Shown here piece after piece: positions 1 to 64,000 of a stretch of DNA of 64,000 bases. A model generated the notes under the pieces. The model made no database searches. It was not told the origin of the DNA and worked only from the letters and a program-made list of their open reading frames with translations. This DNA is from Acidimicrobiaceae bacterium. GTDB lineage: Bacteria; Actinomycetota; Acidimicrobiia; Acidimicrobiales; RAAP-2. Location of the stretch: positions 35,285 through 99,284 of the forward strand of contig PLKM01000039.1 of NCBI GenBank assembly GCA_003141095.1. The letters are read 5' to 3'. Both the position numbers and the translations under genes were made by a program. Positions within the stretch are counted from its first letter, which is position 1. Every line of letters starts with the position of its first letter.

Positions 1-102
1 GGCCTCGTGGACTGCCTCTACCCGCTCTTCAACGTGCGAAAGCAAACCTTGCACGACGTCTTCGCCCACACCATTGTGTTGAACAAGCCGTCAATCGCGT
101 AG
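1..102 (+). CDS. RDD family membrane protein, C-terminal fragment (5' end outside window)
   Basis: Frame 1 reads GLVDCLYPLFNVRKQTLHDVFAHTIVLNKPSIA*, matching the C-terminus of the RDD protein at 25647-26183 (LVDNLFPLFDARKQTLHDKFANTIVV). Confidence 0.8.
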   Translation, partial: GLVDCLYPLFNVRKQTLHDVFAHTIVLNKPSIA

Positions 103-474
103 CGACTCCGAGGTGTCCGGACCTAGACCCGGGCGCCCGCATTCGCCCACTTTCGCACGCAACACTGTTTGACTGTGCTCAGCACGATCTCGGTCAAGAT
201 AACGACCAAGCGCCAACCTTTTGATGCCAACACCGCCTGCTTGAACGGCGACGAATGAGGACACTACGTTCAAGGAACCAGCACGACATCTCTGCGCTAC
301 AAGGGGCTGGAGTTCTGCTCGGCGGCGCGATCTTCGACGTCCCACGGGGACTGGTCATCTCCCCGCGCGAAAATGAATGACGACGCGAATCGACGGTGCC
401 GTCAATCAAACGCCGAGCCAGTCCCGGCTCGGCGTTCGATTGGCCCACAAGGTCGAAAGGACGGCGACGCCGAT

Positions 475-1110
475 TCAGCGAGTTCCTTCGTGACCAGAGC
501 GATTCGTCCGCGACGGCAGCGAGACAAAAGGATCCAACTCTTGGCTTATCTGTCGCAACGTGGAACCTAGATCAACCGAGCAGTGGGGATTGTAGAGAGG
601 TCCCGCCCCGTCACTCAGCAGCTCGCTTGACATTGCGACACCTCGCGCAGTCGGAAGCGGGGCCAAGAGACCAGCCAACATCGCCCGAATCTGTGCCTCG
701 GCGACCTCGACTCGATTGTGAATCACCGGCACACGTAAATCACGCCGCGTCACGGGCTCGTGCGGCTGAATGAGCAGGTCTAACCAACTCTGGGCCAGGG
801 CCTGGCGCACGGTGGGTGAAACGAGCAGTTGAGCTCGCGCGGCCAGGAGTCGGCTCGACTCGGGGGCCTCTCCTCTTGCCAGTCGGACATCGAGCGTCGC
901 ACCGAGCGCTCGGGCGGCGAACTTGATCCAGAGGGGCATCAAACCGGCATTCGATTCCTGGATTTGGCGGGCGTCGGTCCGAGTGGGTGTCTGCCCGGTG
1001 CTGTGCCGATCAATCTGACCGCAGGCGTCGCCGTTTCTTGCGCGGCGCCCGTGACGATCCGCTTGCACCTGGTCGCGATCTGTCAAGTTAAAAGTCTTCT
1101 TGTTGCTCAT
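475..1110 (-). CDS. Conserved hypothetical protein
   Basis: Long ORF; the start MSNKKTF at 1110 is preceded by AAGGAG on the minus strand. The C-terminal two thirds look like a real protein (LMPLWIKFAARALGATLDVRLARGE...). The ORF-track start at 1317 is probably too long. Confidence 0.65.
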   Translation of the reverse strand: MSNKKTFNLTDRDQVQADRHGRRARNGDACGQIDRHSTGQTPTRTDARQIQESNAGLMPLWIKFAARALGATLDVRLARGEAPESSRLLAARAQLLVSPTVRQALAQSWLDLLIQPHEPVTRRDLRVPVIHNRVEVAEAQIRAMLAGLLAPLPTARGVAMSSELLSDGAGPLYNPHCSVDLGSTLRQISQELDPFVSLPSRTNRSGHEGTR

Positions 1111-1953
1111 TTCTCCACTCCTTAACGGGAAACTGCTGTCCTTTAATTCTCGCGGGAGAGTAACGAATAGGTTCTTAAAAGTCTGCGGTTTCTCGTCATA
1201 ATTTCTTAATGGCAACCGCGTCAACTCTTGCAGTGCGTCATTCCATTCTCCCAAAGCGCAAGCGGTTCCAATTGATCGCGGCGAACTGTTGCCAGTGGGT
1301 CGAATGGCAACCTTCACTCACCAGGTCGCCGTTGCGATCCATGAGATCCGTCGTGGGGTTATGCCTCGGAGGTAACTGTTGCGTCAACAATCGAGTGAAC
1401 CCGGAACGATTGACGCTCGGCCATGACCCCTACGCCCTTTAACGCGACCAGAAGTGACGCACCGATTGGACGAAGTGGGCGAACTTTGCCGGCGCGTTGG
1501 CCGGTTGAGAACGACTGATTCCGGCGCAGGGTGCGAGCAGTCAAGCAGCTTCGGCGTGTTTGTTGTTTCGAAGCGGCTCGTTGACGTGGCCGCGTCGACC
1601 CTTGGACGCATCGGGCGCGGATCTACACGCACCACGACGAACATTCCGAGGTCCCCGTCCCCATCCAATGCGTGAAGGCGACATTCGTGCCAGCCTCGCA
1701 GAAACGCCAACAACGGTGGACTACCATTTGATAACTTCTATAAGGGTGTGCCGGGAAGACTGGTCGGCGGTAGGGAGTTCGTCGATGATGAGGTTTTTCG
1801 CCCACGCTCGAGGATTTGCACGTGGGAAATCTGACGTTGCCACTTCACTTGTTCGATGCATCCACGATGTTGACATTCCCCCCAGCACAAGAATCTTGGC
1901 TCGTGCCCTCACGAGCGATCACCGGATCCTGACGACTCTCACGGTCAACAGTC

Positions 1954-3339
1954 ATGCGTAACCAAGGAGAACTCCCGAACTGGCGATGGGAAGCACTGCG
2001 CACGACGCTGTGGTTTCTCCCAGCCGTTCTGATCGTCATCGGAACGCTGATTTTCATCGTAACTTTCAAGATTGACGTGGCCGCGTACTACCACCAGATT
2101 CAACTCCCGTCTTGGCTTCGCAGCGGAAGTTCCCAGACCGGTCCACGTGAAGTCCTCATCGCCATCGCGGCCGCCATCATCACTGTCGTTGGTGTCGTGT
2201 TCTCCATCACGATCCTGGCGCTCACCCTTGCGTCACAGCAGTTCGGTCCGCGCATGATGCGCAATTTCGTTCGTGACGTCGGGAATCAAGTCACGTTGGG
2301 CGTCTTCGTCGCCACCTTCGTGTACTCGGTGTTGGCCCTGGGCTCCATTACGATTTATCCTCACAGCAACTTTGTGCCGCACCTCAGCATCACGGTCGCC
2401 GAGGCACTCCTGCTGGTTGACGTCGTGGTCCTTGTCTACTTCATAGACCACATCGCCAACTCCATCCAACTTCCCGAGGTGATTGCGGGCATCGCCAGAG
2501 ACCTCGAGTCCGCCATCGACACCGAGTTCCCGATTGTCGCTCTCGTGGATGTGACGTCTTGGACCACGAAGCAAGATTCGTTTGATCACCAGCCGACGGC
2601 GGAACTCTTGCGAATAATCGACGAGCGCGGCGGGGTGGTCCTCGCAACCGAGAGCGGCTACCTTCAGTTCGTTGGGTACGCGCAAGTCGCCAAGATCGCA
2701 AAACTGGTCGATGCCGTGATCCGTCTCGACTATCGGCCAGGCCACTTCATCGTTGCCGGACGACCTGTCGCCAGGGTGTTTCCTCAAGGCGCCGCACAGC
2801 AAGTCGAGAAGGCACTCGCCAAGGCGCATGTAACCGGACCGCACCGCACCCTCATGCAAGATCCAGTGTTCGCGATCGATCAGTTGGTGGAGATCGCCAT
2901 TCGAGCGCTCTCCCCCGCCGTGAACGACACCTTCACCGCGCTGACCTGTCTTGACTGGCTCTCCTCGGGCCTAAATCGGATATCGGGTCGGGACTTCTCG
3001 GAACGCGTCTATCGAGACGATGAAGGTCGCGTCCGGCTTATCGGAGCCGATTGGTCTTACCCGAAGATGGTGAATCGCGCGTTTGACAAGATCCGGCAAG
3101 CGGCCCGCGGCATGCCTGCGGTGATGATGCGTATCCTCGACTCCCTCATCGCCGTCGCCGAAGCCACGAACTCTGAGGCTCAGCGCGACGTGCTTCTCCG
3201 ACAGGGCGAGATGGTGCTTAACAGCGCACGTGAATCAGTCACCGACCAAAACGATCTCGAAGATATCTCCTCGCACTTCATCCGACTTAGCGATTACGTG
3301 ATTCACCGCAATAGCCCGAGCACCTTCTCACCCCTCTGA
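1954..3339 (+). CDS. DUF2254 family membrane protein
   Basis: 461 aa with N-terminal TM helices and DUF2254-type sequence (VVGVVFSITILALTLASQQFGPRMMRNFVRD; AIRALSPAVNDTFTALTCLDWL). Confidence 0.9.
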   Translation: MRNQGELPNWRWEALRTTLWFLPAVLIVIGTLIFIVTFKIDVAAYYHQIQLPSWLRSGSSQTGPREVLIAIAAAIITVVGVVFSITILALTLASQQFGPRMMRNFVRDVGNQVTLGVFVATFVYSVLALGSITIYPHSNFVPHLSITVAEALLLVDVVVLVYFIDHIANSIQLPEVIAGIARDLESAIDTEFPIVALVDVTSWTTKQDSFDHQPTAELLRIIDERGGVVLATESGYLQFVGYAQVAKIAKLVDAVIRLDYRPGHFIVAGRPVARVFPQGAAQQVEKALAKAHVTGPHRTLMQDPVFAIDQLVEIAIRALSPAVNDTFTALTCLDWLSSGLNRISGRDFSERVYRDDEGRVRLIGADWSYPKMVNRAFDKIRQAARGMPAVMMRILDSLIAVAEATNSEAQRDVLLRQGEMVLNSARESVTDQNDLEDISSHFIRLSDYVIHRNSPSTFSPL

Positions 3340-3945
3340 GTACGCGACTCGCACGATTGCGGTCCATGGGCGGAGTTACCCGGGCGGGGCCACCGCAGAG
3401 GAGTCCTTCAAAGGCAAAGCTATTGGTGAACTTACGGTTATTGGCCCTCGTGGTCTGTTTGGACCCACGATCTCTCACTTTGGACTGCGCCCGGGCTTCG
3501 TCGAGCTACCCCAAGAGGGCGCTGGCGTAGTTGGTTGTCCTGGGCGGTCAGTCTCAGGTTACGCAACGACGTCGTCGGGCCTTCGAAACCAACAAGATCC
3601 GAGTACTCAGCTCTCCGTCAATTGCAAAGCATGTCAAGTTCGCCTTCGAACCAATGCAGGTCACGCAGCCGGAATCGGCCCCCGTCGGAGACTCTTGATG
3701 TCGACCCGCTGATTACGCTCAACGCACCATTTCGATGCCACGGTCCTACGAACTCGCTCCGCATTTCACAGACCATCGCGACATCACCGCAGCTTCGACC
3801 GTCGACATCCCCCATTCGATTTCAACGCACTCGAATTGAGGTCCCGACGAGCGCTGCGACCTCACTGAGTTTCCAGACCGTTCCTTCCAGCACTCAAGTC
3901 ACAGTTCCCCACCAACGACCTTTCACGGGTCGTGCCGAAGCGAAT

Positions 3946-4686
3946 CTACGACGCAGTGGCTCGATTCGCGGAGAGCATTCGAGAAAGTCGCACGGCGGCC
4001 ATTCGAACTGACGGGCCCGTGGTCTTGGGCTCGAACGAGTTGACCGGGATCGTTACCGAGAGCGCCGCACGGACGTGGCCATTGACGACAATCGGACTCG
4101 CCACGCAGGCGAGACCGGCCCGTGCTTCTTCGAGTTCGACCGCTATGCCCGTTCGTCTGGTTTCGGCCAGTGAAGCTCGCAGTTGAACCGGATCCGTCAT
4201 TGAGTATCGAGTCCGCCTCGTAAGTCCCTCGACGATCGCCGCCTCGATCAGCACTTCGTCGAACGCCAGGATCGCTTTCCCGACGGCAGTGCACGTTGCC
4301 GGAATTCGTCCTCCAATGTGCGAGGCGACGAGCTGATGACCCTGGCGTCCGACACGGACCAAGTACATGACATCGGTTCCCTGCAAGATTCCCAGTTGGA
4401 TGACGTGCCGCGTGCGCTCGTAGAGCTCTTCCATGAACGGTCGTGCTGCAGTGACAATTTGATTCTGACGAAGTGCGGTGCCACCGAGTTCGAAGAGGCG
4501 TAGACCCAGACTGTGCCCGTCGGCTGACGATTCGACCAGTCCGGCATCACGCAACTCGGTGACGACCCGGTGGACGGTTGATTTTGGCAGACCGGTGCTG
4601 CGGGCCACGTCACGCAGCGACACAGGCTCGGAGACGTCGGCCAGCGCCGCGAGAATCGTCAGGCCTTTGGAAAGCGACGTCGCCAT
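3946..4686 (-). CDS. IclR family transcriptional regulator
   Basis: N-terminal HTH (SLSKGLTILAALADVSEPVSLRDVARSTGLPKSTVHRVVTELRDAGLV) and C-terminal IclR effector domain. Start at 4686 chosen because GGAGG lies just upstream; ORF track start is 4701. Confidence 0.93.
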   Translation of the reverse strand: MATSLSKGLTILAALADVSEPVSLRDVARSTGLPKSTVHRVVTELRDAGLVESSADGHSLGLRLFELGGTALRQNQIVTAARPFMEELYERTRHVIQLGILQGTDVMYLVRVGRQGHQLVASHIGGRIPATCTAVGKAILAFDEVLIEAAIVEGLTRRTRYSMTDPVQLRASLAETRRTGIAVELEEARAGLACVASPIVVNGHVRAALSVTIPVNSFEPKTTGPSVRMAAVRLSRMLSANRATAS

Positions 4687-4705
4687 CAGGGTTCCCTCCA
4701 CTCAG

Positions 4706-4726
4706 TTGTCCCACTATACGGGACAA
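4706..4726. promoter_or_regulatory. Inverted repeat TTGTCCC-N7-GGGACAA, candidate IclR operator
   Basis: Perfect 7-bp arms (TTGTCCC ACTATAC GGGACAA) in the iclR/aceE divergent intergenic region. Confidence 0.6.
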
Positions 4727-4795
4727 TTTTCTGGACTAATCGCGAGAACTGCTTTAGGGTCACGTTAACTAGCCATTATTTGAAGAGAGACAGCG

Positions 4796-7558
4796 TTGCG
4801 TGACGACTACGTAGAACAGCTTCCCGACGTCGACCCCGAAGAGACCACCGAGTGGCTCGATTCGCTCGACTCACTCGTCGACGCCGGCGGTGAGCGCCGC
4901 GCGAGGTTCGTACTCGCCAAGCTGACCGACCGCGCGCGCGCCCTCGGCGTCGGAACGCCCCTCGAAGTGTCAACCCCCTACATCAATACGATTCCCGCCT
5001 CGGCCCAAGAGTGGTTTCCCGGCGACGTTGCAATCGAACGCCGGATCCGTGCATACATCCGATGGAACGCCGCGGTCATGGTGGTGAACGCGAACCACCG
5101 CGCCGACGGGATCGGCGGGCACCTCGCCACGTACGCGTCGTCCGCCGGTCTCTACGAGTTGGGCTTCAACCACTTCTTCAAGGGCAAGGCGCACGGCCAG
5201 GCGGGCGATCACGTCTACTTCCAGGGCCACGCCGCACCGGGCATCTACTCACGCGCATATCTCGAAGGGCGTTTCGACGAGACCCATCTTTCGAACTTTC
5301 GTCGCGAACTCTCCGGCCACGGGCTTACGAGCTATCCGCACCCCTGGCTCATGGGAGATTTCTGGGAATTCCCCACCGTCTCCATGGGACTCGGTCCGAT
5401 CAACTCGATCTATCACGCCCGATTCAACCGTTACCTACACCACCGTCGAATCGACGACACATCCAATTCGAGGGTCTGGTGCTTTCTCGGCGATGGCGAG
5501 TGCGACGAGCCCGAGACGTTGGGTTCAATTAGCCTCGCGGGCCGCGAGCACCTTGACAATCTGACCTGGGTCGTCAACTGCAACCTCCAGCGTCTCGACG
5601 GGCCAGTGCGTGGCAACGGCAAGATCATCCAAGAGCTCGAGGCGGTCTTTCGCGGCGCGGGTTGGAACGTCATCAAGGTGATCTGGGCCGAAGGTTGGGA
5701 CGCACTACTCGCCCACGATACCGACGGGGTGTTGCTCGACAAGATGAATACGACGGTCGACGGAGAGTTCCAGCGCTACGCCACTGAATCGGGGGCCTAC
5801 ATTCGCGAGCACTTCTTCGGGCCCGATCCTCGACTGAGGGCGTTGGTGAGCCACCTCACGGACGACGAGTTGCAGAAGCTTCCGCGCGGCGGCCACGACT
5901 ACCTGAAGATGTACGCCGCGTACAAGTCCGCGACGGAGCACCGAGGCTCACCGACGGTCATCCTCGCCAAGACCGTCAAGGGATGGACGCTCGGCTCTGC
6001 CACCGAAGGACGCAACGCCAGCCACCAGGTGAAGAAACTCAATCACGACCAGCTCGTGTCACTGCGCACGAGACTCCATCTCGAAGACGTGATCGACGAG
6101 ACGGTTCTCGCGAAGGACGACCCTCCGTACTACCGGCCACCAGCAGAGTCCGACGAGTATCGATACATGACCGAGCGACGAGATCTTCTGGGCGGATCGC
6201 TGCCCCAACGCTCGACGATTATCCGCAAGCCGCTCGTGCTTCCACCCGATGACACCCTCAACGAGTTCGATCAGGGCTCGAAGGGCGCGGAGGTCTCGAC
6301 GACCATGAGTTTCACTCGGCTGCTGCGCACGCTCGCGCGCACTGAAGGATTGGGACCGCGGGTGGTCCCGATCATCCCCGACGAGGCGCGAACCTTCGGA
6401 ATGGACGCGCTTTTTCGCGAGTTTGGAATCTACGCGTCCGAGGGCCAGCGCTACGAGTCAGTCGACGCTCGGTTGCTCCTCAGCTACACCGAGTCCCAGG
6501 ACGGCCAACTGCTCGAAGAGGGAATCACCGAAGCGGGTTCCATGGCGAGCTTCACGGCCGCCGGCACGGCCTACGCGACGCGCGGCGTCCCCATGGTGCC
6601 CTTCTTCGCCTTCTATTCGATGTTCGGCTTCCAGCGCGTGGGTGACCTCATCTGGGCGGCCGCTGACGCGCAGGCCAAGGGGTTCCTGCTCGGAGCGACC
6701 GCCGGACGCACGACACTGCTCGGCGAAGGTCTTCAGCATCAGGACGGACACAGCCTGTTGCTGGCGTCAACGGTGCCCACCTGCCAGGCCTACGACCTCG
6801 CCTACGCCTACGAGGTCGCCGCCGTCGTGCGATGCGGCCTGCAACGGATGTATGGCGCCAAGGACGCGAACGGAACCGACGGGGCGGGAGAGTCGGTCTT
6901 CTACTACTTGACCCTGTACAACGAGAACTATGAGATGCCCGCTCGACCTGATGGGGTCACTGACGACCACATCATGTCCGGGCTCTACAAGTGGGCCGGC
7001 GCTCCTTCGGGCACCGAGGCAGTCGCCACCATACTGTTTTCGGGCTCGGCGCAGGGTGCCGCGCGCGCCGCGCAGACAGCACTGGCCGAGCGTTACGGCG
7101 TCGGCGCGGAACTGTGGAGTGCGACGAGCTACAAGCGACTTCGAGAAGACGCGCTTTCAGCGGAACGCGTGAACCGCCTCCATCCAATGGAGAAGCCGCG
7201 TCTCGCACCGGTGACCGAGTCGCTCTCGCGAGCCCCCGGGCCGGTGATCGCGGTCTCTGACTTCATGAAGGCGATCCCCGATCAAATCAGTCGGTTCGTT
7301 CCCCCAATCACTGTCGAAGGCGCGACGAAACGTGCCGCGACGCGTCCACGCCCTTTCATCACGCTTGGGACCGATGGATTCGGAAGGTCTGACACGCGCG
7401 AAGCGCTGCGCAGGTTCTTCGAGACCGACGAGGGCCACGTTGTCGTCGCCGTGCTATCGGGTCTGGCCGAACTCGGCGCGATCAAGCCGGAGGTCGTCGA
7501 AAGTGCCATCAAAGAGTACGGGCTCGATCCCGAACTCGACGACCCGAGAACGCGGTAG
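4796..7558 (+). CDS. aceE: Pyruvate dehydrogenase E1 component, homodimeric type
   Basis: 920 aa, TTG start. Characteristic AceE sequence (RRIRAYIRWNAAVMVVNANHRADGIGGHLATYASSAGLYELGFNHFFKG; FLGDGECDEPET; LGEGLQHQDGHSLLLASTVP). Confidence 0.96.
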   Translation: MRDDYVEQLPDVDPEETTEWLDSLDSLVDAGGERRARFVLAKLTDRARALGVGTPLEVSTPYINTIPASAQEWFPGDVAIERRIRAYIRWNAAVMVVNANHRADGIGGHLATYASSAGLYELGFNHFFKGKAHGQAGDHVYFQGHAAPGIYSRAYLEGRFDETHLSNFRRELSGHGLTSYPHPWLMGDFWEFPTVSMGLGPINSIYHARFNRYLHHRRIDDTSNSRVWCFLGDGECDEPETLGSISLAGREHLDNLTWVVNCNLQRLDGPVRGNGKIIQELEAVFRGAGWNVIKVIWAEGWDALLAHDTDGVLLDKMNTTVDGEFQRYATESGAYIREHFFGPDPRLRALVSHLTDDELQKLPRGGHDYLKMYAAYKSATEHRGSPTVILAKTVKGWTLGSATEGRNASHQVKKLNHDQLVSLRTRLHLEDVIDETVLAKDDPPYYRPPAESDEYRYMTERRDLLGGSLPQRSTIIRKPLVLPPDDTLNEFDQGSKGAEVSTTMSFTRLLRTLARTEGLGPRVVPIIPDEARTFGMDALFREFGIYASEGQRYESVDARLLLSYTESQDGQLLEEGITEAGSMASFTAAGTAYATRGVPMVPFFAFYSMFGFQRVGDLIWAAADAQAKGFLLGATAGRTTLLGEGLQHQDGHSLLLASTVPTCQAYDLAYAYEVAAVVRCGLQRMYGAKDANGTDGAGESVFYYLTLYNENYEMPARPDGVTDDHIMSGLYKWAGAPSGTEAVATILFSGSAQGAARAAQTALAERYGVGAELWSATSYKRLREDALSAERVNRLHPMEKPRLAPVTESLSRAPGPVIAVSDFMKAIPDQISRFVPPITVEGATKRAATRPRPFITLGTDGFGRSDTREALRRFFETDEGHVVVAVLSGLAELGAIKPEVVESAIKEYGLDPELDDPRTR

Positions 7559-7586
7559 GTGGTTTGCAAATGAGGAGAGAGTTCTG

Positions 7587-8891
7587 ATGACTGACGTACG
7601 CATGCCCGAGCTCGGTGAGACGATCACGCAGGGTACGATCACCCGATGGTTCAAGGAGGTCGGGGACACGGTCGCCGTCTCGGAAGCGCTCTTTGAGGTG
7701 TCGACGGAAAAGGTCGACGCCGAGGTGCCCTCGCCACTCGCCGGGACGATCACCAAGATCCTGATCGGTCTCGGTGAAACCGTCGACGTCGGCACGATCG
7801 TCGCCGAGATTGACGCCGTAGGTTCCGCGCCGTCATCCGTAACCGCTTCGCCCGCGCCACCCGTCGTACCCGAGGAACCGCAAACTGTGCCTTCAAGTAC
7901 AGCCGCCCAGCCTCCAACTCCCGCGCCACCCGCGCCACCTGTCGTGGAGGCGGCGCCACCGGCACCTCCACTACTCGTCACTTCACCTATCGTGCGCAAG
8001 TTGATCAACGACCTGGGCTCTGATGCGAACCTCGTAACCGGCACCGGCCCCGACGGGAGAGTTACCCGTCAGGACGCGGAGAAGGTGGCGTTCTCGACTG
8101 AACATCTTCGAACCGCCAGCGTCAAGAGTTCCAAAGAGGAGTTGGCGCCTTCGCGTCTCGTACCGCCTCCGGTACCCGAAGGGGCGAACTTCGTCGCGTT
8201 CAATAAGACACGAAAGATTACTGGCGATCGGATGGTGATTTCGAAGGCTACGTCGCCGCATGTCATGACCGCCGTCGAGGTCGACTACGAGCGGATTGAG
8301 TCGGTACGCCGTAAGAACCAAGGCCAGTGGCGTCGCGACGAGGGTTTCACCCTGACGTATCTCCCATTCATTTGCCGGGCGCTCGTGCAGGTGCTCCGCC
8401 AATTCCCACACCTCAACGCCTCGGTTGTCGAGTCCGGTCTCGTACTGCACGACCACGTGGATCTCAACATCGCAATCGATCTCAACTTCGAGGGTCTGCT
8501 CGCGCCGGTGGTCCGCAACGCCGAGGACAAACGTCTCGGCGCAATCGCCCGTGAGATCTCTGACCTCGCCACGAGGGCACGTAGTTCGAAGTTGCGCACT
8601 GAAGAGCTGATCGGCGGGACCTTCACGGTCTCGAACTCGGGGCCCTTTGGCACCTTCATGGTCGCGCCCGTCATCAACCAGCCCCAAGTGGCGATTCTCT
8701 CCACTGATGGCGTGTCGCGAAAGCCCGTCGTGATCACTGACAGCGAAGGGGGCGAATCGATTGCCATCCATTCGGTGGGAATGCTCGTCCTCAGCTGGGA
8801 CCACCGTGCCTTTGACGGAGCGTACGCAGCCGCGTTCCTTCGATCGCTGAAAGATGTGCTGGAAAACCATTCCTGGGAGTCAGAACTCTAA
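7587..8891 (+). CDS. 2-oxo acid dehydrogenase E2 component (dihydrolipoamide acyltransferase)
   Basis: N-terminal lipoyl domain (FEVSTEKVDAEVPSPLAG), Pro/Ala linker, peripheral-subunit-binding domain and catalytic domain with SWDHRAFDGAYAAAFL (intact HxxxDG). ATG at 7587; the ORF-track extension to 7332 overlaps aceE and looks spurious. Confidence 0.93.
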   Translation: MTDVRMPELGETITQGTITRWFKEVGDTVAVSEALFEVSTEKVDAEVPSPLAGTITKILIGLGETVDVGTIVAEIDAVGSAPSSVTASPAPPVVPEEPQTVPSSTAAQPPTPAPPAPPVVEAAPPAPPLLVTSPIVRKLINDLGSDANLVTGTGPDGRVTRQDAEKVAFSTEHLRTASVKSSKEELAPSRLVPPPVPEGANFVAFNKTRKITGDRMVISKATSPHVMTAVEVDYERIESVRRKNQGQWRRDEGFTLTYLPFICRALVQVLRQFPHLNASVVESGLVLHDHVDLNIAIDLNFEGLLAPVVRNAEDKRLGAIAREISDLATRARSSKLRTEELIGGTFTVSNSGPFGTFMVAPVINQPQVAILSTDGVSRKPVVITDSEGGESIAIHSVGMLVLSWDHRAFDGAYAAAFLRSLKDVLENHSWESEL

Positions 8892-8994
8892 AGACCTTGG
8901 CTTAACGGTCGTAGGAACAATGGCGTTGGCGAGAACTCACGATGACCCTGGTTCGTTCAACGGGGGTGTGTACAAATCCCCCTCGGGATCCTGG

Positions 8995-10638
8995 CTATCT
9001 CTGGTTGTACTTCACGCGAGTGGACTGACCATGTGCCGCGGTGACGGTGAAGAAGAAGATACCGTTTCTTGATCGCGCCCTCACCGTGACCTTGACGACA
9101 AGCAAAGTGCCGGTGTCTCGAGTAACCAATACGGAAGTGCCAGCGTGACTGGTTATTCGCGGTCGACCATAAAAACCGGCACCGTCGATGGTCAGGATAA
9201 CTGAGGTTCCGGCAACCGCATGGCCAACAACTTGAGTGGCGCTAAGGGTTGAAAAGATAGGAATTGGGGCGGGCGCAGTGATATTAAGGGTGAACACGAA
9301 CTTCCCCTTGTCCCCAAACGTGTCACTCGTCGTTCCCCTCGCGGTGTACGAGCCGGGCGCCAGCGCGCCGCTCGTCGCGATGAGGCCGGTGGCGTTGACG
9401 GTGAGAGCCGGCGTGCCGCTCGTCTGGACGTAGGTCACGGCTCCGTCGTTACCGCTCACGACCAACTGGTCGGTGAAGGTGGATGATCCCACCGTCTTTG
9501 TCGAACTCGACGCGGGAAGGCTCTGCGTGATCGTACCGACGCTGAGGGTGAAGCTGAACGTACCAATGTCGCCGTTCGGGTCACTCGTCGTACCCGACGC
9601 GGTGTACGAGCCGGGCGCCAGCGCGCCGCTCGTCGCGATGAGACCCGTGGTGTTGACGGTGAGAGCCGGCGTGCCAGTCGTCTGGACGTAGGTCACGGCT
9701 CCGTCGTTACCGCTCACGACCAACTGGTCGGTGAAGATGGATGATCCCACTACCGTTACAAAACCCGCGGCGGGGGTGCTTGACAGCCCGCAGACGTAAT
9801 CACCATCGAGCCCATTCGAGGGGAACTGAATCATGGCCACTCGCCCACCGGTGAATGATGTTGAAGTGCAGGCGGACTCCGCCGCACTCAAGGTGGCGTA
9901 GCCGGGCACCCACAGTGGCACCGCAGGAAACGTCGAACCGGTTCCCCCAGTGATGGTTTTCCACTGCGACGGCGTGGAGTAGACCCCGACGGACGCAACA
10001 CGGATACTCAATAAGTATGCGATCGAGCCCTGCAACATCTGCTGGTCGTTCGCATCTGATGAAGCCGTCTTCCCGTAGCTGCGCTCCAAGGTCTCCCATT
10101 TGTTGCCAGTTTCAACATCGAGCCACCAATGCGCTTCTTTCGCCGCCGAGGATGGCGACAGCGAACCGTCCGCTGACTCGGCGCCCGCGGCATTGTTGAA
10201 CGAAACCCTCGCCGCGTTCCAGCCGAAATCGTAGGAGCAATCTGGCGAGTTCGCCCCCTCGCAGATCCGAGGACTCTGTTGATTCGTTGGCCAACTTGAC
10301 GAGTGGGCCGGTCCGGGGTTGCCCGTATTCATGTAGAAAACGGGGGCTTTACTCAACGTCGATTTGGACCAACGCAGTTCGCTCGAGAGGCACGGGTTGG
10401 TCGAAAACGGATGTCCGTCGTTGACCCCATCGATGCCAAAACCCGCGGCTGACGGCAAAGTGCGACCACACTGCGGGTAACTCACGTCGTAGCCAGTCAA
10501 CGCCGGGGCTGCCGGCGTAGTGCCGGCGGCGAGAGTCGTGGTGACGAAAAGTCCAGTCACGGTTAACAGAGCCGCGAGTAGACCTTTCGTAAGTTGATTG
10601 AACACGTCCTTCAACCCTAGGTCGACGAGGTCGAGCAT
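8995..10638 (-). CDS. Secreted protein with glycoside-hydrolase-like (DUF1906/GH25-like) N-terminal domain, two tandem ~86-aa repeats and an IPT/TIG-like C-terminal domain
   Basis: Signal-peptide-like N-terminus; YDVSYPQCGR...HWWLDVETGNKW...VGVYSTPSQW; then repeated FTDQLVVSGNDGAVTYVQTxGTPALTVNxTGLIATSGALAPGSYTAxGTTSD. Confidence 0.75.
   Translation of the reverse strand: MLDLVDLGLKDVFNQLTKGLLAALLTVTGLFVTTTLAAGTTPAAPALTGYDVSYPQCGRTLPSAAGFGIDGVNDGHPFSTNPCLSSELRWSKSTLSKAPVFYMNTGNPGPAHSSSWPTNQQSPRICEGANSPDCSYDFGWNAARVSFNNAAGAESADGSLSPSSAAKEAHWWLDVETGNKWETLERSYGKTASSDANDQQMLQGSIAYLLSIRVASVGVYSTPSQWKTITGGTGSTFPAVPLWVPGYATLSAAESACTSTSFTGGRVAMIQFPSNGLDGDYVCGLSSTPAAGFVTVVGSSIFTDQLVVSGNDGAVTYVQTTGTPALTVNTTGLIATSGALAPGSYTASGTTSDPNGDIGTFSFTLSVGTITQSLPASSSTKTVGSSTFTDQLVVSGNDGAVTYVQTSGTPALTVNATGLIATSGALAPGSYTARGTTSDTFGDKGKFVFTLNITAPAPIPIFSTLSATQVVGHAVAGTSVILTIDGAGFYGRPRITSHAGTSVLVTRDTGTLLVVKVTVRARSRNGIFFFTVTAAHGQSTRVKYNQR
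9322..9752. repeat. 258-bp period direct DNA repeat inside the secreted protein gene (units 9322-9494 and 9580-9752 near identical)
   Basis: gtcactcgtcg...gtgtacgagccgggcgccagcgcgccgctcgtcgcgatgag... recurs after exactly 258 bp with only about ten mismatches in about 173 bp by eye. Confidence 0.9.
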
Positions 10639-10938
10639 TCATAGTGGGGCAAACTTAGAATCACCTGAGAAAGTCGATCGTCCAAGTTAAACTTCTACTC
10701 ACGTTCACGCAGTTGCGTCATCGTCACCAACCATGTTCGTCCTTCGTGCGACTCCCAGGTGAGCAAGTTGCTACCCACTAGTGGAGCAAAAAATCTAGGA
10801 ATTGCCACTGCGAGACAATTTCGAACTCTTGGGAGTCTTGCCTGTCCACTCGGCGGTCAAGGGATTCAAACGATTCCGTTTCATTCCCAAGAGTCGTGAT
10901 TAAGGTAGCAGTAGAGGTATTTCAGACGCCAAGCTCGC

Positions 10939-13080
10939 TTGAAGCTTGGGTTGTACGTGCCCGAAGGCTATGCCAAAGGTGGTCACGTGACACCAGAGTT
11001 CAAACACTCTTCAGATCAAATCGAAAATCAGGCCCGCCAGTGGTCTGCTTCTCAGTCCCAGTCCTTTCTCGCTTCACGCCTAGGAGAGGCTGGCTTACTG
11101 GGGCCTCCAAATCAGGATGCTCTGGCAACGGTCTTTCCACCAATTGCCGACTACGCGTTTCTCTCCGACTGCGAGAACAGTTGTCTCGTCGCACCAACAG
11201 GGGCGATTGAGTGGCTGTGCCTTCCCAAACCGCACGATCCAAGCGTCTTTGGAACCATTCTCGACCGCGCTGCCGGCTCATTCCGCTTGGCACCGGTCGA
11301 CAGTGCTGTCCCCGCTCACCGGCAGTACGTTCCGGGAACGATGGTGCTCGCCACCACCTGGCAGACTCGCAGCGGCTGGTTGGTGGTAACCGATTTCTTG
11401 GCGGTGAGTCCTTGGTATCGAACTGGAGATCGTTCCGATCTCCATCGACGTACGCCCGGGGACTTCGACGCCCGACACATACTCGTACGCTCCGCGGTGT
11501 GCCTGCACGGCAACGTTGACATACTGCTCAACTGCGAGCCGTCGTTTGATTACGGCCGCGCCGATGCCGAGTGGGAGTACACGGGTCCCAACTACGACCA
11601 GGTGACGACGACCAATCCCGATTTCGAGCGTCTGACCCTGACCGGTGACATGAGGTTTGGAATCGAAGGCCGGTCGGTTCGGGCACGTCACCGCCTCACC
11701 GAGGGTGAGTCGACTTTTGTGGTGTTGGGATGGACCGACGAGGCACCTCCGTCAACTCGTGCACAGGTTGACACCTGTCGGGCTGAGACCAGTCGCTTCT
11801 GGCGCGACTGGATTGATGGCGGCAAGTTTCCCGATCACCCGTGGCGAGAGCTTCTCCAACGCAGCGCCCTCACACTCAAGGGGCTCACCTACGCGCCAAC
11901 CGGGGCGATGCTCGCGGCACCAACGACTTCACTGCCCGAACAGCCCGGAGGTCAGCGAAACTGGGACTACCGGTACACCTGGACTCGCGATACGGCGTTT
12001 ACGTTGCGCGCGCTGCACGTCCTCGGCTTCGATACCGAGGCGGACGACTTCCTGGCCTTTCTCGGCGATGTACTCGAGCCAAAGGGACGAACCGTCGGCG
12101 GCGTCGCAAAGTTGAGGGGAGACCTTCAAGTGCTCTATCCCGTTGATGGCGATACCGCACTCTCAGAGACGGAACTCGATCATCTCACGGGCTATCTGGG
12201 AAGCCGACCGGTACGAAACGGGAATGCGGCCTATAACCAGGTCCAGTTCGACATACTTGGTGCGATTGTTGACTGCGTCTTTGAGCACACTCGAACCCGG
12301 GACTCTCTCAGCGAACGCTCGTGGCGGATCGTCGTGCAAGCCGTGGAGACCGCCCTGAAATGCTGGCGCGACACCGATCGGGGCATTTGGGAGATGCGCG
12401 GTGAACCCAAACACTTCACGTTCTCAAAGGTCATGTGCTGGGTCGCCGCCGATCGCGGCGCGCGCCTAGCGGCGCTGCGAGGCGACAAGGAACGAGCGGA
12501 TCTCTGGTGGAGCGCGGCGCTGGAAATTCATGCAGACGTTTGCGACAATGCGCTGAGCGACAAAGGTTATTTCGCCCAGTCGTACGGATCCGATGAACTG
12601 GATGCGTCGCTCTTGTTGCTACCGAGGCTCGGCTTTCTGCCACCGGAAGATGATCGAATTCGTGCGACCGTGTTGGCCATCGCGAGCGAACTCAGCGATG
12701 GCGCTTTTGTCTACCGTTACCGGACGGACGTAACCGACGACGGACTTGAGGGTCAACCCGAGGGGAGTTTCACCGCCTGTTCGTTCTGGCTCGTTTCGGC
12801 ACTGGTCGAAATCGGTGAACTCGAACAAGCGCGGACCCAGTGTGAGAAATTGGTGGGTGCCGCGAGCACGCTCGGGCTCTACGGCGAAGAGATCGATCCC
12901 ACCACGTCTCGACACCTGGGTAATTTTCCCCAGGCGTTGACTCACCTCGCGCTCATCAATGCGGTGCTGCACGTGATCGAGGCGGAGCAGCGAACGAACG
13001 GGAAGTCCATCGGGCCCGCGGGTTCACCTAGTTGGTGGAGCGCGGCTGGAAAAGACGACCGCCCCAACCCGATTCCTTAG
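10939..13080 (+). CDS. Glycoside hydrolase family 15 protein (glucoamylase/trehalase-like)
   Basis: IADYAFLSDCENSCLVAPTGAIEWLCLPKPHDPSVFGTILDRAAGSFRLAP; RNWDYRYTWTRDTAFTLRALHVLGF; typical GH15 (alpha/alpha)6 sequence. N-terminal start (TTG) uncertain. Confidence 0.9.
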   Translation: MKLGLYVPEGYAKGGHVTPEFKHSSDQIENQARQWSASQSQSFLASRLGEAGLLGPPNQDALATVFPPIADYAFLSDCENSCLVAPTGAIEWLCLPKPHDPSVFGTILDRAAGSFRLAPVDSAVPAHRQYVPGTMVLATTWQTRSGWLVVTDFLAVSPWYRTGDRSDLHRRTPGDFDARHILVRSAVCLHGNVDILLNCEPSFDYGRADAEWEYTGPNYDQVTTTNPDFERLTLTGDMRFGIEGRSVRARHRLTEGESTFVVLGWTDEAPPSTRAQVDTCRAETSRFWRDWIDGGKFPDHPWRELLQRSALTLKGLTYAPTGAMLAAPTTSLPEQPGGQRNWDYRYTWTRDTAFTLRALHVLGFDTEADDFLAFLGDVLEPKGRTVGGVAKLRGDLQVLYPVDGDTALSETELDHLTGYLGSRPVRNGNAAYNQVQFDILGAIVDCVFEHTRTRDSLSERSWRIVVQAVETALKCWRDTDRGIWEMRGEPKHFTFSKVMCWVAADRGARLAALRGDKERADLWWSAALEIHADVCDNALSDKGYFAQSYGSDELDASLLLLPRLGFLPPEDDRIRATVLAIASELSDGAFVYRYRTDVTDDGLEGQPEGSFTACSFWLVSALVEIGELEQARTQCEKLVGAASTLGLYGEEIDPTTSRHLGNFPQALTHLALINAVLHVIEAEQRTNGKSIGPAGSPSWWSAAGKDDRPNPIP

Positions 13081-13365
13081 CGACGGGCGCGACCAACGTA
13101 CGCACACGAGGCAAGATGCTTTTTTTCACGGTCCTTCAAGCCGTGAGTTCCTCGCCGCGGCGAACTGATGGTCGCATTGGACGCGATGTCACCGGGAATA
13201 CCGGGGAGCGAGCGGGTGGGACAACTTCCACATGATCTGTGTCGGCCGTGTTTCAATGCCGTAGTTCACTTACAGCCAGGAGAAAACCTTGATTATTTGG
13301 CCACTATCGAACAGAAATGATTGATGATGCGAAGGCGACGTTAGGCTCGCTCTCAAGCACAAACT

Positions 13366-14883
13366 ATGACGCAGCAAACCAGTAATCCTGTTGAACCGAC
13401 CTTGACCGGAGGACGGATATCAAAATCCGACCCGAATAGGGCGGAATTCGTCGTTGTCGCAAACCGCCTTCCGGTCCAGCAATCGATGTCCCAGGGGAAT
13501 GAGGAGTGGCGACCCAGCCCGGGCGGCCTGGTCTCGGCGCTGACGTCGGTCTTGCAAAGTCGAAACGGACTTTGGATTGGCTGGCTCGGCGTCTCCGATC
13601 ACGGAGAACCACCCACCGCCTACGAGGGAATACGGCTCAAAGCAGTTGACATCAGCCCTGAGGAGTATGAGGACTTCTATCTGGGATTCTCAAATGCCAC
13701 GCTGTGGCCGCTGTATCACGACGCTATTCGCGCTCCGACGTTTCACCGCACCTGGTGGCACACCTATGAAGAGATCAACATGCGCTACGCGACGGCCGCC
13801 GCCGATGCGGTCGCCCCAGGCGGAACGGTGTGGATTCACGATTATCAACTCCAACTCGTCCCCAACATGCTCCGCCAGCTCCGCCCGGACGTTCGAATTG
13901 GCTTCTTTCTCCATATTCCCTTCCCACCCAGCGAACTTTTCATGCAGTTACCGTGGCGACGCGAAATCCTCGCCGGTCTGCTCGGCGCTGACCTGATCGG
14001 CTTTCAGGTTCCGCATGTCGCATCAAACTTCTCTCGCATCGCGCGCCGCTTGTTGGGGGCGACCGGCACCGACTCGATACTCAACTACGAAGGTCGCATT
14101 ATTCGAGTCGGAGCATTTCCCATCTCGGTTGACAGTGCGCAAATTATCGCGAAGGCCTCAGATCCGGTGATTCGTGAACGGGCACGTGAAATCCGACGAG
14201 ATCTGGGCAACCCCGAGGTGGTGCTGTTGGGCGTGGACCGTCTCGATTACACCAAGGGCATCCAACAGAGAATCAAGGCCATCACCGAGCTATACGCTGA
14301 CGGCTCGCTCAGTGGAGAGAAGCACGTGGTGGTTCAGGTCGCCGTTCCCAGCCGCGAATCCGATGCGCACTACGACCTCGAGCGCCATAACCTCGAGCAA
14401 GTCGTCAGCGAGATGAATGGAGATCATGGCCTCGTGGGCAGCCCCGTCATCCATTATCTTCATCAAAACCTCCCCTTCGATGAGTTATTGGCGCTCTACC
14501 TTGCGGCCGACATCATGCTCGTGACGCCCTTCAGGGACGGAATGAACTTGGTAGCCAAAGAGTACGTGACGTGTCGCACTGACCTGACCGGAAAATTAGT
14601 ACTGAGCGAGTTCGCGGGAGCTGCCGCTGAGCTTCGTGGTGCCTTCATGGTGAACCCACACGATCTCGACGGGATCAAGGAAGCGATCAGGCTCGCACTG
14701 AAGGCTGGACCCAAAGAGGACAAGGCCCGGATGTCACGGATGCGCCGCAAAACGTTACGTCGCGACGTCTACGACTGGGCTCAGTCATTCTTGGCCGCGC
14801 TACAACAAGGCAGTCCTTCGCCGACCGCGAGGGAAGCCACCGGTGCAGATTCGACGGGCCCCGATGAAACGACGCGAGCGTAA
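13366..14883 (+). CDS. otsA: Alpha,alpha-trehalose-phosphate synthase (UDP-forming)
   Basis: FVVVANRLPVQQ...WRPSPGGLVSAL; WIHDYQLQLVPNMLRQLRPDVRIGFFLHIPFPPSELF; GVDRLDYTKGIQQRIKA; GMNLVAKEYV. Confidence 0.97.
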   Translation: MTQQTSNPVEPTLTGGRISKSDPNRAEFVVVANRLPVQQSMSQGNEEWRPSPGGLVSALTSVLQSRNGLWIGWLGVSDHGEPPTAYEGIRLKAVDISPEEYEDFYLGFSNATLWPLYHDAIRAPTFHRTWWHTYEEINMRYATAAADAVAPGGTVWIHDYQLQLVPNMLRQLRPDVRIGFFLHIPFPPSELFMQLPWRREILAGLLGADLIGFQVPHVASNFSRIARRLLGATGTDSILNYEGRIIRVGAFPISVDSAQIIAKASDPVIRERAREIRRDLGNPEVVLLGVDRLDYTKGIQQRIKAITELYADGSLSGEKHVVVQVAVPSRESDAHYDLERHNLEQVVSEMNGDHGLVGSPVIHYLHQNLPFDELLALYLAADIMLVTPFRDGMNLVAKEYVTCRTDLTGKLVLSEFAGAAAELRGAFMVNPHDLDGIKEAIRLALKAGPKEDKARMSRMRRKTLRRDVYDWAQSFLAALQQGSPSPTAREATGADSTGPDETTRA

Positions 14884-15034
14884 TCAACGGCGCCGGCAGG
14901 TGAAGTAACCGTTCGACGTTGGATCACGGGAACACGACCACCGCCTTGCAGTCCGACACCGAATCTGCTCGAGGAAGAGGCGGCCCGTGATTCCAAGTGC
15001 CGGTAGGGCGCAGCGCCCTCGCTCGTTGCTGACC

Positions 15035-15814
15035 CTACAGTTCGTTAATCAAATCCGCAACCGAGGCAACCACCCTCGACGGACGATACGGGAAGCGATC
15101 AACGTCGTCTTCGCCGTCGACACCGGACAGAACCAGAATCGTTTCGAGCCCCGCATCAACTCCGGCCAGGATGTCGGTGGCCATGCGATCACCAATCATG
15201 ACCGTGGCGTTGGAGTCCGCCTCGAGAACGACCAATGCTTCGCGGATCATCCTGGAATTGGGCTTACCCACGAAATACGGAGTGACACCGGTCGCACGTT
15301 CGATGATGGCCGCCATCGCCCCACAACCCGGGAGTGATCCATCGGGTGATGGACCGGTCGCCTCGGGGTTGGTGGCCACGAAATGGCTTCCGGCATCAAT
15401 CAGTCTGATCGCGGTGGTGAAGTCATCGAATGAGTAGTTCTGAGTTTCACCGAGCACGACGTAGTCAGGACTCTGGGAGTCTTCGCGATAACCCACGTCG
15501 TGCAGGGCCGAGTGAAGACTGACTTCCCCGATGACAAAGGCACTTCCGCGAGGCCGCTGAGCGTGAACGAATTGAGCGGTGGCGAGGGCCGAGGTCCAGA
15601 ACTGCTTCTCGTCGACTTCTAGGCCCATGGATGACAACTGGTCGCAGAGTTGACGAGGTGTAAACAAGGAGTTGTTCGTGAGAACAAGAAATGGTCGACC
15701 GGTGGATCGAAGTCGCTCCAAAAACCGGTCAGCCCCTTCTACCATCGCGCCATCCGCGATAAGCACACCGTCCATATCGCAGAGCCAATACTGAGCTAAA
15801 CCGTCAAAGTCCAT
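15035..15814 (-). CDS. HAD-IIA family hydrolase (NagD-like)
   Basis: WLCDMDGVLIADG (DxD), LVLTNNS, GKPNSRMIREAL, MIGDRMATDILAG motifs. Confidence 0.92.
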   Translation of the reverse strand: MDFDGLAQYWLCDMDGVLIADGAMVEGADRFLERLRSTGRPFLVLTNNSLFTPRQLCDQLSSMGLEVDEKQFWTSALATAQFVHAQRPRGSAFVIGEVSLHSALHDVGYREDSQSPDYVVLGETQNYSFDDFTTAIRLIDAGSHFVATNPEATGPSPDGSLPGCGAMAAIIERATGVTPYFVGKPNSRMIREALVVLEADSNATVMIGDRMATDILAGVDAGLETILVLSGVDGEDDVDRFPYRPSRVVASVADLINEL

Positions 15815-16300
15815 CTCACCATTATGGACGCACAATCAGTCTCTCTCGAACTTTTGCAATGTCTCGACGAGATGAGAGCCCGCTCAACGATGAATCAACT
15901 CCCTCGCTGGGAGTTGCAAGAAGTGGAGCGTTGGCATTTTTCACTACCATCGCTCCCCACATCCAAGCTTCCGCCCCATCCTACGAACGCCGATGGTTAA
16001 GGAGGTCAGACCTGAGATTTTGCTCTTCGGCGGCCGTGTCCAGGCCATGGAATTCGGGCGCCGTCCAACGCTTCTGACTGGCGACCGTTGGGAGAAGGTG
16101 ACACTCGAGAGTCCCCTCGAAGATTCTCCGTGTCGGGATTGAAACCCGGTCTGGCTGCCTTGTCTCGAGACGTGAGCCCGCAGGTACTCGCGGCTCGACG
16201 CAAGAACCTCTACGTCGACATCCTTCGACTCACGAGTCAAGCCGTTCGTAGCGCCCACGGACGCCAACGGTGATACCTGAATCTTCAGCAGCACTCTGTT

Positions 16301-17557
16301 CTATGAGGGAGGCAGGCCAACTAGTTCACGAGGCTCCAACAGTGCCGCGGACTCCTCCGTGGTCGGATTATCGCTGAGCAGCGTGGCTCGTCTCTCGCGC
16401 CTGGACCGCTGCCACTCCGTCCCTGCCATGGCGATCATGAGCACAGCGCCCGCAAAGAGCAACGAGAAACCGGGGAGAATGGAGAGATGCCCGTGGGCGT
16501 ACCAGCGATAGCGATGCCATCGATAAGGAGCGGTCGCTCCCACGATGAGCAATAACAACATTGCGCCACCCACCCAACGATCTTGACGCCATCTCGCGAC
16601 CAATATCACCGGCAGAAGGATGATCCACGACCAGTGGTGCGTCCAGGAAATGGGACTTACGAGGAGTTCCGTCAACGCCAACGCGAGAAGAGCCTCGATG
16701 GGACGATCGGAAGCCACGTAACGCCTCGCTAAATAGAGTCCCACCAAGAAGGTTGCCACGCTCAGCGCCAGCCACACAGTGGTTGTCGATGATCCGAGAG
16801 TCGATGAGAAACGACCTACAAGTCCGAACCACGACTGGTTTGCGGTGCCGATTGCCCCGCCCTTATGACCCGGGCTAATCGCTTGATGGAACCAGAACAG
16901 CGCCGAATCCGACGGTAGGACGAGCCACGCGACGGCGCCCGCTGCGACGAAAGCACCCGAGACCCTCAGTACCGAACAACGACTTCGAATGACCGCGAAA
17001 TAGGTGATGTAGATCAAGGGCGTGAGTTTGACGGCCGCGGCGAGCCCCGTCAGCACTCCGCGTGATGATGACCTCACTCGAGTGACGTCCACGAGAATCG
17101 CGAGCATCAAGAAGAAGTTGATCTGTCCAAAGTCCATGTTGCTTCGAACCGGCTCCAGGAACAGGCACGAAGCGCCACCGATGGCGAGCGCCGCCACGAC
17201 AGCAGTTCGACGGGAAAGTCCAGTGATCGACCGCAGAGCCAGTACTACGAAGGCGACGAGGGCTAGGGAATTGAGTAACCACCAGATGACCAGCATGACC
17301 AACGGTGAGGGCACGGTGAGGGCGCTGAGAAGCAGGAGCGCGAAGGGAGGGTACGTAAAGTTGAGGTGCGCAAAAGTGAATCTCGCGTGGTACGTGGCTC
17401 CCCCGTGCAGCATACTGGTGGCGGCGTCGCGATACACTTCGAAGTCGAGTGGAAGCCCCGTTCGAGTTTGATGCGCGAGTTCTAGCGCCACCAGCGACCA
17501 CAGCACGAGTGACACGGCGAAGAGGCTGCCCAGAGTTAGTAGTCCCCTCAAACGCAT
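16301..17557 (-). CDS. Polyprenol-phosphate-mannose-dependent glycosyltransferase, GT87 family membrane protein
   Basis: Multi-TM; LPLDFEVYRDAATSMLHGGATYHARFTFAHLNFTYPPFALLLLSAL; LTGLAAAVKLTPLIYI; SPISWTHHWSWIILL. Alternative starts upstream to 17794. Confidence 0.87.
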   Translation of the reverse strand: MRLRGLLTLGSLFAVSLVLWSLVALELAHQTRTGLPLDFEVYRDAATSMLHGGATYHARFTFAHLNFTYPPFALLLLSALTVPSPLVMLVIWWLLNSLALVAFVVLALRSITGLSRRTAVVAALAIGGASCLFLEPVRSNMDFGQINFFLMLAILVDVTRVRSSSRGVLTGLAAAVKLTPLIYITYFAVIRSRCSVLRVSGAFVAAGAVAWLVLPSDSALFWFHQAISPGHKGGAIGTANQSWFGLVGRFSSTLGSSTTTVWLALSVATFLVGLYLARRYVASDRPIEALLALALTELLVSPISWTHHWSWIILLPVILVARWRQDRWVGGAMLLLLIVGATAPYRWHRYRWYAHGHLSILPGFSLLFAGAVLMIAMAGTEWQRSRRERRATLLSDNPTTEESAALLEPRELVGLPPS

Positions 17558-18389
17558 TAACCGACGTCGCCCCGTTCTCTCTCGAGCACAAGATGTTGGT
17601 CCGAAGGGCACCCGTGACATTTTGATATCCACTTCAGGAGCTCGCCGAGAAGATTCTCGTGTTGGCCATGGACGCCTCTGTCCCTGAGGATGCATCCATT
17701 CGATTGCCCCCACTGTGAGACCAGACCTGTACAGGAGTATCTGACCAACGAACGTCATCGGGCTGACGTCGATCACAATCGAACGCTGAATCACTCCACT
17801 TCTTCTGAGCCATTCACCACCCCTTCCGATCGCGAGCCGCTTGGTCCACGATTACACATGTCCACGTAGCGTCATAATCCGTCAGAACTTCGATTAGCGG
17901 GCTACCGACCCTGGGCCGCTCTGTTCAAGGACGCGGACGCACCTTTCGTCACGACGATCGGCCGCGTAAGTGAACAATGATCCTGACGAGCGATCGATAC
18001 CTGACAGTGCCCCCAAGCCCAAGAGTGATCGAGCGAGTTCGGACAAGCGATGGTGCGCCGTGCCAGCGCCCCGCGTAGAGGATCCTGGAATCCGAAATCA
18101 GTACAAAACAGTGTAACTCTCTGGTAGAGATGGCAACCATACCGCCCCTGACCTCCCTACTGGCCGCTGTGGTCGATACCACCCTGTCCATAGCCCGCTG
18201 CGCCAGACGTTCGACCCATCGCCGTGCGCACGTCGATGACGTCCATTCTTAAGACCCCACAACCCCGGGGTGGCGCCGATGCCTTCACGGCCACAAGGAG
18301 TTGTCGACCAAGATCGTGACGGATTTCCTTCGCCTCCGGACATGTGTAGACGTGATCCACACCGGTCCTAGACGTCATAGGAGTCCAAC

Positions 18390-18959
18390 GTGAGCAGCGA
18401 CCGAGCGAAGGGTTTCGAGCGTACGTACTCGATCCACTTTCGCGATATAGCTTCGTACGTAGTTCGCCGAGTGCCGAGAGACGAAGTCGAGGTTGTTGTC
18501 GTCAACGTTTTCGTTGTCGCCTGGCGGAGATTCGAGAGGGTGCCGGCGCCACCCGACGACCGGCTCTGGCTCTTTGGTCTTGCACGACGTTGTGTCGCCG
18601 AGCACACTCGCAGTCGTGCCCGTCAGGGTCGCCTTCGTGCGAAACTCGCCGACGAGGAGTTTTCGGTCGAGGCAACGTCATCCTCGGCCCCAGACCCACG
18701 CCATGACCTCGTGCTCACGGCCATGGCCAAATTGAAGACCCTCGATCGTGAGTGTCTCCAGCTCGTGCTCTGGGACGAACTCTCCCACGCCGACGCGGCG
18801 GCCGTACTGGGCTGCAGCTTGAACGCCTTTGAACTTCGCTACCAGCGCGCTCGCAACCGTGTTCGCGACGACATTGACGTGTCGGTCGATGCCTCGACAA
18901 GACCAACGCCCTCTGCGCTCACTGATGTTCCACTTACCCCGAAGGAAGCGACGGCATGA
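18390..18959 (+). CDS. RNA polymerase sigma factor, sigma-70/ECF family
   Basis: Region 2 (NVFVVAWRRFERVPAPPDDRLWLFGLARRCVAEHTRSRAR) and region 4 (LKTLDRECLQLVLWDELSHADAAAVLGCSLNAFELRYQRARNRV). Confidence 0.85.
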   Translation: MSSDRAKGFERTYSIHFRDIASYVVRRVPRDEVEVVVVNVFVVAWRRFERVPAPPDDRLWLFGLARRCVAEHTRSRARQGRLRAKLADEEFSVEATSSSAPDPRHDLVLTAMAKLKTLDRECLQLVLWDELSHADAAAVLGCSLNAFELRYQRARNRVRDDIDVSVDASTRPTPSALTDVPLTPKEATA

Positions 18960-19978
18960 CTATGACTATCGAATCACTCATTCGTGAGGCCAATCCCGTC
19001 GCCCGTTACGAGGTTCCGTCAATTGACGCAGACTCCGCCCGTCGACTGCTCGACCGCATACTCGCCACGCCGAGTCCACGGGCCACGGTCCGGCGGCCCC
19101 GAACAGTAGTGGCGATTGCGGTCGGTGCGCTGACGGCGGTCCTGTTGACAGCCCTGGTCCTGTTCGAGATCGTGGGCCAATCGACGCCTGCGACGGCGGT
19201 CCTCTTACGCCTTTCCAACGTTGCTGCGACACTGCCGAGGATCGGGGCACCGGTGCCAGGCCAGTTCCAATACACCAATTCACTTTCATCTGATTCGGTC
19301 GAGTACGCCCAACTACTCAACCACCCTTACTTGGTGAACTATGTTTCCCAGCGCCAGATCTGGGTCGGCCCAGACGGCTCGGGGCGACTACTGCAAACCT
19401 GGTCCGACCCGACGTTTCCAACGGCCCACGACCACGTCAACTGGGTCCTCTCGGGTTCACGGTCACTGGCGCGGTTGACGACAGACCAGACCTTCGGCGC
19501 GAAGAAACTTGCCGACGGACCGACCAATCTGTGGGCCCTGCCAACCAACCCGACGAAGTTGGCGGCGTTGATCGCCCGCCGGACAATCGAGGGAGGATTG
19601 GAGGGACCGAGCGAGGACTTCGTGCAGGTCGGCGATCTCCTGCGAGAGACCGACGCGCCGCCGGCCCTTCGGGCGGCTCTCTTTCGCGTCGCCACGAAGA
19701 TTCCCGGAGTGGAGTTGCTCGGACCAACGAAGGACCACCTGGGTCGAACGGGCATCGGACTCGCCTACTCGGCGGCGTCAAGTGATCCCTCGCGGGGTTC
19801 CGAAGAGCGCTATGTGCTCATCTTCAATCCGACGACCAGCGCCCTCTTGGGTGAACAGACGGTGGCCATCGATCCCTCCACCGGGGCCTCAACGGTAACG
19901 ACGTGGACGTCGTACGTCGCTACCGCGGTCGTGAACTCGACGACCGCGGTAGCGCCCACCGCTTCGCTGGGGCCGTAG
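18956..19978 (+). CDS. CU044_5270-like single-pass membrane protein, possible sigma-factor partner
   Basis: Overlaps the ECF stop codon (ATGA, 18956-18959); cytoplasmic N-terminus, one TM segment (TVVAIAVGALTAVLLTALVLFEIVG), extracytoplasmic domain. Confidence 0.7.
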   Translation: MTMTIESLIREANPVARYEVPSIDADSARRLLDRILATPSPRATVRRPRTVVAIAVGALTAVLLTALVLFEIVGQSTPATAVLLRLSNVAATLPRIGAPVPGQFQYTNSLSSDSVEYAQLLNHPYLVNYVSQRQIWVGPDGSGRLLQTWSDPTFPTAHDHVNWVLSGSRSLARLTTDQTFGAKKLADGPTNLWALPTNPTKLAALIARRTIEGGLEGPSEDFVQVGDLLRETDAPPALRAALFRVATKIPGVELLGPTKDHLGRTGIGLAYSAASSDPSRGSEERYVLIFNPTTSALLGEQTVAIDPSTGASTVTTWTSYVATAVVNSTTAVAPTASLGP

Positions 19979-20144
19979 CCGTGTCTCGCACCTCGCACGA
20001 CTCCGGAACTGGACGACCAGCCTTGAAGGTATACCTTGGGGAACAGCCACCTGACGGTAGGCGATGCTCGGAGATCCTGGAGGGCTGCCATCCAGAGCTA
20101 ACGAACATGAAGTTTCTCTTTCCGATTGAAGGGACGTCAGCGTT

Positions 20145-20837
20145 ATGAGTGCGGCTGTCTTCGGACCAACACTTCCCGTTGTGCTTGTGGTGATGCTTTT
20201 ACTGTTCGTCTTCATCATCTGGACGTTCTATGACATTGCGTCGCGACCCGCCTCCGACTTCTCGGGGCCCGGTCTGACGAAGACAGCCTGGTTACTCTTG
20301 CTGATCCTCTTCACAGTGTTTCTCACCCCGATAGGACTGGGCATGGCGATTTACTATCTGGCGAGTGAACGGCGCAAACTTCCAACCCCCGCCAATCGGT
20401 TGAAGCGCGAAAAGCTGAACCCGCTGTTCTACCTGTTGGCACTCCTGCTCGTGTTGGTAGTCCTGTTTGTGTTCGTTCACCCCTACGCGCAAGGCTCGGG
20501 TTCGCTCTCGCCGAGCGCACTAGTTACCGGTCGAGTTTCGGGCTGTGTCGTGAACGGACAACCGGGCGTCGTCGCTCCCGTGTCCATAAGCCTCACGGCG
20601 GGCAACGGCAATGTCGAGCGTTTGACCATTCGCGGAACCGGCGGCTCATTCTCGATGGCAATCTCTCCTGGCAACTACAAGATGGTGGCCAAAGTGAGGG
20701 TTTCAGCATCACACACGACTTATCATCATTGGGCAATCGCCTTTGCCAAACCCAAGACGTCGTCCCCGCAGCCCGCCAATCCTCCGACCATTCTGGCCGT
20801 GTCGATAACGTCACCGTGCAAATCGTCCCCTTCATAG
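20145..20837 (+). CDS. Hypothetical membrane protein with PLDc_N-like N-terminal TM region
   Basis: Three hydrophobic segments (LPVVLVVMLLLFVFIIWTFYDIASRP...TAWLLLLILFTVFLTPIGLGMAIYYL... LLALLLVLVVLFVFV) and C-terminal soluble region. Confidence 0.6.
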   Translation: MSAAVFGPTLPVVLVVMLLLFVFIIWTFYDIASRPASDFSGPGLTKTAWLLLLILFTVFLTPIGLGMAIYYLASERRKLPTPANRLKREKLNPLFYLLALLLVLVVLFVFVHPYAQGSGSLSPSALVTGRVSGCVVNGQPGVVAPVSISLTAGNGNVERLTIRGTGGSFSMAISPGNYKMVAKVRVSASHTTYHHWAIAFAKPKTSSPQPANPPTILAVSITSPCKSSPS

Positions 20838-21050
20838 CAACTGGATTGCGTCGCACGGTGGCGATCGTGCTCTGCATCAATTGCGTCCAATGACCACCCA
20901 GATGAACCAGCGAGAGAAGACGTTCACAACGTCGCAGGTCCGATTCCAAGCGCTGAAGGCTACGAAGCCAGAACCCGAAATGCAAGCGAACCGAAGGTGG
21001 CCGCCGACGCGTTCGACGTTGACTCAATTATTGGCGCGGAGGTATCTCTC

Positions 21051-21824
21051 TCACGGTGAGATCTTCGTCATCTTCGCTGTTCGATTGGGAGGGCGAAACA
21101 TCGCAAAGGGGTCCGTCACCAATAGAGTTCGATCGGTGAATCGGTAGAGCGCCGCTGGTCGACCGCCCGATGAGGAGGGTGACAAGACGGCGTTGGTGGG
21201 TTCAATAATCTCTCGGCGCAAGAGGACCCTCTGCAGATTCGTCGAAGTGATCGCGTGGCCGAGGCACGCCTCATACACGGTTCTCAACTCCGCAATACTG
21301 AAGACGCCGGGCACCAATGCGTAACCCACATTGGTGTAGGTGAGTTTGGCCCGAAGACGCTCGCGGCCGGAACGAATAATCGACGCGTGATCGAATGCGG
21401 TGGGCGGAAGCTCATCGACCGCAAACCACGCCGTATCGCTCGGTACCGAGGGGTTCAGATCAGTCGACACCAGAGCAATGTAGGCGGTCGCGATTGTCCG
21501 TTCCCGCGGATCTCGTTCAACGTCGCTACGGGTCTCCAACTGCTCGAGGTATGCAACATCGGTGAGGTCAACTTTGGAGGCGAGATGGCGCCCGAGGGAT
21601 GATCCCAGCCGCTCAACGTCGCTGAGCGGCCCACCCGGCAACGCCCAAAACCCACCGAAGGGCTCTCGTGCTCTTCGCCACAAGAGTGAATGCAGCCGAC
21701 CGTCGCGGACCTGAAAGACGGCGGCGAGCACTTCATGGCGGAACCGCCCACTGAGTTCGCTCGTCTCATCACCCTCACTTGTCCGAGCGTTTGAGGATTC
21801 ATCTGAATTTTGACGAACGTCCAC
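21051..21824 (-). CDS. NrtR-like transcriptional regulator (Nudix-like domain plus C-terminal winged helix)
   Basis: VLAAVFQVRDGRLHSLLWRRAREPFGGFWALPGGPLSDVERLGSSLGRHLASKVDL (Nudix fold, degenerate box) and YTNVGYALVPGVFSIAELRTVYEACLGHAITSTNLQRVLLRREIIEPTN...GGRPAALYRF (NrtR wHTH). Divergent from nadABC. Confidence 0.85.
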   Translation of the reverse strand: MDVRQNSDESSNARTSEGDETSELSGRFRHEVLAAVFQVRDGRLHSLLWRRAREPFGGFWALPGGPLSDVERLGSSLGRHLASKVDLTDVAYLEQLETRSDVERDPRERTIATAYIALVSTDLNPSVPSDTAWFAVDELPPTAFDHASIIRSGRERLRAKLTYTNVGYALVPGVFSIAELRTVYEACLGHAITSTNLQRVLLRREIIEPTNAVLSPSSSGGRPAALYRFTDRTLLVTDPFAMFRPPNRTAKMTKISP

Positions 21825-21843
21825 GACTCATGGTAACTTAAAT

Positions 21844-21876
21844 CAGAGGTTTTCGCCTATTAGGCGAAAACCTCTG
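21844..21876. promoter_or_regulatory. Perfect 33-bp palindrome, candidate NrtR operator for nadABC
   Basis: CAGAGGTTTTCGCCTA T TAGGCGAAAACCTCTG: 16-bp arms around one central base, between the NrtR-like gene and nadA. Confidence 0.8.
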
Positions 21877-21901
21877 TGCATGGATATATCCGCCTCAGTA
21901 A

Positions 21902-22948
21902 ATGGACCTGAAGTTTGCGTCGATCTACTACTCCCAGCAAGGTCAGATTTTGGAAACCACAGAGATCGGCTCGCACCATATCTCGCTTCGCGAGTGGTCC
22001 GACGAAGTGAAACGGCTCGCCAGAGAACGCGACGCCATCATCCTCGCGCACAACTATCAACGCCCCGAGATCCAAGACGTGGCTGACCATGTCGGCGATT
22101 CGCTCGCGCTTTCTCGAATCGCCGCCCAAAGCAGTGCTTCGACCATCGTTTTCGCGGGCGTCTATTTCATGGCCGAGACCGCGAAGATCCTGGCACCCGA
22201 GCGAACGGTCCTGATACCCGAACCCCGGGCTGGCTGCTCGCTCGCCGACAGCATCGACGCGGACCAGTTGCGCGAGTGGAAGTCCCAGCACCCCGGAGCC
22301 GTGGTGGTGGCCTACGTGAACACCAGCGCCGAGGTGAAGGCCGAGAGCGATCTGTGCTGCACGTCCGCGAATGCCGTGGAAATCGTGGCGGGCATACCGA
22401 GCGATCAAGAGGTTCTGTTTCTGCCCGACCAGTTCCTTGGCGCGCACGTGCAAAGAGCAACGAAGAGGGAGAATATGCATATCTGGATGGGCGAGTGCCA
22501 CGTCCACGCCGGCATAAGCCCGCAAGATCTCCGCCGCAAGGCCGCGGCCGCTCCGGAGTCCGAACTCTTCATCCACCCCGAGTGTGGATGTGCGACGCCG
22601 GCACTGTGGCTGTCGGGAACCGATGATCTTCCCGCAGAGCGGACCCACGTGCTTTCCACTGGCGGGATGCTCGAACGGGCGCGAACCACTCGCGCGCGCT
22701 CGGTGCTCGTCGCAACCGAAACCGGCATGCTGCATCAGTTGCGAAAGGCCAATCCCTCGGTGCAGTGGGAGCCGGTGAACGCGAAAGCGGAGTGCGTGTA
22801 CATGAAGATGACGACGCCGGAAGTGCTCTTGCGCTGCCTTCGCGACGGAACGACCGAAGTGGAGGTTGACGCCGAGATTGCCACACGGGCCCGTCGCGCG
22901 GTCGAAGCAATGATCGCCGTCGGCGCGTCATCACTGGGGGGCGAATGA
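21902..22948 (+). CDS. nadA: Quinolinate synthase
   Basis: [63 protein letters not shown]. Confidence 0.96.
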
Positions 22949-24585
22949 GCTTGCCACCTCCCCGGTTCCTGCCCGCAGTGAATCTCTCGTGGAACCGCGA
23001 CACCGACATTGTCATCGTCGGCACGGGAGCTGCGGGACTCAGTGCGGCGTTGGCCGCGTCAAAAATAGGTCGAAAAGTAATCTTGATCTGCAAGGGTGAT
23101 CTTCTCAGTGGTTCCACTCCCCTCGCCCAGGGTGGCCTCGCGGCAGCGATGGACCTATCGGACTCGTTGGATGCCCACGTCTCGGACACCCTCGTCGCCG
23201 CGGCGGGGCTCGCCGTTGAGTCATCAGTTCGCGAGCTGGTGACGGCCGCACCGCAAGCCGTTCGGTCGCTCTGCGGGCTCGGCGCCCGCTTCGATAATGG
23301 ACCCCTCGGCCTCGAAGGAGGCCATTCTCATCGTCGAATCGTCCACGCCGGCGGCGACGCGATCGGAGCTGAACTCCACCGGGTACTTCGCCAGGCGGTG
23401 CTTGACTCTGACGTGGAAATCCTGGAGAACACGGCGGCCATCGACGTCCTAAAGGACGCCGCCGGCGACGTGGTGGGAATCATCGCCGGGCGTGTGGGCC
23501 GCGTGAGCACTCAGCCGCTCGACACGGGTGCCATAACGGCGCGCGCGGTCGTCCTCGCGACCGGAGGCTTTGGTCAGGCGTACGCCTCATCAACGAATCC
23601 TGCAGAAGTGACCGGAGACGGACTGGGTCTCGCGGCTCGAGCCGGGGCGGAGCTCACAAACATTGAGTTCGTCCAATTTCATCCAACCGTGTTTTACGTT
23701 CCCGGTCGGCGTGGCCAATCACCCCTCATCACCGAGGCACTTCGCGGCGCGGGTGGAACCATCACCGACGTACACGGAAGATCGGTGATGCGTGGCCACC
23801 ATCCTCTGGGTGATCTCGCTCCGCGCGACGTTGTCTCGTTCACAATGCTGCAGCGCATGAATTCGAACGACGGCCCCTCGACTCATCTGTGGCTCGATGC
23901 CCGAGGAGTGGGAGCACGACGCCTGGAGGAGGAGTTCCCGACCACCGTCGAAATCTGTCGGAGTCTGGGCGTTCACCCGGCCAGTGAACCGATTCCAATC
24001 GCTCCGGGAGCCCACTACGCGTGTGGAGGCATCCGCGCGGACCTCGACGGCAACACTTCGCTGCACGGACTCTACGCGGTGGGAGAGGTCGCCTGCACCG
24101 GAGTGCACGGCGCCAATCGTTTGGCTTCGAACTCTCTGACCGAAGCCATGATCAGCGGCGCTCGACTTGGACAGCATCTCGCCGACGTCTTGTCCAGCCG
24201 CCGCGACACGTTGTCGGCGCCGCTCCTCAGCTCACCCGGCGTCGGTGCGGGAGTCGATCCGGCGACGCGCGAAGCGCTCGCCGCGCAAATGTCGAGGCAC
24301 GCCGGCGTCCTCAGGAATTGCGCCGGCTTAGGGAGCATTCTCGAAACGCTCGAAATGACTCCCGAGGCTCCGTTCGCGCCGCTGGACCTTGCGACACTCG
24401 AAGCGACCAATCTGCACACCGTTTCACTGTTGGTCTCCAGCGCGGCATCGATGCGAGAGGAGAGTCGCGGGTGCCATCGCCGAAGTGACTTTGCACAGAC
24501 CAGCGACGATTGGGCGCAACCGCTGTGCCTTCAAATCGTTGAGGGCGAGGTCGTCGCCCAGGCTGGAGCAATGGCCGACACATGA
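22945..24585 (+). CDS. nadB: L-aspartate oxidase
   Basis: [91 protein letters not shown]. Overlaps nadA by 4 bp. Confidence 0.95.
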
Positions 24586-25463
24586 ATCGAAACCTGCTCG
24601 AAACACTGAACAGAGCGGACATCGAACCACTCGAGTTGCAACGCCTTGTCGATCTCGCCTTGGCGGAGGACCTTCGATTTGGTCCCGACGTCACCAGCGA
24701 CGCAACGATTCCTAGCGACCAAGTCGCCGTGGGCGACGTGACCGCCCGAGCACGCGGCGTCGTCAGCGGGGTCCCGGTGGCACTCGTGGTCCTCGAGACG
24801 GTGGGCTTCCCCCTGTCGGGGGTCACCGTCGTTCGCAACGACGGTGACTCGGTCGAGCCCGGAAGCGTCGTTCTCGAGATTGCGGGTCCGCTACGACCGA
24901 TGCTGCTCGCCGAGCGCACCCTGTTGAACTTCATGACCCATCTGTCCGGTATCGCCACTGCAACCAACGCCTGGGCGCGCGCGCTGGAGGGGACCAACTG
25001 CAAGGTCCGTGACACCAGAAAGACGACGCCCGGACTGCGCCAACTCGAGAAGTATGCGGTCAGATGTGGCGGAGGAACTAACCACCGAATGGGACTCGGC
25101 GACGCGGCTCTCATCAAGGACAACCACATCGCGGCCGCCGGCGGCATCGTCCAAGCCGTGGCCGCCGTTCGCTCGGCCGATCCAGACATCGAGCTGGAAG
25201 TCGAGTGCGACACGCTCGAGCAGGTTCGTGAGGCTCTCAGCGCACATTGTTCGCTCATACTTCTTGACAACATGGACTTGAATGAAATCAAGTCCGCAGT
25301 CAACATCGCCCGCGAGTCGCCGGGAGTCCGACTTGAAGCCAGCGGGGGCATGGAACTCGCTGGTGCCGGCGCGGTCGCCAGGACGGGCGTGAATTTCATT
25401 GCGGTGGGGGCGCTCACCCATTCGTTCAGCGCCCTCGATTTGGGCCTCGATCTTCGCAGCTAG
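24582..25463 (+). CDS. nadC: Nicotinate-nucleotide pyrophosphorylase (carboxylating)
   Basis: LAEDLRFGPDVTSDATIP; ERTLLNFMTHLSGIATAT; VRDTRKTTPGLRQLEKYAVRCGGGTNHRMGLGDAALIKDNHI; EASGGM. Overlaps nadB by 4 bp. Confidence 0.96.
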   Translation: MNRNLLETLNRADIEPLELQRLVDLALAEDLRFGPDVTSDATIPSDQVAVGDVTARARGVVSGVPVALVVLETVGFPLSGVTVVRNDGDSVEPGSVVLEIAGPLRPMLLAERTLLNFMTHLSGIATATNAWARALEGTNCKVRDTRKTTPGLRQLEKYAVRCGGGTNHRMGLGDAALIKDNHIAAAGGIVQAVAAVRSADPDIELEVECDTLEQVREALSAHCSLILLDNMDLNEIKSAVNIARESPGVRLEASGGMELAGAGAVARTGVNFIAVGALTHSFSALDLGLDLRS

Positions 25464-25646
25464 GCATCAACCGCGTGCCAACGTGCGCTTCGCGTCTGGT
25501 TGCGCGACGAGCCTTTCAACATAGGCGTGTCAGCGCGAGGCGCCAATCGCCCGTTTCTGCTCGACATCTCGTGACGGCCCTGTTAAATGTTGCACCGTTC
25601 GGACAAAACCTCGTCGACGGTTTTGAAAGTGCGTAATGATTGAACT

Positions 25647-26183
25647 ATGAACTGTCCAAAATGCGGTGCCGACGTATCCGATTCGTACTGCCTCGCCTGC
25701 GGAACCCAAGTTGCAAGACTTGGCGTACTCGACCCCCTAACGGAGAAAGTACTAGCTCGTTGGGGAGTGCGCGTCGCCGCCACGATCATCGATTTCCTGA
25801 TCCTCGCCATTCCCGAACTGATTCTCCGATCTGTTCTCGGCAACGACGTCGGTTCGAGTATCTACATCCTCATTTTTGGAATCTACCTCGTCACCCAGTG
25901 GACCCTGTACGACGGTCGGAGCGTGGGCAACCGTGTCGCTCACTCCCAGACGCTGGACGCGAAAACCGGGCACTCCATCACCGGCCTGCAGGCATTCAAC
26001 CGCTACCTCTATCTCGAGATCTACGCATTTGTCGACCTCTTTGGCGCCGTCGAGGGGTCCAACGCCATTGTGCTGCTCGCCGGGCTTTACGCGCTCGTCG
26101 ACAACCTCTTTCCGCTCTTCGACGCGCGCAAGCAGACGCTGCACGACAAGTTCGCCAACACCATCGTGGTCATGACCGATTAG
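25647..26183 (+). CDS. RDD family membrane protein with N-terminal zinc-ribbon
   Basis: MNCPKCGADVSDSYCLACGTQ (two CxxC) followed by RVAATIIDFLILAIPELIL... WTLYDGRSVGNRVAHSQTLDAKTG... DARKQTLHDKFANTIVV. Confidence 0.88.
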   Translation: MNCPKCGADVSDSYCLACGTQVARLGVLDPLTEKVLARWGVRVAATIIDFLILAIPELILRSVLGNDVGSSIYILIFGIYLVTQWTLYDGRSVGNRVAHSQTLDAKTGHSITGLQAFNRYLYLEIYAFVDLFGAVEGSNAIVLLAGLYALVDNLFPLFDARKQTLHDKFANTIVVMTD

Positions 26184-26214
26184 GTACTAACGCCCCACGG
26201 TCAACGAACTATCG

Positions 26215-27378
26215 CTACGCGTTCACCGGGTGCGGCATGCACAGATCGTCGTACTCGGCGATCACGATCGGACCAGCATCCTCGCCGCACGCGGGACACG
26301 AGGGATCTCGACGCACCTTGAACGTGCGAAAACTCTGATCGAGGGCGTCGTAGGTGAGGAGACGGCCGACGAGCGGGTCGCCGAGCTCGAGAATCAGTTT
26401 GATGGTTTCGACGGCCTGGATTGATCCGACAATCCCCGGCAACACCCCGAGCACGCCGGCTTCGGCGCAGCTCGGCGCGAGCTCGGCGGGCGGTGGCTCG
26501 GGAATCATGCAGCGGTAGCAGGGTCCGATGTAGGGGTTGAAGACGGTGATCTGGCCTTCGAAGCGAAAAATCGATCCGTGCACCACGGGGATGTTCTTCA
26601 ATAGTGCGGCGTCGTTGACGAGGTAGCGAGTCGGAAAGTTGTCCGTGCCGTCGACAATGACGTCGTAACCATCGAAGATCTCCAGGACGTTGTCGGCGCC
26701 GAGGCGAGTGTCGTAGGTGACGACCTTGACGTCAGGGTTCATGGCCTCAAGCGTGAGCCTGGCGCTGTCGACCTTTCGCATGCCCACGCGCTCAAGATTG
26801 TGCAAGATCTGGCGTTGCAGGTTCGACGAGTCCACCACGTCCATGTCAATGATGCCAATGGTCCCCACGCCTGCCGCGGCCAGGTACAGCGCGGCGGGCG
26901 AACCAAGTCCTCCCGCACCGAGGAGCAGAACCTTCGCGTCGAGTAACTTCATCTGTCCGGCTTCGCCAACTTCGGGCAGCAGCAGGTGGCGGTGGTAGCG
27001 CACCCGTTGATCCTGGGTCATCGCACGCGGAGTCTCCCAGACGAGCCCCTCGTCCTTCCACTTGTTGAAGCCGCCGATCACCGAGACCACGTCGGTGTAG
27101 CCAAGTTCTTGGAGGGTCTTCGTGGCGAACGCCGATCGAACGCCGCCCGCGCAGTAGACGGCGATGGGCGCCTTCTTGTCGGGCAGGCGACCTTCTATGG
27201 CAAACTCCAGATTGCCCCGAGCGACGTGGACGGCACCGGGCACGGCACCCTGCTCGTGCTCGTCAGGCTCGCGCACGTCGAGCAGTGTGTAGTGGTCGAG
27301 ACGCGCGGCGACCTCGTGCGGGTCGATCTCACGGATCTCGGCCTTCGCGGCATTCAGTAGTTCTCGAGGTGATGGCAA
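26215..27378 (-). CDS. Rhodanese domain fused to ThiF/MoeB-type adenylyltransferase
   Basis: N-terminal rhodanese (LLDVREPDEHEQGAVPGAVH...VYCAGGVRSAFA) then MoeB (RYHRHLLLPEVGEAGQMKLLDAKVLLLGAGGLGSPAALYLAAAGVGTIGIID; CYRCMIPEPPP; CPACGE). Confidence 0.93.
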   Translation of the reverse strand: MPSPRELLNAAKAEIREIDPHEVAARLDHYTLLDVREPDEHEQGAVPGAVHVARGNLEFAIEGRLPDKKAPIAVYCAGGVRSAFATKTLQELGYTDVVSVIGGFNKWKDEGLVWETPRAMTQDQRVRYHRHLLLPEVGEAGQMKLLDAKVLLLGAGGLGSPAALYLAAAGVGTIGIIDMDVVDSSNLQRQILHNLERVGMRKVDSARLTLEAMNPDVKVVTYDTRLGADNVLEIFDGYDVIVDGTDNFPTRYLVNDAALLKNIPVVHGSIFRFEGQITVFNPYIGPCYRCMIPEPPPAELAPSCAEAGVLGVLPGIVGSIQAVETIKLILELGDPLVGRLLTYDALDQSFRTFKVRRDPSCPACGEDAGPIVIAEYDDLCMPHPVNA

Positions 27379-27456
27379 CGGTCGCTCCTTCTACGTCTCT
27401 AAATCCTACCGGCTGGGTCAACATTCAATTCCAACACACCTGCTAAACCACATCCA

Positions 27457-28053
27457 GTGGACCTTCAACACTTACTCAGCCAACGCCGGATGGTTCGGTC
27501 CTTCGACGGCACCCCAGTTGACCCTGACTGGCTCGACGAATACTGTGCCAGCGCGCTCTGGGCACCGAGCGCTGGCAATAGCGCGGGCGTTCGAATGCAC
27601 ACAATTGATTCTGAACTCGTTGCAGGCTACTTTGACGTCGCCACCGACGAGCAGTGGCGCCGGACAGCGAGGCGGGCCGAGGGCCTGCGAAGGGCGGGCG
27701 CCGTCGTGCTCGTCACCTCGCGCCCCCAGGACTACGTCGCACGCTACGTCGAGCCCGACAAGGCCTCATCGGGTCTCGGCGAGCACAGCGCCTGGCCGAT
27801 CCCCTACTGGCACGCCGACGCCGCGATGGCGACGATGGCGCTGCTCTTGTTGCTCGAGGAGAGTGATTGGCAGGCCACGCTCTGGGGTAATTTTCGAAAC
27901 GCTGAACGCGTGCTCGCGTGGGCCGGCATTGAAGACGAGGTGCTTTTTGGTGCCGTTCTCATTGGCAAGGCCGACGGGAACGACGTTCCTTCATCGTCGC
28001 TTGCCCGCAGTGTCCCGTCGCGCGCGTCGCGGGTGCGCCGCATCCGGGGCTAA
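27457..28053 (+). CDS. Nitroreductase family protein
   Basis: GTG start; LLSQRRMVRSFDGTPVDPDWLDEYCASALWAPSAGNSAGVRMH; WQATLWGNFRNAERVLAWAGIEDEVLFGAVLIGKA. Confidence 0.85.
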   Translation: MDLQHLLSQRRMVRSFDGTPVDPDWLDEYCASALWAPSAGNSAGVRMHTIDSELVAGYFDVATDEQWRRTARRAEGLRRAGAVVLVTSRPQDYVARYVEPDKASSGLGEHSAWPIPYWHADAAMATMALLLLLEESDWQATLWGNFRNAERVLAWAGIEDEVLFGAVLIGKADGNDVPSSSLARSVPSRASRVRRIRG

Positions 28054-29555
28054 TCCTCTTCGACCTCAGCCACCGCCGAGAGAAACTCGACAATGGTGCG
28101 CGCACTGAACGCCGTGGCGCCCTTGGTCGTGTAGCCGCGACTTTGCTCGGCTCGCCCCGGACCGGCGATGTCGAGGTGGACCCACGGCCGTCCATCGGTG
28201 AATCGCCGCAAGAGCAGGGCCGCTGAAATCGCTCCCGCTCGTTGTGGCTTTCCGATGTTCTTCATGTCCGCGACATCGGACTCGATGTGTGACTCGTAGT
28301 TCCTTACCAGCGGCATCCGCCAGAGCTGCTCGCCACTTCGTGCGCTGGCGGCGCTGAAGTAGTCGGCGAGCTCGTCAGTCGAGGCGAACAGTGCCCCGAC
28401 CTCATCGCCCAACGCCACCGCCTGGGCGCCGGTGAGCGTGGCGACGTCAACAATGGCGTCGGGGTCCGCCTCAACCGCGAGACTCAGTCCGTCAGCCAGA
28501 ATCAGCCGTCCCTCGGCATCAGTGTTGAGCACCTCGATGGTCATACCGTTTCGAATGGTGAGTACGTCACCGGGTTTGGTGGCTTTCTCGCCGGTCATAT
28601 TCTCCGCCATGGGCGCAATCGCGGTGATGCGCACGGGTATCTTTAGCTGGCTTGCAATGGAGAGCGCGGCCATGACCACGGCGGCGCCCGTCATGTCCGT
28701 CTTCATGGTCATCATGCCCTCGCCCGACTTGATCGAAAGTCCACCCGAGTCGAAGGTCACCCCCTTGCCGACCAACGCCACGTGCGCGAGCGGCGTCCCG
28801 GGCTGGGGGTCGTACATCGCGTAGACCAGTCGGGTGGGTTGGCCCGAGCCCTGCCCCACGCCCAGCAGACCGCCGAGGCCCTCCTCTTTGATCTTGGCCT
28901 CGTTCCACACCTCCACGCGTACGTACGGATCCTCTTCGAGTCTCTTGAGCACGTGCTTCGCGAGGTCCTTCGGCGCCAAGTGGCCCGCCGGCGTATCGAT
29001 CAGACGCTTCGCCCAGTTGACGCCCTCGGCGACGATAGCCCCTCTGGCGACGCCTTCGGTCACCTCATTGTGCGTGTCGACGCTCGGCAACGGCGTACCG
29101 AGCGGCACCACGTCAAACGTGACGTCGCCCAGGGGCTTCTTGTAGTTGTACGACGCGAGCAGAGCCCCTTCCACGAGAGCCTGGGCGGCGGCATGAGGAT
29201 CTTCTATCCCGTCGGTCGGCAAGAAGAACGCCACCGATCCCTCGCCCGCGTTGGCGACCGCGGCCGCACCGGCGAGCCGGAAGCTCTCGAGATTGTTGTA
29301 GCTCGCGCCGAGACTGATGAGAGCGACGTTGGCCTCGCCGATCGATCGCAAGAGCACCGAGCTGCCCGGTTCCTCTTTGAGCCCTTGTTGCGCGCACCAC
29401 TCCCTCGAAAACGTACGGGGCAAGTCGTAGCCGCCAAGCGTGGTGGGCACGGACTCCGCCACCACGGCCACGCCGTCGCCAAAGACCACGGGAACGGCCG
29501 CCGTTGGCTGCTGAGCCCCTTCGACGGGCGCGGAAAGTCGAGCGGTACGCGACAT
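28050..29555 (-). CDS. pepA: Leucyl aminopeptidase (M17)
   Basis: VGKGVTFDSGGLSIKSGEGMMTMKTDMTGAAVV; NTDAEGRLILADGL (M17 signature). Confidence 0.95.
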   Translation of the reverse strand: MSRTARLSAPVEGAQQPTAAVPVVFGDGVAVVAESVPTTLGGYDLPRTFSREWCAQQGLKEEPGSSVLLRSIGEANVALISLGASYNNLESFRLAGAAAVANAGEGSVAFFLPTDGIEDPHAAAQALVEGALLASYNYKKPLGDVTFDVVPLGTPLPSVDTHNEVTEGVARGAIVAEGVNWAKRLIDTPAGHLAPKDLAKHVLKRLEEDPYVRVEVWNEAKIKEEGLGGLLGVGQGSGQPTRLVYAMYDPQPGTPLAHVALVGKGVTFDSGGLSIKSGEGMMTMKTDMTGAAVVMAALSIASQLKIPVRITAIAPMAENMTGEKATKPGDVLTIRNGMTIEVLNTDAEGRLILADGLSLAVEADPDAIVDVATLTGAQAVALGDEVGALFASTDELADYFSAASARSGEQLWRMPLVRNYESHIESDVADMKNIGKPQRAGAISAALLLRRFTDGRPWVHLDIAGPGRAEQSRGYTTKGATAFSARTIVEFLSAVAEVEED

Positions 29556-29570
29556 GTGATTCCTCTCTTC

Positions 29571-30110
29571 TTAGTGAACTCGAGCGGTACGGTGGTGCGG
29601 CCCCTCGGCCCAACGGGCCATGGTCCACGCTAAGTCACTGAGGCGATTGAGATAGCCAACCACCATCGAGCCGTCGAGCGGATAGCCCACCGCTATGCGC
29701 TCGGCTCGGCGGATAGCGGTGCGCGCCACGTCGAGCGCGGCCGATAACTGGTTCTCACCGGGTACGACGAACTCCTTGGGCATCTCAATCTCTGCAGAGA
29801 GTGCGTCGATCTCGTTTTCCAATCGCGTAATCATCTCGCTCGTGACGAGCGACTTCTCGGCGGTGAGCTTGTGACGATTGGCGGGCAGTGTCGCCACTTC
29901 AGCCATCAGTACCCAGAGGTCGCGTTCGACGGTGATAAGGAGTTCGTTCAATCGACTCTCGGGCTCGCTCAGCGAACGCGCCCAACCGAGTGCGGCCTGC
30001 GCCTCGTCAACGGCGCCATTCACTTCAATCGGGTCCGAACTCTTCTCGACGCGGCCTCCGAAGTAAAGTCCCGTCGTGCCATCATCGCCATCTCGCGTAT
30101 AAATCTTCAC
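29571..30110 (-). CDS. Cob(I)yrinic acid a,c-diamide adenosyltransferase, PduO type
   Basis: VKIYTRDGDDGTTGLYFGGRVEKSSDPIEVNGAVDEAQAALGWARS; VPGENQLSAALDVARTAIRRAER; YLNRLSDLAW. GTG start at 30110 gives the canonical N-terminus. Confidence 0.93.
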   Translation of the reverse strand: MKIYTRDGDDGTTGLYFGGRVEKSSDPIEVNGAVDEAQAALGWARSLSEPESRLNELLITVERDLWVLMAEVATLPANRHKLTAEKSLVTSEMITRLENEIDALSAEIEMPKEFVVPGENQLSAALDVARTAIRRAERIAVGYPLDGSMVVGYLNRLSDLAWTMARWAEGPHHRTARVH

Positions 30111-30159
30111 ACCGTCAGCGTAGTGACATCGGCTCTCGCCCGGGTAGCCTGATAGTCCA

Positions 30160-33100
30160 ATGGAGTCCACCGTTCGTCTACCTTTTGCCCGTCCGACTTC
30201 GAACGACCCCTACCTGGCCGCGCTCGCCGAGCGAGTGCTCATCTACGACGGCGCCACGGGGACAAATCTCCAGATTCAAGATCTCTCGGCCGACGACTTC
30301 GGCGGCCCGGACTTCGAGGGCTGCAACGAGATCCTGGTGATCACTCGCCCCGACGCTATCGAGCGACTTCACCGCTCGTTTCTGGACGAAGGGGTCGACG
30401 TCATCGAGACCAACTCCTTTGGATCGTTCTCCGTCGTCCTCAACGAATACGGGATCAGCGAGCGGGCCCACGAGCTGGCCCTGGCCTCGGCCTCGATTGC
30501 GCGTCGCGTCGCCGACGGTTACGCCAGCCCCGGCTCGCCCAGGTTCGTGGCTGGATCAATGGGACCGGGCACCAAGTTCCCGACCCTCGGCCAGATCACC
30601 TACGACGAGCTCTCGGCCAGCTACGAAGAGCTGGCCTACGGGCTCCTCGAGGGCGGTGTCGACCTCTTGCTGGTCGAGACGATGTTTGACTTGCTGTCGG
30701 GCAAAGCCGCCATCGCCGCTTGTCACCGTGCCATGGCCCGCCATGGGCGAATTGTGCCCATCCAGGCCCAGGTGACGATTGAACTCACGGGACGCATGCT
30801 GCCGGGCACCGAGATTGGAGCCGCGATCACCGCGCTCAATCCATTGGGTATTGACCTGATTGGTCTCAACTGCGCTACCGGTCCCGTCGAGATGTACGAG
30901 CCCCTTCGTCAACTCTCAGAGACCGCCCCGATGCCCGTGGCGTGCCTACCCAATGCGGGACTGCCCAGCGTCGTCGATGGCAAGATGCACTACGACCTCA
31001 CGCCGGACGCTCTCGCCGAGCATCTGGTCAAGTTCGTGAGCGAGTACGGCGTCGAGGTGGTGGGCGGTTGCTGCGGCACGTCGCCCGAGCACATCAGGAG
31101 AGTGATCGAAGCTGTTCGCCCCCTCAAGCGCGCGCTTCGAGCGCCGGTGCTCGAGCCGGCGGTGGCGTCAATCTACGCACCCACCGCGTACAGCCAAGAC
31201 CGTTCCGTGCTGCTCGTTGGCGAACGTACGAACGCGAACGGCTCGAAGAAGTTCCGTGAGGCCATGCTCGAAGGCGACTGGGACATGTGCGTTGGCATAG
31301 GACGGGACCAGATCAAAGAAGGCGCCCACATACTGGACGTCTGCGTTGACTACACCGGCGCCGATGGCGTAAGCGACATGAACGAGATCATGAGTCGCCT
31401 CGCCACCCAGTCATCGGTCCCGATAATGGTCGACACCACCGAAACGCTCGTCGCACGCCAAGCCCTCACCTGGCTCGGAGGCAAGGCCATTTTGAACTCG
31501 GTGAACCTCGAGGAGGGCGACGGTCCGGGAACCCGGCTTGACGGCTTCCTTTCCCTCGCGGCCGAGTTTGGAGCGGCGGTGGTCGCCACGTGCATTGATG
31601 AGGAGGGCCAGGCTCGAACGGCTGACTGGAAGGTGCGCGCCGCGACCGCAATCGTCGATCTGGCCGTTCGCCGCTACGGGCTCAGCGCCGAGGACATCTT
31701 CATCGACCCGCTCGCCCTACCGCTTTCGACGGGCATGATTGATTCACGTCGCGACGGAATCGAAACCATCGATGCGATTCGCCGCATCAAGGCTGAACTG
31801 CCAGGCGTGAGGACCATCCTCGGGCTTTCCAACGTCTCGTTTGGTCTTAATCCCGCGGCTCGTCAGGTCCTCAACAGCGTCTTCCTGCACGAGTGCGCCG
31901 AGGCGGGTTTGGACGCCGCTATTGTTCACGCGTCAAAGATCCTGCCGCTGCACCGCGTTGATGAAGAAGTTCGCCGAGTCTGCCTCGATCTCATTTACGA
32001 CCGCCGCAGCGACGACTACGACCCGCTGACCGAGCTGCTGCGCATTTTCGAGGGCGTATCGACGTCGTCGACGAGCGGCCCTTCCCTCGACGATCTGCCA
32101 CTGAACGAGCGGCTGCGTCAGCGAGTCATTGAAGGCGCGCGCGTCGGGCTCGAGGCCGATCTCGAAGTGGCGATGTCGGACGGCATGTCGCCCCTCGACA
32201 TCGTAAACGAGATCCTGCTCGACGGAATGCGTGAAGTCGGCGAACTCTTCGCTTCAGGTGACATGCAGTTGCCCTTCGTCCTGCAAAGTGCAGAAACCAT
32301 GAAAACGGCCGTCGCCTACCTCGAGCCCCTTATGGAGAAGAGCGACCAGGGCGGACGCGGGCGCGTCGTGCTCGCCACCGTGAAGGGTGACGTGCACGAT
32401 ATTGGCAAGAATCTCGTCGACATCATCTTGACCAACAACGGCTACGAGGTCGTAAACCTCGGCATCAAGGTGGGAATCAATGAGATGCTGAGCGCGGTCC
32501 AGGAACACAAGGCTGACGCCTTGGGTATGAGCGGACTGCTCGTGAAGTCCACCCTCATCATGCGAGAGAACCTCGAACTGATGAACGACCGGGGCATGGC
32601 GGACCTTCCCGTGCTACTCGGAGGCGCGGCGTTGACGCGAACCTTCGTCGAGCGCGATCTTCGAGAGATCTACCAGGGAAAGCTCTTTTACGGCAAGGAC
32701 GCCTTCGAGGGCTTGCGCGTGCTGGACCGATTGGGCGAGCTGCGAAAGTCCGGTGAAGAGGATCCGAAGTTCGGCCGCGAGATCTCCGAACGAAAGGTGT
32801 TTCGACGAATCCGAGGTCAGGCCGGCGAGGCCCCCGCGGGACTGCCCCGCCGCAGCCCCGAGGTGGAAGAGGACAACCCGATCTTCGTACCACCGTTCCT
32901 CGGCAGCCGCGTTGCCAAGGGCATGTCCGTGGACGAGATCAGCGACTACCTCAACCTCACGGCCCTCTTTCGCAATCAGTGGGGATTTCGCCCGGAGAAC
33001 GGTGAGGACGACCCCGCCTTCAAGGAACGCGTTCGCGCGACGCTGCGCGAGCAGCTCGCGATCGTGAAGGAAGACGACCTGCTGATTCCCCAGGTCGTCT

Positions 33101-33666
33101 GGGGTCACTTCGCCGCCGCGTCGGACGGCAACGATCTGGTGCTCTTCTGCGATGACACCCGGGCCAGCGAACTCACGCGATTCACGTTTCCCCGCCAGCA
33201 CCAGATGCCCCACCTCTGCATCGCCGACTTCTTTCGCACCGTCGAGAGTCCCGACCACGACTACGCCAGTTTCATGCTGGTCACCATGGGCTCGCGCGTG
33301 TCCGAGCGTTGTCAGGAACTCTTCGCCGAGAATCGCTACACCGACTACTTGATGTTGCACGGTCTGGGCGTCGAAATGGCCGAAGCACTCGCCGAACTCT
33401 GGCACAAGCGCATTCGTCAAGAGCTGGGCTACGCCGAACAGGACGGACCCACCTTGACCGGCCTCTTTCGTCAGCAGTATCGAGGAGGACGCTACTCGTG
33501 GGGTTACCCCGCCTGCCCCGACCTCACCGACAACGCCAAGGTGGCCAACCTCTTGGAGGCAAGCCGCATCGGTGTCAGCGTGTCCGAGGGGTTCCAGCTC
33601 CACCCCGAACAGACCACCGACGCCATCATCTGTCACCACCCGATGGCGAAGTACTTCGTCGCCTAG
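30160..33666 (+). CDS. metH: Cobalamin-dependent methionine synthase
   Basis: 1168 aa: homocysteine-binding (DGATGTNLQIQ; GGCCGTSPEHI), pterin-binding (VLLVGERTNANGSKKF), B12-binding (VKGDVHDIGKNLVDIILTNNGYEVVNLG) and activation domain. Confidence 0.97.
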   Translation: MESTVRLPFARPTSNDPYLAALAERVLIYDGATGTNLQIQDLSADDFGGPDFEGCNEILVITRPDAIERLHRSFLDEGVDVIETNSFGSFSVVLNEYGISERAHELALASASIARRVADGYASPGSPRFVAGSMGPGTKFPTLGQITYDELSASYEELAYGLLEGGVDLLLVETMFDLLSGKAAIAACHRAMARHGRIVPIQAQVTIELTGRMLPGTEIGAAITALNPLGIDLIGLNCATGPVEMYEPLRQLSETAPMPVACLPNAGLPSVVDGKMHYDLTPDALAEHLVKFVSEYGVEVVGGCCGTSPEHIRRVIEAVRPLKRALRAPVLEPAVASIYAPTAYSQDRSVLLVGERTNANGSKKFREAMLEGDWDMCVGIGRDQIKEGAHILDVCVDYTGADGVSDMNEIMSRLATQSSVPIMVDTTETLVARQALTWLGGKAILNSVNLEEGDGPGTRLDGFLSLAAEFGAAVVATCIDEEGQARTADWKVRAATAIVDLAVRRYGLSAEDIFIDPLALPLSTGMIDSRRDGIETIDAIRRIKAELPGVRTILGLSNVSFGLNPAARQVLNSVFLHECAEAGLDAAIVHASKILPLHRVDEEVRRVCLDLIYDRRSDDYDPLTELLRIFEGVSTSSTSGPSLDDLPLNERLRQRVIEGARVGLEADLEVAMSDGMSPLDIVNEILLDGMREVGELFASGDMQLPFVLQSAETMKTAVAYLEPLMEKSDQGGRGRVVLATVKGDVHDIGKNLVDIILTNNGYEVVNLGIKVGINEMLSAVQEHKADALGMSGLLVKSTLIMRENLELMNDRGMADLPVLLGGAALTRTFVERDLREIYQGKLFYGKDAFEGLRVLDRLGELRKSGEEDPKFGREISERKVFRRIRGQAGEAPAGLPRRSPEVEEDNPIFVPPFLGSRVAKGMSVDEISDYLNLTALFRNQWGFRPENGEDDPAFKERVRATLREQLAIVKEDDLLIPQVVWGHFAAASDGNDLVLFCDDTRASELTRFTFPRQHQMPHLCIADFFRTVESPDHDYASFMLVTMGSRVSERCQELFAENRYTDYLMLHGLGVEMAEALAELWHKRIRQELGYAEQDGPTLTGLFRQQYRGGRYSWGYPACPDLTDNAKVANLLEASRIGVSVSEGFQLHPEQTTDAIICHHPMAKYFVA

Positions 33667-33672
33667 AGGTTG

Positions 33673-35298
33673 CTAGCGCCTCGTCGGCGCACTCACCGGC
33701 GTGGCGTCACTCAGTGCCTCTCGGGCGTGATAACTCGACCTGGTGAGCGGTGACGCCTGAACGTGCTTGAGGCCCAGCCGTTCGCCCCGCACGGCGAGTT
33801 CATCGAACTCAGCGGGCTCCCACCAGCGAGCCACCGGAAGATGCTGCTCGGTCGGTCGCAGATACTGGCCAATGGTCGCAATGGAGACGCCCACCGCCGC
33901 CAGGTCCGCCAGGGTCTCTTCCACCTCTTCGGGCGTTTCACCCAGACCGACCATCATGCCCGACTTGGTCGTGAGCCCCGACGCCACGCTTCTGGCGAGC
34001 ACGGTAAGCGAGCGGGCGTAGCCCGCACTCGGTCGTACGGCTCGCTGCAGGCGAGCCACGGTTTCAATGTTGTGGTTTACGACGTCGGGACGCGAATCGA
34101 GGATCAGGGCCAGCGAGTCGACGTCACCCTTCAGGTCACTGATGAGGACCTCGACATTGGTCTCCGGCGATCGCTCGCGGATCGCGAGGACCGTCGCGGC
34201 GATGGCCGCGGCCCCCCCGTCGTCGAGGTCGTCGCGGGCCACGCACGTGATGACGGCGTGGGCGAGCTTAAGGCGCACGACGGCTTCGGCGACCCGCTCG
34301 GGCTCGGTGGGATCAAGGGCGAGAGGCTTACGGGTGTCGATCAGGCAGAAACCGCAGGCCCTCGTGCATCGTTCGCCATTCACCATGAAGGTGGCCGTGC
34401 CACTCGCCCAGCACTCGAAGATATTGGGACACCCCGCCTCTTCGCAGACCGTGACGAGCCGCAGATCCTGGGTCAGCGTGCGCAGCGACTGATACTCCTC
34501 GCCCATTCGAGCCTCGATGCGCAGCCACTCGGGCTTACGAGAGTGCAGTGAGATTCCGGCGTCCGGGTCGACGCCGGCCTTGCGAAGCCTGCGCAGCAGC
34601 GGACGCTCACTCGACGTCGTCGAGGCACTGCGATCAACGCGCGCCACTGAACCGGGTCCTCCGAGGCGAGCGGACAGCTCGTCACCGAGACGCTCCTCGA
34701 CCTCCACCGATGTGACCCCGAGCCCCAAGGACTGCAACGACGCCACCGGCTTATCGGGAATGCCACAAGGGACAATGACCGAGAAACCCGAAAGATCTAT
34801 GTCGACGTTGAGCGCCACGCCGTGCAACGTGCGCCGTGCACCGCTTCCATTGCGCTCCGTTCGCACGCCCACCGCAGCGATCTTTGCGGGTCGTCTCTCC
34901 AGGTGCGCCCAGACCCCGGGATAACCCTCGAGTCGCCCGACGTCGCCCAAGCGGCCCCCGGGGTCCACACCCCTCACCGTGGCGATGACGGCATCCTCCA
35001 GATGAGCGACGTGGGCTTTTCCGGCCGAGGGATCGTCCGTCACCGTCACAATCGCCCACGCCACCACTTGGCCCGGGGCGTGGTACGTCACGTCGCCGCC
35101 GCGGTCCGCGTCGACGACGACGGCGTCGAGCTGGGCGGGCGGAACCAAGAAGTGCTCCTCTTGGGTTCGAATCCCGCGCGTGTACGTCGGCGGATGTTCG
35201 AACAACAAGACGTAGTCATCGCTCGACTGCATGAGCGCGCGCTGCAGATCGTTGGCCTCGGCGAAGGAGATCCGTCCCAGATGACGTCGGCGAAGCAT
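33673..35298 (-). CDS. LipB-LipA fusion: lipoyl(octanoyl) transferase plus lipoyl synthase in one ORF
   Basis: LipB part: RGGDVTYHAPGQVVAW, KIAAVGVRTER, LHGVALNVDIDLSGFSVIVPCGIPD. LipA part: PEWLRI, CEEAGCPNIFEC (CX4CX5C), RCTRACGFC (CX3CX2C), SSYHARE. No stop between the domains. Confidence 0.93.
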   Translation of the reverse strand: MLRRRHLGRISFAEANDLQRALMQSSDDYVLLFEHPPTYTRGIRTQEEHFLVPPAQLDAVVVDADRGGDVTYHAPGQVVAWAIVTVTDDPSAGKAHVAHLEDAVIATVRGVDPGGRLGDVGRLEGYPGVWAHLERRPAKIAAVGVRTERNGSGARRTLHGVALNVDIDLSGFSVIVPCGIPDKPVASLQSLGLGVTSVEVEERLGDELSARLGGPGSVARVDRSASTTSSERPLLRRLRKAGVDPDAGISLHSRKPEWLRIEARMGEEYQSLRTLTQDLRLVTVCEEAGCPNIFECWASGTATFMVNGERCTRACGFCLIDTRKPLALDPTEPERVAEAVVRLKLAHAVITCVARDDLDDGGAAAIAATVLAIRERSPETNVEVLISDLKGDVDSLALILDSRPDVVNHNIETVARLQRAVRPSAGYARSLTVLARSVASGLTTKSGMMVGLGETPEEVEETLADLAAVGVSIATIGQYLRPTEQHLPVARWWEPAEFDELAVRGERLGLKHVQASPLTRSSYHAREALSDATPVSAPTRR

Positions 35299-36474
35299 CT
35301 AGCGCTCGCTCTCCAGGTCCATCCCCGCGAGTAGTTCAGCGACCCGCTCCAGATAGCTCGCCGCCGACACCGGCTCGCAGATACGGTGGTCGAACGAGAG
35401 GCCGAGCACCAGGCGACGGCCGATTTCAATCGACGTCGCTCCGTCTTTGGTGACGACGACCGGCTCGAGTCGAACCGCCCCGACGCTGAGCACCGCGACC
35501 TCGGGTTGAATGATGATGGGCTCGACCCACAAGGTGTGCTCGCTCGGCGCGCCCACGATGGTGAAAGTACCGCCCATCAGATCGTCGGTCGTGAGTTGGC
35601 GCGACGCGAGCCGATTCGCGAGTTCACTGACCCGCCGGGCCAGGGCTCGAAGGGTGAGGCCCGCGGCGGCGTGCACGACCGGCACCAGCATCCCGTCGTC
35701 AGCCACGTGGCGCATGAAGCCCAGGTTCACCGTGCGGTGCACCACGAGCACCTCGCCCTGGAACGTGGCGTTGAGATAATCGAATTCAGCCAGAGCTCGC
35801 ACCGCGGCGAGACTGACCACCATTTCGTCGGTGATGGCCACTCCGTCGCGCGTCGCTCGACCGAGCCGGTCGAGTTCGCCAAAGACAGCGCCATCGATCT
35901 CAATGGCCACGAACCCGTGCGGCGTGGACTGGGCCGACGCCGAGAGGTGCTGGCCCATCCGACGTCGTCCGTTGGAGAGCGGGACCACCACTTCCTCGGT
36001 GGGTCCGCTCGCCACCGCGCGCTCGGCGTCGCGGCGAGTAATCGATCCTCCCGGACCGGAACCTCGAAGCGTCGACGGCTCGACACCACCGTCGCTCAGG
36101 ATCCGGCGCACCACTGGCGATACGATGAGGCCATTCTGGGCGGCCTCGTTGACGTTCGCCGCGCGAGGCGGCTCCGTCGCGGTCGGTTTCGAGGCTGGCG
36201 ACGTTGGTTCGTTCGCTGTTGGCGCGCCTCCGGCTACGGCGTTCTCGTCGATTACCCCGACGCGCGCGCCGGTTTCGACGGTGTCACCCTCGCCCGCCAA
36301 GATCTGCACGAGCACCCCAGCCGCCGGAGAGGGCATCTCCGAGTCAACCTTGTCGGTCGAAACCTCGAAGAGCGGCTCGTCACGGGCTACGGCGTCGCCC
36401 ACTTTCTTGAACCACTGCGTAATGATTCCTTCGGTGACCGACTCACCAAGCGAGGGGAGCGTTACATCAACCAA
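35299..36474 (-). CDS. 2-oxo acid dehydrogenase E2-like acyltransferase (second paralog)
   Basis: Lipoyl domain (FEVSTDKVDSEMPSPAAG), PSBD (VSPVVRRILSDGGVEPSTLRGSGPGGSITRRDAERA) and acyltransferase domain ending LGLSFDHRICEPVSAASYLERV. Confidence 0.88.
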   Translation of the reverse strand: MVDVTLPSLGESVTEGIITQWFKKVGDAVARDEPLFEVSTDKVDSEMPSPAAGVLVQILAGEGDTVETGARVGVIDENAVAGGAPTANEPTSPASKPTATEPPRAANVNEAAQNGLIVSPVVRRILSDGGVEPSTLRGSGPGGSITRRDAERAVASGPTEEVVVPLSNGRRRMGQHLSASAQSTPHGFVAIEIDGAVFGELDRLGRATRDGVAITDEMVVSLAAVRALAEFDYLNATFQGEVLVVHRTVNLGFMRHVADDGMLVPVVHAAAGLTLRALARRVSELANRLASRQLTTDDLMGGTFTIVGAPSEHTLWVEPIIIQPEVAVLSVGAVRLEPVVVTKDGATSIEIGRRLVLGLSFDHRICEPVSAASYLERVAELLAGMDLESER

Positions 36475-37882
36475 GGTGAAGCCCTCGACCCGCGAGCGCC
36501 AGCAGCGTCTCGCCGAAGGTCTCTGACAGCGAAGGGTGGGGCTGGATCAGCGCCGCTGCTTCTTCGGCCGTGGCTTCCCAGTTCACGGCAAAGTAGCCAG
36601 CGCCGAGCTGCTCGGTCACCCACGGTCCGGCCATGTGAACGCCCAGGATCTGGCCGGCCGTGCCATCGGCACGCTTCTCGGCGATGATCTTGACGACTCC
36701 TTCGGTCTCGCCGATGATCTGCGCGCGGCTGTTGCCACCGAAGGGATCCTTCTTCACGACGACCTCGTACCCCTTTTCCTTGGCGGCCGCCTCGGTCAAT
36801 CCGCAAAACGCCACTTCGGGGTTCGAATAGATGGCCCACGGCACTCGCTCGTAGTCAACCGGCACCACTGGCTCGCCGAGGATGGTCTTCACCGCGACAA
36901 TCGCCTCGGCGAACCCGACGTGGGCGAGTTGTGGGGAGTTGGCGACTACGTCGCCCACGGCGAAGACGTTGGGGTTTGCGGTGCGCTGGTAGCTGTCGGC
37001 GACCACGAAGCCACGGTCGTCCAACACGACGTTGGTTCCCTCGCCCAACAGTCCTTCCGTACGCGCACGTCGGCCCACGGACATCACGACCATGTCGACC
37101 TTCACGTCCTCGGCGCCATCCATCGTGATAGCCGTGCCGCTCTTCTTGGGCGTGTGGCCCGTGATCTTGACGCCGGTTTGGATTTCGATCCCGCGCTTCT
37201 TGAAGGAGCGCTGCACGACTGTCGCCACTTCAGTGTCGCAGCCCGCGAGAATCGACGGCAGTCCCTCGAGAATCGTGACCTTGGTCCCCATGTCGCTGAG
37301 CATTGACGCGAACTCACAGCCAATGGCGCCCCCGCCAATGACCGCTGCAGTCCCGGGCAGCGACGAGAGGTCGAGAAACTCGTCAGACGTCAAGACAATT
37401 TTGCCGTCCACGTCGAATCCGGGCAGCGTTCGTGGTACCGAACCGGCGGCGAGCACGATGTTCTTGCCCTGGGCCACGACGCCTTCATCGGCGCCGTCAA
37501 CCACGGTAACGGTCTGATCGGCGTCGAGGCGGCCGGTGCCCGCAAAGACCGTGACCTTGCGGCCCTTCAAGAGGCCCGAAAGTCCCTTGAAGAGGCGGTC
37601 GACAATTTCGTTCTTGCGTGCCTGGCTGACGGCGAAGTCGACTTGCACGTCCTTGGAGGTGATGCCAAAGGCATGAGCGTGTTGGAGGGTTCGAAGCACG
37701 TGCGCCGTTTCGAGGAACTCCTTAGCGGGCACACAGCCGCGGTGCAGACACGTGCCGCCGACTTTGTCGCGCTCCACGATTGCGACGTTCAAACCGGCTG
37801 CGGCACCGTAGAGAGCGGTGGCGTACCCACCGGGTCCTCCTCCGATTACGACTACATCGAACTGCTGGACCTCGTTAGCCAC
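36467..37882 (-). CDS. lpdA: Dihydrolipoyl dehydrogenase
   Basis: DVVVIGGGPGGYATALYGAAAGLNVAIVERDKVGGTCLHRGCVPAKEFL; FAVGDVV; C-terminal HPHPSLSE-type dimerisation motif (IQPHPSLSETFGE). Confidence 0.96.
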   Translation of the reverse strand: MANEVQQFDVVVIGGGPGGYATALYGAAAGLNVAIVERDKVGGTCLHRGCVPAKEFLETAHVLRTLQHAHAFGITSKDVQVDFAVSQARKNEIVDRLFKGLSGLLKGRKVTVFAGTGRLDADQTVTVVDGADEGVVAQGKNIVLAAGSVPRTLPGFDVDGKIVLTSDEFLDLSSLPGTAAVIGGGAIGCEFASMLSDMGTKVTILEGLPSILAGCDTEVATVVQRSFKKRGIEIQTGVKITGHTPKKSGTAITMDGAEDVKVDMVVMSVGRRARTEGLLGEGTNVVLDDRGFVVADSYQRTANPNVFAVGDVVANSPQLAHVGFAEAIVAVKTILGEPVVPVDYERVPWAIYSNPEVAFCGLTEAAAKEKGYEVVVKKDPFGGNSRAQIIGETEGVVKIIAEKRADGTAGQILGVHMAGPWVTEQLGAGYFAVNWEATAEEAAALIQPHPSLSETFGETLLALAGRGLHLG

Positions 37883-37962
37883 GGACTATCCCTTCAAATC
37901 GCTTGGTGATGACACCCGAGGGAATCTTAATGTTTCCTCGAACCTGGTGAGACGGACACGAC

Positions 37963-38400
37963 TTAAGAGTGATGGCCCCGCTGAAGGTCCGCAGCCGCGG
38001 TCGCCAGTTCGTCGACAAAGTCGTTCATCCGATCACCGGAATGACCCTTCACCCACGAGAATGCTATGTGACGCGGGCTGTTCAGCACCAGTTCAAAGAG
38101 CTGTTCCCAAAGGTCGCGATTCGCGACGGGCCGCCCCTGGGAGTTCTTCCATCCTCGACGCAGCCAGCCCACGTGCCATTGGTCGTTAAAACATTTCACC
38201 ACGTAAGTGGAGTCACTGACGATCTCGACCGGGTCGTCGGAGTTCTCGCGCAGTGCCTCAATAACGGCGAGCACCTCCATGCGTTGGTTCGTCGTGTGCG
38301 TGGCGCAGCCGCTCGCGTAACTGTCGAGCCCACTCGCCCACGCCCAGCCACCGGGTCCGGGATTACCGCGGCATGCGCCGTCGGTATGAATACGTTTCAT
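37963..38400 (-). CDS. rnhA: Ribonuclease HI
   Basis: IHTDGACRGNPGPGGWAW; RMEVLAVIEAL; DSTYVVKCF; WVKGHSGDRMNDFVDELA. Confidence 0.94.
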   Translation of the reverse strand: MKRIHTDGACRGNPGPGGWAWASGLDSYASGCATHTTNQRMEVLAVIEALRENSDDPVEIVSDSTYVVKCFNDQWHVGWLRRGWKNSQGRPVANRDLWEQLFELVLNSPRHIAFSWVKGHSGDRMNDFVDELATAAADLQRGHHS

Positions 38401-38855
38401 ATGATTCGAGTAATCCACGAATCTGGCTCGTCGGTGAACCTCGTGATCGAGGCGGGGAACTCGCCTCGCAGTACCTGACCGAGGGTGACGTGTTCGAGCA
38501 CTTCACGCAGCGCTCCTCGTACCGCCACCCACACGTCGCGCAGATGTCGGGCTTCGCCCTCGTAGACGAGCGTTTCGGGACGCATTCCTCGTACGCCCGC
38601 CAAGGGCCCGCTGACTACCCGCAAGATGTCCGCGATCATAATGTTGTCAGGATCACGAGCGAGCTTGAAGCCACCTTCTGGACCGCGTTGACTAGTGACG
38701 AGCCCGCCTCGACGTAAATCCGAAAGAATTGCGCCGAGAAACTTGGCGGGTAGCTCTTGCTCGTGGGCCAGATGCTCCGCGCTCACCGACGTGTTGCTCG
38801 CCGCGAGAGTGAGAAGCGCCCGAATCGCGTACTCGGCCTTGGCGGGAATCTGCAT
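38397..38855 (-). CDS. Rrf2 family transcriptional regulator lacking cysteines
   Basis: IPAKAEYAIRALLTLAAS...LPAKFLGAILSDLRRGGLVTSQRGPEGGFKLARDPDNIMIADILRVVSGPL. Confidence 0.92.
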   Translation of the reverse strand: MQIPAKAEYAIRALLTLAASNTSVSAEHLAHEQELPAKFLGAILSDLRRGGLVTSQRGPEGGFKLARDPDNIMIADILRVVSGPLAGVRGMRPETLVYEGEARHLRDVWVAVRGALREVLEHVTLGQVLRGEFPASITRFTDEPDSWITRII

Positions 38856-38921
38856 TTACCCATTCTGCACCACTGCGCACCACATTTCCGACAGCGTCGC
38901 AGAACTCCTAAGGTGGGCAGC

Positions 38922-39566
38922 GTGTTTCAACTAACTTTGCGCAATCTGTATCTTTGCGTGCCCCACCGCGAGGACATGGCCTCTTTTCTGCCCGCCGTGC
39001 TTCGAGGAGGCGTCGACGTGGTCCAACTCCGTGAAAAAGAGCTCTCGAACGAGCAACGAATCGCCACTGCTCGCCTGATGGTGCCGATTTGCCACGATTT
39101 CGGCGTTCCCTTCGTGATGAACGACTCTCCCGAACTGGCGCTCGAGGTCGGCGCCGACGGGGTCCACGTGGGCCAGGACGACGTCAGCGTCGCGCACTGT
39201 CGCGAGATCCTGGGTGACGAATCCATCGTTGGGCTTTCAACCCACTCGACGCATGAATTTGAGGGAGCGCTTCCCCAGGCTGCGAGCTACTTCAGCGCCG
39301 GCCCGATTGTCCCCACTCCCACAAAACTCGGAAGGCCGGGAACCGGGGTGCACTACGCGGTGGAGTGCCAGAACCGAAGCGACCGTCCGGTTTTCGTTAC
39401 CGGAGGAGTCACCGACCACAACGTCGCCGATCTCGTCGGTGCCGGCCTTCGACACTTCGTCGTCGTGCGCTATCTGACCCTGGCTGCTCAGCCAGAGGAG
39501 GCGACCCGCGCGCTTCGCCACGCGCTCGACGCCGCGCTTTCAGCGGTGACGGTCGAGCCAACCTAG
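38922..39566 (+). CDS. thiE: Thiamine-phosphate synthase
   Basis: GTG start; VDVVQLREKELSNEQRI; VPFVMNDSPELALEVGADGVHVGQDD; YFSAGPIVPTPTKLGRPGTG. Confidence 0.9.
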   Translation: MFQLTLRNLYLCVPHREDMASFLPAVLRGGVDVVQLREKELSNEQRIATARLMVPICHDFGVPFVMNDSPELALEVGADGVHVGQDDVSVAHCREILGDESIVGLSTHSTHEFEGALPQAASYFSAGPIVPTPTKLGRPGTGVHYAVECQNRSDRPVFVTGGVTDHNVADLVGAGLRHFVVVRYLTLAAQPEEATRALRHALDAALSAVTVEPT

Positions 39567-40286
39567 CAACGTCGCCACCATTCGAGGATCGGCCCGTAGC
39601 TGGTGGCCCGCGCCTTGAATGATCCGTAGCTCCGCGCGGCCCTCGGCGCTCGCCAGGAGGTCGCGCGCATCGCTCACGGGCACCTCTATATCGTCGGCCC
39701 CGTGGCCGATCAGCAGCCGGCGCGGCGGGATCATTGCGATCGAACCAATGGGGTCGATGGCGAGGACGTCGTCACGCAGCGCCTCGGGCGACAACAAGTC
39801 ACTCTCGTCGCCGACGACACCGGCGATCTGCACGGCTCGATGAAACTCCTTGGCGCTCGAGCACCACGGCCCCAAATGGGCTGGAGTTGCGAACGTCGCA
39901 ACACCCCGGACGCGTTCGTCGCCGGCGGCCGTGGCGAGAGCCAGCGCTCCGCCGAATCCAAAACCCGCGAGAGAGATGCGTCGCTCCCCCTCGTCAATGC
40001 GGTTAAGAATCTCGTGCAGGTCGCGACGCCACTGACTCGCCGAAAAAGTTCCGGTACTCCCACCAACACCCGAAAGCGTCCCCGTCGCGACAATCCATCC
40101 GGACTCGTTCGCCAAGTGCTCGGCCAGTTCGGGCAGCAGACCGGCGGCCTGACGCCCCATGCCCATGGCCCGCGGCAATCCGTGGACGAGCACCAGAATA
40201 TGATCCGCGACCGGTCGAGCGTTGGACGTCGCAATCCGCAGATCGAGAAGAGAGTCCCCGCTCTTCAATTGCTCGTGGGCGAGCAC
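39540..40286 (-). CDS. Alpha/beta hydrolase family protein
   Basis: LVLVHGLPRAMG; ISLAGFGFGGALALATAA; LLIGHGADDIEVPVSDA; GAGHQLRADP. Confidence 0.8.
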   Translation of the reverse strand: MLAHEQLKSGDSLLDLRIATSNARPVADHILVLVHGLPRAMGMGRQAAGLLPELAEHLANESGWIVATGTLSGVGGSTGTFSASQWRRDLHEILNRIDEGERRISLAGFGFGGALALATAAGDERVRGVATFATPAHLGPWCSSAKEFHRAVQIAGVVGDESDLLSPEALRDDVLAIDPIGSIAMIPPRRLLIGHGADDIEVPVSDARDLLASAEGRAELRIIQGAGHQLRADPRMVATLLGWLDRHR

Positions 40287-40292
40287 GCGCTG

Positions 40293-41408
40293 CTAAATGC
40301 CCAGGCGCTGAGCCAGCAGTTCACGGTGGTAGGCCGGGTCACCCAGGAACAACTCTGAGCTCTTCGCGCGCTTGAAGTACAGGTGCGCGTGGTGCTCCCA
40401 CGTGAAGCCAATACCGCCGTGAATCTGAATATTCTCCGCGGCACAGTGGAAGTACGCCTCCGAACAGAACGACTTGGCGAGGCTCGCGGCAATCGGTAGT
40501 TCGTCGTTGAGTTCTTGGGCGGCCCACGCGGCGTAGTACGCCGCGGACTTGGCGGACTCCACGTCGAGCAGCATGTCCGCGCACTTGTGCTTGATGGCCT
40601 GGAATGATCCAATGGGTCGACCGAACTGCACGCGAACCTTCGCGTAGTCCACCGCGTTGTTGAGTACGCGCTGGGCTCCTCCGACTTGCTCGGCGGCCAA
40701 CGCCGAGGTGGCGACGAAGAGCGTGGTCTCGAGACCGGCGAGGGCTCCGCCCTCGACGCCGACCAGGACTCCCGGCGCCTGGTTCAGCTCGATGCGACTC
40801 TGCTTTCGCGTCTGGTCCATCGTCGGAAGCGCCTCACGCGTGACACCCGGGGCGTCACCTTTCACCGCGAAGAGTGATAGGCCCTTTTCCGTCATCGCGG
40901 GCACGAGGATCAACGACGCCGTATTGCCGTCAGTCACGTAGTTGCGCACGCCGTTCAACACGAAGCCGTCGCCCGAGGCGCTCGCCGTTGTCGACGTCGC
41001 GCTGAGGTCCCACTGTCCGGCGTCGTCGGTGAGTGCCACGGTGGCGATGGTCTCGCCCGACGCGATACCCGGCAGATACGCGGCCTTGTTGGCGTCGCTG
41101 CCCACGAAGAGCACGGCGTTTGCCGCGAGCGCGACGGTTGAGAAGTAGGGCGAGCAGAACAGCGCGGCGCCCATCTCTTCAAAGACCACGTAGAGCTCGA
41201 CGGGGCCGTAGCCCTGTCCGCCGAACTCCTCGGGGATACCAAGCCCCTGCAGTGCGAGTTCGTTCGCCATCTGTTCCCAGACGGCCGGATCGTAACCCTC
41301 GGCGGTGGCCATGAGGCGACGAACTTCCGCCTCCGGCGATTTCTCTTCTAGGAAGCGCCTCACCATCTTGCGGAGCTCTTCTTGTTCTTCGCTAAATCCA
41401 AAGTTCAT
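40293..41408 (-). CDS. Acyl-CoA dehydrogenase family protein
   Basis: MNFGFSEEQEELRKMVRRFLEEKSPE...; VRVQFGRPIGSFQAIKHKCADMLLDVESA; IQIHGGIGFTWEHHAHLYFKRA. Confidence 0.92.
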   Translation of the reverse strand: MNFGFSEEQEELRKMVRRFLEEKSPEAEVRRLMATAEGYDPAVWEQMANELALQGLGIPEEFGGQGYGPVELYVVFEEMGAALFCSPYFSTVALAANAVLFVGSDANKAAYLPGIASGETIATVALTDDAGQWDLSATSTTASASGDGFVLNGVRNYVTDGNTASLILVPAMTEKGLSLFAVKGDAPGVTREALPTMDQTRKQSRIELNQAPGVLVGVEGGALAGLETTLFVATSALAAEQVGGAQRVLNNAVDYAKVRVQFGRPIGSFQAIKHKCADMLLDVESAKSAAYYAAWAAQELNDELPIAASLAKSFCSEAYFHCAAENIQIHGGIGFTWEHHAHLYFKRAKSSELFLGDPAYHRELLAQRLGI

Positions 41409-41501
41409 CGCGACTCTTTTCTATCCCTACCGGACAGTAATGCCAGTGACAGCGACATTAGCGAAAACTCGACCCCGGCAGGAACGTGGCATCCTTGGTG
41501 G

Positions 41502-42119
41502 GTGGACAACGTAGAACTGGTCTGGTCAAACGCGAGCGCCGAGGTGTACCGTTTCGTGGTCGGACCGGTACAAAACAACGTGTACGTGGTCAGATGTCGC
41601 CGCAGCGGCGAAGCCACGCTCATCGACGCAGCGAACGAGCACGACCGACTTCTGCGGGTCGCCACCCGCCTCGGCGTGACCTCGGTGCTCGAAACCCATG
41701 GCCACTGGGACCATATCGGTGCCGTTGAACAGGTTCGAGAGGCCGGAATCGACGTGTGGGTCCGTAAGGAGGACGCCGGGATGCTTCCGAGCTACGACCA
41801 CTTGTTGGAGGATGATTCGGTGCACGAGGTGGGAGAGTTGCGCCTGCATACTGTTCACACGCCCGGACACACCCCCGGTTCCATCTCCTTCGCGCTCGAG
41901 AACACCCCCTTGCTGTTCACCGGCGACACGCTCTTTCCCGGCGGGCCCGGTAACACGACGTTCGAGGGCGGGGATTTCCCGACAATCATCAGATCGATCG
42001 AGCAGAGAATCTTTCGCGTCTACGGCGACCAAACGATCATCTGGCCGGGCCACGGGGCCAGTTCGACCCTCGGCGTCGAGCGACCGCACCTCGACGATTG
42101 GGTTGAGAGAGGCTGGTAA
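41502..42119 (+). CDS. MBL-fold metallo-hydrolase (glyoxalase II-like)
   Basis: ETHGHWDHIGAVEQV; HTPGHTPGSISF; LFTGDTLFPGGPGNT; WPGHGASSTLG. GTG start chosen; ORF track extends upstream. Confidence 0.87.
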   Translation: MDNVELVWSNASAEVYRFVVGPVQNNVYVVRCRRSGEATLIDAANEHDRLLRVATRLGVTSVLETHGHWDHIGAVEQVREAGIDVWVRKEDAGMLPSYDHLLEDDSVHEVGELRLHTVHTPGHTPGSISFALENTPLLFTGDTLFPGGPGNTTFEGGDFPTIIRSIEQRIFRVYGDQTIIWPGHGASSTLGVERPHLDDWVERGW

Positions 42120-42160
42120 CGCTGGTCAGCTCCGCGAGCTTCACCGGTAGGCTCTCAAGC

Positions 42161-42919
42161 GTGTCAGAGCCCCTCTTAGAACTGCGTAACCTCCACGTCG
42201 AAGCCGATGACGCCACGATTCTGCGCGGCGTCGACTTGATGGTGCATGAAGGCGAAGTCCACGCCCTCATGGGCCCGAACGGTGCTGGCAAGTCAACGCT
42301 CGCCAACGTGGTCATGGGCCACCCGGGCTACACGGTCACGGCCGGTGAGATATTGCTGAAAGGCGAAAACATTGCGGCGTGGTCGCCCGACCAGCGCGCA
42401 CGCGCCGGTATTTTCCTCGCATTCCAGTACCCCGAGGCCATCAGTGGCGTCTCGGTCGTGCAGTTCCTTCGCCAAGCCATCGCTGCTCGCAAGGGTCTCG
42501 ACGAGCTCAGCGTGCTGGAGGTTCGCCTCGACCTAATGGAGTGGATGGACCGGCTGGGCATGGACCCGGCGTTCGCCGAGCGCCATCTCAACGACGGTTT
42601 CTCCGGCGGGGAGCGCAAGCGCAACGAGGTACTCCAGATGGCCCTGCTCGAGCCGGTCATCGCCCTGCTCGACGAGACCGACTCGGGACTGGATATTGAC
42701 GCGTTGCGCGTCGTTGCCCGCGGCGTGCGCACGGTACGCGACGAACACCCACTGATGGGCGCCATCGTCGTCACGCACTACGTCAAACTTCTCGAAGAGA
42801 TCGAGCCTGACCAGGTCCATATCCTGGTCGACGGTCAGATAGTCCACTCGGGTGGACCGGACCTCGCGCAGACCATTGAGCACGAGGGCTACGACGCGTG
42901 GCGCCCGGTCGCACCGTGA
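42161..42919 (+). CDS. sufC: SUF Fe-S assembly ATPase SufC (copy 1)
   Basis: VDLMVHEGEVHALMGPNGAGKSTLANVVMGHPGYTVTAGEILLKGENI; GFSGGERKRNEVLQMALLEPVIALLDETDSGLDIDALRVVARGV. Confidence 0.93.
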   Translation: MSEPLLELRNLHVEADDATILRGVDLMVHEGEVHALMGPNGAGKSTLANVVMGHPGYTVTAGEILLKGENIAAWSPDQRARAGIFLAFQYPEAISGVSVVQFLRQAIAARKGLDELSVLEVRLDLMEWMDRLGMDPAFAERHLNDGFSGGERKRNEVLQMALLEPVIALLDETDSGLDIDALRVVARGVRTVRDEHPLMGAIVVTHYVKLLEEIEPDQVHILVDGQIVHSGGPDLAQTIEHEGYDAWRPVAP

Positions 42920-44151
42920 GCAGCTTCGACCCACGACAGGTGCGCGCTGATACGCCGCTGCTCACGAGAGTCGTTCACGACCGCACCATCACCTATCTCG
43001 ACTCCGCCGCCTCCTCGCTGCCGCCACGAGCCGTCATCGAGGCGATAAGTCGCTACTACGAACTGCGCCACGCCAACGTGCACCGAGGCGTGTACCAAAC
43101 GGCGAATGAGGCAACCGCGGTGTACGAGGGCGCGCGCGCAGCGATTGCCCGATTCATCAACGCTCCGGGTGGGGCGAACGAGATCGTCTTCACGAAGAAC
43201 GCCACCGAGTCGTTCAACCTGCTGGCCAAGTCATGGGGCGCCGCGAACCTGAAGGCGGGTGACGTGGTGCTCGTGACCGAGATGGAGCACCACGCCAATA
43301 TCGTGCCGTGGTTCCAACTTCGTGAGGTCGCCGGCATTGAAGTTCGCTTCATCCCGGTCAACGACGACTACCGCCTCGACCTCTCGGACATCGATGAGCT
43401 GATGAAGGGCGTGAAGCTCGTGTCGGTCACCGCCATGTCGAACGTGCTGGGCACCATCAACCCCATCAAGGAGATCGCCGCACTCGCTCACCGTCACGGA
43501 GCCCTCGTGGCCGTTGACGCCGCCCAATCGGTCGCCCACTTTGCCACTGACGTCACCGACCTCGATGTTGACTTCTTCATCTTCTCCGGCCACAAAATGC
43601 TCGGCCCCACGGGAATCGGGGTCTTTTGGACTCGAGAGTCGATCCTGGAAGCAATGCCACCATTCCTTGGTGGCGGCGGAATGATCGCCGACGTGCGAAC
43701 CGACGGCTATACGCCGGCGTCGGGCCCCTCACGGTTCGAGGCGGGAACCCCGCCAATCGCCGAGACTGCGGGGCTGGGCGCCGCCGTCCTCTACCTCGAG
43801 GGGCTCGGCATGGACGCCATCGCCGAGCACGAGCACGACCTCACGGGCGACGCTCTCACCCGACTCGCCCTCGAATTCGAGGGTCGCGTTCGAGTCATAG
43901 GTCCGAGCGACCTCGAGAGCCGAGGTGGAGTGATCAGCTTGGACGTGGAGGGAGTTCACGCCCACGACGTCGCGCAGGTCCTCGACCAGTTCGGTGTCTG
44001 TGTGAGACCGGGCCACCACTGCGCGAAGCCACTCATGCGAAGGTTCAACCTCTCGGCCACCGCGCGCGCGTCCTTTGGTCCCTACTCTCTGGTGCAGGAC
44101 ACCGACGTGCTGCTGGAAGCACTGAGTCACGCCGTCACCATGTTCGGATAG
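42916..44151 (+). CDS. sufS: Cysteine desulfurase, SufS type
   Basis: YLDSAASSLPPRAVIEA; NVHRGVYQTANEAT; FFIFSGHKMLGPTGIGVFW; RPGHHCAKPLMRR. GTG start overlapping the sufC stop. Confidence 0.95.
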   Translation: MSSFDPRQVRADTPLLTRVVHDRTITYLDSAASSLPPRAVIEAISRYYELRHANVHRGVYQTANEATAVYEGARAAIARFINAPGGANEIVFTKNATESFNLLAKSWGAANLKAGDVVLVTEMEHHANIVPWFQLREVAGIEVRFIPVNDDYRLDLSDIDELMKGVKLVSVTAMSNVLGTINPIKEIAALAHRHGALVAVDAAQSVAHFATDVTDLDVDFFIFSGHKMLGPTGIGVFWTRESILEAMPPFLGGGGMIADVRTDGYTPASGPSRFEAGTPPIAETAGLGAAVLYLEGLGMDAIAEHEHDLTGDALTRLALEFEGRVRVIGPSDLESRGGVISLDVEGVHAHDVAQVLDQFGVCVRPGHHCAKPLMRRFNLSATARASFGPYSLVQDTDVLLEALSHAVTMFG

Positions 44152-44156
44152 CTGGC

Positions 44157-44618
44157 GTGTCGAACCTCGAAGACCTCTACCGCGAAGTGATCCTCGACCA
44201 CTACCGCTCACCTCGTAATCGGGGCGAGCTCGCATCTCCCCCGGCCATTCGAGTCGAGGGATTCAACCCACTCTGCGGTGATGAGATCGTGGTGTACCTC
44301 GACGTGCAAGATGGCGTACTCGTCGACATCAAACTGACGGGTCACGGCTGCTCGATTTCCCAGTCATCGTCGTCACTGATGAGCGCCGCGGTCAAGGGCA
44401 AGTCGGTCGAGAAGGTCCGTGAGACAATTGCGACGTTCAAGCAGTTGATGACCGTTCACCAGGCGTCGCTCGACGAAGCGTCCGCTGCGGAACCGTTGGA
44501 TCTTCGCGCGCTCGGTGAACTCGCAGCACTGCAGGGTGTCGTGAAGTTTCCCGTGCGCATCAAGTGCGCCACGCTCGCGTGGAACACACTGAGCCAAGGC
44601 CTCGACGAACTCGAATAA
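44157..44618 (+). CDS. sufU: Fe-S assembly scaffold/sulfurtransferase, SufU type
   Basis: SNLEDLYREVILDHYRSPRNRGEL; NPLCGDEIVVYLDV; GHGCSISQSSSSLMSAAVKGKS; RIKCATLAWNTL. GTG start. Confidence 0.94.
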   Translation: MSNLEDLYREVILDHYRSPRNRGELASPPAIRVEGFNPLCGDEIVVYLDVQDGVLVDIKLTGHGCSISQSSSSLMSAAVKGKSVEKVRETIATFKQLMTVHQASLDEASAAEPLDLRALGELAALQGVVKFPVRIKCATLAWNTLSQGLDELE

Positions 44619-44622
44619 CCCT

Positions 44623-45951
44623 TTAGAGGTTGCAGGGAACGGGATCGAAGTACTGCTGACCCGGTGTGGTGGTGGTGGTCGTCGCCGTCGAGCCCGAGGA
44701 CGTCGACCTTTTAACGGTTGTTGGCGTCGTCGTGGTCGTCGAACTCGTGGTCGTCACCACCGGGGGCGCAAGTGTCTGGCCCGCCGCGTTGGGCGGTGGG
44801 TTCGTCGGGGCGATGAGTGAGCTGCCGAAGATATTCACGAGCATCTGCTGGGCGGCGGGCTGATCGACGTACAGCACGTCGCCCAGCGAGGCCGACTGAC
44901 CGGGGACGGTGGGCAACGTGTAGGTCAACATGCTCGCAGGATTTATGCCGTGAAACTTCACCGCGAGCGCAAGAAGTTCATCCAAAGTGAAGTTGTCGTC
45001 GAGCGTAATCCCCTGGGGAATCTTCGAGAGGAACGAGTTGATCGTCAGCGGGTTGTAGAGGTGCTTCAGCCGACTGATCATTGCTCGCATGAACGCGTTT
45101 TGTCGGTCGATTCGACCGTAATCACTGGTGACATCGTAGCTCCAGACACCGTTTTGGAACCACTCGTAGTGACGACTGCGCGCAACCGCCAGGGCCTGAA
45201 ATCCGTTGACGAGTTGGCAGCCCGCGTGGGTGATGTTGAGTCCCGAGTACGCGTCCTTCGCTGGATAGGGAAAGTCGAGATACACGCCGCCGATCGCTTC
45301 GCTAGCGTTGATGAGGCCGCCAAAACTCACGACGATGGTGTGCGTGATCGGGACACCGAAATTGGCCGTGATCGTCTGGGCGAGCAGCGACGGGCCGTTG
45401 CCGAAGTTCACGTTGATGCGGTTGAACTTTCCGTAAATTGACTGATTCGCGAGCAGAGTCGTCATCGTGTCGCGCGGAATCGAGAGGACTGAAATCGTCC
45501 CCGTCGTCGGATCGATGTGCATGATCTTCACGACGTCGCTGCGCTGACCCGAGACCGAACCAGACGAGGCCCCGGTCTGGGCCGCGACCGCACCGCTGAG
45601 GCCAGCTCGCGAGTCAGATCCAATTTCCAAGATATTAAAGGGCTTACCCGTGAGTTGGGGAAGCTCGCCCACCACGTGAACCTTGGGGATCGCGCTGAAA
45701 CGGTACTGCGCGTACAGGTAACCGCCGCCGAGCACGCCAACGATGAGAGCAACGACGACGACACCCGTGATTATCAGCCGTCGCCGAGTCCGGTGAGATC
45801 TCTGCTTGTGGGGCTTGCGAGAGATGCCGGCAGAGCTGTCAACCGCTTCTCCTAGGGCTACGAGGCGGTGCTCGTTCGCGAGCGCGCGCCGCTTATCTCT
45901 ACGAGATTCATGGGGGCGGCTCCGAGGATCGTGGTCACGTCCGTCAGGCAT
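44623..45951 (-). CDS. LytR-CpsA-Psr (LCP) family protein
   Basis: N-terminal TM; FNILEIGSDSRAGLSG; RSDVVKIMHIDPTTGTISVLSIPRDTMT; KFNRINVNFGNGPSLLAQTI; Thr-rich C-terminal tail. Confidence 0.93.
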   Translation of the reverse strand: MPDGRDHDPRSRPHESRRDKRRALANEHRLVALGEAVDSSAGISRKPHKQRSHRTRRRLIITGVVVVALIVGVLGGGYLYAQYRFSAIPKVHVVGELPQLTGKPFNILEIGSDSRAGLSGAVAAQTGASSGSVSGQRSDVVKIMHIDPTTGTISVLSIPRDTMTTLLANQSIYGKFNRINVNFGNGPSLLAQTITANFGVPITHTIVVSFGGLINASEAIGGVYLDFPYPAKDAYSGLNITHAGCQLVNGFQALAVARSRHYEWFQNGVWSYDVTSDYGRIDRQNAFMRAMISRLKHLYNPLTINSFLSKIPQGITLDDNFTLDELLALAVKFHGINPASMLTYTLPTVPGQSASLGDVLYVDQPAAQQMLVNIFGSSLIAPTNPPPNAAGQTLAPPVVTTTSSTTTTTPTTVKRSTSSGSTATTTTTTPGQQYFDPVPCNL

Positions 45952-45980
45952 TTGGAGAGTTTACCAAAACGCACCACGCC

Positions 45981-46718
45981 CTAAATAATTGAGGATTTTG
46001 CCTGACGAAAAGGCTCGTAACCATCGCGTTCAAGAACTTCGGAGAGCTCCGGACCGCCGGTCGCCACGACACGGCCTTCGCTCATGACGTGAATGACCGT
46101 AGGGGTGAGTTCTTGCAGCAGTCGGCGAAAGTGTGTGATGGCCAGCACGCCACAGTTCCATTCGGTCGTGGCGCTACTCAGTCGTCGCGCCACCGCACCG
46201 AGCGCGTCAACGTCGAGTCCGGAGTCGATTTCATCGAGCATCGCGAACTTCGGCCGCAGGATACCCAGTTGCACCATTTCGGCCCGCTTGCGCTCACCTC
46301 CGGACAAGTCAACGTTGACGAAACGATCAAGCACGTCAGTGCGCAATTCGACGCGCTCGGCCTCGGCGCTCATGCGTTCGCGCAGATGCGCCGGATCCGC
46401 ACCCGCCGCGACGAGAAGGTCCAGGGGCCGTACTCCGGGAACCTCCATCGGATGTTGCATCGCGAGAAAGAGTCCGTGGCGTGCGCGTTCGGTGGGTGAC
46501 AGGTTCAATAACTCGACCCCGTCGAGCAAGACTGAACCACCGAGCACTTTGTACCCCGGGCGTCCGCTCATGGCGTGGGCGAGCGTGGACTTGCCCGAAC
46601 CGTTCGGACCCATGATGACGTGGACTTCCCCTGACTTCATTGACAGGTCGAAGCCCTTCAAGACCTCTTTACCGGCAACCTCTACTCGAAGGCCTTGAAT
46701 GATCAGTGTTGACGTCAT
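45981..46718 (-). CDS. sufC: SUF Fe-S assembly ATPase SufC (copy 2)
   Basis: FDLSMKSGEVHVIMGPNGSGKSTLAHAMSGRPGYKVLGGSVLLDGVEL; VDLSGGERKRAEMVQLGILRPKFAMLDEIDSGLDVDALGAVARRL. Confidence 0.95.
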   Translation of the reverse strand: MTSTLIIQGLRVEVAGKEVLKGFDLSMKSGEVHVIMGPNGSGKSTLAHAMSGRPGYKVLGGSVLLDGVELLNLSPTERARHGLFLAMQHPMEVPGVRPLDLLVAAGADPAHLRERMSAEAERVELRTDVLDRFVNVDLSGGERKRAEMVQLGILRPKFAMLDEIDSGLDVDALGAVARRLSSATTEWNCGVLAITHFRRLLQELTPTVIHVMSEGRVVATGGPELSEVLERDGYEPFRQAKSSII

Positions 46719-47029
46719 GGCACCATCACTTCGAGTCGGCCGCCAATTGAGTGGACGTCGTAGTGGGCAACGGGACGCGTGGCCGGAAAGGACATGGGCT
46801 CGCCATCACTGAGACGAAACATCGCCCCGTGTCGAGCGCACTCAATTTCGCAGGTCGCGACCTCAACTTCACCCAGGGCGAGGCTGAAGTCTTCGTGACT
46901 GCATCTGTCATCGAGCACGTACACGTCGCTCTCAATGCGAACCACAACGAGCACGTGTCCATCGAGGCGCAGCTGGCGGGCTTCTCCGTGAACGAAGTCC
47001 TCCAAGACCCCGATGTCGAGGGACTTCAC
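46715..47029 (-). CDS. Rieske-type [2Fe-2S] ferredoxin (SUF-associated)
   Basis: DDRCSHEDFSLALGEVEVATCEIECARHGAMFRLSDGEP (CxH ... CxxH). Overlaps sufC copy 2 and sufD. Confidence 0.9.
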   Translation of the reverse strand: MKSLDIGVLEDFVHGEARQLRLDGHVLVVVRIESDVYVLDDRCSHEDFSLALGEVEVATCEIECARHGAMFRLSDGEPMSFPATRPVAHYDVHSIGGRLEVMVP

Positions 47030-48267
47030 GGTGCCACGACTTTCACCAACGCCAATGCTGCGGCGACGTCGTTCTCAACGAGCTCGGCGAGCTCATGGGG
47101 CAGCGTGGTCAACATTTCGTAAAAGAATCCTTGAATCATCAATCGTTCGGCGTCGCTTCGCGTCACGCCGCGCGACTCGAGGTACCAGCGTTGCAGTTCA
47201 TTGAGAGGCCCCACGCTCGACGCGTGTGCGCACATCACATCATTCTCACGAATATCCAAATTCGGGACGCTGTCCGCGTGCGCGTGCGCCGAGAGAAGGA
47301 GGTTGTGATTGGTTTGGCGCGCGTCAGTGCGCTTGGCACCCTTTTCAATCTCGATCAGACCCGTATAGACCGAACGGGACTCGTCAGCCACGGCGCCCTT
47401 GGAGAGCAACGTTGAGCGCGACCTCGCCGACTTATGGAACTGGTGCGTGCGAAAATCGTGCACTTGGCCGCCCGAACCGAGGAACGTCGTACGGAGTTCG
47501 TTCTCCGCGCCCACACCGAGCATTTCGGCATCGTTACGAGACCGGTTGTAGTGGCCGCCCATGCCAATCACGGCTTGGCGCAGACGCGCATCACGATGCA
47601 GGAAGCCTGTCGTTCGTGCGACGTGCCAGGCGCTCGAACTGAGGCGCTGGTAGGTGATCAACTGCAACGAAGCGTTGTCGCCGATCTCGTACTCGCTCAA
47701 TGGCACCACGAGAGCGTCAGCCCCGCCCTCGAAGTATTCGACGACCGTTGCGCTACTCGAACGGCCTAGCTTGATTTGCGTGCTCGAAAACGAGGACGAA
47801 CCCGACGTCGAGTTCAATACGATGATCGGCCTCTCGACATCTATTCCATCGTCAATTTTGATCACGGTCGTCGCGGGCGCCAAAGCATTGTTCAACACGG
47901 CGAACGTATCGCTTTCGTAGCGGCTCTGCATTGAGGCGCCACTCACAGAAATCGCGTTCTCAACTACCTCAACGTGAACGCCACTTGGGGCCGATCCGCT
48001 ATCGACACAGAATCCATCAACGACGCGAACAACGAGTCCAGCGCGCTCGCAGAGTTGGCTCGCGAACGGCGAATTTTCTTGCGTCGCCGGCGCCGAGCTT
48101 ACGTTGAAGCTATCGATCACTAGGTCTTTGAGCGGAGCGTAACGCCAGACCTCGTCGCTGGTCGTGGGTAGTCCCGCCTCTTCGAACGCCGACCAGGCAC
48201 GTTGTCGATCCTGCGCGTCGGGGCGATCGGAAATGAAGGAGAGGGCTGACTCAGCGAAGGTTTTCAT
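47026..48267 (-). CDS. sufD: Fe-S cluster assembly protein SufD
   Basis: EVWRYAPLKDLVIDSF; TTFLGSGGQVHDFRTHQFHKSARSRSTLLSKGAVADESRSVYTGLIEIEKGAKRTDARQTNHNLLLS; RLMIQGFFYEML. Confidence 0.92.
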   Translation of the reverse strand: MKTFAESALSFISDRPDAQDRQRAWSAFEEAGLPTTSDEVWRYAPLKDLVIDSFNVSSAPATQENSPFASQLCERAGLVVRVVDGFCVDSGSAPSGVHVEVVENAISVSGASMQSRYESDTFAVLNNALAPATTVIKIDDGIDVERPIIVLNSTSGSSSFSSTQIKLGRSSSATVVEYFEGGADALVVPLSEYEIGDNASLQLITYQRLSSSAWHVARTTGFLHRDARLRQAVIGMGGHYNRSRNDAEMLGVGAENELRTTFLGSGGQVHDFRTHQFHKSARSRSTLLSKGAVADESRSVYTGLIEIEKGAKRTDARQTNHNLLLSAHAHADSVPNLDIRENDVMCAHASSVGPLNELQRWYLESRGVTRSDAERLMIQGFFYEMLTTLPHELAELVENDVAAALALVKVVAP

Positions 48268-48357
48268 AGATTTCTAGACCATTGCAGTGTAACGGTCGAG
48301 CACGACTTCGCCGCGGTGCGCGACCTAGGCTGAACCCTGAACTCACTGGGGGAAATT

Positions 48358-49200
48358 GTGGATTTCACGTCCGATGTCTTGACACTTGAAGTAAATGGTC
48401 CCGTCGCCACGCTCTGGCTGGACCGTGAAGAGGCCCGCAATGCCATGGGCAGCGCCCTTTGGCGCGATCTCCCAGGCGCGACATCAGCGGTGGCGAACGA
48501 CTCGTCAGTGCGGGTCCTCGTCATTGCAGCGAGAGGTCCGCATTTCACCGTGGGCCTTGATTTGAAAGAGCTCGGCGGTAATCTCATCAATGGCGGCTCG
48601 AACGCCACTACGAAAGCGCCTTCGAGAGCTGTCGCGAGTGCTATTTCCTACCGCACTGTTCGCACTATGCAGGATTCGGTGACCTCGATCGCCGAGCTCC
48701 CGATTCCCGTGATCGCGGCGGTTCATGGTTACTGCATTGGCGGCGGCGTTGACCTGATCAGCGCCTGCGATATTCGCCTGTGCGCCGGCGACGCCAAGTT
48801 TTCCGTTCGTGAAGCGAAGGTGGCCATCGTCGCCGACCTGGGGACGCTGCAGCGACTACCCAAGATAGTGAGCGCGGGTCACGTCGCCGAACTCGCCTAC
48901 ACCGGCAAAGACATCGACGCTTCCCGAGCGGCGCAAATCGGACTCGTGAACTCGGTGCATGGGGCGAGCGCGAGTGACGTCCTCGATGCCGCGTACTCGC
49001 TCGCCAATGAAATAGCCGCGAACTCTCCTCTCGCGGTGCAGGGCACGAAGGCCGTGCTCGCCGCCAACGATGGGCATACCGTACAAGAGGGTTTGGAGTT
49101 CGTGGCAAGATGGAACACCATGTACCTGCAGAGCAACGACCTTAAAGAGGCGATGACCGCGTTCGTGGAAAGACGTGCGCCAATATTCGATGGCGACTAA
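48358..49200 (+). CDS. Enoyl-CoA hydratase/isomerase (crotonase) family protein
   Basis: GTG start; GPVATLWLDREEARNAMGSALW; GLDLKEL; IPVIAAVHGYCIGGGVDLISACDIRLCAGDAKFSVREAKV. Confidence 0.93.
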   Translation: MDFTSDVLTLEVNGPVATLWLDREEARNAMGSALWRDLPGATSAVANDSSVRVLVIAARGPHFTVGLDLKELGGNLINGGSNATTKAPSRAVASAISYRTVRTMQDSVTSIAELPIPVIAAVHGYCIGGGVDLISACDIRLCAGDAKFSVREAKVAIVADLGTLQRLPKIVSAGHVAELAYTGKDIDASRAAQIGLVNSVHGASASDVLDAAYSLANEIAANSPLAVQGTKAVLAANDGHTVQEGLEFVARWNTMYLQSNDLKEAMTAFVERRAPIFDGD

Positions 49201-49550
49201 CGCCGCCAGAACCTCCAGTTTCGTCGATCCTTCTTTTCCATTTCGTCAAGTTCACGACGCCGCTCTTCAATTATCTCAGGCGCCACGGCGTTGACAATTT
49301 CACTCGCCAAATTTAAGATGTCACGTCGATCATCGAGCGGGACGTTCGTTTGAGGGTCCTTCTCCACCGGCCGGGCAACGAGCGATCCGTGAACCCAGCC
49401 AACGTCGGCAAGGCGTCGCTCGTACGTCAGGCAATCCGCTGGACACGACCACGGCTGATCAGGCGCATTACCGAGCACACAAAATCGAGCAACTTCTCCG
49501 GACTTATAGGTTCGACTTTGAAAGTGCTTGCACTCTTCACGCATTCCCAT
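49197..49550 (-). CDS. Conserved hypothetical Cys-rich small protein
   Basis: 117 aa; N-terminal CKHFQSRTYKSGEVARFCVLGNAPDQPWSCPADC and charged C-terminal helix; tight convergent 4-bp overlap with the upstream enoyl-CoA hydratase gene. Confidence 0.7.
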   Translation of the reverse strand: MGMREECKHFQSRTYKSGEVARFCVLGNAPDQPWSCPADCLTYERRLADVGWVHGSLVARPVEKDPQTNVPLDDRRDILNLASEIVNAVAPEIIEERRRELDEMEKKDRRNWRFWRR

Positions 49551-49930
49551 TAGACAATTCTCGCACGAATTTCAGGGAAGCGCGAGAGCGCAATTTCAGT
49601 GTCGAAACTTCTCCCAGGCCTCGCAGATAGTTCTGCGTGCCGACTTCTTCCAATGACCCCAATCACGTGACAAATACGGAGAATAAGGCACGCGTCACCC
49701 ACCACGACTTCAGCCAAGAATCAGAAAACTGCCGCTGCGCCAGAGGTGTCGGGCCCGCAAATTCCTCCACGAAAAAACGGGCGCAAAACAGTCCAGTGAT
49801 CATCGTTCAAGACACCGGCATGCCAGGGTGATGAACGCTGGGCAACGGCGGATCGCGATTGCGACCGACCCGATCACTTGACAACGCGTCACCAGATGGG
49901 ACTACCACTCAACGTATCGAGCACCCCGCC

Positions 49931-51331
49931 TTAACCAATGGAGCCTTCCATTTGTAACTCAATCAGCCGCGACCATTCGACCGCGTACTCCATTGGAAGC
50001 GTACGAGTTACCGGCTCGATGAATCCGTTCACGATCATTCCCATGGCTTGGCTCTCGGTGAGCCCGCGGCTCATCAAGTAGAACAACTGATCGTCGCCGA
50101 TCTTAGACACCGTGGCCTCATGACCAATAGATGCGTCTTGTTCGCCGACTTCCATATAAGGCCTGGTCTCGGACGTCGAAAACTCATCCAGCAGTAGCGC
50201 GTCGCAGCGCACAAAACTCTTGGCGCCCGTAGCTCCCTCTTCAACCTTGACGAGGCCGCGATAGGCCGTCAAGCCTCCCTCCTTGGAGATGGACTTCGAG
50301 ATAATCGTTGACGTTGTCTCGGGAGCGCAGTGAACCATCTTCGCTCCGGCGTCTTGAATCTGACCGGCGCCCGCGTACGCGACAGAAAGCACTTCACCGG
50401 AAGCCTTGGGGCCCATCAAGTACACCGATGGGTACTTCATCGTCAGACGCGAACCAATGTTGCCATCGATCCACTCAACGTGAGCTTCGGCCTCGGCGCG
50501 TGCCCGCTTGGTTACCAAGTTGTAGACGTTGTTCGACCAGTTTTGAATCGTCGTGTACGTGATGCGCGAGCCGGGCAACGCGACCAGCTCCACTACCGCC
50601 GAGTGCAGTGAGTCGGTGGAGTACACGGGTGCGGAGCAGCCCTCGACGTAGTGAACCTGGCTGCCTTCGTCGGCGATGATCAAGGTGCGCTCGAACTGGC
50701 CCATATTCTCGGTGTTGATTCGAAAGTAAGCCTGAAGAGGCTGGTCGACGTTGACACCCGGAGGGACATAGATGAACGAGCCGCCACTCCACACGGCCGA
50801 GTTCAGCGCCGCAAACTTGTTGTCGTTCGGTGGGATTATCGTTCCGAAGTACTTGCGAACCAGGTCCGGGTACTCGCGTACGGCCGTGTCCATGTCACAG
50901 AACAGCACGCCGAGGCGCTCGAGGTCTTCGCGATTGCGGTGAAAGACAACCTCGGATTCGTACTGCGCCGTCACGCCAGCCAAATACTTGCGCTCGGCCT
51001 CAGGAATGCCGAGCCTTTCATAGGTGTTCTTGATGGCGTCGGGAAGATCCTCCCAGCGCTCCACACGATTCTCGGTGGGCTTGATGTAGTAATAAATATC
51101 GTTGAAGTCAAGGTCGGGCATTCGATCAGCGAACCACGGCAACATGGGCTTCTTCTCGAAGCGCTTGAGGGCATTCAGTCGAAACTCGAGCATCCATGGC
51201 TCTTCGTTCTTGATGCCTGACATCTCGCGAACGATGGCCTCGTTGATTCCCTTCTTCGGCTTGAAGACGGGAATCTGGTCGTCGGACCAGCCCAGTTGGT
51301 AACGGCTAAAATCAAGATTGTCAATTGCCAT
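49931..51331 (-). CDS. sufB: Fe-S cluster assembly protein SufB
   Basis: GINEAIVREMSGIKNEEPWMLEFRLNALKRF; VPPNDNKFAALNSAVWSGGSFIYVPPGVNVDQPLQAYFRINTENMGQFERTLIIADEGSQVHYVEGCSAP; strong RBS AAAGGAG. Confidence 0.96.
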   Translation of the reverse strand: MAIDNLDFSRYQLGWSDDQIPVFKPKKGINEAIVREMSGIKNEEPWMLEFRLNALKRFEKKPMLPWFADRMPDLDFNDIYYYIKPTENRVERWEDLPDAIKNTYERLGIPEAERKYLAGVTAQYESEVVFHRNREDLERLGVLFCDMDTAVREYPDLVRKYFGTIIPPNDNKFAALNSAVWSGGSFIYVPPGVNVDQPLQAYFRINTENMGQFERTLIIADEGSQVHYVEGCSAPVYSTDSLHSAVVELVALPGSRITYTTIQNWSNNVYNLVTKRARAEAEAHVEWIDGNIGSRLTMKYPSVYLMGPKASGEVLSVAYAGAGQIQDAGAKMVHCAPETTSTIISKSISKEGGLTAYRGLVKVEEGATGAKSFVRCDALLLDEFSTSETRPYMEVGEQDASIGHEATVSKIGDDQLFYLMSRGLTESQAMGMIVNGFIEPVTRTLPMEYAVEWSRLIELQMEGSIG

Positions 51332-51854
51332 GGTGCTCCTTTGGGATTAACCCTACGGCCATAGTAGTAACTAAACGGCCCCCCTTGTCGCCAGAATCCC
51401 CCAATCTGGACCATTCCCCCTATTCCTCCAGCCTCGGCGAACGGCGTGGCGTCCAAGAATGCTACCTCGTATCGTTCTCTCGAAACAACGAGAGAAAGTG
51501 GACCCAAGCAGTGTCGCCAAGGAAGTTACTCGCCGTGTTCACAACCTGGAGCATCCTACGAGCCCTGCTCGGCCTGGGCCGCGACCTCGCCGGCCGTTGC
51601 GAGCACTCATACCGTCGCCAAGCATTCATGCCAGCTCGTGAAGGCGATGTCCCTCTGTAGGAGAGACGAGTTCACCTGCTGCGATCCAGGGAGAGATTGG
51701 CGCGGAGCAGTCAGCACGCTCGCCCCAAATCTTCTCCACCGCCAATACGATCACGAACGAGGCCCTCTACACATCCCAGAACGATTGCCATCAGCCATTT
51801 CGGGTTTAGGCGGACCTTGATCCACCGGGGCCTCACGTCTGGCAAAGTGGAACC

Positions 51855-54023
51855 GTGCCTACTCCCCCGACCGTCCCTCAGCGACCACACGAAATAATCC
51901 GACACGACGACAGCCGTATCGATCCCTATTACTGGCTCATGGATCGCGACGACCCGGAGGTACTGGCGCATCTTCGCGCTGAAAACGCCTACATCAATGA
52001 GGAGTTGGCCCTTCTCAAGCCGCTGACGAACCAACTCTTTGAAGAGATAAAGAACCGCATCGAAGAGACTGACATCTCGGTGCCGGTGCGTCGCGGAGCG
52101 TGGTGGTACTTCGAACGGACCCGTGAGGGCCTCGACTACCCGATTAGTTGTCGAGTTCCGTCACTCGACGACGAACGCACCCCGCCAAGCATTGATCCCG
52201 AATCAACGCTCCCGGGCGAACAGGTCATACTTGACGAGAATCTCGAAGCCTCCGGGCACGACTTCTTGTCAGTGGGCGTACTCAGCGTGAGTCCAGACGA
52301 TACCTGGGTGGCCGTGGGCACCGATTTTGAAGGTGACGAGCGACACCACGTCACCATTCGACCCCTGGTCAGCCAGAGCCCCGTGACCGACGAGCTTGAC
52401 GACGTGTACTACGGCTTCGCCTGGGCCAACGACAGCCGCCATTTCTTCTACACCCGCGTTGACGAGGCCATGCGTCCCTGGCAGCTCTGGCGCCATGAAC
52501 TCGAAACACCGTCGAGTGCGGACGTGTTGGTGTTCCAAGAGGACGACGCGCAGTACACCGTCTCGGTAGGAAGAAGTCGCGACGACGCCGTCATTGTCAT
52601 ACTCGTGGGCTCGTCAACGACTACCGAACTCCACTTTCTCTCGGCCAACGAACCCAGAGATCCGTTCACCCTTCTCGAGGCCCGGCGTCAGGGAATTGAA
52701 TACGCAGTTGAGCACTTCGTCGACGCCTCGGGCCGAGGCTGGTGGCTGAAGGTCACGAACGAGAACGCGACTGACTTTCGACTGCTCGCCCGCCTCGAAG
52801 GTGGCGGCGAATGGGTTGAGTTGATCGGTGATCGGCCGGGTAATCGACTCGACGGCGTGGACGCGTTCAAGGACTTCCTCGCGATCAGCGAACGTAACGA
52901 CGGCTGCGCGGCCGTTCGAATCGTACGGATTCTGGAAGGCGACGACCCCTTTGGCGCCAATTTGATCGAACGCTCTCGCCTTGTCGAAGGTGACGCCAGT
53001 CCGAGCACCGTGGCACTTTCCGCGAATGTCACGTACGACACTCCCCAACTACGCGTGGTCATCACCTCGCTCGTCACCCCACGACTGGTGGCGGATATCG
53101 ACGTCGAGAGCGGTGAGTCCCTTGTGCGAAAGCAGCAACAGGTGCTCGGCGGTTACGAGCAGTCGAACTACGTCACTGGTCGGCTTTGGGTCAACGCAAG
53201 CGACGGCGCGCGCATCCCGGTTTCGGTGGTTGCGCGAAAAGACCTACTCGTCGTGGGCCCCAACGGCGAGTTGAGCGCGAAGGGTCCGTCGCCGTTGCTC
53301 CTCTACGGTTACGGCAGCTACGAGATCTCCATAGATCCCTCGTTCTCTTCGCTGCGTCTCTCGTTGCTCGATCGCGGCGTGATCTTCGCGATCGCCCACG
53401 TCCGCGGTGGAGGCGAAATGGGACGATCGTGGTACGAAATGGGCAAGCTCGCACAAAAGCCGACAACCTTCAGTGATTTCGTGGCCGTTGCTCGCCACCT
53501 CGTCAAGGAGTCGTGGACGACGCCTGGTCAACTGGCGGCGCGCGGCGGCTCGGCGGGTGGACTATTGATGGGTGCCGCGATGAACCTCGCTCCCGAGATC
53601 TTCCGCTGCGTTGTGGCGGAGGTACCGTTCGTCGACGCACTGACGACGATGCTCGACGCGTCACTGCCGCTGACCGTTGGAGAGTGGGAGGAGTGGGGCA
53701 ACCCCGACGCCAGCGCGAGCGCGTACCGGACCATGAAGAGCTACTCACCCTACGACAACGTGCGCGCCTCCAACGAGGACGGTTCGGTGCGCGTCTATCC
53801 GCACCTCTACGCTGCGGGCGGGCTCAACGACTCCCGGGTGGGATTTTGGGAACCGGCGAAGTGGGTGCTGAAACTTCGTGACACCAATCCTGCGAACATT
53901 GCGTACCTGAAGACCGAAATGGGTGCGGGCCATGGTGGGCCTTCGGGACGCTACGACGCGTGGCGTGACGAGGCCCAGGTGCTGGCCTTTGTGCTGAGCG
54001 AAATCGGCGCCGCGACACCGTAG
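51855..54023 (+). CDS. S9 family peptidase, oligopeptidase B-like
   Basis: YYWLMDRDDPEVLAHLRAENAY; ISVSPDDTWVAVGTDFEGDE; LLLYGYGSYEISIDPSFSSLRLSLLDRGVIFAIAHVRGGGEMGRSWYEMGKLAQKPTTFSDFVAVARHLV; ARGGSAGGLLMGA; AGHGGPSGRYD. GTG start. Confidence 0.94.
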   Translation: MPTPPTVPQRPHEIIRHDDSRIDPYYWLMDRDDPEVLAHLRAENAYINEELALLKPLTNQLFEEIKNRIEETDISVPVRRGAWWYFERTREGLDYPISCRVPSLDDERTPPSIDPESTLPGEQVILDENLEASGHDFLSVGVLSVSPDDTWVAVGTDFEGDERHHVTIRPLVSQSPVTDELDDVYYGFAWANDSRHFFYTRVDEAMRPWQLWRHELETPSSADVLVFQEDDAQYTVSVGRSRDDAVIVILVGSSTTTELHFLSANEPRDPFTLLEARRQGIEYAVEHFVDASGRGWWLKVTNENATDFRLLARLEGGGEWVELIGDRPGNRLDGVDAFKDFLAISERNDGCAAVRIVRILEGDDPFGANLIERSRLVEGDASPSTVALSANVTYDTPQLRVVITSLVTPRLVADIDVESGESLVRKQQQVLGGYEQSNYVTGRLWVNASDGARIPVSVVARKDLLVVGPNGELSAKGPSPLLLYGYGSYEISIDPSFSSLRLSLLDRGVIFAIAHVRGGGEMGRSWYEMGKLAQKPTTFSDFVAVARHLVKESWTTPGQLAARGGSAGGLLMGAAMNLAPEIFRCVVAEVPFVDALTTMLDASLPLTVGEWEEWGNPDASASAYRTMKSYSPYDNVRASNEDGSVRVYPHLYAAGGLNDSRVGFWEPAKWVLKLRDTNPANIAYLKTEMGAGHGGPSGRYDAWRDEAQVLAFVLSEIGAATP

Positions 54024-54493
54024 CGATCGAGACGCGGCCGACTGCGCGTCCGAGACATCGGGGCCGTGTACGTGATTCCACTCACGCATTGCGGTGTGAT
54101 GAAGATCGCCTGAATGGGGGCCAACTGGGATGTCCGTGTCGCTGCCAGCACCCTTCGAATTGTGGCTGTCGTGCCGTGGCCATGAACGGTAGGGCATGCC
54201 CTCGGTGAAGGAGAGGAGCGTCCCGATGGATAACAGGGAGCCTCCATTCCAGACGCGACGCCGAGCGCAACAGGTTGCGGTCCTTCGGACGCTTTGACTC
54301 CCGAGGGTCGGACGAATTGGCCGATTCCTCGGGTTGAAACCTCTGGCTGACCACACCCGGTGCAAAGCTGCGTCAATCAACGTCGCGCATTGTCGAAACG
54401 TCGACATGACCAACTGCCACTCTCGAAACCAGCGAGCGAAGAATCGAATCGACGATCTCACGACGAAAAAATTCCAGACGCATCAATTCGTAA

Positions 54494-55162
54494 TCAAGTG
54501 ATGCTGATGACCAGCTTTGAACGACCACGGCGGGGCGACGGCGCAACGGCGCTCGAAGCGGATGTCACGAGCGGCGACGAAGGACCAAAGGTCGCGAACT
54601 CTCCTCCGGACGGGATTGACCCGGGCGAGGGCGAACTGGCCATGGATCGGACCGTGCTCGTCGTGGAGCTGCCTGAACCCTTCGTGCGGTCGTGATGGCT
54701 GAGATAGAAGGCCGCGACGATGAGCGCCAGGACGATGAGCAGGACGATGATCAAAGTTCGCATGCCCGCAGCTGAAAGCTTCCCTCGACGAGCAGATCGA
54801 GAGAGCGCCCAATGCTCGTCGTGTCGAAGAGGAGCGGGGTTGCCCATGTCGTAGGGAGGAAGTTGCGTCTCGCTAAAGACGTACTCGTGGTCGGCCTCAA
54901 GGCGGGGACGAGGCGGTTCCGAGGGCTGAGTGCTGTCCGACGAATCGTCAAGGAGGCGGAACCCCTTGGAGGTCGCGTACGGCGACGGCGGGGGCGACAG
55001 AAGACGTCGATCAATCTTGGTTGATCTGCCGCGGTCTTGGTCGCGTCGCAATTTCCAAAATCGCAGGCCAACCGCGACGAACACGACAACAATGAGGACG
55101 GCGAGGACGACTTTGATCACGAGGGTCACGAATGCCCTGTTCGATTTCCGTTTATCCGGGAC
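54494..55162 (-). CDS. Hypothetical membrane protein with two TM segments
   Basis: GTG start at VPDKRKSNR; hydrophobic AFVTLVIKVVLAVLIVVVFVAVGLRF and MRTLIIVLLIVLALIVAAFYL separated by a Pro/Ser-rich linker. Confidence 0.5.
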   Translation of the reverse strand, partial: VPDKRKSNRAFVTLVIKVVLAVLIVVVFVAVGLRFWKLRRDQDRGRSTKIDRRLLSPPPSPYATSKGFRLLDDSSDSTQPSEPPRPRLEADHEYVFSETQLPPYDMGNPAPLRHDEHWALSRSARRGKLSAAGMRTLIIVLLIVLALIVAAFYLSHHDRTKGSGSSTTSTVRSMASSPSPGSIPSGGEFATFGPSSPLVTSASSAVAPSPRRGRSKLVISIT

Positions 55163-55200
55163 ACCATGGTCACAAGGGAAAGCGTAGTAAACGAACTCGG

Positions 55201-55683
55201 CTACGCCAGTTCGCCAAACCCTCCGCGGTAGTAGGCGAGCGGCGTACCGGGATGCGAGGCCACGAAATCGATGCTCACGACCACAATGTCGTGGTCGCCC
55301 TGGGTGGTCCGACTCAGTATCTGGCCTTCGAGATGGGCAATCGCACCCTCCAGCAGTGGAGCACCGCGGGGTCCCGCTGACCACCCCGCGCCGTCGAACT
55401 TGTCGATGCCGGACGTCGCGAACACCCGCGCCAGCGTTTCTTGACCGGAGGAGAGAATATTGATGGCGACGGCATCGGCCTCCTTGACTCGAGACCAGGA
55501 CTGACCAGTGGTTTTTGCCGCGAAAGAGACGAGAATCGGCTCTAGAGAAAGCGACCCGAAGGTCTGGCAGGTGAAGCCGGCCCGCCCGTCGACCGTCATG
55601 GCCGTCACCACCACGACGCCGGTGACGTAGTGGCCGACGACTTCTTTGAAGTGCGCAATATCGAGAGAACTCACGAGTGGCAC
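55201..55683 (-). CDS. Flavin reductase family (FMN-binding split barrel) protein
   Basis: FKEVVGHYVTGVVVVTAMTVDGRAGFTCQTFGSLSLEPILVSFAAKTTGQSWSRVKEADAVAINIL; C-terminal PLAYYRGGFGEL. Confidence 0.92.
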   Translation of the reverse strand: MPLVSSLDIAHFKEVVGHYVTGVVVVTAMTVDGRAGFTCQTFGSLSLEPILVSFAAKTTGQSWSRVKEADAVAINILSSGQETLARVFATSGIDKFDGAGWSAGPRGAPLLEGAIAHLEGQILSRTTQGDHDIVVVSIDFVASHPGTPLAYYRGGFGELA

Positions 55684-55709
55684 ATTACCGGTCGCCCTTG
55701 AGTACCGTG

Positions 55710-56585
55710 ATGCTGATGACAACATTCACTCTTGACCTCAACGACGTAACCCTCGACTGCGAGACCTACGGGCCACAGGACGGTCCGCTGGTTCTCTGCC
55801 TTCACGGTTTCCCCGATACCCGTCATACCTTCAGGTACCTGGCTCCCCATCTCGCGGCGAAGGGCCACCGAGTGGTCGTGCCATCCATGCGCGGTTACGC
55901 CCCCTCGTCCATCTCGAAGACCAATAACTACCAACTCGCCACCGTGGCGAATGACGCCAATCGACTCCACGAGCTCCTCGGCGGCGACGAGCGAGCGGTC
56001 ATAATCGGTCACGACTGGGGAGCGGCGGCCACCTACCCGGCGACGGCGGCCGAGCCCGAGCGGTGGCACCGCGCCATCACCATGGCCGTGCCCCCGCTGC
56101 CGATCATGGGTCGATCGTTTCTTTCGTTCGCGCAGTTGCGGTCCAGTTGGTACATGTTTTACTTCCAGAGCCCAATGGCCACCGGCGTCGTTCCCCTCAA
56201 TGACTTCGATTTCATCGCTCAGCTCTGGGCCGAGTGGTCACCGAGCTACGAGGCCAGCGAAGAACTCGCCCACGTCCGCCTCGCCCTCGCCAGCGAGGAG
56301 AACCTTCTTGCCGCGCTCGGCTACTACCGGGCGATGTTCGCGGGCGAACTCATTGACGAGTCGCTCGCCCACGTGCAGGCCGCTCTGTTCATGACCCCCA
56401 CCGTTCCGACCTTGTACCTGCATGGTCACGACGACGGCTGCGTCCTCGCCTCAAGCCTCGCCAACGTCACCGAGCACCTCGCGCCGGGTTCAAAGAAGCA
56501 CATCATCAAGGACGCTGGCCACTTCGTGCACCTCGAACAACCAGAAGCCGTGCATCGGGCCATCGACTCGTTCCTCGAGGCTTAA
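55710..56585 (+). CDS. Alpha/beta hydrolase (epoxide-hydrolase-like)
   Basis: GPLVLCLHGFPDTRHTFRYLAPHLAAKGHRVVVPSMRGY; AVIIGHDWGAAATYP; IKDAGHFVHLEQPEAVHRAI. Confidence 0.9.
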   Translation: MLMTTFTLDLNDVTLDCETYGPQDGPLVLCLHGFPDTRHTFRYLAPHLAAKGHRVVVPSMRGYAPSSISKTNNYQLATVANDANRLHELLGGDERAVIIGHDWGAAATYPATAAEPERWHRAITMAVPPLPIMGRSFLSFAQLRSSWYMFYFQSPMATGVVPLNDFDFIAQLWAEWSPSYEASEELAHVRLALASEENLLAALGYYRAMFAGELIDESLAHVQAALFMTPTVPTLYLHGHDDGCVLASSLANVTEHLAPGSKKHIIKDAGHFVHLEQPEAVHRAIDSFLEA

Positions 56586-57463
56586 GTGCCAGCGAGTTGA
56601 ACGATGTAGCCCTTTTGCTCGATGAGGCCGTCGAGGACCAGACCCCCCAGGATCGACTCGAACCGATCTGTCTCAATGTCCCCGAGGGTCTTCGCGAGGG
56701 CACCCTTGGATGAATGCCCTTCACGCAGCACCGCGAGAATCCGGCCTCTGACCTGACGATCCGAGCCTTCGAAGACCGACTGGGGCCGCGAGACACCAGC
56801 GCTTTTCGGGGCGGGGTCCTCTCCCCCTTCGGTGTGCCACCGACAGATCTTTGCCACCGGGCAGGTTGAGCAAAGTGGTGTCGCCTTGCAGAACTGCGCG
56901 CCGAGGTCCAGCATCGCCTGATTGAACGCCGCGACCTCGTTGCGAGGAAGTAACGCATGGGCGATCAAACGCGCCTCCTTGGCACGCAACTCGCGATTGG
57001 TGACCGCTCGCGCGAGGACCCGTCCAACATTGGTATCGAGTACCGCCACTCGCTGATTGAACGCGAACGACGCTACCGCGTTGGCGGTGTAGTCGCCAAC
57101 TCCAGGCAAACGACGAAGTGAAGTGACGTCGTTCGGCACCTCGCCGCCAAACTCATCGCGAATCACCCGGGCGGCCTCGTGCAGCGCCTTCGCCCGACGG
57201 TGGTAGCCAAGGCCCTTCCAGAGTTTGAGCGTGCTCGCGAGCGGAGCATCCGCGCAGGCCAAGGGCGTTGGAAAATGCTCGAGGAATCTCGCCCACGGCT
57301 CGACGACTCGCGACGTTTGGGTCTGCTGCAGCATGACTTCACTGACCAGCACCGCCCACGGGTCGCGATGGTTGATCCAAGGAAAGGAGCGACGTAAGCC
57401 TGGAGCGACGCGGCGGAGCACTCGTCGAAACGAGGCGTAGTCGTTACTCCCAGACGTCGTCAC
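56582..57463 (-). CDS. mutY: A/G-specific adenine glycosylase
   Basis: PWAVLVSEVMLQQTQTSRVVEPWARFLEHFPTPLACA; LRRLPGVGDYTANAVASFAFNQRVAVLDTNVGRVLAR; CKATPLCSTCPVAKIC. GTG start at 57463 inferred. Confidence 0.92.
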   Translation of the reverse strand: MTTSGSNDYASFRRVLRRVAPGLRRSFPWINHRDPWAVLVSEVMLQQTQTSRVVEPWARFLEHFPTPLACADAPLASTLKLWKGLGYHRRAKALHEAARVIRDEFGGEVPNDVTSLRRLPGVGDYTANAVASFAFNQRVAVLDTNVGRVLARAVTNRELRAKEARLIAHALLPRNEVAAFNQAMLDLGAQFCKATPLCSTCPVAKICRWHTEGGEDPAPKSAGVSRPQSVFEGSDRQVRGRILAVLREGHSSKGALAKTLGDIETDRFESILGGLVLDGLIEQKGYIVQLAGT

Positions 57464-57956
57464 TGTAGGGGCGACGACGCACCGGCGCGAAGTCCTTCTT
57501 CCACACCATGACCTTGCGGCGAAAGTAGCAGACCTCGAGGCCCTCTTGGTTGAAACCCTTGGTTTCAACCAACACGACACCGCGGTCCTTCTTTGATGTT
57601 GACGGAGTCTTTTCGAGCACTCGCGTTTCGGCGTAGATGGTGTCGCCGTGAAAGGTCGGGTAACGGTGGATTAAGGTCTCGACCTCGAGGTTCGCGATCG
57701 CCGAGCCCGACACGTCAGGCACGCTCATGCCGAGCACGAGTGAGTAGACCAGATTGCCCACCACGACATTCTTCTTTTGAACACTTTCGTTCTCGGCGAA
57801 CCACGCGTTCGTGTGCAGTGGATGGTGGTTCATGGTGATCATGCAGAAAAGATGATCATCGGCTTCGGTAATCGTCTTCCCGGGCCAGTGTTTGAAGATG
57901 TCACCGATCTCGAAGTCCTCGAAATACCGGCCGAAGGGGCGATCAAAAGTGCTCAT
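57444..57956 (-). CDS. MaoC family dehydratase
   Basis: RYFEDFEIGDIFKHWPGKTITEADDHLFCMITMNHHPLHTNAWFAE; VGNLVYSLVLGMSVPDVSGSAIANLEVETLIHRYPTFHGDTIYAETRVLEK. Confidence 0.93.
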   Translation of the reverse strand: MSTFDRPFGRYFEDFEIGDIFKHWPGKTITEADDHLFCMITMNHHPLHTNAWFAENESVQKKNVVVGNLVYSLVLGMSVPDVSGSAIANLEVETLIHRYPTFHGDTIYAETRVLEKTPSTSKKDRGVVLVETKGFNQEGLEVCYFRRKVMVWKKDFAPVRRRPYSDDVWE

Positions 57957-57999
57957 AGTCGTTGCGTGCCTTTACTCAGTCCTGCCGTGCGTTGCAGTT

Positions 58000-58434
58000 C
58001 TATTCTGCTGCATCCGGCAGCGGTCGGGTGGTGAATGACACCGTGCCGCCGGGCAGCGACTCCCCGTCAATCACCATTCGCCACGTGAAGCGTGCACCGG
58101 GTTCCAGTGGAATAGGTCCAAAGTTGACCGCCACCGGCACATCCACCGGCGTGCCGACGGGGACTCCTTCGGGCGCGGACGCCGAAAAATCTCCTCGAAC
58201 CTCGATACTCTGCATGCCGTCGGGCGTTTCGAAGTGCACCAGCTGACCGTCCGCGTCTTCGAGGAACAGTTCCCAGTGGTGCTCGGAGTTGAATTCGTGC
58301 CAGTCCACGCCCACCTTGATGGCGACTGCTGAGGGCACGGGATCGGGGCCGGTGACCGACCATCCACCACCCAGGATATAAAGCTTTCCGTCGGCCACCT
58401 GGGCCGAGTCGGCGAGAAGCATGGTTACATTCAT
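58000..58434 (-). CDS. DUF6941-like conserved hypothetical protein
   Basis: MNVTMLLADSAQVADGKLYILGGGWSVTGPDPVPSAVAIKVGVDWHEFNSEHHWELFLEDADGQLV. Confidence 0.8.
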   Translation of the reverse strand: MNVTMLLADSAQVADGKLYILGGGWSVTGPDPVPSAVAIKVGVDWHEFNSEHHWELFLEDADGQLVHFETPDGMQSIEVRGDFSASAPEGVPVGTPVDVPVAVNFGPIPLEPGARFTWRMVIDGESLPGGTVSFTTRPLPDAAE

Positions 58435-58487
58435 GCGTCCAGCCTAGGTCTCGAGTGGGATGATCGAAGAACCAGTAAATTTCTCGT

Positions 58488-60098
58488 ATGACCACGTCCG
58501 CTCTCAATCTCACCGTCGCCTCCGAACTCATCGATCAGGCCCAAGCCGTTATTGACGGAGCGCTTCGTGAGCTCGCCGGACACGGAGGCATTGACAAGCA
58601 GCAGACCCTCGCCTACGACATCGCCCACACTTCCAGCGCCGTTGCAACCGCTCGCGCGTGCCTCTCGTATGCGGCGAAGGGGCCCACCGAGGCTTCGCTC
58701 AGCGCCGCCTTCCTCGCCCTCGCGCTCAGCGACCTCGCCACGCGCGTGCTCGGTCGCGAAAATCTGTGGGGGGTCGAGAGCGATTGGTACGCGCCCTTCG
58801 CGTCGTTCGTCACCACCTACCGCGACCCCGCGTTCCTCGCAACCCTCGCCGAAACGCCAGGACCCAAGCACCTCGACGAAGAGTTCCAGATGGTCGCTGA
58901 CATGTTCCACCGATTTGCCGACGAACAGGTTCGTCCCCACGCTGAGCACGTCCACCGCACCAACGGCGACATTCCCGAGTCGATCATCAACGGTTTGAAC
59001 GAGCTCGGGGGATTCGGGCTATCAGTGCCCGAAGAGTTTGGCGGCTTTGCGACCGGGGGCGAATCGGAGTACCTCGGCATGGTCATCGCCACTGAAGAAC
59101 TCTCCTGGGGAGGCCTCGGCATCGGCGGCTCTTTGATCACGCGACCCGAGATTCTCACCAGAGCGCTCGTCAATGGCGGCACCGCGGAGCAGAAACAGCG
59201 CTGGCTGCCACGTCTCGCGTCCGCCCAGACGCTCGCCGCCATCGCCGTCACCGAGCCCGACTTCGGAAGTGACGTGGCGGGACTCAACACCATGGCCACC
59301 AAGACCGAAGGCGGCTGGCTCATAAACGGGACAAAGACCTGGTGCACGTTCGCCGCGCGCGCCGACGTCCTGATGCTGCTCGCACGCACCGACCCCGACC
59401 GCAGCAAGGCCCACCGAGGTCTCTCGTTGTTCTTGGTGGAGAAACCCCAAGGGGACAGCCACGGTTTCCTCTTCTCCCAAGAGGCCGGTGACGATGACCG
59501 CAGCGACCCGAACGGCCGACTCGAGGGCCGGCCCATCGACACCATTGGCTATCGAGGTATGCACTCGTACGAGCTGAGCTTTGACAACTGGTTCGTTCCC
59601 GACGAAGACCTGGTCGGTGGCGAGGCCGGCCTCGGCAAGGGCTTCTACTTCCAAATGGCCGGTTTCGAGAATGGCCGTATCCAGACCGCCGCGCGCGCGG
59701 TGGGCATCATGCAGGCGGCCTACGAGGCGGCGCTCGACTACGCGCGCAACCGCGTGGTCTTCGGAGAACCGATCATCAACTACGAGCTCACCCGAGTGAA
59801 GCTCGCGACCATGGCGGCGATCATCCAGTGCTCGCGACAGTTCTCGCTGCAGGTTGCCAAGCTCATGGGCCAGGGGGGCGGCTCGATGGAGGCGTCCATG
59901 GCCAAGGCCTACGTGTGTCGAGCGGCCGAGTGGGTCACCCGCGAAGCCATGCAGATACACGGCGGTATGGGCTACGCGGAGGAGTACCCGGTGAGCCGGT
60001 ACTTCGTCGATGCCCGCGTGCTTTCGATCTTCGAAGGGGCCGACGAGACGCTCTGCTTGAAGGTGGTCGCCCGCCGACTGCTCGACCAACTGACCTGA
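58488..60098 (+). CDS. Acyl-CoA dehydrogenase family protein (long form)
   Basis: LGGFGLSVPEEFGGFATGGESEYLGMVIATEELSWGGLGIGGSLITRPEILTRALVNGGTAEQKQRWLPRLAS; AVTEPDFGSDVAGLNTMATKTEGGWLINGTKTWCTFAARADVLMLLART; AMQIHGGMGYAEEYPVSRYFVDARVLSIFEGADE. Confidence 0.94.
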   Translation: MTTSALNLTVASELIDQAQAVIDGALRELAGHGGIDKQQTLAYDIAHTSSAVATARACLSYAAKGPTEASLSAAFLALALSDLATRVLGRENLWGVESDWYAPFASFVTTYRDPAFLATLAETPGPKHLDEEFQMVADMFHRFADEQVRPHAEHVHRTNGDIPESIINGLNELGGFGLSVPEEFGGFATGGESEYLGMVIATEELSWGGLGIGGSLITRPEILTRALVNGGTAEQKQRWLPRLASAQTLAAIAVTEPDFGSDVAGLNTMATKTEGGWLINGTKTWCTFAARADVLMLLARTDPDRSKAHRGLSLFLVEKPQGDSHGFLFSQEAGDDDRSDPNGRLEGRPIDTIGYRGMHSYELSFDNWFVPDEDLVGGEAGLGKGFYFQMAGFENGRIQTAARAVGIMQAAYEAALDYARNRVVFGEPIINYELTRVKLATMAAIIQCSRQFSLQVAKLMGQGGGSMEASMAKAYVCRAAEWVTREAMQIHGGMGYAEEYPVSRYFVDARVLSIFEGADETLCLKVVARRLLDQLT

Positions 60099-60104
60099 CG
60101 CTGC

Positions 60105-61313
60105 TCAGCCTTCGTCAATGGTGAACGGCGAGTGCACCGCGCCGAGTGAAATACCCGCCGAATGCAGGTCGGGGCGCTCGCCGCGGGCGACCTGCGCCTT
60201 CAGGGCCGCGCGCTCCCATCGCTCCTCCACCTTGCCGTAGCGCCAGAAGCTCAGCGCGAAGGCCCAAGCGGCCACGAACATCCCCACGATGACAAATCCG
60301 GCCTTGTTGATGTTGAAGGCCGAGGCGTAATTCCAAATCCCGCCCTTCAGCTTGAACTGACCGGCGAGAACCTGCATCAGCTCGAGCGTACCGATGTAGA
60401 AGGCGACGAACACGCTGAGTCCGGTGATGGCGATGTTGTAGTACACCTTTCGCACGGGCTTCGAAAAGGCCCAGCCGTAGGCGAAGTTCATGAATGAACC
60501 GTCGATGGTGTCGAGCAGGCTCATGCCCGCGGCGAACAGGAGCGGCAAGGAAAGGATGGCCCAGAACGGAAGACCGGCGGCCACCGAAGTTCCCGCGAGC
60601 ACCAAGAACGCGACCTCGGTCGCGGTGTCAAAACCCAGGCCGAAGAGCACACCCACCGGGTACATCTTCCACGGCGTGTCCACGGATCGGGCCAATGGGC
60701 CGAAGAAGCGCATCATGAAGCCACGAGCGTTCAAATGCTTTTCCAGCTCCGAGTCGTCAAAGCGGCCTTGACGCATCTGAACGAAGAGCCGGATTATTCC
60801 GAAGAGGATTATCGCGTTCAAGGTGGCGATGATGTAGAGAAACCCACCCGAGACGATTGTGCCGATCAGTCCGCCGTAGTGGTGCAGCGACGAGTTGGAG
60901 TCCGCCACTTGGGGTCCCAACGCGCGGGCCCCGAGGCCCAGCAGTACCGTCAGGCCAAAAACGATCGTCGAGTGGCCGAGCGAGAAGAAGAAGCCGACGG
61001 ACATCGGTCGCTTCCCCTCGGACATGAACTTGCGCGTGGTGTTGTCAATCGCCGCAATGTGATCCGCGTCAAAGGCGTGGCGCATTCCCAAGGTGTAGGC
61101 GAGCACTCCGGTGCCGACACCGAGGATCTTGTTCGAACCGGACCCGTAATGATGTGTGGAGGCGATTATGAGAAGAGTCCAGCCGAGCACGTGCAGCACC
61201 GCGATGAATCCGAACATACCGTAAAGTTTGCGCCATTCGGATGGCGAAAACGAAGCGCGCACTCGGTGTCGAAGCTTGGTCGAATCCTGAGCCAAGGCGG
61301 TCATAAGCGCCAC
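60105..61313 (-). CDS. NiCoT family nickel/cobalt transporter (HoxN/NixA-like)
   Basis: LGMRHAFDADHIAAIDNTTRKFM (HX4DH signature); VGFFFSLGHSTIVFGLTVLLGLGARAL; GVLFGLGFDTATEVAFLVLAGT. Confidence 0.95.
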   Translation of the reverse strand: MALMTALAQDSTKLRHRVRASFSPSEWRKLYGMFGFIAVLHVLGWTLLIIASTHHYGSGSNKILGVGTGVLAYTLGMRHAFDADHIAAIDNTTRKFMSEGKRPMSVGFFFSLGHSTIVFGLTVLLGLGARALGPQVADSNSSLHHYGGLIGTIVSGGFLYIIATLNAIILFGIIRLFVQMRQGRFDDSELEKHLNARGFMMRFFGPLARSVDTPWKMYPVGVLFGLGFDTATEVAFLVLAGTSVAAGLPFWAILSLPLLFAAGMSLLDTIDGSFMNFAYGWAFSKPVRKVYYNIAITGLSVFVAFYIGTLELMQVLAGQFKLKGGIWNYASAFNINKAGFVIVGMFVAAWAFALSFWRYGKVEERWERAALKAQVARGERPDLHSAGISLGAVHSPFTIDEG

Positions 61314-61344
61314 CTTACTGGGACATGCTCCTATTAAGACACTC

Positions 61345-62283
61345 CTACGTCGCCGAGCGACTCATCCCTGAACGTAGGCCCCGGGCGACAAATGAATTGG
61401 CAATCTTCGCGGACGCCTCGTCAATCATCTCGTCACCGAACATCAACGCCCCGGTGTGTTGTTGCTCAGTCGCCACCCGGTAGGCGTCGAGGATGTCGTA
61501 GGACTTGTCGAAGAGCTTCTGACTCGGCGAGTACACCTCGTTGAGCGCGAGCGCCTGATCGGGCGTGAGCGCCCATTTACCGTCGAATCCGTACGAGTAC
61601 GAGATTCCCGCGGCGAAGCGCAGGGCGTCCAGGTCTCGAACCTTGAGAAAAGGTCCGTCAATGACCTGCAGTCCATTGGCGCGACCGGCCATGAGGATCT
61701 TGGCGAAAACGTAACTAAATGGGTTCGACGGGCCGTCATGAATGGTCTCGTCAATAGTCGTCACGGGCATTCCGATTGATGCGCTGAAGTCGGCTGGCCC
61801 AAAGACAATGGTCTCGAGTCGTCGCGAAGCTGCGCAGATCTCCTCGACGTTGATGAGCCCGAGTGCCGTTTCAATCTGGGCCTCAATGCCGATGTGACCT
61901 ACCGGGAGGCCGGCGTTCTTCTCGATTTGGGTAAGCAGCAGGTCCATCGCGACGACGTCGGAGGCTCTTTCAACCTTCGGCATCATGATCTCGTCGAGAC
62001 GGCTACCGGCATTCCCGACGACTTCGATGACGTCACCGTAGGTCCACGGGGTGTCCCACGCGTTCACCCGCACGCAAAGCACGCGGTCGTCCCATTCGAG
62101 CGAACGTATCGCGTTCACGACTTTGGCGCGAGCGGCCACCTTTTCATTTGGGGCGACCGAGTCTTCGAGGTCGAGAAAACTCATGTCAGCCGTGGCCGTG
62201 GGGGCCTTGGCGAGAAAGCGATCCGACGAGCCTGGCGTTGACAGACAGGAGCGACGGGGAAGGGAGCGTGAACGTTCGGACAT
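61345..62283 (-). CDS. HpcH/HpaI aldolase/citrate lyase (CitE-like) family protein
   Basis: RRSCLSTPGSSDRFLAKAPTATADMSFLDLEDSVAPNEKVAARAKV; VRVNAWDTPWTYGDV; IEAQIETALGLINVEEICAASRRLETIVFGPADFSASIG. Confidence 0.93.
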   Translation of the reverse strand: MSERSRSLPRRSCLSTPGSSDRFLAKAPTATADMSFLDLEDSVAPNEKVAARAKVVNAIRSLEWDDRVLCVRVNAWDTPWTYGDVIEVVGNAGSRLDEIMMPKVERASDVVAMDLLLTQIEKNAGLPVGHIGIEAQIETALGLINVEEICAASRRLETIVFGPADFSASIGMPVTTIDETIHDGPSNPFSYVFAKILMAGRANGLQVIDGPFLKVRDLDALRFAAGISYSYGFDGKWALTPDQALALNEVYSPSQKLFDKSYDILDAYRVATEQQHTGALMFGDEMIDEASAKIANSFVARGLRSGMSRSAT

Positions 62284-62436
62284 AGGTCGAGCCTATTCTG
62301 AGGACGCACAATGTGTGAATCGGGACAGGGGCTCTTTGTCCACTAGTGAAATCTTGATGGCCTCAACCAGGGATTTTGTTTCTTTTGATATTTTTTTATG
62401 CCCCATTGACCGGCCTCAGCCGATAACCTTTCCTAC

Positions 62437-63543
62437 GTGACTGACGTCGAGCGCTCTGCGCGCCCTTCGACGCTACGGCCAACGAGGGGACTTCAGCGGT
62501 TCCGGTGGATTTATTCCATTCTGGCTGTCGTCGCAGTGTGTTCGAGCACTGTGACTGTTTCGTCACGTCCCGCTGGCGCCTCATCAATCTCGAATAATCG
62601 CGCCGAAGCGACCAAGCTCTACAACCAGATCCAGGACATAAATGGCCGCGTGGAGTTCTTGGGCCAGAAGTACGACGAGTCTCGAATCAAGCTCGACAAG
62701 GTCAACAACGACATCACCAACACCAAGGCCACGGTGGCCGGTATCGAGGGCAACGTCACCAAGGGCGATGATCAGTTACGCGCTGACGCGATCTTCGCGT
62801 ACGTGACCAATGGGGCCGCCGCGAGTAACAATCCCCTCTTCTCGTCAAATGCATCGAACATCGGCGCCACGAACGTGTACAACCAGCTCGCAGAAGGCAA
62901 CATCGGTACCGCGATCGCCAAGCTCAAGAACTACAAGATTCAGCTAACTCAGGAGCGGTACATCCTGGCCAACGAGGACGCTCAGGCACGAAACGCCGCG
63001 GTCGCGTCGGCTTCGTCGTTCCACAAGGCCAAACTTCTCCAAGCCACGCTCCATCGCACGCTAGGCCAGGTGAAGGGAAGGATTGCGACGGACGTGGCTG
63101 CAGTCGCCGCCGCCGCGGCAGCGAAGGATGCCGTCACGTTGCAGTCAGCCAAACCCCAGAAGGGCTTCCCCGCTCCCCCCGGTGACTCTCGAGCCAGCAT
63201 CGCGATTCGTGCCGCCGAGAGCTATCTCGGCACGTGGTACGTCTGGGGTGGCGCGTCGCGAAGCGGCGTCGACTGCTCGGGACTGGTCATGTTGGCCTAC
63301 GAGGCGGCGGGCATTGACTTCCCCCACTATTCGGGCGCGATGTACGAAGACACCGAACGGGTACCGCTCTACGACATTGAACCTGGTGACCTTCTCTTCT
63401 ACGGCTACAACGGTGACGAGCACGTCGCGATGTACGTGGGAGGCGGCCAAATGATCGAGGCCGAGATGACCGGAACCCAAGTGCACATCACGCCAATTCG
63501 ACTTGGCTACGGATTCGTTGGTCTCGGTCGCCCTCGGGCCTAG
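62437..63543 (+). CDS. NlpC/P60 family peptidoglycan endopeptidase with N-terminal coiled coil
   Basis: GTG start; signal-like N-terminus; coiled coil; AAESYLGTWYVWGGASRSGVDCSGLVMLAYEAAGIDFPHYSGAMYEDTERVPLYDIEPGDLLFYGYNGDEHVAMYVGGGQMIEA. Confidence 0.94.
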   Translation: MTDVERSARPSTLRPTRGLQRFRWIYSILAVVAVCSSTVTVSSRPAGASSISNNRAEATKLYNQIQDINGRVEFLGQKYDESRIKLDKVNNDITNTKATVAGIEGNVTKGDDQLRADAIFAYVTNGAAASNNPLFSSNASNIGATNVYNQLAEGNIGTAIAKLKNYKIQLTQERYILANEDAQARNAAVASASSFHKAKLLQATLHRTLGQVKGRIATDVAAVAAAAAAKDAVTLQSAKPQKGFPAPPGDSRASIAIRAAESYLGTWYVWGGASRSGVDCSGLVMLAYEAAGIDFPHYSGAMYEDTERVPLYDIEPGDLLFYGYNGDEHVAMYVGGGQMIEAEMTGTQVHITPIRLGYGFVGLGRPRA

Positions 63544-63545
63544 GC

Positions 63546-64000
63546 GTGTCGGGCGTACCAACTTCCTTTCATCTGGGACCCTTGGTCTTTCACGTTTACG
63601 GCTTCGGACTCGCGATCGCGGCGTACGTGGCCTACGTCTACTCCCGACATCGCTTGGACCGCGCTGGATTCAGCACTGATCCCTTCGCGAAGTACGCCGC
63701 AGCGCTCGTCGTGAGTGGACTGGTCGGCGCGCGCCTCGCCAACATTGCCACCAACTGGTCCTACTACTCGGGCCACCCCGCGCGCTGGATTGCGGTGTGG
63801 CAAGGGGGGCTCGCGAGCTTTGGCGGCATAGCACTGGCCCTCCCCGTCGGTCTCTATCTGCAGCGACGCTGGTGGCCCGCAAGTTCGCTGGCTGGTTTCA
63901 CCGATGCCCTCATCCCCGCTCTCGTTGCCGGATGGGCACTGGGGCGAGTTCTCGGCCCTCAATTCATGGTTGATGGAGGTGGTCACCTAACCCATCAATG
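63546..64000 (+). CDS. lgt: Prolipoprotein diacylglyceryl transferase family protein, N-terminal part (runs off window)
   Basis: Open frame to window end, GTG start: VSGVPTSFHLGPLVFHVYGFGLAIAAYVAYVYSRHRLDRAG...IAVWQGGLASFGGIALALPVGLYLQRR...GWALGRVLGPQFMVDGGGHLTHQ. Not in the ORF track because it has no stop in the window. Confidence 0.82.
   Translation, partial: MSGVPTSFHLGPLVFHVYGFGLAIAAYVAYVYSRHRLDRAGFSTDPFAKYAAALVVSGLVGARLANIATNWSYYSGHPARWIAVWQGGLASFGGIALALPVGLYLQRRWWPASSLAGFTDALIPALVAGWALGRVLGPQFMVDGGGHLTHQ

Follow-up and report, generated by a model that had tools for sequence, protein, structure and literature searches.

The window analysed here is a stretch of 64,000 nucleotides from an Acidimicrobiaceae bacterium, and it contains a palindrome placed between two divergent units, nrtR (21051-21824, minus strand) and nadABC (21902/21950-25463, plus strand) (Table 1). 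The product of 21051-21824 has the domain order of NrtR proteins, with an N-terminal Nudix domain (PF00293, 27.7 bits, cut-off 21.1) and a C-terminal NrtR winged helix (PF21906, NrtR_WHD, 42.3 bits, cut-off 27), both above the Pfam cut-offs. Its score against NCBIfam NF050029, a narrow NrtR equivalog, falls below the cut-off (101 versus 400 bits) and, therefore, the protein is not filed under that model; its membership in the wider NrtR family is assigned because of the Pfam domains. The Nudix box, GPLSDVERLGSSLGRHLASKVDL, keeps the G, the first E and the R, and the REUXEE glutamates are substituted; a Nudix domain without most of its catalytic glutamates is expected to serve sensing rather than hydrolysis. 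On the other side, the nadA/nadB and nadB/nadC junctions are four-base overlaps. Translation of nadA probably starts at TTG 21950 rather than at ATG 21902, as this TTG is preceded by a Shine-Dalgarno-like AAGG (21939-21942) and followed by ACC-ACA, as in relatives. An NrtR-like regulator beside nadABC had been proposed by an earlier sequence-only reading of this DNA, and the Pfam and NCBIfam cut-offs confirmed both identities.

Table 1. Features of the nrtR-nadABC region, in window positions
Feature	Position	Strand	Remarks
nrtR	21051..21824	-	Nudix and NrtR winged-helix domains; starts with GTG at 21824; message probably leaderless
nadA, quinolinate synthase	21902..22948	+	Pfam/NCBIfam; likelier start TTG 21950
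nadB, L-aspartate oxidase	22945..24585	+	TIGR00551, 463 bits (cut-off 452.75)
nadC, nicotinate-nucleotide diphosphorylase	24582..25463	+	TIGR00078, 300 bits (cut-off 198.4)
Predicted nadA -35, TTGACG	21810..21815	+	Complement of nrtR codons 4-5 (Arg-Gln)
Predicted nrtR -10, TACCAT	21830..21835	-	5 nt before the GTG start
Predicted nadA -10, TAACTT (TANNNT)	21834..21839	+	9 nt before the operator core
Full 33-bp palindrome	21844..21876		Outer five pairs specific to the source genome
Putative NrtR operator core, GTTTTCGCCTATTAGGCGAAAAC	21849..21871		Conservation in relatives and match to the mycobacterial operator

The palindrome reads CAGAGGTTTTCGCCTA-T-TAGGCGAAAACCTCTG, with 16-bp arms that pair without a mismatch around a centre of one base, and its sequence and coordinates are exactly those reported before. 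Its arms are the longest among the perfect inverted repeats of the window, and the chance expectation for arms of at least 16 bp with a gap of 0-8, computed from base composition only, is ~3e-4 per 64 kb and 0.011 per 2.51-Mb genome. The genome-wide motif search that had been suggested showed the palindrome to be single in the source genome, with no second copy in the 2.51 Mb even when up to 3 mismatches were allowed. As to its description as a perfect 33-bp element, the symmetry is exact and exceeds that of every relative, but the size of the functional unit was overstated, since relatives keep the inner 23 bp only; the five extra perfect outer pairs of the source genome have a chance probability of ~1e-3 and are without comparative support. 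A wider regulon in the source genome was considered and rejected: of the two next-best sites, one precedes an infB-like gene (L023) and the other falls within a GGDEF-type gene (L046); neither has the inner CT...AG bases, and both were judged to be chance matches. The window holds a second perfect inverted repeat at 19918-19954, with 15-bp arms and a 7-nt loop, close to the 3' end of ORF 18956-19978 (CU044_5270 family).

The inner 23 bp of the palindrome have the form GTTTTCGC-N7-GCGAAAAC. In Mycobacterium smegmatis, the operator of MsNrtR (MSMEG_3198) is a 23-bp palindrome, GTTTTCGA-N7-TCGAAAAC, located between nrtR and nadABC and tested by EMSA (PMC6800001). The two sequences differ in one symmetric base beside the spacer, A/T in M. 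smegmatis and C/G here, in addition to the five outer pairs. Within the genus of the source organism this symmetric position can be C/G, A/T or mixed, and one genome (G005) carries GTTTTCGACTTAGAGTCGAAAAC, which is exactly the mycobacterial form. The two systems also share the divergent arrangement of nrtR and nadABC, the half-site, the N7 spacing, a homologous repressor and a single intergenic operator, whereas nrtR in the window starts with a GTG further from the operator. Not every NAD-gene operator of the NrtR family is of this kind, as that of Streptococcus, ATA-N-TTTA-N3-TAAAA-N2-ATA, is unrelated in sequence (quoted in PMC6800001).

The phylogenetic footprinting called for by the sequence-only reading found the site accompanying nrtR in relatives. 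Among 37 genomes of the genus, source genome included, a full nrtR is present in 9, and all 9 have nadA with the site in between, two of these sites differing by one mismatch. A broader set of 80 actinobacterial nrtR loci, picked by protein only from named genomes, ranged from Acidimicrobiaceae peat metagenomes to Blastococcus, Nocardiopsis, Kribbella and Thermoleophilia; a nadA match is found in 71 of these loci, in line with the genomic link of NrtR to NAD metabolism, and a site matching at least 11 of 14 lies upstream of nrtR in 78, the best match elsewhere in the same loci being 8-12. The half-sites of Blastococcus are weak (10-12 of 14) and follow a looser rule. Across 298 genomes of the phylum, the site occurs in 11 of the 12 with a close NrtR and in 8 of the 286 others (Fisher p 2.6e-14, with the cut-off for "close" chosen after the list was seen), and in each of those 11 it lies within 200 bp of nrtR. 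These results support the earlier proposal of an operator, but the restriction of that proposal to this lineage was too narrow, as the range of the operator extends over the Actinobacteria sampled.

Alignment of 46 dereplicated loci gave the conserved motif GTTTTCG(C/A)CTNNNAG(T/G)CGAAAAC, in which GTTT and AAAC are almost invariant and conservation ends 11 bases to either side of the centre; the consensus GTTTTCGNCTNNNAGNCGAAAAC could be used for finding the NrtR regulon across Actinobacteria. A perfect palindrome at this position could also be read as an RNA element, either a 5'-terminal hairpin of the nadA message, stabilising or attenuating it, or a terminator. A transcript from ~21846 would form a stem of 13 pairs (z -2.29), and a terminator-like match is present on the minus strand, but this "terminator" would stop transcription ahead of nrtR and has no proper T run. 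The Rfam search returned no family match, with one miRNA family far below its cut-off. Covariation is also absent among the 46 sites: pairing inside the 33 bp exceeds the product of column frequencies by at most 0.07, as expected from independent columns, and the outer stem pairs, 13-16 from the centre, match at 0.22-0.37 against an expected 0.26-0.31, which is chance level. Bases are thus conserved and pairing is not, as expected of a site read by a protein and not of an RNA stem. A hairpin, a riboswitch and a terminator were therefore rejected, without covariation or an Rfam family behind them, and an RNA function for the palindrome is very unlikely.

A protein site might still belong to a transcription factor encoded elsewhere, since binding of the 21051-21824 product to this DNA is argued by homology. 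The distribution of the site speaks against this, as it tracks nrtR and not nadA: in Thermoleophilia-type genomes without nadA it is kept beside nrtR, with a transporter gene divergent, while a genome of the same genus that has nadA and no nrtR (G003) is missing the site. We regard another factor as very improbable. A palindrome arisen by chance or brought by a mobile element would fit a symmetry stronger than in the relatives, but a frequency of 3e-4 per window and conservation in place among relatives leave this explanation with practically no weight, and conservation already refutes a chance origin.

The nadA promoter proposed by the sequence-only reading, TTGACG and TAACTT with an 18-bp spacer, is present as described, and it is conserved at fixed spacing in relatives. 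Of the 12 nearest named relatives (L077-L088), 10 have TTGAC in the position and at the spacing seen in the window, as does L093, whereas L088 has TTGAC-TANNNT with slightly longer spacing. The window and 11 relatives thus share TTGAC-N18-TANNNT with its end 9 nt ahead of the core. A simple scan for the sigma-70 consensus returned no promoter and, therefore, the promoter claim rests on conservation and not on a consensus match. In the opposite direction, the window and its close relatives have TANNAT followed, after 5 nt, by the GTG or ATG start of nrtR; of the 46 dereplicated loci, 25 contain the pattern TANNAT-N4-9-[GA]TG, with distances of 5-8 nt, where shuffled sequences gave 0.19, and the nrtR message is probably leaderless. 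The nadA -10 and the predicted nrtR -10 have a TA in common, and this overlap of the two predicted promoters suggests that one operator serves both genes. In mycobacterial-type loci the start of nrtR lies directly beside the operator and, therefore, the overlapping geometry is not universal. We tentatively propose, as a possibility somewhat short of even odds, that the two promoters are interlocked, with a shared TA, the nadA -35 inside nrtR codons 4-5, a leaderless nrtR and polymerase able to leave in one direction at a time. If true, synthesis of the repressor and of NAD would compete for the same polymerase besides sharing one repressor. This geometry is the sole part of the arrangement that we did not find described in the literature consulted, and it offers a testable refinement of one-operator control over both genes.

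On the protein side, the best sequence match of solved structure is Bacteroides AraR (PDB 5bs6, 5deq; E 1.3e-33, about full length), a member of the NrtR family that regulates arabinose use and not NAD synthesis (PMC4666351). Shewanella oneidensis NrtR (SoNrtR, PDB 3gz5/3gz6) likewise combines Nudix and winged-helix domains and matches over about the full length (family profile E 3.4e-27), but its sequence is remote. The 21051-21824 product shares 53% identity with a mycobacterial-type NrtR whose operator is exactly the published one, and the spacing among the DNA-contact residues fits in this mycobacterial-type protein. DNA contact in MsNrtR involves D167, T169, N170, R173, K179 and R196 (PMC6800001). 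Four of the six are identical in the window, where T169, N170, R173 and R196 correspond to T195, N196, R199 and R222 at a constant offset of 26, while D167 and K179, needed for binding in MsNrtR, correspond to T193 and E205. The change at these two positions, as aligned, is the main reservation about the operator reading.

Taken together, the comparative evidence indicates, with a probability of roughly 93%, that the palindrome serves as the one operator of NrtR, the divergently encoded repressor, which would be released by ADP-ribose and would repress both nadABC and its own gene. MsNrtR represses its own gene 8-10 fold and nadABC 2-6 fold, and 50 mM ADP-ribose releases it from the operator (PMC6800001). 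By analogy, we infer that NrtR of the source organism binds the site, represses nadABC and its own gene and is released by ADP-ribose; the positions of the start sites are likewise predictions. An NrtR dimer would recognise the two inverted GTTTTCG half-sites, and the protein bound at 21849-21871 would cover the predicted nadA start and initially transcribed region, ~+3 to +25, as well as the -35 region predicted for nrtR; nadABC and nrtR would in this way be repressed jointly. NAD turnover would raise ADP-ribose, which is predicted, by homology to the M. smegmatis protein, to occupy the Nudix domain; NrtR loaded with it would then leave the DNA and de novo NAD synthesis would be switched on. 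The palindrome is a clean new example of an operator type already described and tested in mycobacteria. With it, the range of an NAD switch studied by experiment comes to include an uncultured Acidimicrobiaceae lineage from peatland.

Within the genus, matches to nadA and nadC are absent in 27 of the 37 genomes, and so is nrtR, except for a fragment at a contig edge in G025. Nearly all of these 27 are also without a nicotinate/nicotinamide phosphoribosyltransferase, the exceptions being G019, G033, G034 and G035, and several of the genomes without nadA and nadC have a completeness of at least 95%. In the Blastococcus loci (L096-L136) degeneration or a shift of the right half-site is a consistent feature, as in GTCAGAAACC, which suggests an asymmetric operator in that genus. 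In Thermoleophilia-type metagenome genomes (L142, L149, L152 and L153) the operator and nrtR are divergent not from nadA but from a gene for an MFS transporter or for a BMP/PnrA-like substrate-binding lipoprotein, and these genes are candidates for NAD-precursor uptake under the control of NrtR.

Follow-up and report, generated by a model that had tools for sequence, protein, structure and literature searches.

Described lipoyl-assembly enzymes and their fusions

In most bacteria, the octanoyltransferase LipB and the lipoyl synthase LipA are separate proteins that work one after the other on a shared protein-bound substrate. Both can be compared with structures from M. tuberculosis, namely LipA (5exi/5exk) and LipB (PDB 1w66), whose catalytic dyad is formed by C176 and K142 (PMC9307952). 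An acyl-attaching enzyme placed N-terminal to LipA is known from the bifunctional lipoate-protein ligase/lipoyl synthase NF053790, the N-terminal part of which is, by its name, of the LplA type. Passages of a survey of lipoate evolution discuss fusions of LplA with LplB and not of LipB with LipA (PMC10332631). Our literature search, with most subscription papers outside its scope, found no published LipB–LipA fusion; it also found no paper that settles the physical cooperation of LipB and LipA. The fusion of LplA with LipA is thus already known, while that of LipB with LipA in Acidimicrobiia is apparently undescribed.

The gene described here, lipBA, lies in the window, that is, the whole 64,000-nucleotide stretch of DNA that was analysed. 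Like NF053790, its product carries an acyl-attaching enzyme in front of LipA, but this enzyme is LipB. As a member of NF053790 itself, lipBA was rejected: it scored 353 bits where the cut-off demands 800, and the match covered only profile positions 329–605, which is the LipA part. The gene and its parts are as follows.

33673..35298, minus strand: lipBA, fused LipB–LipA of 541 aa (ORF, Pfam, and NCBIfam)
34654..35298, minus strand: LipB octanoyltransferase domain, residues about 1–215 (Pfam LplA-B_cat, TIGR00214, 1w66 alignment)
34549..34653, minus strand: interdomain linker, residues about 216–250, translated (relatives without stops; differences at codon position 3)
33703..34548, minus strand: LipA lipoyl synthase domain, residues about 251–532 (TIGR00510, LIAS_N, Radical_SAM, 5exi alignment)
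34645..34647, minus strand: in-frame GTG (V218), proposed as an internal LipA start and rejected as not conserved

Reading frame and active sites

The sequence-only reading had proposed that LipB and LipA share one 541-aa polypeptide, and this is what is found: a single uninterrupted frame occupies 33673–35298 on the minus strand, both families score above their curated cut-offs, and plus-strand translation of the same interval is interrupted by stops. Pfam places LplA-B_cat at residues 17–208, LIAS_N at 252–290, and Radical_SAM at 309–465. The start codon is an ATG immediately behind the stop codon of the upstream E2 gene (TAG ATG), and the GGAG 5′ of it sits within the E2 gene.

The LipB half reaches 115.7 bits against NCBIfam TIGR00214 (lipB; cut-off 83.55), while against the narrower PRK14345 model it reaches 139.6, below the cut-off of 155, as is also the case with some narrower LipB models of NCBIfam. 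The motifs named by the sequence-only reading (KIAAVGV, PCGIPD, CX4CX5C, CX3CX2C, and SSYHA) were all located. K139 lies within KIAAVGV (codon 34882–34884) and C178 within PCGIPD (codon 34765–34767), and the two align with the Cys/Lys dyad of M. tuberculosis LipB; the RGGD motif occupies residues 66–69. The Lys/Cys dyad and the RGG (R66-G67-G68), which are required for LipB, are thus present. A fold search leads from this half to 1w66, with which it shares the dyad, the RGG loop, and the fold at about 38% identity over the fold match; the difference is that in lipBA this enzyme is built into a larger protein as its N-terminal half.

The LipA half scores 333.8 bits against NCBIfam TIGR00510 (lipA; cut-off 310.25). 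Its auxiliary-cluster cysteines are C285-X4-C290-X5-C296 and its radical-SAM cysteines C311-X3-C315-X2-C318, with all six codons within 34345–34446, and in the 5exi alignment they correspond to the LipA clusters. At the C-terminus, RSSY is found at 520–523 and SSYHA at 521–525, so that the two cysteine motifs and the RSSY serine required for LipA are all in place. The fold search leads to 5exk; lipBA resembles M. tuberculosis LipA in both Fe-S motifs, RSSY, and the fold (about 49–51% identity over the fold match), but the N-terminus that is free there is attached to LipB here. In an alignment of 46 fused homologues, K139, C178, RGGD 66–69, C285/290/296, C311/315/318, and RSS 520–522 (R520-S521-S522) are invariant.

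Distribution within Acidimicrobiia

lipBA is matched in 141 of 148 class genomes, mostly as one uninterrupted full-length match; no match was found in the remaining 7, several of which are incomplete. The fusion is carried by 108 distinct class proteins from many sequencing projects, including MAGs labelled Acidimicrobiaceae, Acidimicrobium, Ferrithrix, Microthrix, and OCS155; from these labels the class was identified as Acidimicrobiia. About 110 class loci were opened, and wherever no contig end cuts lipA, it stands in one frame with lipB, with two exceptions (L060 and L179). In L179 the frame is broken within lipA. L060 is a split lipB–lipA pair on a 5-kb contig of G052, a genome that also carries the fusion, and the pair may be contamination. 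Stops flagged inside some class matches (e.g., G007, “1 TGA”) were dismissed, as the opened loci show lipB and lipA in one open frame; likewise, class genomes with two apparent matches proved to have one open frame with a longer linker.

G092 encodes a stand-alone 250-aa LipB (L123:3018-3770, minus strand, with no E2 neighbour) that nests inside the fused clade of the LipB tree, and lipA was not found in this genome, which is 85% complete. This LipB is possibly a secondary fission product or a truncated copy, and its position within the fused clade means that the halves are separable.

The search for full-length homologues over both domains, suggested in the sequence-only reading, thus found them in close and distant relatives. 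The fusion had been called unusual there; outside the lineage this holds, but inside the class the fusion is the normal state.

Relatives outside the class and origin of the fusion

Among the matches listed from 397 phylum genomes searched, none outside the class is uninterrupted and full-length, though a fusion may still occur elsewhere in the phylum. The 32 out-of-class phylum loci that were opened contain no fusion, lipB being separate or outside the fetched stretch. Outside the class, lipB and lipA are separate and often adjacent behind an E2 gene, and many keep the gene order E2–lipB–lipA; this order, and the nearest LipA kin, link other Actinomycetota to lipBA, but there the two proteins are parted by a stop codon. 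At several out-of-class loci, among them L055, L080, and L176, lipB and lipA are in the same frame with one stop between them.

The trees were quick ones without bootstrap, with support given as SH-aLRT. For LipA, the class sequences fall into a single clade (SH-aLRT 98) next to actinobacterial LipAs of the split type, and class fusions likewise form one clade in the LipB tree (SH-aLRT 96). Since both trees group the class fusions in this way, a single ancestral fusion fits best. It would date from the base of Acidimicrobiia, or close to it, and derive from the actinobacterial E2–lipB–lipA order; the in-frame lipB stop would have been lost and the resulting fusion retained almost without exception. 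The simplest route that we infer is that an operon of this kind lost a single stop codon. A Chloroflexota MAG (L174:2932-4539, plus strand) also holds a LipB–LipA fusion, in which both active sites are present, the linker is shorter, and the gene order is E2–lpd–lipBA. Neither tree places it in the class clade, and, on a single MAG contig, it is apparently of independent origin.

Interdomain linker and alternative readings

Whether the two genes are truly joined can be judged from the linker. Its 8305 codons in 108 distinct homologues from the class include no in-frame stop, while the other two frames contain 198 and 286 stops against a shuffling expectation of about 245 (109 loci), and differences between the window and close relatives concentrate at codon position 3 (e.g., 8/9/37), which is coding-like. 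The absence of in-frame stops, together with this third-position bias, indicates that the linker is under coding constraint. A sequencing or assembly error that erased a stop between adjacent genes is conceivable in view of the same-frame, single-stop pairs outside the class, but the uninterrupted frame is common to 108 distinct class proteins and the linker is constrained, and because relatives share the open frame this explanation is rejected with near certainty. The sequence-only reading had named a missed stop at the junction, or relatives with split genes, as what would speak against the fusion; neither holds across the 108 distinct class fusions. That reading had also suggested that the GTG at 34647 could give a stand-alone LipA besides the fusion. 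A GGAGG does lie about 10 nt upstream of it in the window genome, but this GGAGG is not kept in relatives, and the codon is of start type in just 6 of 13 close relatives, with GTC, GTT, AGG, or others elsewhere. Moreover, in-frame pairs of ribosome-binding site and start occur in 55 of 109 linkers, where codon-shuffled linkers give a mean of 63, so there is no excess, and an internal start here is very improbable. It is hardly more credible, and if anything slightly less so, that one half has lost its activity and is retained merely as a scaffold or regulator: no support for this was found, K139, C178, RGGD, the six Fe-S cysteines, and RSS do not vary among the 46 fusions, and the genome has no second LipB or LplA over cut-off to act as a substitute. 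On sequence grounds, lipBA is to be taken as a real, lineage-wide fusion of two ordinary enzymes.

Neighbouring genes and lipoylation targets

Two genes precede lipBA on the same strand.

35299..36474, minus strand: E2-like lipoyl-domain protein, directly upstream of lipBA (Biotin_lipoyl, E3_binding, 2-oxoacid_dh)
36467..37882, minus strand: lpd, dihydrolipoyl dehydrogenase (TIGR01350, 468 bits)

They form the run lpd–E2–lipBA, in which lpd and E2 overlap by 8 nt and the order is conserved among relatives; most class loci with this flank covered have an E2 in front of lipBA. The adjacent E2 is a probable substrate of lipBA. In the window genome (93% complete) lipBA is matched once and is the sole LipB/LplA-type gene to pass the Pfam cut-off; it is the only recognisable octanoyltransferase and lipoyl synthase there. 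Proteins of this genome that require lipoylation include GcvH and several E2s. Since no second gene of this type was found beside the one lipBA, the fusion is probably the lipoylation enzyme for GcvH and all of these E2s.

Several further features of the surroundings were observed. In the E2 beside lipBA, the lipoyl DKVD motif and the E3-binding domain are retained, but the catalytic HxxxDG reads HRICEP; the DG is absent in all sampled genus-level relatives of the window, and most other class members have HRAFDG. This protein may be an altered E2 or a subunit resembling E3-binding protein. A second lipoyl-domain locus is present in the window, where an E2 with a canonical WDHRAFDG (7332–8891, plus strand) comes after a gene judged by eye to be pyruvate dehydrogenase E1-like (4796–7558, plus strand). 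On the other side, metH (plus strand) converges with lipBA at 33666–33673 across a 6-base gap, and a cobalamin adenosyltransferase gene (29571–30170) lies beside metH.

Proposed catalytic mechanism and coupling of the two halves

In the proposed mechanism, the LipB half would take octanoyl from octanoyl-ACP onto C178 and then pass it to the target lysine of the lipoyl domain, with K139 as acid/base; the LipA half, with its auxiliary and radical-SAM 4Fe-4S clusters, would then insert two sulfur atoms into that octanoyl-lysine. The benefit may be a fixed 1:1 supply and a higher local concentration, so that the octanoylated lipoyl domain would meet LipA at once. Both activities, translation at full length, and any kinetic or functional coupling of the halves are inferred. 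As both enzymes are in one polypeptide, physical coupling of octanoyl transfer and sulfur insertion, as the sequence-only reading had it, is plausible and agrees with the compact structure that is predicted. The AlphaFold2 model of the 541-aa protein (mean pLDDT 91.6, pTM 0.92) suggests a defined arrangement of the LipB and LipA halves, and the predicted pLDDT of the linker is about 67–93.

How far coupling goes beyond tethering can be weighed from these data. Channeling, in which a defined LipB/LipA interface would allow direct hand-over of the octanoylated lipoyl domain, is favoured by the pTM, which over the full length implies a confidently predicted relative placement, by a mostly ordered linker, and by retention of the fusion across the class. 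However, the linker ranges from 46 to 192 residues across class fusions, a variation that speaks against a rigidly preserved geometry, and what is handed over is a protein domain bearing a covalent modification, which is free to diffuse; channeling is regarded as rather unlikely. Halves that fold and act independently, with no cooperation, would look the same in sequence. A little more doubtful than channeling is the most far-reaching view, that of a dedicated lipoyl-assembly machine with a fixed arrangement and site-to-site hand-over, fixed class-wide and reached independently at least once more, in the Chloroflexota MAG. The reading preferred here is that lipBA is one bifunctional lipoyl-assembly enzyme, produced by a single loss of the lipB stop at or close to the root of Acidimicrobiia; this is regarded as highly probable.

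Implications

Proteins of the lipBA type are hit by the models for lipA and for lipB alike, so that annotation under one name would hide one half. The fusion is a possible lineage marker for Acidimicrobiia. As a natural fusion spread over a whole class, it offers a model for testing how the octanoylated lipoyl domain is handed over, and a structure of lipBA might capture the two active sites together.
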